Source of the DNA: a virus
Strand: one strand, 5' to 3'
IMG/VR virus record: IMGVR_UViG_3300030117_000893
Coordinates: 1 to 23,910 of that record
Length of the DNA stretch: 23,910 nt
Each line of letters starts with the position of its first letter. Within the stretch, counting starts at the first letter, position 1. The notes beneath the pieces are model-generated. The model worked only from the letters and a program-made list of their open reading frames with translations, had not been told where the DNA came from and made no database searches. The position numbers were made by a program, and so were the translations under genes. Positions 1-23,910 of the stretch are shown piece by piece.

Positions 1-419
1 CCACTAGCTACTGTAAGTGGGCCAGCGCATAATGCGTTTTCTGTACTATCTATTGTTGTGTTTGTGTTAAGCTCTTGTTCATGCACCCTAAAGATGTCAC
101 CAGCAGCAGCCGCTGGGCCGTTAGTGCCTCGCTCACCTTTGTATCTGCCACCACCTACAGCAGTGCTTAAATCAACAGCAGTAAATATTGTAACTTCTAA
201 AATGTCATTGAGTGCAGCCCCTGTTGTAAGCACAACATCAGAGCCATTAGTAGCTGTGTAATCAACACCATCTAAGATTTTAACGCCATTGAGATATACG
301 TCTATGAACCCAGCAGTATAGCCAATCGTAGGAAACGAAGTTTGACTAGCAGTAGCAGTAAATGTTTGCCTTGTTTGGGTAGCCTGTGGAACAGGAATGT
401 CACCTATGTATCCAGCCAT
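1..419 (-). CDS. Tail fibre / appendage protein, N-terminal part (runs off left edge)
   Basis: This reading frame starts at the ATG at 417-419 and stays open for 139 codons to the edge of the window, so its C-terminus is not seen. The protein begins MAGYIGDIPVPQ. A beta-rich module of roughly residues 20-80 follows, with the stretch VYLNGVKILDGVDYTA, a domain I recognise from fibre proteins of marine phages. After that comes a glycine-rich segment with RYKGERGTNG, somewhat collagen-like. The start overlaps the stop of the S74 spike gene (TAATG), so the two are probably translated in sequence. Its first six residues are the same as those of the spike. I infer a tail-attached receptor-binding or structural fibre. 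The exact role depends on the missing C-terminus. Confidence 0.75.
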   Translation of the reverse strand, partial: MAGYIGDIPVPQATQTRQTFTATASQTSFPTIGYTAGFIDVYLNGVKILDGVDYTATNGSDVVLTTGAALNDILEVTIFTAVDLSTAVGGGRYKGERGTNGPAAAAGDIFRVHEQELNTNTTIDSTENALCAGPLTVAS

Positions 420-1972
420 TATTCTGCCTCCAATGCTGCTACTTTGGTTTTGAGAGTTTCAACTTCTGCGCTTAACTCTTGAACTGCTTTAACCAAAGGC
501 ATAACAAACATTTCATAAGAAACACCTTGCTGACTTCCTTGGCTTTCTGGTGTAACGTGCCAACCATTAAACCCAGTAATGTTATGGGTGTCCATTGCTG
601 CTTTAACTTCTTGAGCAATAAATCCATACATTTTTTCTGTATGTGATGCTTCTGTAATATCTTTGTCGTAGCTTAGAAATGTTTCAGGATGTTCCGAAGG
701 TGGTTTCCATTTGTAAGTAACAGTCCTTAAATCGTTTATAAAATCTAAACCGCAATCAGTATTTGTTTCGATGTCTTTTTTTATGCGCTCATCTGATGTT
801 CTTGTCCAAGAGGCATTAGCGGAAAATTGATTGTAAACTCTTCCTCGAGAATTATTACCGAAAGTAAAATACTCTGGACCAACGCCATTCATTTGTGTGC
901 CTATAATAATTTGGTAATCATCATTAGCGGCATTTGTGGCTGTATCATATCCTAACATTACATTGTTAGTTGCACTGCTAGTCATATTGCTTCCAGCATA
1001 AGCACCAATGCAGGTATTTTTATCTGAGGATGTACTTATATCTTCTCCTGCTCTAAAACCAAAGCAGCTATTAAAATCACCACTTACTCCATCAGCATAA
1101 GCATAATAACCTACGGCTGTATTACTTTCACCTACATTGTTATAAGCAGCATAAGCTCCGACAGCAGTGTTGTTTTCACCAGACGATACAGCTTGTAAAG
1201 CACTCCACCCAAGAGCAGTATTACCATCTGCTGTTGTGTTAGCTTGAAGTGCATCAACACCTACAGCTACATTCTTTTCTCCTTCTGTATTGCTATCCAT
1301 AGAATCATTACCGATTGCAACATTAGAGCTACCTATAGTATTTGAAGCTAAAGAAAAAGAACCTATCGCAGTATTGTTAGCTCCGCTGCTGTTAGCGTGC
1401 AGTGCTTTAAAACCAACACCAACGTTGTTTCCACCTGTATTATCTTCTAAAGCCTCAGAACCAACAGCAACATTCTGACCACCTCCAGTGTTGGTTTTTA
1501 ATGCTAAATTTCCTACTGCAACATTGTCATCACCTGTTGTAGTTGCAGTACCTGCATTTTTACCAATAGTAACATTATAGTTACCACCAGAAGCTATACT
1601 GTTTCCTGCGCCTTCACCTAAGTGTACGTTGTCTGTGCCTAGTGTTGCTGTGAGGATAGAACCATTGGAGTCAATCCTCATGCGCTCTGTAGGACTAGCA
1701 CCATCAGAGCCGTCATTAGTCTTAAATATTAAATCGCCTTTTTCATCGTCAGCCGTACCATCATGGCTACCTTGAATTTCAGCTAGTGTACTTTCTTCAC
1801 CGCCAGACTGTTGACCTTTGAAGATAACCTTACCTTCACGCCCACCATCAGTATCCTCATGGGTGTTATTTATTATGGTTACTTCTGGCGTTGTATCTGT
1901 AGCCGTAACGTCTTGGGCTGTAGCTACAGTTGTGTTTAAACTTACAGAACGTGCGCCTATATATCCAGCCAT
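419..1972 (-). CDS. Tail spike with YadA-like beta-roll repeats and C-terminal S74 intramolecular chaperone
   Basis: The 517-residue protein has three parts. Residues 1-113 are an N-terminal region beginning MAGYIG, likely for attachment. Residues about 115-352 are a run of 16-18 residue units of the form N[VT]A[VI]GxxAL, like the head repeats of trimeric adhesins. Residues about 400-517 match the Peptidase_S74 chaperone of phage tail spikes, with SDERIKKDI at 403-411, YGFIAQEV at 449-456 and a C-terminal coiled coil (VQELSAEVETLKTKVAALE). Ser403, Arg406 and Lys408 have the spacing of the autocleavage residues of endosialidase-type chaperones. By family knowledge, the chaperone trimerises the spike and then cuts itself off between Ser and Asp. 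No depolymerase domain was recognised, so binding to host surface glycans or proteins is an inference. Confidence 0.88.
   Translation of the reverse strand: MAGYIGARSVSLNTTVATAQDVTATDTTPEVTIINNTHEDTDGGREGKVIFKGQQSGGEESTLAEIQGSHDGTADDEKGDLIFKTNDGSDGASPTERMRIDSNGSILTATLGTDNVHLGEGAGNSIASGGNYNVTIGKNAGTATTTGDDNVAVGNLALKTNTGGGQNVAVGSEALEDNTGGNNVGVGFKALHANSSGANNTAIGSFSLASNTIGSSNVAIGNDSMDSNTEGEKNVAVGVDALQANTTADGNTALGWSALQAVSSGENNTAVGAYAAYNNVGESNTAVGYYAYADGVSGDFNSCFGFRAGEDISTSSDKNTCIGAYAGSNMTSSATNNVMLGYDTATNAANDDYQIIIGTQMNGVGPEYFTFGNNSRGRVYNQFSANASWTRTSDERIKKDIETNTDCGLDFINDLRTVTYKWKPPSEHPETFLSYDKDITEASHTEKMYGFIAQEVKAAMDTHNITGFNGWHVTPESQGSQQGVSYEMFVMPLVKAVQELSAEVETLKTKVAALEAE
917..1630 (-). repeat. Coding repeat array of 16-18 residue beta-roll units
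   Basis: About a dozen degenerate units of 16-18 codons encode the NVAVG/NTAIG-type repeats of the spike, residues 115-352. The protein motif is kept while the DNA has diverged, so this is an old structural repeat and not a fresh tandem duplication. The last units (NSCFGFRAG, NTCIGAYAG) carry cysteines where the others have alanine or valine. Confidence 0.8.
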
Positions 1973-2280
1973 TAAGTAATCTCCAGAATGCTAACCACTA
2001 CATCACTGCTTGAAGCAGTATCAGAAGTAATTTTTAACTCCTGTCCACCCTTCATAACAATTTTTCCATCAAGAGGAGACAACGCAGAGTTAGCTGGAAT
2101 AGGTACACCTTTAATAAGGTAAATGCTTTCTAGCTGCACATCTACTTTGATTTGACTTGCGGTTGTGTTTGATAAATTTACACCAATCATAATTGAAGTC
2201 GCTGAAGCTGGGGCAACATAACTAGCAATAGGTGTTACCCCAACATCTTTGACTAGCGAATTTGTAAATGTGTTAGCCAT
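1972..2280 (-). CDS. Small beta-rich tail-module protein, unknown role
   Basis: The 102-residue protein has no cysteine and is rich in Ser, Thr, Val and Ile. It contains MIGVNLSNTTASQIKVDV followed by IYLIKGVPIPANSALSPLDG. This resembles a family of about 100-residue proteins common near tail genes of marine phages, with a beta-sandwich look and no known activity. A Shine-Dalgarno-like GAGGT lies 8 bases upstream of the ATG. Its stop overlaps the start of the S74 spike (TAATG), which suggests translational coupling and a role in the tail appendage. A fibre-junction or decoration protein is an inference from position only. Confidence 0.72.
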   Translation of the reverse strand: MANTFTNSLVKDVGVTPIASYVAPASATSIMIGVNLSNTTASQIKVDVQLESIYLIKGVPIPANSALSPLDGKIVMKGGQELKITSDTASSSDVVVSILEIT

Positions 2281-2292
2281 GTTAAATTACCT

Positions 2293-2742
2293 CTACGCTA
2301 CGTCATCAATGAGTGCAGCCACTACACAATTAACTGTACTTGCGCTTGAAATTGCGTGTACTTCAGCCACTGTTGTGTTTGGAATCTGGATACACATATG
2401 CTGCCCAGCACCTACATAAAGCGCGTCACCAATAGAAGAAGTAACAGTGCCGCCATCTATAACAATATAAACATGATTTGTTGAATCTTTATTCTGAACA
2501 AACAACCATTTTACTTTGTCTGCTGTGTGTACCGCAACTGGTGCTGTGTCATCATCTACTGCTGTGTAATCTATAAAGTTACCAGCTATTAAGTCTGTAC
2601 TTGCATTACTTACACTTGTAAGTTTGTAGTACCATTTATCATTTGCGTCAGCAGGGGGAACAGTCGTTGTATTTGAAATAGTTTTTGCTATCTCATCTGG
2701 TAAAACTGTAACCTGCGAAACGACTACTGCATCATCTGCCAT
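2293..2742 (-). CDS. Hypothetical tail-module protein, beta-rich
   Basis: This is an acidic 149-residue protein with alternating hydrophobic and Thr/Val-rich stretches, for example VKWLFVQNKDSTNHVYIVIDGG near the middle and GQHMCIQIPNTTVAEVHAIS later. I do not recognise a named domain. The pattern suggests a small beta-sandwich like those in phage tail or capsid accessory proteins. The ATG follows a good ribosome binding site (AGGAG, 7 bases upstream). It sits between the fibre adaptor and another small beta-rich gene, so it is probably a virion tail component. There are no catalytic motifs, signal peptide or membrane segments. Confidence 0.68.
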   Translation of the reverse strand: MADDAVVVSQVTVLPDEIAKTISNTTTVPPADANDKWYYKLTSVSNASTDLIAGNFIDYTAVDDDTAPVAVHTADKVKWLFVQNKDSTNHVYIVIDGGTVTSSIGDALYVGAGQHMCIQIPNTTVAEVHAISSASTVNCVVAALIDDVA

Positions 2743-2751
2743 TGTATTCTC

Positions 2752-3681
2752 CTATCCTAAGGCAATCGAAAGAGCTAGTGCATTATCTGAAACAACAGAT
2801 ACATCACTAGCAATTCCAGCAACTGTCGTAACGTTTGCTGAAATTCCTGAGACTGTTGAAATATCACTAGCTAATGGGCCTAGTGCATTAACGTTTGAAA
2901 TGTTTGAACCTACTAAATTTATATTTGTACTGTTGCCAGCAACAGCAGTTACATCCGAACTTATGCCAGCAACTGTAGTTACATTGCCAGCTATACCAGC
3001 TACAGATGTAACATTAGAACTAATACCAGCAACTGTTGTAACATTAGATGAAATCCCAGCTACTGTTGTTACGTTAGACGCAATCCCAGCTACTGTTTGT
3101 ATTGCATCGGTAGCATCTGTGCCGTCTTCGATGTCACCTAACGTAGCAATGTCAGCAGTAACTTGCGCTAGAGTCTCGACATCAGCAATCAAAGGCCCAG
3201 CTTCTAAATTACCATTTGAAGCATTAAAACCTATAACCCTACCTTTTCTAGCAGCTAATGCTGGCAATTCTAATGTAGCAGCAGGTTCGTAATCATTTAA
3301 CTGAAGTGTTCTACCAACCCGATCATTCAAATCAGAAGCTAAAGCTGTCAAAACGTCAAGTTGCTCATTCAAAGCAGGTCTACTAATTGCTGCACCTGCA
3401 CTAAAGTCTGAAGTTCGCTCGATGGGAACGTCTCTTACAACCGCTACTGATGAGCCGCCAGTTGCGCCTACAACCGCGCTGCCCATAGTTATTGTTCCAG
3501 TTGTTCCATTGCCTCCTGAGATCGAATAGTGAGTTGTAATCGTCTTCAGAGTGCCATCTACATAGATCTTAACTTCATCATCATCGAAAAAATCAAAAGG
3601 AACAGCAAAAGTAGTTTGGCTTGCTCCTTGAGCAACCGTATAATTTACCCTTGGGGTGTTATTTGCTATTGCTATCGCCAT
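2752..3681 (-). CDS. T7-fibre-like N-terminal adaptor with decapeptide repeats
   Basis: The 309-residue protein starts with the tail-binding domain of the T7 gp17 fibre family. Residues about 13-125 contain YTVAQGASQTTFAVPFDFF, VKIYVDGTLK, and an RDVPIERTSDF...ALNEQLDVLTALASDLNDRVGR segment that leads into a helical stretch. Residues 197-306 are eleven ten-residue units of the type VAGIxxNVTT. At 309 residues it is much shorter than T7 gp17 (553) and has no recognisable receptor-binding tip. I infer that it anchors to the tail and carries further appendage proteins encoded downstream. The start has an AAGGAG ribosome binding site at 3687-3692, six bases before the ATG. Confidence 0.85.
   Translation of the reverse strand: MAIAIANNTPRVNYTVAQGASQTTFAVPFDFFDDDEVKIYVDGTLKTITTHYSISGGNGTTGTITMGSAVVGATGGSSVAVVRDVPIERTSDFSAGAAISRPALNEQLDVLTALASDLNDRVGRTLQLNDYEPAATLELPALAARKGRVIGFNASNGNLEAGPLIADVETLAQVTADIATLGDIEDGTDATDAIQTVAGIASNVTTVAGISSNVTTVAGISSNVTSVAGIAGNVTTVAGISSDVTAVAGNSTNINLVGSNISNVNALGPLASDISTVSGISANVTTVAGIASDVSVVSDNALALSIALG
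2764..3093 (-). repeat. Tandem 30-base coding repeat (decapeptide VAGIxxNVTT), 11 units
   Basis: Eleven consecutive 30-base units encode residues 197-306 of the fibre adaptor. Units 1-5 keep VAGI(A/S)xxVT closely, units 6-8 have drifted (VAGNSTNINL, VGSNISNVNA, LGPLASDIST), and units 9-10 return to the consensus. The unit count could change by slippage or recombination, altering fibre shaft length. Confidence 0.85.
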
Positions 3682-3706
3682 TTATGCTCCTTACTATACA
3701 TTTTCT

Positions 3707-6700
3707 TTAATCTGAATCAATCGATCTGGCAACATTATTAATCATTGCCCTCGAATCTTCTTTTAACCAAAACAATTCAGAATATGGCAACATTAAATAA
3801 AATTCTTTTAATGCACTACCATAATTGCCATCGTAAATATCAATAACACCATCAGAAAAGTCTTTAATTGTTGAAACACCAGACCCTAAAATAGTAGTAG
3901 CTGCCTCTGTATAACCATCTTTACCATAAAAAGCCAAATTTAATGGATCATTAGTTGGATCATTTAATCCTGCTTGCGTTACTGCTCGAACAGTATTCAT
4001 TGCAACATCGCCATATACAGAAGCTATACCACTACGTTCAATAGCAGATAAAAACTTTTGTTCATTTGTTAATTCATCCCAAACATACTCTGGAGTTCTT
4101 ATTTTTGCCATTAAATAACCAATAGCAAGCATTGCAGCAAAACCACCATATCTATTTTTAATCTGACCTTGAGCCGCAGTGTGTAAAATATTTGTAGCAG
4201 CAGACATTGACCAGTTATAAAACTGAAATGGTAAAGTCATTACGCCTGATTCTAAACGCACATAGCCTGGAAATTCTGGATCTTCTTTAAAAAATGGAAA
4301 TAAACGAGTCGCTTGATTATTAGGTAAAAATACAGAACCATCTGCATAAGTAAAACGTGTTGCTGGAGAAGAACTAAGTATTGTGTTATTAATAGACTGA
4401 TTAACAGCAGCTTTAAATTTAACTTGAGTTTCTAAACTAATACCTTTTTCAGACCACTCTTCTATATTTGCAATTATTAATCCTTTGCTTCGTTGAATAG
4501 GTGCTTTAGCTATTTCTTTTGCAACTAAAACATCAATGCCATGCCGTGCTAAATATTCTAAATCAAACTTAGACGCTGAACCATCAGCCACACGCAAAGA
4601 AACATCAACAAATCTATGTACAGAAAGTACACCACTCAAACCTTTTAAACCAACAGTCATTGGCCCAAGGCCATTTAATATAAAACCACCTTGTTTAATA
4701 GAATCCCAAGATTTACTACCAACTACAGAACCAGAATCTTCTAAAATTTGTCTTTGAACAAAACCTAAAGATAACTCAAGAGCTTCACCATAAATTTCTT
4801 TAACTTGGTAAAATTGTTTTTCCCAATTAGGATCATCAAATATATTAATTAATCCTTTAAGCATTGGTCTAAAACCTTGTTCCATTATTACTTTAGGAAT
4901 ATCGCCTAAAGCAGTAGGACCAGCAGAACCTAAATAATTTAATGAAGTAAATTCTTTTAAAAATTGCACAGAACGATTGGTAAGACTTGTAGGGTCACTT
5001 ATCGAAGTTGCAGTTACTCTTCTATATAATATAGTTAAATTTTTTCTTAGCTCATTTGCTTCTCTAACAGTCATTCCGTTAGTAACTAAATCATCTGTTA
5101 CTTCATCAGCAACTTCTTTAAATGTTCTATTATTAAAAGCATTAGCAAAATCTATTTTAGATCCCATTCTAACATTATATTTACGAACAATATCTCTTAC
5201 GCTTGTGTTTATAAAAGGTAATATTTCTTTATTACCTATTGTTAAACTTCTACTAGGATAATGAACACTTTGCCTAGAAGTAACAGCAGTTCCATCAGGA
5301 TCAGCTAAAATACCTCTTATTATAGAATCAACATAATTGCTTTGAGCAGCAGGTTTATCTTTAAAGTCTTTTGGCTCCCATAAACCACTTTTTTTATTGT
5401 ACTCAAAACCATTTGGATTATCTCTAACGTGAGCTAACAACTTTTGTCTAAATAATTTAGGACCACGTTCATCAATTAAAATAGCTTCTGTATCAAACTC
5501 TCTCATAAAAAATGGTTCTTCTGGTCCAGAAGGTCTAAATTCAGCTTTTTTTAAATATTCTAAATTTTGACTAAGTTCTGCTAATTCTTCTCGAAGACCA
5601 TCGATTCTTTCTTTCCAATATTTTCTTTGTTCTATTAAACGTTCTTGCCCTTCAAGACTTTTAGGCATTTCTTTAGCATTTACCAAAGCTAATTTATCAT
5701 TAGCTAAATCAATCTCAACTTCTTTAGCAATAACACGCTGACCTAAAAATCCAGTTGATCCTAAAACTCCAGAATCAACACCTTCTTTTTTCATTTTTGC
5801 AAAATATCTTTCTAACAACTCAACAGCAGCAGCTTCTTGAGTATTAAAATTTGTGTCTCCAGTAATTCTGCGAATATTTAAATCATCTATCCAATCATCT
5901 AAAGCAACACCTTTACCGCTTGTTTTTTGCCGCGTTTCGGGAAAGAACATAGTTTCTTTCATATCATAGTTTTTTTGCCAAAGCGCAGTTATGTTTTTTT
6001 CAAAAGAATAAAGATCTGATCTTCTTAAATTATTTTTAATTGCAACACTTGCTGGTATTGTAAGGCCAAACTTTTGACCTGTTAATAACATTGAACCATC
6101 ACCAGCTATTGTTAAAGCTGTTCGATGAAAATTATTTAATGCGTTTTTAAATTTTCTTGGAGCATTTTTATCAGCAGTTCTGCGTAAAATAGTTTTCATT
6201 GGAGTTGGCATAAAATCAATCACATCGTAAAAACTTTTTGCTAAACTGTAGGGATTATCAACTCTAGATAATCCTTTATCTAATCTTCTAGCTGCTAACT
6301 CAGTATTTAAGTCGTCTCTTATTTTTATAAGACTAGCTATTTCGCGTTGAATTGTTTCAATAGCTTTTGGATTAGCATCAAAATCTTTTGGAGCATTACC
6401 TCTTAAAATTCTATCTACAAATTTTTGTTTACCTATAGCTTGACCGTGTAAAGCCATAGCTCTAGCTCTTAATTGTATATCACTTTGTTTAGCATATTTT
6501 TTTCTTACACGCTTTGCTAATTCTGGTAGATCTTTTTCTTTTTTAAGAAAGATTTCTTGTTCTCTTATAGTTTGAGCGTGTAAATTTAATGCTCTATGAC
6601 TTGTATCAAATACATTAGTAATAGATTTCTGTGCAATTTTAACTCCACCACCAAACAAAAAACCTAACGCTGTATTAGAAGCTACATAAAACCCTGACTC

Positions 6701-7165
6701 AACAGGATCAAAAGTCTCATACACAAAAGCTCTTGGTGTTTCTTCTGCTAAAGAAATTGCACCAGCAGTTAAAGAAAAGTTTGTTGCACCACCTAGTATT
6801 GTAGTTGCTTTTAAGGCTCTAAATATAGGTACATATGATGTTGGATTTGCAAAAGCTGCAACAACATTCTGACCTAAAGTAGCATTTTGAAAAACATTTC
6901 GATCAGCAAGATCTTTTAGGTGCAGTTCTTTCTTTTTTTCAAACAATGCTTCTGTTTTTGTTAAACGCAAATCTTCAGCTAATGGTTCAAATATTGGTTC
7001 AATAGTTCGATCAAACTCTTCTCTTTCTTCAAACCAATCTTGTAAAAAATAAGGTGCTGCTAAAATAGGGTCTTTAAATCTACTTATTTGTGCATAAGCA
7101 ACAGAAGACACAGTAGGCCTTGATTGCATTGGGCCACTTGAAACTGGAGCATAAGAATAAGTCAT
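3707..7165 (-). CDS. Internal virion protein D-like (T7 gp16-like) DNA ejection protein
   Basis: The 1152-residue protein is the last and largest of three ejection proteins, in the same position as T7 gp16 (1318 residues). Residues about 100-176 hold a hydrophobic, glycine-rich region beginning AAFANPTSYVPI, a pattern seen in large podovirus virion proteins. Long charged helices follow. Near the C-terminus a hydrophobic segment YGGFAAMLAIGYLMAK could insert in a membrane. In T7 this protein enters the cell with the DNA and spans the inner membrane. I see no lytic transglycosylase motif at its N-terminus, where T7 gp16 has one. The gene is strikingly AT-rich. It follows the gp15-like gene by 14 bases with only a weak ribosome binding site. 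Assignment rests on size, order and the ANPTSYVP motif. Confidence 0.75.
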   Translation of the reverse strand: MTYSYAPVSSGPMQSRPTVSSVAYAQISRFKDPILAAPYFLQDWFEEREEFDRTIEPIFEPLAEDLRLTKTEALFEKKKELHLKDLADRNVFQNATLGQNVVAAFANPTSYVPIFRALKATTILGGATNFSLTAGAISLAEETPRAFVYETFDPVESGFYVASNTALGFLFGGGVKIAQKSITNVFDTSHRALNLHAQTIREQEIFLKKEKDLPELAKRVRKKYAKQSDIQLRARAMALHGQAIGKQKFVDRILRGNAPKDFDANPKAIETIQREIASLIKIRDDLNTELAARRLDKGLSRVDNPYSLAKSFYDVIDFMPTPMKTILRRTADKNAPRKFKNALNNFHRTALTIAGDGSMLLTGQKFGLTIPASVAIKNNLRRSDLYSFEKNITALWQKNYDMKETMFFPETRQKTSGKGVALDDWIDDLNIRRITGDTNFNTQEAAAVELLERYFAKMKKEGVDSGVLGSTGFLGQRVIAKEVEIDLANDKLALVNAKEMPKSLEGQERLIEQRKYWKERIDGLREELAELSQNLEYLKKAEFRPSGPEEPFFMREFDTEAILIDERGPKLFRQKLLAHVRDNPNGFEYNKKSGLWEPKDFKDKPAAQSNYVDSIIRGILADPDGTAVTSRQSVHYPSRSLTIGNKEILPFINTSVRDIVRKYNVRMGSKIDFANAFNNRTFKEVADEVTDDLVTNGMTVREANELRKNLTILYRRVTATSISDPTSLTNRSVQFLKEFTSLNYLGSAGPTALGDIPKVIMEQGFRPMLKGLINIFDDPNWEKQFYQVKEIYGEALELSLGFVQRQILEDSGSVVGSKSWDSIKQGGFILNGLGPMTVGLKGLSGVLSVHRFVDVSLRVADGSASKFDLEYLARHGIDVLVAKEIAKAPIQRSKGLIIANIEEWSEKGISLETQVKFKAAVNQSINNTILSSSPATRFTYADGSVFLPNNQATRLFPFFKEDPEFPGYVRLESGVMTLPFQFYNWSMSAATNILHTAAQGQIKNRYGGFAAMLAIGYLMAKIRTPEYVWDELTNEQKFLSAIERSGIASVYGDVAMNTVRAVTQAGLNDPTNDPLNLAFYGKDGYTEAATTILGSGVSTIKDFSDGVIDIYDGNYGSALKEFYLMLPYSELFWLKEDSRAMINNVARSIDSD

Positions 7166-7179
7166 AAATAAACTCTACG

Positions 7180-10100
7180 TTAAAATACGAAAGCAGGTAA
7201 TTTTTTTGCCTTCTCTTTTTCATTTAAATCTTGTTGCGTTTTGAATTTTCCATACTCTTCAAAACCATTTAAAAGCCAATCTGTTTTTAAATCAAAAACA
7301 GTATTAGGTATTGGTTGAATAGCACCACTGCCAGAAACAATAGCATATAATTGACCTTGAGGAAACGCTGCACTTGACTGCAATGTTGGCCCAAATACAA
7401 CTCTTTGTTCGCCAGCATTTATTCTAGCAACTTCCTCTGTTTCATTGCCAAAAAATAAATCTTTAGGCATTTGCTTAATAAAAAATGCTTGACCAGCAGA
7501 TATATCTTCAACAGTTACTTTAGAATCTGGATCAAAAAAGTATCTAGCTTGAGGGTTTGTTGATTTTAAATCATCAACTTTCATATTTATTGCATAGAGA
7601 TAAGGAGCAAGCTCGTCTTTTGTAGAACCAAAATCATTTGGTACTAAAGATGAATTAGTTATAGGTGAATACATATTAGCATTGCTAGTAAATCTAGCGT
7701 CAATCATATTAGCAATAACATGTTTGGTATTTTTACCATGAACAGGTACAAGTAACTCTGCTATTTCTGTAAATTCTGTTTGTATTTCATCTGGTATAGC
7801 AGCAATATCATTAATTAAAGCTAATGGTGATTTATAACCAGCTCTAGTTTTAAAATCATCTGCCGATATAGGTGTATCTAACCTTCGATCTATTACTTGT
7901 GCCAACATGCTTTCTCTAACAGGCTCAGGAAAAAATGTGTACAAATGATAATATGCTTTTAAACGATTTGCAGCATCTGGACCTAAGACTTGATATACTG
8001 CTGGCTTTAAATTAAAACTGCCACCAGAATCAACAATGCCAAATTCTCTTACATTTCTAAAAAAAGCCTCAGATTGACCTTGCCCTAAATTATTATTTTC
8101 TAATCTAATAAAAGCATTGTTAAATTCTTCTGTAATATTTCCTGACTGCTTCATTAATTTGTATTGTTTATCAAGAAGTAATTTTTGTTCGTCTGACATT
8201 TCTGCACGTTCAGCATCAGAAAATATAAAAGTATCAGGATGTATTGGACCACCACTAAGTCTTTCTAAAGAACTTCTTAAATTTGCCCGACCGTCTACAC
8301 TTGTGTATAAAGTTGGAACAAAAACACCACTATCAATATAGGAATCTGTTCTCTGTTGTGCGGCAACCTTTTTATCATTTGCAAGTTGTCTTTCTGCATC
8401 AGATAAAACACTCTTAACAAGATTATAAACTTTATCTCGATCAACAAGGTATGTTTCACCATTAGAAGTATAAGAATCATTTAAAAGTGCATCTATACTT
8501 TTTCTTGTTTCAGCATTTAATTGACTAGAAAATGTTGTTCCTTTAGGATTTACATGACTTGCTAATGCGTTTAGAAAATTTACATTTTCTTCAGTAGCTT
8601 TTGCGCTTACACCAATAGAAAATCTATCTAATGTTGCTTGATCAAATATATTCTGAATAGCAGTTTTAATACTTTCTCTATCGATATTTAAAGTTTTGCC
8701 CAGTTTTTGAACTTCATCTATGTTTCTAATAAAATTTTCTGTATCTGTTGCTTGTGCTATTCTTGTAGAAGTAACATCAAATTCTTCATTTTGTTGTTCT
8801 TGAAGTTTGGTATTTTTTTCAGATAGGTTTTCTTCAATAATACTATTTAATTGTTTTACTATTTTACTATCTTTTATGTTTTCATATTTACGAGAAAGCC
8901 CTACTTGAGCCATTTCTAGTTGCGTATAAGTTGAACTAGGATCAGCAGCTAATTCTTTCATAGCTCGAGCATCATTATCTAATTGCAAACTTATTGCTTC
9001 TAATTTTCTATCGTAATCTAATTTTACATTTTTTTGAGTACCAGAAGCGATATCCATAAAAGCTTTTTTATTATCTGAATCGGCAACATCTTTAAACAAA
9101 TTCATATGCAATGAAGGCATAAACTGAGAAAGACTATAATAATTACCACTTTCAAAAATGTTTTTGATTTCTTCTGCATTTTTTTGACCATCAGAAGACA
9201 TCATTAATCTTTGAACAAGACCTTCAGCTATTTGATCTTTTGCTGCTTCTATTTGTTTTAAAAGTTTATTATGTTTTTCTGAATTAAATTCATTAGAAGA
9301 ACCAATAGTAGAATCTAAAGAATTTAAATAAGTAATTTGTTGTCTTAAAGATGTTATCGATCCAACAGTTCCCCAATTCCTATACTGATCAGATTCTATA
9401 TTTTTAACAATATAGCTTGTTGCATTATCAATTCCTAATGTTCTTCTTCTTTTCTTTTCTTCAGCTAATGCTTTTCCCATAGCTTCAATCTGAGCTTGTT
9501 TTTCTTGCTCAAATAAAGTGATTTGATTACCTGATGCTTCTGCATTTTCAAAAGAAGCTTGATTATCTTGAGCTATTTTTAAAAAATCTGATGGGGCTGT
9601 TGGACCAACTACATTTTTTATTTCTTTAATTGCATCTTTTGCAGCAGGTGAAAGCCTGTTATAAAGATGTTTACTGCCCATACTTTGAAAGTATTGAAAT
9701 ATTTTATCACTTTCAGTTGCAACATCTTCTTTTTGCAGAAGTCGAGCAATAATACCTTGAACAATTTTAAGCCTATGATCTCTTTCAAATTCTTGCTGCT
9801 CGTTTTTTTTAAGACCACCAACTTTATCAAAGACAGTCATAGCATGACCTAGACGAAGACGCTCATTTGACATTTGAGCATAATCGCCAGAAAAACCAAG
9901 ATTGAAAGCTGACTCTAATGCTTTATTTTTTATTTCTTCTTTTTGTTTTAAAGTTTCTTGATAAATACGCCTTGTTCTATCAATTTCTAATTGAGTTCTT
10001 TTATTTTCTAAATAGCTTCCACCACGATCAATAATATATTGTTTGTAAAAACCTTTTGCGTTACTGCCTAAGCCTTCAAGATAATTTTTAAATTCTTCTG

Positions 10101-10491
10101 TAAAAAGTTCAGGAGCATTTTTTTCATTTTCATATTTTACTTGTAATTCTTCAGCTTTATTATTGATTGCCGTATCCATTGTATTTGTAAATCTTAGATA
10201 AACAGCATCTTCAAAAGCTTCTTGTTGAAACCTGCCCATTCCTAAAGCCTGACTTATTATTTCAGGCTTACCAGTATCTTTATGAATATTTGTTATAGAT
10301 GTTAGATCTGCTTCAGCAGCCGCTAACTGACCACTTTCTTTAGCCTCTGAAACAGCTATGTCATAGTGTCTTTGTCTTACACTATCAGCAAAATTAACAA
10401 CAGCAGTACCAATAGGACTAGCAGCCGAAGAAGATGTGTTTACTTGTATCGGCCCAAGAAATGATTTTGTTTCTATTCTTTTTATGGTCAT
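7180..10491 (-). CDS. Internal virion protein C-like (T7 gp15-like), long coiled-coil ejection protein
   Basis: The 1103-residue protein lies between the gp14-like and gp16-like genes. It is dominated by charged, Gln/Asn-rich helices with coiled-coil character, for example around residues 155-200 and 505-600. A more globular C-terminal third contains YAINMKVDDLKSTNPQARYF and ends in a basic stretch. T7 gp15 is 747 residues and forms a hexameric tube of the ejection channel in the periplasm. This protein is about 350 residues longer, so it may carry an added domain. The ATG overlaps the stop of the upstream gene (ATGA). I see no enzymatic motif. The role is inferred mainly from gene order and composition. 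Confidence 0.72.
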   Translation of the reverse strand: MTIKRIETKSFLGPIQVNTSSSAASPIGTAVVNFADSVRQRHYDIAVSEAKESGQLAAAEADLTSITNIHKDTGKPEIISQALGMGRFQQEAFEDAVYLRFTNTMDTAINNKAEELQVKYENEKNAPELFTEEFKNYLEGLGSNAKGFYKQYIIDRGGSYLENKRTQLEIDRTRRIYQETLKQKEEIKNKALESAFNLGFSGDYAQMSNERLRLGHAMTVFDKVGGLKKNEQQEFERDHRLKIVQGIIARLLQKEDVATESDKIFQYFQSMGSKHLYNRLSPAAKDAIKEIKNVVGPTAPSDFLKIAQDNQASFENAEASGNQITLFEQEKQAQIEAMGKALAEEKKRRRTLGIDNATSYIVKNIESDQYRNWGTVGSITSLRQQITYLNSLDSTIGSSNEFNSEKHNKLLKQIEAAKDQIAEGLVQRLMMSSDGQKNAEEIKNIFESGNYYSLSQFMPSLHMNLFKDVADSDNKKAFMDIASGTQKNVKLDYDRKLEAISLQLDNDARAMKELAADPSSTYTQLEMAQVGLSRKYENIKDSKIVKQLNSIIEENLSEKNTKLQEQQNEEFDVTSTRIAQATDTENFIRNIDEVQKLGKTLNIDRESIKTAIQNIFDQATLDRFSIGVSAKATEENVNFLNALASHVNPKGTTFSSQLNAETRKSIDALLNDSYTSNGETYLVDRDKVYNLVKSVLSDAERQLANDKKVAAQQRTDSYIDSGVFVPTLYTSVDGRANLRSSLERLSGGPIHPDTFIFSDAERAEMSDEQKLLLDKQYKLMKQSGNITEEFNNAFIRLENNNLGQGQSEAFFRNVREFGIVDSGGSFNLKPAVYQVLGPDAANRLKAYYHLYTFFPEPVRESMLAQVIDRRLDTPISADDFKTRAGYKSPLALINDIAAIPDEIQTEFTEIAELLVPVHGKNTKHVIANMIDARFTSNANMYSPITNSSLVPNDFGSTKDELAPYLYAINMKVDDLKSTNPQARYFFDPDSKVTVEDISAGQAFFIKQMPKDLFFGNETEEVARINAGEQRVVFGPTLQSSAAFPQGQLYAIVSGSGAIQPIPNTVFDLKTDWLLNGFEEYGKFKTQQDLNEKEKAKKLPAFVF

Positions 10492-10961
10492 ACTGTTTTC
10501 TTTTTAAATAAAGTGGTTTTTTTTGTATCTTTATAATCACTGTAAGTTTCAAGACCTGTTTGACTTGCTTGCAGAATACTAGCAAAAAGAGCCTGTTTAC
10601 CTTTACGTTTTTTAGCTGCTGCTTCTTGTCTATAACCAAGCTGATTAATATAAGTCATAAAATCAACATCTGAGACAGCATCTTCAACTTTATCTCTATC
10701 TGTTTCAAATGCAGCTTTAAGATCAGGAGTTATTTTTCTATTAAGTTTAGTCATTGTATAAGCTAAATTGCTTTTCATAATGTCTTCAAACTGCTCAATA
10801 AGCAAACGGCTTTCTCTAAGACCTTGCGCCTTAGCCATTACAGCTTCTGTGCCTGTGTTAAATTCATCAAGTCTAGCTTGGTTTTTTGCAGCTATACCTT
10901 GAATTAAAAAACCAACGCCTTTCATTACGCCTGATATTGCCATCATAGTTGTAGGTTCCAT
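10488..10961 (-). CDS. Internal virion protein B-like (T7 gp14-like)
   Basis: This 157-residue protein has a hydrophobic, small-residue N-terminus (MMAISGVMKGVGFLIQGIAA), then long amphipathic helices and a lysine-rich C-terminus. Its place right after tail tubular protein B and before two very large proteins matches T7 gene 14 (196 residues), whose product forms a pore in the outer membrane during DNA ejection. The start overlaps the stop of tail tubular protein B (TAATG) and the stop overlaps the next start (ATGA), so translation is probably coupled. The sequence match itself is modest, and the call relies on size, hydrophobic N-terminus and synteny. Confidence 0.72.
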   Translation of the reverse strand: MEPTTMMAISGVMKGVGFLIQGIAAKNQARLDEFNTGTEAVMAKAQGLRESRLLIEQFEDIMKSNLAYTMTKLNRKITPDLKAAFETDRDKVEDAVSDVDFMTYINQLGYRQEAAAKKRKGKQALFASILQASQTGLETYSDYKDTKKTTLFKKKTV

Positions 10962-13162
10962 TAAACAACCAACTCCGCTACTAGACCATTAACCTGCATT
11001 GGTAATGGATCGTTTTGTTCAATAGTTATTTGTGGGTTTCTTTCATACCCCAAAGATCTAAACTCTCTTTTGCCAGTAAAACTTTCTTCAACAATAAATG
11101 GCTTATTATTTACCTTAGCTGATCGAGTATCTCTAAAATCTACAACTATGTTAGTTATACCTCGCGTTTCTCCTGTTGCTGGTCCTGCGCCTAGAGTAGC
11201 GTCAACAGGATTTGTAATGATTTTAGAATCAAACTTTTTACCAACATAAACGTGGGTATAACCTGCATGATTAGTTAAATCTATTTTGTTTGCAGAGTTA
11301 ACAGTAAATGAACCTAATGAATCAATATTAGTGCCATCAAAGCCAAGTACATCCACAACATCATTATGAGTATACAAAGGACTGACAGTAGCTAAACTAG
11401 ACGATACAGAAACATAGACATAAAAATCTAAACCAATGTTTTCCCTTAACTCACATAGTTGTAGTTTATTTTCACTATCGTAAGCATTTACAAAAATTCT
11501 ATCTTCAATAGCTACAACAGATGAAAACAAACCATTAGTTTTAAATGTTGTCCATGCTGCTCGCTTTTCAACTCTGTTCGAAGAAAACACAGCAAGGTCG
11601 CCATTTGTCAAAGTCATTGCCGCATAAGAATCTGGCAATCCAAATGTACTATGGGAAACAGCCAAATACTTGGGAGGACTCTCGAAGATGTCACTAGCTA
11701 TTGTTGACACAGGAACAGAGGTATAAGCATCTTCTGAGTCAGTATAAATATATTCCCTTATAATCCTGCCATTTGACTGAGCAAATATAGTTGCACCATC
11801 AACAGACACTGGAGTTACGAATGAAGTGCCATAAGGTGTTTGCTGTCTTATTTGTGCATTAGTTGGTGTTGTTGCCTGATTTAAATAAGTAGGAACATAA
11901 AGTTCAGCACTGTTTGTAAATACTTGCAGATCTCTATTCGAAACTAAATATCGTATTTCATTTACTCTGCCAGTTGCAGCAGTTAAAACAATAGCATCTA
12001 CATCAGCACCTTCATCTACATCGTGATTAAAATACTCACCAATCTTAGACATAAAAATTGTATCTGGTTCAGCAAGAGTTCCACCAAAAACTAATCTGTT
12101 TTCGTGAAAAGCAACAGCCGCTGGATATCCTCTTACAGCAGAAAATGATGCTTCATCCCATGAGTTAGTAGAGGTAGCAGCTTGAATCATAACTCTACCG
12201 CCTCCGTCTTCCGATGAAGTAGCTGATGCACTCGCTGTTATAGTGTAAGTATTTTCATCAAGTACAGTCCCAACAGTTCTTGTGCCTTGTAAATTTGATG
12301 AAGAAATACCACCAGTTGCTGCCGCAGTATCAAGTTGAAAAGCTTCACCACCACCAAATCCATGATTAATATGCGTTACCTCAACAACATTTGATCCCTC
12401 TCTTGTTCTGAGTGGATTTAACACAGACAAGCGAATAGTAAGTGAATCAACAATAGTTCCAGTTACTTGTTGTGCATTTGTAAAGCCAGTTATATTTATT
12501 TCATTTCCTTGATATCTAATTTTTGTTCCAACATGCGATGATGTAAAATAATCTGCGCTTGTTGTTAATGTAGTGCTGCTTGTAAAACTGCTTGATGTAA
12601 GTTGTATGCTTTTATCGTGAAAGCTGCTATATGGTTGAAAAGTTTTTTTACCATCTTGTCGAGTATCAAAGGAATATGTTTGAACTTCAAAAGCAGTTAA
12701 ACTTGTTCTTACTAACAGTCTTGGCATAAACAATGGATGGCATATCCACATTACATCGCCAGATTGAGCAAATGTATATTGCTGTAAATAATCTCTATCA
12801 AACGGTAAAGCAGCACTGCTTGTATCAGCAGTGATTGTTGCAACTAAAGTAACGGTAGTAGCATCAACAACTCGAAAACATCTTACCTTTTGATGCTCTA
12901 CAGAAATAATATACTCTTCGTTATTATCAAAAATAAACGGCATAAGATGTGATTGTTCTGGATACGAAGAATTATATGTTAAGGAATAATCATATATATG
13001 CTTCATGCCGTATCGTTTTTTAACACCGCCTTCAGCCATTACTACCATGTTTTGTAATGATTGCGCTGACCCTGCATAAACAGGGCTATCTGTACGCATT
13101 GTTAGAGAAGCACTCGCTTCACCAAACTGAAAGCTGTTTTGTGCAACTCTTACTTTTTGCAT
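10961..13162 (-). CDS. Tail tubular protein B (T7 gp12-like nozzle)
   Basis: The 733-residue protein is close to T7 gp12 (794). The N-terminus has the family look: a Q-x-S-F-x-x-G-E start, RTDSPVYAGSAQSLQN, then GGVKKRYGMKHI. In the middle, AAVAFHENRLVFGGTLAEPD and SKIGEYFNHD match the conserved beta-propeller core ('RLvFGGt...p..i..S..g.y..f'). Six copies of this protein form the tail nozzle below the tail tubular A ring and hold the DNA in before ejection. The start overlaps the stop of tail tubular protein A (TAATG). No deletion or frameshift is visible. Confidence 0.9.
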   Translation of the reverse strand: MQKVRVAQNSFQFGEASASLTMRTDSPVYAGSAQSLQNMVVMAEGGVKKRYGMKHIYDYSLTYNSSYPEQSHLMPFIFDNNEEYIISVEHQKVRCFRVVDATTVTLVATITADTSSAALPFDRDYLQQYTFAQSGDVMWICHPLFMPRLLVRTSLTAFEVQTYSFDTRQDGKKTFQPYSSFHDKSIQLTSSSFTSSTTLTTSADYFTSSHVGTKIRYQGNEINITGFTNAQQVTGTIVDSLTIRLSVLNPLRTREGSNVVEVTHINHGFGGGEAFQLDTAAATGGISSSNLQGTRTVGTVLDENTYTITASASATSSEDGGGRVMIQAATSTNSWDEASFSAVRGYPAAVAFHENRLVFGGTLAEPDTIFMSKIGEYFNHDVDEGADVDAIVLTAATGRVNEIRYLVSNRDLQVFTNSAELYVPTYLNQATTPTNAQIRQQTPYGTSFVTPVSVDGATIFAQSNGRIIREYIYTDSEDAYTSVPVSTIASDIFESPPKYLAVSHSTFGLPDSYAAMTLTNGDLAVFSSNRVEKRAAWTTFKTNGLFSSVVAIEDRIFVNAYDSENKLQLCELRENIGLDFYVYVSVSSSLATVSPLYTHNDVVDVLGFDGTNIDSLGSFTVNSANKIDLTNHAGYTHVYVGKKFDSKIITNPVDATLGAGPATGETRGITNIVVDFRDTRSAKVNNKPFIVEESFTGKREFRSLGYERNPQITIEQNDPLPMQVNGLVAELVV

Positions 13163-13746
13163 TAACTACGCCTTTGTGCAATCAATCGTGATGTATTCAA
13201 CTTTATAGTTGTTTGTTGTTGTGAGTCTAGTCTTCTTGCCTGAGCCATATACATTAATGCTTTTTGTTCCATAAGTTCTGCAAGTTGAGCATCTCTAGCT
13301 AAAGAAATAGCAAAAGCTCCTGCAATCATGTGCTGTAAAGCAATAGTAAAATATGACGGAAAATCATTTTCTAATGCTCTGTAATTATAATCAGCAACAA
13401 CTTCATCTGCTGATGCAGCGTTGCAAAATACTTTATCACCATAAGTATTATATTTAATTACATTGTCATTAACTGTTAAAGCGTGAACCATAAGTGAAGA
13501 AGTGGGTAATTGGTAAGCAGCTTCCCATCGACCTGTTGGTTCACTTGTTAATCTATTTAATACTGCTTGGTCTGAAGCAAAACGCCATCTTGTATTAGTT
13601 AATGCCGTTCTTAGGATATCTTCGTAAACTGCGTTTGCTACTTCTGACTCTGTTGTTCCATCAGTAAATGATTGTATTTCATTGCCACCGATAAGAATAG
13701 AAGCCCTTGAGCATATTTTAATAGCTGTATCTGCAACTGTTGGCAT
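13162..13746 (-). CDS. Tail tubular protein A (T7 gp11-like adaptor)
   Basis: The 194-residue protein is almost the length of T7 gp11 (196). Family features visible are AIKICSRASILIGGNEIQSF at the N-terminus, the segment ALTNTRWRFASDQAVLNRL, a YQLPTSSLMVHAL motif and a helical C-terminus. Twelve copies form the ring joining the portal to the tail nozzle. Upstream there is no clear ribosome binding site: a GC-rich hairpin at 13755-13770 ends only 8 bases before the ATG. Translation of this gene may therefore be limited or controlled. The stop overlaps the start of tail tubular protein B. Confidence 0.9.
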   Translation of the reverse strand: MPTVADTAIKICSRASILIGGNEIQSFTDGTTESEVANAVYEDILRTALTNTRWRFASDQAVLNRLTSEPTGRWEAAYQLPTSSLMVHALTVNDNVIKYNTYGDKVFCNAASADEVVADYNYRALENDFPSYFTIALQHMIAGAFAISLARDAQLAELMEQKALMYMAQARRLDSQQQTTIKLNTSRLIAQRRS

Positions 13747-13754
13747 AGAAAGTT

Positions 13755-13770
13755 GGGGGCCGAAGCCCCC
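13755..13770 (-). promoter_or_regulatory. Strong UUCG-capped hairpin just before the tail tubular A start
   Basis: On the transcribed strand the sequence reads GGGGGC-TTCG-GCCCCC: a perfect 6-bp GC stem with the very stable cUUCGg loop. It lies 6 bases after the stop of the decoration gene and 8 bases before the ATG of tail tubular protein A, where a ribosome binding site would be expected. Only a weak run (AACTTTCT) follows, so it is not a classical terminator. It could be an attenuator, an RNA-stabilising 3' end or a block on ribosome access. Confidence 0.75.
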
Positions 13771-13776
13771 ATCCCC

Positions 13777-14046
13777 TTATCTTGAGTCTGTCGCGCTGAC
13801 GGTTGTACCATCAGTAACATCTACCGCAGTAGCTGTAGCAGCATTAACATAAAGTATTTTAATGACAGGTGTACCACCTGATGCTGTAACAGCTAAAATT
13901 ATGTCATTTACTTTAAACATATTAGCTGAATCATTAAAATAATTTGCTGCATCCACAGTTGCCGCAGCATCTGTTGTGGTGTAGTGCCATAGTGAAACAC
14001 CAGAACCACCAGCCAAACGAGTTAGTCCACTTGCGCTATAAGCCAT
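13777..14046 (-). CDS. Small capsid-associated protein, possible decoration protein
   Basis: The 89-residue protein begins MAYSASGLTRLAGGSGVSLWHYTTTDAA and continues with a NYFNDSANMFKVNDIILAV segment. This N-terminal pattern recurs in small proteins encoded next to major capsid genes in many phages. The predicted content is mostly beta strand, with no cysteines and no catalytic motif. The gene has an excellent AGGAGG ribosome binding site 7 bases before the ATG and begins 12 bases after the capsid stop, consistent with high expression. A head-decoration or cement function is inferred from position, size and strong translation signal. Confidence 0.75.
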   Translation of the reverse strand: MAYSASGLTRLAGGSGVSLWHYTTTDAAATVDAANYFNDSANMFKVNDIILAVTASGGTPVIKILYVNAATATAVDVTDGTTVSATDSR

Positions 14047-14058
14047 ATTCTAACCCTC

Positions 14059-14868
14059 CTAGTTATTATCTAATAGTTCATAGACACCTTCGCTATCAAT
14101 AACGACGGAACCCATAGACATCATAGATGTGGTTAAGTGTGAAACTTTTTCAGCAATGTAATTAACTTCTGTTGTTACATCAGAGTTAATTCCAAGCCCA
14201 ATAGCAGTTGTGTGATAAACAAAATTCTTACCACCAGCTACAGCAGATGTTGAAAAGATCTTGAAGCCCAAGAACTCTTTCATTGTCATGCCGCCAGCAA
14301 AAGGTAAGTTTTGATCACCAACAAAGTCACTTGAAGCAAATTCGTTTATAGCAAACAAATCAGCAAACCCAGCAGGAGACATTGCGATATAACGCTGTCC
14401 GTCTTCTGGAAGATCTGCGTTGCCCATTGTTTCAAAAGTTGACAATAGATCTGCTTTTTCAACAGCAGATGATGTATCGTGAAGCTGAGTTGAATTAGCA
14501 CCAGCATCCATTGCTGTTGTAATAATCTCATCAGTTTTACGACCCAAAGCAGCAGCAGCAGATTGAGCAACAGCTTGACGCTCGTTGATATTAATTTTCA
14601 ACTCGTCAAGTTTGTCAATATACTCTGGTGCATAGTAGTCAGCCATAGTGACTTCTACGTTAGTGTGTGCAAGCTCCATTGGAGTTACATTACCATTTCT
14701 GGATTTTGTATTTGCTGTGCCTTTTCCAATTACTTGGAATCTCGCAGTCGAGCCAGTAACATTGGTAGTACGCACTGTATTCCTTAATTTGGAACCCATA
14801 CGCTGATACGCCATGTGTACTTCTGTCTCGAACTGTTTGATAAAGGCTTGATCGATTGTATTAGCCAT
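14059..14868 (-). CDS. Major capsid protein
   Basis: The 269-residue protein lies between the scaffold region and the tail genes. Recognisable stretches are FIKQFETEVHMAYQRMGSKL, TMADYYAPEYIDKLDELKI, ALGRKTDEIITTAMDAG and MTMKEFLGFKIF. They fit a HK97-fold capsid family found in podoviruses whose capsid is not closely related to T7 gp10. At 269 residues it is shorter than T7 10A (345). An 80-base leader precedes it, the longest gap in this part of the operon, with an AGGACTG ribosome-binding candidate. No frameshift that would make a second, longer form is obvious. Confidence 0.85.
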   Translation of the reverse strand: MANTIDQAFIKQFETEVHMAYQRMGSKLRNTVRTTNVTGSTARFQVIGKGTANTKSRNGNVTPMELAHTNVEVTMADYYAPEYIDKLDELKININERQAVAQSAAAALGRKTDEIITTAMDAGANSTQLHDTSSAVEKADLLSTFETMGNADLPEDGQRYIAMSPAGFADLFAINEFASSDFVGDQNLPFAGGMTMKEFLGFKIFSTSAVAGGKNFVYHTTAIGLGINSDVTTEVNYIAEKVSHLTTSMMSMGSVVIDSEGVYELLDNN

Positions 14869-14948
14869 TTTTTCAGTCCTAAATTGAAGTTTCTGGTTAC
14901 TACGAGTGTCCGTTTTTCGACTTCAGCTTGGGTATCCTTTTGGGCCAA

Positions 14949-15545
14949 TCAGTGTATTACGGGTCGTTGTGGTTCATCATAAACACAATTTTTATCTAAA
15001 TTACAATAAATAAATTCATAATACTTATTTTCACCAACTGTAAAAACGCCAACAGTTTCAAAACCAAGCCATGTTGCCCACTTAATCATGCCCTCGTAAT
15101 CGCCAAGAATAGTCATACTTAGTCTAGAATGATAGCCAGTTAGATACTCAAGAAGCATTTTTGATCCTCTAACAAGAAGCATATAGTTTTCAAAGGCTTG
15201 ATCTGAAAACATTGCAAACATTTGAGGAGTATCTTGGTCTTCATTAAAGAAAAGGCCGCCTGTCATAATGATCGGGCCGCCTTCTCTTTTAACTACATAT
15301 GCTTGAGCTTCGTGATACATCTTGGTTAATGCTTCATTAATTGAAGGATAACCTAATAATATTAGCTCTCGCTTGTTTTCCTTAGAAAGATTATTTTCAA
15401 TTTCTTCAATATGATAAGAATGTAAACAGGTTAAATAAAAATCACCTCTTTTAAGTATTCTTGGCTCACTTGTAGATCTGTTGATATCCTTCTGTGACTT
15501 GCTTAACAAAGTGTGGGTCTCTCTCTTTCCAGTATCTTGGGTCAT
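14949..15545 (-). CDS. GNAT-like / T7 gp13-like (DUF2833-type) protein
   Basis: The 198-residue frame has an acetyltransferase-like core: YHEAQAYVVKREGGPIIMTGGLFF, then WATWLGFETVGVFTVGENKYYEFIY at the C-terminal side, the typical last strands of a GNAT fold. T7 gp13 and related DUF2833 proteins end in a similar way, but T7 places gp13 after the tail tubular genes, not between scaffold and capsid. From the ATG at 15545 the gene overlaps the scaffold by 80 bases. That ATG has an AGGGAG ribosome binding site, but the first 25 or so residues look like translated scaffold sequence in another frame. A later non-ATG start near 15466 is possible. Acetyltransferase activity is unproven. Confidence 0.75.
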   Translation of the reverse strand: MTQDTGKRETHTLLSKSQKDINRSTSEPRILKRGDFYLTCLHSYHIEEIENNLSKENKRELILLGYPSINEALTKMYHEAQAYVVKREGGPIIMTGGLFFNEDQDTPQMFAMFSDQAFENYMLLVRGSKMLLEYLTGYHSRLSMTILGDYEGMIKWATWLGFETVGVFTVGENKYYEFIYCNLDKNCVYDEPQRPVIH

Positions 15546-16197
15546 TCATCATCTCCCTCAATTCTTGTTCAGTTGGACCAGCAACAGGTTGACCGCTATC
15601 AGAGAATGAACCATCTTTCATTTTCTCCATAATGGTTTCCATAACCATTACACCATCAGCAGTTTGAAATAATCTTTCTATTGCTGGCAACTGTTCTTCT
15701 GAAAACATTTTATGAGCAAACATTGAGGCAGCTTCTATTCTGGCATTTGCATTATCGCCAAGTTTAGCCTCTTCTGCATCTATATCAGGAGCATTTTTCA
15801 TCATTGCTTCGGCATACATGTTTATACCTTGTTCAAATTCTTCCTGACTAAATCCATTTTCAAAAGAATGATTTGCCCACCATTGAAACAATTCATTATC
15901 GGTAGCAGATTCAGAATCAATATTTTCTGGTATCTGGTAATCGCCAACCGTTTCGGGTCTTTCACTAAATGCTTCGTTTTGTATTTCTTCTATAATACTA
16001 TTACGAATATCTTCTTCTTTAGTGCCTAGCTTAGACTCAAGTTCTTTATAAGCTTTAGCTAAATCCTCACCAGAGTTATATTTTTCTGGCAACCATTCTG
16101 GTCGATCATTTGTTGTTTCTGCTTCTTGTACATCAGCTTCTGTTACAAAATCTCGTCCATCAGCTTGTGCTACTTCAACTGCTTCTTCCGTACTCAT
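15466..16197 (-). CDS. Capsid assembly scaffolding protein
   Basis: The 243-residue protein is strongly acidic and helical. It has the stretch RPEWLPEKYNSGEDLAKAYKEL at residues 33-54, a hallmark of T7-like scaffold proteins, and a short mixed-charge C-terminus (YWKERDPHFVKQVTEGYQQIYK) of the kind that binds capsid subunits. T7 gp9 is 307 residues. Scaffolds guide procapsid assembly and leave the head before DNA fills it. The start overlaps the upstream stop (ATGA). Position directly before the capsid region agrees, apart from the inserted GNAT-like gene. Confidence 0.88.
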   Translation of the reverse strand: MSTEEAVEVAQADGRDFVTEADVQEAETTNDRPEWLPEKYNSGEDLAKAYKELESKLGTKEEDIRNSIIEEIQNEAFSERPETVGDYQIPENIDSESATDNELFQWWANHSFENGFSQEEFEQGINMYAEAMMKNAPDIDAEEAKLGDNANARIEAASMFAHKMFSEEQLPAIERLFQTADGVMVMETIMEKMKDGSFSDSGQPVAGPTEQELREMMNDPRYWKERDPHFVKQVTEGYQQIYK

Positions 16198-16460
16198 TTG
16201 TTTTTACTCCTATGTGCATGTTGAATCCTTTGTTCGAGGAGGCCAACAATATATCTTTGCCCCTCGATATGACGTAATTGTTCTGTAGAAACATTAGGGC
16301 CATGAACCAATTCAATAGTTATCGATCTTAAATATTTAATTACTTCTGCACCTGTTGGCGTTTTAAATACTTCGGCAACATTTTGACTTATCTGCCGTTC
16401 TGTTTGTTCATTACGTTGAACCCCATCTATCCCTAAAGATGGTAGTTTTTTAGTTTGCAA
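16194..16460 (-). CDS. Bbp19-like small phage protein, TTG start
   Basis: An ATG-initiated frame reaches back to 16505, but 45 bases of that lie in the end of the portal gene. A better start is the TTG at 16458-16460, preceded by GGAGGG four bases upstream. That gives 88 residues beginning MQTKKLPSLGIDGVQRNEQTE. The core FKTPTGAEVIKYLRSI and the later LRHIEGQRYIVGLLEQRI resemble the Bbp19-type domain found next to portal genes in podoviruses. Its function is not established. The stop overlaps the scaffold start (ATGA) and the TTG start overlaps the portal stop by 11 bases, so the three genes are likely translated together. Confidence 0.72.
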   Translation of the reverse strand: MQTKKLPSLGIDGVQRNEQTERQISQNVAEVFKTPTGAEVIKYLRSITIELVHGPNVSTEQLRHIEGQRYIVGLLEQRIQHAHRSKNK

Positions 16461-17994
16461 CTTGCCCTCCCTGCTCTTCCATTTGACCTTGTTGTTCTTG
16501 TGCAATCATTTGTTGCATCATATCGGTTATTTGTTTTCTCTGCTCTTCATCTCTTACTAAACTATCAGGAACACTAAATTTCTTAGCTAAGTAGACAGCA
16601 ACCTGTTCTGGATTAATAATAACAGGGGTTAGCTGTGGACCAAAACTAGTTTGAACCATTTCTAAAAATCTACCTACAGTAGCTATGTCTTGATTGTTTT
16701 GTGCTTGCGCTAATGGAGAAACAGATCTTATCTTTACTTCCCTACCATTTACAGTTGGTATTTCAATACGCCCTTGTTTCTTTAAAATATAAATTACTCT
16801 TTGCAAAACAGGTTGAACTAATTCAGCTTGTAGTCTCCCAAATGCTGCACCCATACGCCTAGATAAATCTGCCATTCTTTCAGCTACTTCAGTTGCTGAC
16901 GCAGGTGTTTTGTTAGGGTCGCCTAACATTTGATTGTACAATGCTTCTTTAATATTTGTTCTCATTTCAGAAAGAATAAGCTGAGAAACATTAAAGTTAC
17001 CTGCTGGAGTAATTGGTGTTAAACCTGCTGATCCCATAGCTTTAGGAATTATAGTTCCTGGAACAAGATTTATTGTATCTGGATTTACAACCCCATCATC
17101 TTCCATTTGATAGATTCCAGCCATTGCCATCTGAGCATTTTCTAAAATCATTTCAACAGTTATATTACACGTTTTAATAGCTGCTAATGCGTTTATTAAT
17201 GGACCTCTGCCGTAAACCTCACCAGATGAAGGACTCCATCTAAAACAAACAAATGGATTTGAACCTACACCGCTCATACTTTTTTCGTGTAAAAGGGTAT
17301 CAGTCTTCATGCAGATTGCATAATGATAAAAAGAATCTTGATTTTTCTTACTGTAATCTCTGCAAACAATTTCAAGAACAGTTGTTTCTTTATCTGATCC
17401 CATATTGTTTTGGACCTTTTGATCAAACTCTCTATCAGGATATAAAAGCTTTAGATCATCGAAACGTATATGTTTTCTTTCTCTAAAGATGTGGTCTATT
17501 TCACCGTTAGGACCAGTGTCTAAAACGACTTGAGGGAGGGGGATCGCTCGGAAATTCACTGGATTAATTGAATCTCCTTCCTCGACGCATAGCACACCTG
17601 TCCCAACGGCAAGGTCCATAAATGATTCGTGAACCTCTTGACTAAAGTTTGAGTTTTGCAAAACCTCAAAAACATAATCAGTTACTTGATCTAAGTCATT
17701 ATCAATAGAGTCTTTTTGTTCTTTAGGTATTTCACTACCAGCAACAAGATCAGCCCATCGAGCAAAGTTAGGAACAATGCCAGCTTGCAATCTTGATGCA
17801 AATTCTTGAACGCCTACTACAGCAGTTTCATCAAAAATCTTTTCATCACGCCTTTGACCAGCTTCTTCATAATAAAATGATTGCCGCATTGGTAATGAAT
17901 AATCATAACACTCTTCAAAAAGAGGAACCCATTGCTCACGAAAAGCCTTAGCTTTTTCGTATCGCTTTAACTTTTCTTTGGCTATTGGGTGCAT
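16450..17994 (-). CDS. Portal (head-tail connector) protein
   Basis: The 514-residue protein matches the T7 gp8 family (536). Family features are the N-terminal YDYSLPMRQSF segment, FDETAVVGVQEFASRLQAGIVP, a WSPSSGEVYGRGPL motif near the middle, NQMLGDPNKTPASATEVAERM and the Gln-rich C-terminal tail (MMQQMIAQEQQGQMEEQGGQ). Twelve copies form the ring through which DNA is packaged and ejected. It binds the terminase motor during packaging and the tail tubular A ring afterwards. The start overlaps the stop of the preceding small gene (TAATG). Confidence 0.93.
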   Translation of the reverse strand: MHPIAKEKLKRYEKAKAFREQWVPLFEECYDYSLPMRQSFYYEEAGQRRDEKIFDETAVVGVQEFASRLQAGIVPNFARWADLVAGSEIPKEQKDSIDNDLDQVTDYVFEVLQNSNFSQEVHESFMDLAVGTGVLCVEEGDSINPVNFRAIPLPQVVLDTGPNGEIDHIFRERKHIRFDDLKLLYPDREFDQKVQNNMGSDKETTVLEIVCRDYSKKNQDSFYHYAICMKTDTLLHEKSMSGVGSNPFVCFRWSPSSGEVYGRGPLINALAAIKTCNITVEMILENAQMAMAGIYQMEDDGVVNPDTINLVPGTIIPKAMGSAGLTPITPAGNFNVSQLILSEMRTNIKEALYNQMLGDPNKTPASATEVAERMADLSRRMGAAFGRLQAELVQPVLQRVIYILKKQGRIEIPTVNGREVKIRSVSPLAQAQNNQDIATVGRFLEMVQTSFGPQLTPVIINPEQVAVYLAKKFSVPDSLVRDEEQRKQITDMMQQMIAQEQQGQMEEQGGQVAN

Positions 17995-18260
17995 TAGCTA
18001 TATCTTCCTAAAAAACCTTGTGCGCCAGCATCAGCCATAAATAATGACTCTCTGCCGTATTTAGATTTTGTACTTGTAGATGAACTGCCACCTTTTCCAG
18101 TACCTTTTTTAGATTTTGCTTGTGATGCAGTTATTGCATCAGCAATATCTTCTTTTTTCTTTTGGGCTTTTTTCTGTATTTCTTCTTGTTTCTTTTCATC
18201 AGCCGCAATACGCTGTTGGGCTGCTGCTTGTTTTTCTGCTCTTGATGGTCCAAAACACAT
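17994..18260 (-). CDS. Small MCFG-type phage protein before the portal
   Basis: I place the start at the ATG at 18258-18260, two bases after the terminase stop and behind an AAAGGA site. The ATG 18 bases further upstream lies inside the terminase gene. The 88-residue product begins MCFGPSRAEKQ, has a Lys/Gln-rich helical middle, then a Gly/Ser/Thr linker, and ends SLFMADAGAQGFLGRYS. Podovirus genomes often encode a small protein next to the portal with MCF at the start and a 'SL...G.LG' ending. Its function is unknown, and head completion or ejection are guesses. A gene at 21335-21532 shares the MCFG start and a similar ending. Confidence 0.75.
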   Translation of the reverse strand: MCFGPSRAEKQAAAQQRIAADEKKQEEIQKKAQKKKEDIADAITASQAKSKKGTGKGGSSSTSTKSKYGRESLFMADAGAQGFLGRYS

Positions 18261-18262
18261 AG

Positions 18263-19789
18263 TTACATCCTTTGCCATAAATTTTGTTTTCGGGCTGGCA
18301 TACGCCTTTTGTTAAAAACATCAAAATCTCTTGATGCTACAATCGGCATAGCAGGTTTTTGTGTATTCATCAACGCTCGCCCTTCTCCAGCACCTAACAT
18401 CATATATTGAAGGGCATCGTGAATATGAGAAAACATGTTTTTATCTGGCTTATCTGAGTACCTTTCGCCAGATACTTCCATGCGTCTATACTGATAGCCG
18501 CCCTCAAATCCTTTAACCAGTTGAGCGCAACGTCTGTCAACTAAAAATGCTGGCTTACCTTCTACCATCTTGGTTAGCTGGGAAGAGACAGCTTCAAGGC
18601 GAAGGTCAACAGAGTTGGAAGGCGCAGGGAAAGCCCTCAAGCCAGCACCGCGCAAAATATGAAAGGGAGTGGATTCATCAGTTTGCGCTCTAAAATCTCC
18701 AGCAGGATCACCAAAAATAATAACTTCTGATGCTGCGGAGAACCTTGTCGCTAGTTCCTGTCTAAGCACTTCTGCAAAACGAACTATCCCCATATCGACA
18801 GCGACAATCTCTTGTTGAATAAACCAACGTCCTCGAACCTTTTGACCAATAGTAGCTGCTGGAGTCAGACCAAAATCCAAGCCAACATATACTGGCAAGT
18901 TAGCTGCTATAGGTATTTCTTCTTTTCCAACATGAACCTCAGCCGCAAACATAGGGTATATTGGCTTACCATCTTGAATAGAGCCAAGTCTGTTCATTAC
19001 ATAAACATCTATCCAGCTTTTAGTCTTACCTCGTATTAAATTATTATAATAAGACTTTAACATGTTCTTTTTGTTTTCTGCCTCTGGGTTTTCTTTGTAA
19101 TCTTTTATTTCCCCATCTTCATGTTTTTCTTCGAGCATTGCAGGAGGTTGTACAAAAAATTGCCAGTTATCAGGTTTAACTAACATCTTAGCTTGTTCTC
19201 TAGGAATGTGATCTGGAATAGGAACTTCTCCTGCCATGATAGGCCACCAATGATCTTCCTCTGGTGCGTTAGTGTCTGCTATTACACCTGTCCAAGATGG
19301 GCCTCCATCACGCATTGAAGGAAAACGACCAACACGCATAGTGCAAGCATCAATAATAGATTTAGGTATTTCTCTGGCTTCATTAATCCATATACCTGTT
19401 AATTCTAATGATAGTAGTTTCTTTACATCTTCTGGCCTATCAAGAGCTAAGAAGATAACTTCTAACTCTACCTCACCCTTTTTAATGTTGTGGGTGTAGG
19501 GAACAGACCAAGTGAACTTTCCCCAATCGTTCTCTGGGAACCAATCAAGCCATGTTTTAATAGTTGTAGTTCGTAGCTGTGGGTTTGTGTTTCGTATAAT
19601 AGCCCATCTGGATTTTCTAATTCCGTCTGGACTCTTTTCCTGTTCCAAAGCTCTGCGAAATACTTCAACACAACACCCCACTGATTTGCCAGATCCTACT
19701 GGACCTCTTATGCCACGAAAAAAAGTATGATCTTTCATAAAGTTTTTTAAAACTTCACCATCAGGTTTATATGAAAAATCAACCGCCAT
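18263..19789 (-). CDS. terL: Terminase large subunit (packaging ATPase and nuclease)
   Basis: The 508-residue protein has both catalytic halves. The ATPase part shows Walker A GPVGSGKS at residues 29-36, the IIRNTNPQLR segment at 64-73, a Walker B-like IWINEARE at 133-140 and the coupling motif VIADTNAP at 169-176. The RNase H-fold nuclease part shows GLDFGLTPA with Asp305, IIFGDPAGDF with Asp361 and HIHDALQYM with Asp458. It cuts concatemeric phage DNA and drives it into the procapsid through the portal. The start overlaps the preceding gene by 11 bases with a weak ribosome binding site, so it probably depends on coupling. The small subunit gene is separated from it by about 2.5 kb of tiny genes. 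Confidence 0.95.
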   Translation of the reverse strand: MAVDFSYKPDGEVLKNFMKDHTFFRGIRGPVGSGKSVGCCVEVFRRALEQEKSPDGIRKSRWAIIRNTNPQLRTTTIKTWLDWFPENDWGKFTWSVPYTHNIKKGEVELEVIFLALDRPEDVKKLLSLELTGIWINEAREIPKSIIDACTMRVGRFPSMRDGGPSWTGVIADTNAPEEDHWWPIMAGEVPIPDHIPREQAKMLVKPDNWQFFVQPPAMLEEKHEDGEIKDYKENPEAENKKNMLKSYYNNLIRGKTKSWIDVYVMNRLGSIQDGKPIYPMFAAEVHVGKEEIPIAANLPVYVGLDFGLTPAATIGQKVRGRWFIQQEIVAVDMGIVRFAEVLRQELATRFSAASEVIIFGDPAGDFRAQTDESTPFHILRGAGLRAFPAPSNSVDLRLEAVSSQLTKMVEGKPAFLVDRRCAQLVKGFEGGYQYRRMEVSGERYSDKPDKNMFSHIHDALQYMMLGAGEGRALMNTQKPAMPIVASRDFDVFNKRRMPARKQNLWQRM

Positions 19790-20111
19790 CGATAGGTCTT
19801 TTTCTAAACTTATCTATTATATTACTTAATGTCTTAGAAAAGGCTTCAGGGTCTACATCATCAGGTAAAATAACATAGTCTTGATTATCGACAGCCTCTT
19901 TAAAAGCATCATTGTCATAATCTTTTAGCTTGCCATTTTTCATTCTAATTGTAGGCACTAAAAAGTTTTTACCATCTACTTCATGGGTTTGGCTAAATAT
20001 CGTTTTACCATCTAATGTTGGAGTCGCAGGATCTATAGCCCTAAAAAACCAACTTGGCCCATAGTTAACCATAACACTTAAAACACCCTTCTCAACTTCA
20101 GTAAAGTCCAT
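19779..20111 (-). CDS. Hypothetical phage protein preceding terL
   Basis: The 110-residue protein has a central stretch TIFSQTHEVDGKNFLVPTIRMKNGK followed by YDNDAFKEAVDNQDYVILPD. A similar 'read by DGK, give a value, index by position' pattern occurs in small phage proteins near terminase or tail genes, but I cannot name the family. There are no catalytic residues or membrane segments. The start overlaps the upstream stop (TAATG) and the end overlaps terL by 11 bases, so it belongs to the packaging cluster. Confidence 0.7.
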   Translation of the reverse strand: MDFTEVEKGVLSVMVNYGPSWFFRAIDPATPTLDGKTIFSQTHEVDGKNFLVPTIRMKNGKLKDYDNDAFKEAVDNQDYVILPDDVDPEAFSKTLSNIIDKFRKRPIDGG

Positions 20112-20311
20112 TAGCGTAAGCCTTTATCAACTCCAGCCTTTATCATTGCCTCAGCAACATCAGGGCCAATGTTATCAATAACACCGTCAACCATTTTGTT
20201 TGTAACAAAGGACTTACCATGCTTTTCATCGAAGTGTTGGAAGTGTACCTTCTTAACTATCCTTCGAAGCATAGTAAGTTCTTCTGGTTTGAGCATATCT
20301 ACAAAACTCAT
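20111..20311 (-). CDS. Small conserved-looking phage protein, unknown function
   Basis: The 66-residue helical protein begins MSFVDMLKPEELTMLRRIVKKVH and ends VIDNIGPDVAEAMIKAGVDKGLR. The C-terminal 'GPxVxExMIKAGVD' ending is familiar from unannotated small phage proteins in packaging regions. It overlaps its upstream neighbour by ATGA and its downstream neighbour by TAATG. I see no motif that points to a function. Confidence 0.68.
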   Translation of the reverse strand: MSFVDMLKPEELTMLRRIVKKVHFQHFDEKHGKSFVTNKMVDGVIDNIGPDVAEAMIKAGVDKGLR

Positions 20312-20532
20312 TTTTTAGTTTTCTTGGGTTTTGCTTTTGATTCATCGACATTAGGCGTAGAAGGGTCATCAGATTTAAAAGTACCCTTTTTACTTCGAGC
20401 CTTTACTGGTTCTTCACCAAACTCCAGTTTAACTGAGTGACTCATATGATTTTTATCTGTCCAAGTAGATCCGTGAAGTTCATGCGTCTCACCAATCCAA
20501 AGCTGACCAGTTGATTTTACATACCAAGCCAT
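20308..20532 (-). CDS. Small basic phage protein, unknown function
   Basis: The 74-residue protein has an N-terminal aromatic segment (AWYVKSTGQLWIGETHELHG) with a small beta-sheet look. A disordered tail of Lys, Ser, Pro and Asp follows, ending KPKKTKK. The ATG follows the previous stop directly (TAA then ATG). The basic tail could bind nucleic acid or the negatively charged inner capsid, but this is inference only. Confidence 0.65.
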   Translation of the reverse strand: MAWYVKSTGQLWIGETHELHGSTWTDKNHMSHSVKLEFGEEPVKARSKKGTFKSDDPSTPNVDESKAKPKKTKK

Positions 20533-20661
20533 TTACTTGCCTTTCGAAGCCATAATTTTTTTCTTTAATGCTGGTGGTAAATTTTTTTGTTTACCTTTTA
20601 GCATTGATTTTTTCTTAGGTCTTCCGACCTGTGAACCATAAGTACCTTTTCCTTGAGGCAT
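20533..20661 (-). CDS. Tiny basic phage protein (42 residues)
   Basis: The 42-codon gene begins MPQGKGTYGSQVGRPKKKSM and continues with a lysine-rich helix (LPPALKKKIMASKGK). Phage genomes often hold short proteins starting M-P-x-G-K-G-T-Y-G-S-x-x-G-R-P; the function is unknown. It starts 2 bases after the stop of the gene upstream and ends exactly where the next ATG begins. An AGGAG site is present 5 bases before the ATG. It is too short for most gene finders to keep. Confidence 0.62.
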   Translation of the reverse strand: MPQGKGTYGSQVGRPKKKSMLKGKQKNLPPALKKKIMASKGK

Positions 20662-20663
20662 AA

Positions 20664-20900
20664 TTAACTCCTATATTGTTTTACTTTCCTAGCAATCTTT
20701 TTCGGTTGAGCCACAAATTGCTTACCCTTAGCCTTACCCTTTCGTTTAGCTCTGGTTGTAGCTGCATATTCAGCAGAACTAAGAGCAGAAATAGCCTTGC
20801 TAGGTAAGTACCGTTCACCAGTTTCACTAGACTTCTTCCCCGACTTAGTGCGCCACTTTTGTTTTCCCCAGTTAAAAAGTGACTTCTGAGATGCCTTCAT
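20664..20900 (-). CDS. Small basic protein, DUF5872-like
   Basis: The 78-residue protein contains SLFNWGKQKWRTKSGKKSS at residues 7-25, then GERYLPSKAISALSSAEYAATTRAKRKGKAKGKQFVAQPKK. I recognise this as a small conserved phage and bacterial family annotated as DUF5872, of unknown function. The protein is very rich in Lys and Arg, so nucleic acid contact is plausible. Its ATG overlaps the stop of the upstream 56-residue gene (ATGA). Confidence 0.75.
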   Translation of the reverse strand: MKASQKSLFNWGKQKWRTKSGKKSSETGERYLPSKAISALSSAEYAATTRAKRKGKAKGKQFVAQPKKIARKVKQYRS

Positions 20901-21067
20901 TTATAACCACCACCACGTTTTTTATACTCCTTGGCAAGCAACTGCGCTTTTCGAGCAGACCACTGACCAGCAGCCGTACCATGCGTAGCCCTAGCTTTTA
21001 TGCTTTGGAATAAAGATTTACGCATCTTGGGCTTAGTATAATTACCTGCTTTATTAACTGTACTCAT
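20897..21067 (-). CDS. Tiny basic phage protein (56 residues)
   Basis: The 56-codon gene begins MSTVNKAGNYTKPKMRKSLF and ends AGQWSARKAQLLAKEYKKRGGGYK. The 'GQWSARKAQLLAKEYK..GGGYK' ending recurs in small phage proteins found near DUF5872-type genes. It is joined by ATGA overlaps to both neighbours, at 21064-21067 and 20897-20900. Function is unknown, and the charge suggests nucleic acid contact. Confidence 0.7.
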   Translation of the reverse strand: MSTVNKAGNYTKPKMRKSLFQSIKARATHGTAAGQWSARKAQLLAKEYKKRGGGYK

Positions 21068-21333
21068 GGGAAATTAGGGTCTCCCTTCTTAGGCTGAGGC
21101 ATCTTATCCTCAAGTTTATTAAGCTGCTCTTGTTTGCGTTTTATAGCGTCAATAATTTTTTGTCTTTTGGGGTTGGATCTACCCCTTACAGTTCTGCTCG
21201 ATCCAGTAAGGGCAACGCGCAGACCCTGTTTAATTTGTTTAAAAAGGCTAGTGGGCTTGGGATCTAGAGACTGTAACTCAGCCTCAAGAGCGTTTATTTC
21301 TTTTTTCAGTAATGTAATTCTTTTCTGTGACAT
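21064..21333 (-). CDS. Small coiled-coil phage protein, unknown function
   Basis: The 89-residue protein starts with a heptad-like helix (ITLLKKEINALEAELQSLD). A basic middle (GSSRTVRGRSNPKRQKIIDAI) and a second coiled coil (KRKQEQLNKLEDKM) follow, with a short basic tail. The pattern suggests a self-associating, nucleic acid-contacting protein. It starts one base after the stop of the MCFG gene and overlaps the next gene by ATGA. No family was recognised. Confidence 0.66.
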   Translation of the reverse strand: MSQKRITLLKKEINALEAELQSLDPKPTSLFKQIKQGLRVALTGSSRTVRGRSNPKRQKIIDAIKRKQEQLNKLEDKMPQPKKGDPNFP

Positions 21334-21334
21334 A

Positions 21335-21532
21335 CTAATACCCCATCGGAGTTGTCTGGTTGCTGAGAAGGGAAGTTCGTTGTGTCATACCCTTTCGTTT
21401 TTTTGGCTTTGGAACATTCTTATAATCTGAAGGAGGGTTGTCTACTCTATCCATACTCAAAGAAGGTAAAGGAGGTGTAGGAGGTTTCATCTCCTCGTAC
21501 ATAGATTGGGCACTCTGTCCACCAAAACACAT
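21335..21532 (-). CDS. Small proline-rich MCFG-type protein
   Basis: The 65-residue protein begins MCFGGQSAQSMYEEMKPPTP, continues with a proline-rich middle and a Lys/Arg patch (PKPKKRKGMTQR), and ends TSLLSNQTTPMGY. The MCFG start and the SL...G ending recall the gene at 17994-18260, although the middle differs. It starts 2 bases after the HNH gene stop. No function is known. Confidence 0.66.
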   Translation of the reverse strand: MCFGGQSAQSMYEEMKPPTPPLPSLSMDRVDNPPSDYKNVPKPKKRKGMTQRTSLLSNQTTPMGY

Positions 21533-21534
21533 AG

Positions 21535-21801
21535 CTATGCCTTTCCTGCGTTCTTGTTTCTCTTAATAGATCTATTACGCGCCCTTCCAACTAAACGCAA
21601 ATTATTCTTGCTGTTGTCTCTAGGGTTGCCGTTTTTGTGATCTACGTCCTTGCCATCACCCTTCGATGCTTTACCAGACTTCTCTAACAAATAACGCGCC
21701 TTTTTTCTGGCGCGGTTGTCTTTCATTCTCTTGGGCGACTTATCGTATTTGCCTTCACCCTTAGAAGAATAATCTCGTATGTAATTCTTAGAACTAGGCA
21801 T
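21535..21801 (-). CDS. HNH endonuclease-like protein
   Basis: The 88-residue, very basic protein carries the core DVDHKNGNPRDNSKNNLRLV at residues 53-72, followed by NRSIKRNK. This is the shape of small phage HNH nucleases: Asp-His at the first site, a central Asn, and an Asn in place of the last His, as in the HNH_3 type. Its place between the terminase subunits fits the known habit of HNH proteins to sit beside terminases and assist DNA cutting in cos-type packaging. Whether it is a packaging cofactor or a free-standing homing nuclease cannot be told here. Start and upstream stop overlap (TAATG). Confidence 0.82.
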   Translation of the reverse strand: MPSSKNYIRDYSSKGEGKYDKSPKRMKDNRARKKARYLLEKSGKASKGDGKDVDHKNGNPRDNSKNNLRLVGRARNRSIKRNKNAGKA

Positions 21802-22091
21802 TACTTCTTCTTATGCCTCTTAGCAAAGTTTCTAGCAGACTGTTCACTTCTAAAACCCCACGCCCTTAATGCTAAAGCTTTGCGCGTTGGTCTGCCCTTC
21901 TCATCCTTCATTGGACCCTTCATTCCAGCAAACCTAGCAGCAAAAGAAACCTTGCGAGCCATGCGCCTCGATCCAGCCTTGGGTTTAGATTTAACAGGTG
22001 GCTTTAGATTAGCACCCTCTTTACGCTTAAAATAAGCACGACCAGCAGCATTCAAGCCGCCTTTAGGATTCTGATACTTCTTCGCTGGCAT
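21801..22091 (-). CDS. Small basic phage protein, DUF6321-like
   Basis: The 96-residue protein starts MPAKKYQNPKGGLNAAGRAYF. It continues with SFAARFAGMKGPMKDEKGRPTRKALALRAWGF, which I recognise as the conserved core of a phage family annotated DUF6321. The C-terminus is basic (FAKRHKKK). Function is unknown. It overlaps the upstream 36-codon frame by 29 bases and the HNH gene by TAATG. Confidence 0.78.
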   Translation of the reverse strand: MPAKKYQNPKGGLNAAGRAYFKRKEGANLKPPVKSKPKAGSRRMARKVSFAARFAGMKGPMKDEKGRPTRKALALRAWGFRSEQSARNFAKRHKKK

Positions 22092-22173
22092 ACCCTACGC
22101 TCTTAATCTTCTCTTTAGCCACTGTGTTATCGCCATTCTTAGGCGTTGGCTCTGGTAACTTTTTGTATCTCAT
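22063..22173 (-). CDS. Tiny phage protein (36 residues), probable
   Basis: The 36-codon frame begins MRYKKLPEPTPKNGDNTVAK and ends IKSVGYASEEVSES. It has a good ribosome binding site (AAAGGGA, 5 bases before the ATG) and opens the run of small genes after a 152-base gap. It overlaps the DUF6321-like gene by 29 bases. It is too short to be sure, but the strong start signal makes it likely to be translated. Confidence 0.5.
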   Translation of the reverse strand: MRYKKLPEPTPKNGDNTVAKEKIKSVGYASEEVSES

Positions 22174-22325
22174 AAATTCCCTTTAACATAAAAAAATTAA
22201 TCTGAAAAGAAAAACGAACCTTGAAGCAAAATAATACGAGGGAGAGAGAACCTAACACGACAGTAAGCTAAGTTTTGGACCCCCCTAACTAAACTAAGCG
22301 ACAGCCGCCATACGAAATGCAGGAT
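22174..22325 (-). other. Non-coding gap between terS and the small-gene cluster
   Basis: This is the only long gap in the minus-strand operon. Read leftward it holds a run of six Gs (TTAGGGGGGTCC), a pyrimidine-rich tract (TTCTCTCTCCC) and a good -10-like TATTAT at 22231-22236 without a convincing -35. An AT-rich leader then runs to the small-gene ribosome binding site. It may contain a promoter or part of a packaging site. No open frame of note is present. Confidence 0.5.
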
Positions 22326-22709
22326 TCAGCCTAAGTCAATCTGGACTCGTATGTCTCCAGCCACTTGCACTTGCGATCTATCTATCGGCTTATATCCTGC
22401 ACGGTCTAACAAATCCTTAGCCGCTTCAAGCTGGACATACTCGGACTTTGCCCCAGTTACTAACCTCCGTAACTGCCCAGCAGCTACTGTAGCACTTAGC
22501 CCAAACTCCTCATTCATTCTTTCCATCAGGTATTGCTGCACATGCGGTTGCTTTAACGCCTTGCAAGCACTTACTCTTCCCGACTCCCCATCTGCATATC
22601 CAGCAAGTGGCGCGGCCTTAGTAATACTGCATCCTTTTGCTACTATAGTATCCACTAACGCTGTCTGTTTCCGTGTTAGCTTTCTTACAACTGGCAGGTT
22701 ATTATTCAC
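22326..22709 (-). CDS. terS: Terminase small subunit (DNA recognition), GTG start
   Basis: The 127-residue protein has the small-terminase layout. An N-terminal helix-turn-helix domain spans residues about 11-45 (LTRKQTALVDTIVAKGCSITKAAPLAGY), followed by KALKQPHVQQYLMERM, a central oligomerisation helix and a beta-rich C-terminus (DRSQVQVAGDIRVQIDLG). The start is GTG at 22707-22709, with AGGGGG 5 bases upstream. The ring-forming small subunit binds the packaging site on phage DNA and hands it to the large subunit. It heads the leftward late operon, and recognition sites of this kind often lie in or beside the gene, here near the structured island at 22811-23278. It is clearly richer in G+C than the ejection genes. 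Confidence 0.88.
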   Translation of the reverse strand: MNNNLPVVRKLTRKQTALVDTIVAKGCSITKAAPLAGYADGESGRVSACKALKQPHVQQYLMERMNEEFGLSATVAAGQLRRLVTGAKSEYVQLEAAKDLLDRAGYKPIDRSQVQVAGDIRVQIDLG

Positions 22710-22765
22710 TCTTGCCCCCTTTTCTTTTCCCCCACGCTTTCCTGTTTTATCTGTATTTGTCTATT

Positions 22766-22802
22766 GTTACGTTGCGTAACTTTCTCTGTTACCTAACGTC
22801 AT
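22766..22802. promoter_or_regulatory. Two operator-like inverted repeats
   Basis: A perfect 6-3-6 inverted repeat (GTTACG-TTG-CGTAAC, 22766-22780) is followed by an imperfect copy (GTTACC-TAA-CGTCAT, 22788-22802). The centres are 22 bases apart, about two helical turns, so two protein dimers could sit on one DNA face. The pair lies 57 bases upstream of the terS start, where a repressor or activator of the late operon could act. I could not find a confident -35/-10 pair around it. Confidence 0.5.
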
Positions 22803-22810
22803 ATGGATCA

Positions 22811-23011
22811 TTTCCGCTTCTGTAGCCGCCATAGGGGGCGGCCCATTTCTTTGCGGAAACCGCGCCACCCATCAATAGACCGAGCCTGTAGTCTCGGCCC
22901 CGTAAGACGGGGTGGGTACCGACTTGCTCAGGGGGATTTTACTTGCAAATCCCCCTCGGCTATTCGCCTCACCCCACAAACCGCTTTTAACGGAATTCGT
23001 ATTCACGAATT
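22811..23011. ncRNA. Array of five stem-loops, possible structured RNA (part 1)
   Basis: This non-coding stretch is unusually rich in G+C and folds on itself throughout. SL-A pairs 22811-22817 with 22853-22859 and encloses 22825-22830/22837-22842. SL-B is 22880-22884/22893-22897. SL-C is 22898-22903/22907-22912 with a 3-base loop. SL-D is 22931-22939/22947-22955, a perfect 9-bp stem, extended past a bulge by 22919-22922/22956-22959. SL-E is 22994-23000/23005-23011. No reading frame here looks like a protein. Whether it acts as RNA or DNA, and on which strand, is not decided by the sequence. Confidence 0.5.
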
Positions 23012-23023
23012 AACTAACTAATA

Positions 23024-23278
23024 AAATTGAACACGTTGGAAGAGGAGACAGGGGCGCGCTGACTTATACCCTAAGCAAAATCTGGCTACCACACATTCCC
23101 AGTGTTCCGATTGCTGTTAACCTGCAATTATTCTCATGGCTATTGGCCATGAGTGCAGGGCAATCGGCATAGAGTTCAACAAGAATAGGGATAGGCGATT
23201 CTTGTTGTAGCCAGATTTTGCATAGGGAAAAGTCAGACAAGGTGCGCCCCTGCCGTCCTCTTCCGGCCGGTTCAATTT
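23024..23278. ncRNA. Large multibranched inverted-repeat element, possible phage ncRNA or DNA site
   Basis: The ends pair over about 56 bp interrupted by small loops. The segments are 23024-23032/23270-23278 (9 bp), 23038-23046/23256-23264 (9), 23049-23060/241-252 of the 23 kb block (about 11-12 with wobbles), 23060-23065/23230-23235 (6), 23069-23073/23223-23227 (5) and 23075-23089/23207-23221 (15, perfect). Inside are a weak hairpin (23091-23105), a three-segment hairpin (23107-23114/23160-23167, 23121-23126/23154-23159, 23133-23140/23146-23153) and a 9-bp hairpin (23178-23186/23198-23206). This is a four-way junction layout. It ends 43 bases before the rightward gene. It is not a tRNA, and I cannot match it to a named RNA. 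Confidence 0.65.
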
Positions 23279-23321
23279 GGGGCCACAAACTAAAACATAG
23301 TCAAGTATATAGGAGAATGAA

Positions 23322-23846
23322 ATGGCTAGATCAAAAGTAGATACTAAAGCATTAGATGAAGCAAACAATGTTGACACAACACAGACAGACGCAACCGCTG
23401 TTACTTATGCGCTAGAATATGCAACCATCAGATTTGAGGAATTAATCGAACTATTTGGTGGTACTGAGTGGCAGAAAGAAAATGTTGCCAGAGGTTTTGT
23501 ATCTCAGGCAGAATATTTAATTTCCAATAAAAATAAACAGATCACAAAATATGCAATGGAGGTTCAAATAGCTGAAGAGAATAAAGAACGAGGTATGGCC
23601 ATGTCTCAGACAGCCATAGAAAAAGCTCAGTTTCTTCAGGAGAATTGCGAAATAGAATTAGAAGATTTACAGCTTTATTTGCAGTCTTCTAAAACCGCAT
23701 ACGCTTCATGCGTAGGTAAAAAGTACGAGCCGTTGCAAAAACGCACTGTACCGAACAAGACCCACCGTTCAGCAGCGCAACGCCTCGCAGATCAACAGGC
23801 CGAGCAGAAAAAGGTCGACGCAGCCGTTAAGAAATACGGCAAGTAA
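23322..23846 (+). CDS. Hypothetical phage protein, helical, rightward
   Basis: The 174-residue protein is the only clear gene on the plus strand. The ATG has an AGGAG ribosome binding site 6 bases upstream (23311-23315). The N-terminus is Asp/Thr/Ala-rich, and the middle is a long charged helix (ITKYAMEVQIAEENKERG and on to QENCEIELEDLQLYL). The C-terminus is basic (RSAAQRLADQQAEQKKVDAAVKKYGK). The pattern suggests an oligomeric, possibly nucleic acid-binding protein. I do not recognise a family. It is a single-gene unit closed by a strong terminator, and it is transcribed away from the late operon, so it may be an early or separately controlled gene. Confidence 0.75.
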   Translation: MARSKVDTKALDEANNVDTTQTDATAVTYALEYATIRFEELIELFGGTEWQKENVARGFVSQAEYLISNKNKQITKYAMEVQIAEENKERGMAMSQTAIEKAQFLQENCEIELEDLQLYLQSSKTAYASCVGKKYEPLQKRTVPNKTHRSAAQRLADQQAEQKKVDAAVKKYGK

Positions 23847-23868
23847 TACCTCCCAAACCTCGAGAACT

Positions 23869-23896
23869 GGAGCGGCTTCGGTCGCTCCTTTTTTTT
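23869..23896 (+). terminator. Rho-independent terminator
   Basis: An 8-bp stem (23869-23876/23881-23888, one G-T wobble) is capped by a TTCG loop and followed directly by eight Ts (23889-23896). It lies 22 bases after the stop of the rightward 174-codon gene and should end its transcript. Confidence 0.93.
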
Positions 23897-23910
23897 ATGA
23901 CCACCAAAAA

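Follow-up and report, generated by a model that had tools for sequence, protein, structure and literature searches.

Leaders that bury the Shine-Dalgarno site of a gene, whether riboswitch-like or autogenous, form a class of structured RNA to which the T4 regulatory leaders belong. Among other structured RNAs are the pRNA of phi29, which is found near packaging genes, the large and multibranched GOLLD and ROOL RNAs (PMC12286853), and the wcaG and manA motifs, which came from comparative genomics and were reported in marine cyanophages (PMC2864571). The window analysed here is the whole of a linear virus record of 23,910 bases, and it contains at 23024-23278 a structured element that resembles each of these in part. 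The best reading is that this element, written on the + strand, belongs to the leader of the small + gene that follows it and is not a terminase or packaging element. We give a probability of roughly 0.58 to it being a putative structured 5' leader RNA that controls this gene.

Like the leaders that bury a Shine-Dalgarno site, the element is a domain before one gene, with covarying helices and, in most relatives, a closing stem that contains the site. It differs from them in its size, which is 250-450 nt across the relatives, in a sequence that is almost unrecognisable between lineages, and in the site of the window's lineage, which is mostly free. It is large and multibranched like GOLLD and ROOL, but smaller, and linked with a protein-coding gene and the ribosome-binding site of that gene. 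It lies near packaging genes like the phi29 pRNA, but beside an ordinary TerS/TerL pair and with no evidence of a role in a motor. It was recognised by comparative genomics like the wcaG and manA motifs, but in other phages and at other genes. Membership of an Rfam family is defined by a covariance-model score above the gathering threshold, and the Rfam 15 models gave no hits in the window and none in 19 relatives, while a relaxed search returned two hits only, both far below the gathering score. Given the lack of an Rfam match to any of these RNAs, an earlier note on the same DNA is not followed in its suggestions of a GOLLD/ROOL-class RNA or of a role like that of the phi29 pRNA. A structured leader is a known kind of RNA; this family is absent from Rfam 15, and its size, turnover and exchange of modules are unusual. 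No paper describing such an element in pelagiphages was found.

To the left of the element lies a late operon that is read leftward on the - strand and comprises terS, the terminase small subunit and first gene of the operon (22326-22709), an HNH protein, terL, and the portal, capsid, tail and internal virion genes. A tandem repeat of 30/60 bases (2936-3097) lies within a tail-fibre-like gene of the same strand (2752-3681). The location beside the terminase operon given in the earlier note is correct: the element is upstream of terS, 314 nt from its start. The note had not weighed the divergent + gene, which is nearer, only 43 nt downstream of the element. This gene (23322-23846, + strand) is the first after the element, and the family of its 174-aa helical protein follows the element. 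Its Shine-Dalgarno site (23311-23316) is mostly unpaired in the window (P paired 0.23), and an intrinsic terminator (GGAGCGGC-TTCG-GTCGCTCC, then a T run) is found at 23869-23897. In the window, the promoter scan found nothing sigma-70-like upstream of the leader.

The protein is predicted to fold as a helical hairpin (pLDDT 84). The structure search with it gave E < 0.001 for two viral models only, both uncharacterised, together with many PDB coiled coils, and for this reason no function was assigned from the likeness of folds. No relative of the protein was found by tblastn against named phage records, and DNA similarity to named phages was limited to chance matches of 33 bases. The closest named phage by TerL (66% identity) is the cultured Pelagibacter phage EXVC031P Hodr, which has the same gene slot as the window with a similar end motif, though no tblastn relative of the + protein. 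A relative of this protein is encoded on L198 (PBGS01000047.1), which is assigned to a marine Euryarchaeota MAG and is probably a phage contig binned with that genome.

The predicted folding energy of 23024-23278 is -134.2 kcal/mol on the + strand (z -12.9) and -135.7 kcal/mol on the - strand (z -13.9), none of 200 dinucleotide shuffles being equally stable in either case, and z is -13.8 when DNA parameters are used. This bears out the view that such folding is beyond that of random AT-rich DNA. The anatomy described in the earlier note, with six outer segments, a 22-bp hairpin, a 9-bp hairpin and a weak arm, was right almost to the base pair; the outer pairing does close 23024 on 23278, with a total of 58 bp and not about 56 bp. 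The six stacked segments of this outer arm have 9, 12, 12, 5, 5 and 15 bp. Segment 1 (AAATTGAAC, 23024-23032) pairs with 23270-23278, segment 2 (GTTGGAAGAGGA, 23035-23046) with 23256-23267, segments 3 and 4 (23049-23065) with 23241-23252 and 23230-23234, and segments 5 and 6 (23069-23089) with 23223-23227 and 23207-23221. Between segments 4 and 3, the 3' side carries an internal bulge, AGACAA (23235-23240). Inside the outer arm are a weak third arm of 4 bp (ACAC/GTGT, 23091-23105), the three-segment hairpin A (23107-23167), and the perfect 9-bp hairpin B (AACAAGAAT/ATTCTTGTT, 23178-23206). The segments of hairpin A, 8+6+9 bp on the + strand and 8+6+8 on the - strand, are separated by the 6-nt bulges TGTTAA (23115-23120) and ATTATT. 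A search for tRNA and tmRNA gave no match. The absence of a protein frame, as the earlier note had it, is upheld by the lengths of the homologues (254, 255, 256, 261 and 274 nt), given that their indels are not multiples of three.

The element is kept at the same place in six contigs from other metagenomes. In the alignment of these with the window, 94.0% of cells are paired overall, and 88.5% in the weak third arm. The compensatory changes that the earlier note had proposed to look for are present in these homologues, both partners differing in 27 of 94 pairs, compared with 8.5 +/- 2.2 in shuffled alignments, a count reached by none of 500 shuffles, and the signal is lost when the partner is shifted by one to three columns. 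In segment 2, for example, GGAAGAGGA/TCCTCTTCC becomes GAGAGAGGG/CCCTCTCTC in two members (L002 and L004). Whole modules are also exchanged, the tip of hairpin A being swapped for an unrelated perfect hairpin in L003 and hairpin B for a different hairpin in L002, whereas all seven members share the run CAAGGTGCG unchanged at the 3'-side internal bulge. The covariance model R1, trained on sequences of the window family, finds copies outside its training set, as had also been proposed, in L071 (E 6e-10) and L103 (E 3e-8), with a weak match in L081 (E 0.029). Neither of the two outcomes that the earlier note had named as refuting, a stem energy within the range of shuffled sequence or uncompensated changes at paired positions, was obtained. 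The element at 23024-23278 is real and has been kept by evolution. Part of its covariation may nonetheless be mutational, given that hairpins can arise and be maintained through template switching when DNA is replicated (PMC8794818).

In each positive locus R1 matches one place, always directly upstream of the + gene, and all copies of the element lie between terS and this divergent gene. The window's own record has a single copy, with both strands of the inverted repeat at one place. This synteny in all loci and the single copy argue against a mobile inverted-repeat element, which was one of the early alternatives.

Stable structure is found in the intergenic region between terS and the + gene in nearly all terL relatives that have enough sequence upstream of terS, with sequences that are mostly unalignable between lineages. 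At 56 non-redundant loci, the stretch of 300 nt that precedes the ATG of the + gene has a median z of -4.6 on the + strand and -5.6 on the - strand, compared with -1.1 on the + strand for the coding sequence just downstream. In Hodr, a sequence-divergent stable structure occupies the same slot and ends at the start of the + gene. Between the two large families the + proteins are unlike in sequence, yet homologous as profiles (hhalign P 94.8, E 5e-8). A cis-regulatory leader is expected to keep its place just before one homologous gene and to have a conserved secondary structure with compensatory changes, and both features are seen here. Two other phages were considered as carriers of a similar arrangement and rejected: Methylophilales phage MEP301 is without a divergent gene beside terS, and Burkholderia phage BcepC6B has nothing similar in the stretch that was read.

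A possible second conserved leader domain lies upstream of the element at 22806-22929 (+ strand), with counterparts in L102 (2498-2608), L101 (2447-2555), L103 (8-131) and L081 (1238-1125). Its sequence, TTTCCGC...GCGGAAACCGCG.CAC.CATC...GAGCC...GTCTC...GGTGRGTAYCG, is common to diverged phages and is replaced in the closest relatives of the window; evidence for its structure is weak (z -2.1, four doubly changed pairs).

The structure is read as part of the mRNA of the + gene mainly because, in most sister lineages, the closing stem holds the Shine-Dalgarno site of this gene and the flanks of the site covary. Outside the protein family of the window, 34 of 42 leaders pair the GGAG of the + gene with P >= 0.9. 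The partner is mostly 155-330 nt upstream, and the helix so formed is the outermost one of the structure. Of the 73 ORFs taken as controls only 10 come up to this threshold, and four of those are + genes. In these sister lineages the GGAG is fixed, and at nearly every position the flanking bases form pairs of several types, as in AGGAGAAC/GTTCTCCT, CTTGGAG/CTCCAAG and TAAGGAATCCTAG/CTAGGATTCCTTA, or AGGAGG/CCTCCT in Hodr. Structure, covariation, synteny and co-occurrence with one protein family were computed directly, as were the pairing of the Shine-Dalgarno site and its covarying flanks in the relatives. In the 14 leaders of the window's own protein family P stays under 0.9 at every site (0.01-0.81, and less than 0.5 at most of them), and the burial mechanism is therefore proposed for this family by analogy.

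The element might instead act as DNA, as a cruciform or single-strand hairpin that serves as a pac or cos site, a replication origin or a recombination site beside terS. Such an element would fold equally on both strands, as is observed, and would agree with the adjoining terS, with helices that are nearly all Watson-Crick (G.U 6.3% on the + strand and 8.4% on the - strand against 12.9% in shuffled sequence) and with one-sided changes that bring no excess of G.U. We nonetheless consider it unlikely, given that in sister lineages the closing stem stays with the Shine-Dalgarno site of the + gene and has flanks that covary, that the structure follows the + gene and not terS, and that the ends of full-length contigs vary (one is inside terL) and none marks the element.

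A functional tie to the terminase is not supported either. In many relatives a consensus -35 box, TTGACA, that leads into terS is placed between this gene and the element, and the element abuts the + gene; the box is weaker in the window. In most relatives (e.g., L038, L046, L071 and L087) it is adjoined by tandem palindromes, TTACGTnACGTAA, about 22 bp apart, of which the window counterpart is at 22760-22800. The palindromes and TTGACA are likely the activator sites and the -35 box of a late promoter. Because the box points to terS from between the two, terS is probably served by a promoter of its own that lies beyond the element. Near the terS start, many relatives (L014, L021, L038 and others) have a long polypyrimidine tract, GCCCCCCTCTCCCTCTCTCCCCCC, which is a purine tract on the strand of the terS mRNA.

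The choice of strand is not settled by the sequence tests, which conflict in their G.U and A.C counts, tetraloops and folding energy. Covariation on the reverse strand is as good as on the + strand, and for 44 of 56 elements the - strand is the more stable after correction for composition. Over all families, isolated A.C mismatches outnumber G.T on the + strand (22 vs 10), the opposite of what is predicted for a + strand RNA. Only the window family leans to the + strand, with about 15 columns that contain G.U on this strand against 6 on the - strand, and L097 leans the opposite way. Either both strands matter, or template-switching repair of inverted repeats (PMC8794818) blurs the strand signal. 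The slightly greater stability of the - strand in most families, and three G(CUUG)C loops on that strand with none on the + strand, would suit a free-standing large noncoding RNA of the GOLLD/ROOL kind, encoded on either strand and merely located before the + gene; a - strand RNA of this kind would begin close to that gene and extend in the direction of terS. The large multibranched architecture would suit it too, as would the recurrent motifs of the wider family: a six-base-bulge hairpin, GC[TGTTAA]CC...GG-GC, which is that of hairpin A and recurs in ten distinct hairpins including distant relatives, a three-way junction with a CAAG linker (AGTTCGCAA...TTGCGAACT-CAAG-hairpin), and an internal loop, GG[CTT]TCAT...ATGA[ACCTT]CC. 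However, Rfam has no match, the scan found no - strand promoter, and in most relatives the Shine-Dalgarno site of the + gene is inside the structure, which makes a free-standing RNA quite improbable.

For the leader of the + gene, we infer that the intergenic region is transcribed rightward and that the leader regulates the gene. Within a long 5' leader on a monocistronic mRNA of the + gene, the element would be the principal structured domain, and the transcript would run from the leader through the Shine-Dalgarno site and the small helical protein to the terminator. An RNA antiterminator (like HK022 put), which would let the polymerase pass this terminator into early genes, would likewise be a structured RNA at the head of a rightward unit. 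In the window family the unit ends in a strong terminator, and the related 32-kb genome L188 has further genes in the same direction after the unit. Simple terminator matches are found 3' of only 21 of 51 + genes, though, and we regard antitermination as very improbable. From translations judged by eye, the early region of L188 (2078-6301) appears to hold genes for an ERF-like annealing protein (2078-2548), a YqaJ-like exonuclease (2570-3346) and a DUF932-like protein (5363-6301).

The outermost stem of the proposed leader holds the Shine-Dalgarno site in most sister lineages, so that its folding would block translation and its unfolding, or the binding of an effector, would allow translation of the + gene, or the reverse. 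In the lineage of the window the closing stem ends before the site, and control would therefore have to rest on the stability of the mRNA, on a protein that binds it or on a rearrangement of the fold. The simplest guess for the effector that is sensed is the basic-tailed protein of the + gene itself. More tentatively, and as a possibility that we hold with less than even confidence, this may be a new, widespread and very fast-evolving large leader RNA, a modular sensor, probably of a phage protein, whose bulge and junction motifs recur and which gates the first gene divergent from the late operon, with a covariation partly fed by template switching at the DNA level.

If the leader reading is true, a large structured RNA family that is absent from Rfam would be added to marine phages, including a cultured Pelagibacter phage, and a gene pair, the leader and its small helical protein, would be named that may control the early/late divide. 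The combination of strong pairing with little sequence conservation makes this family a good test case for how structure is kept during sequence turnover.
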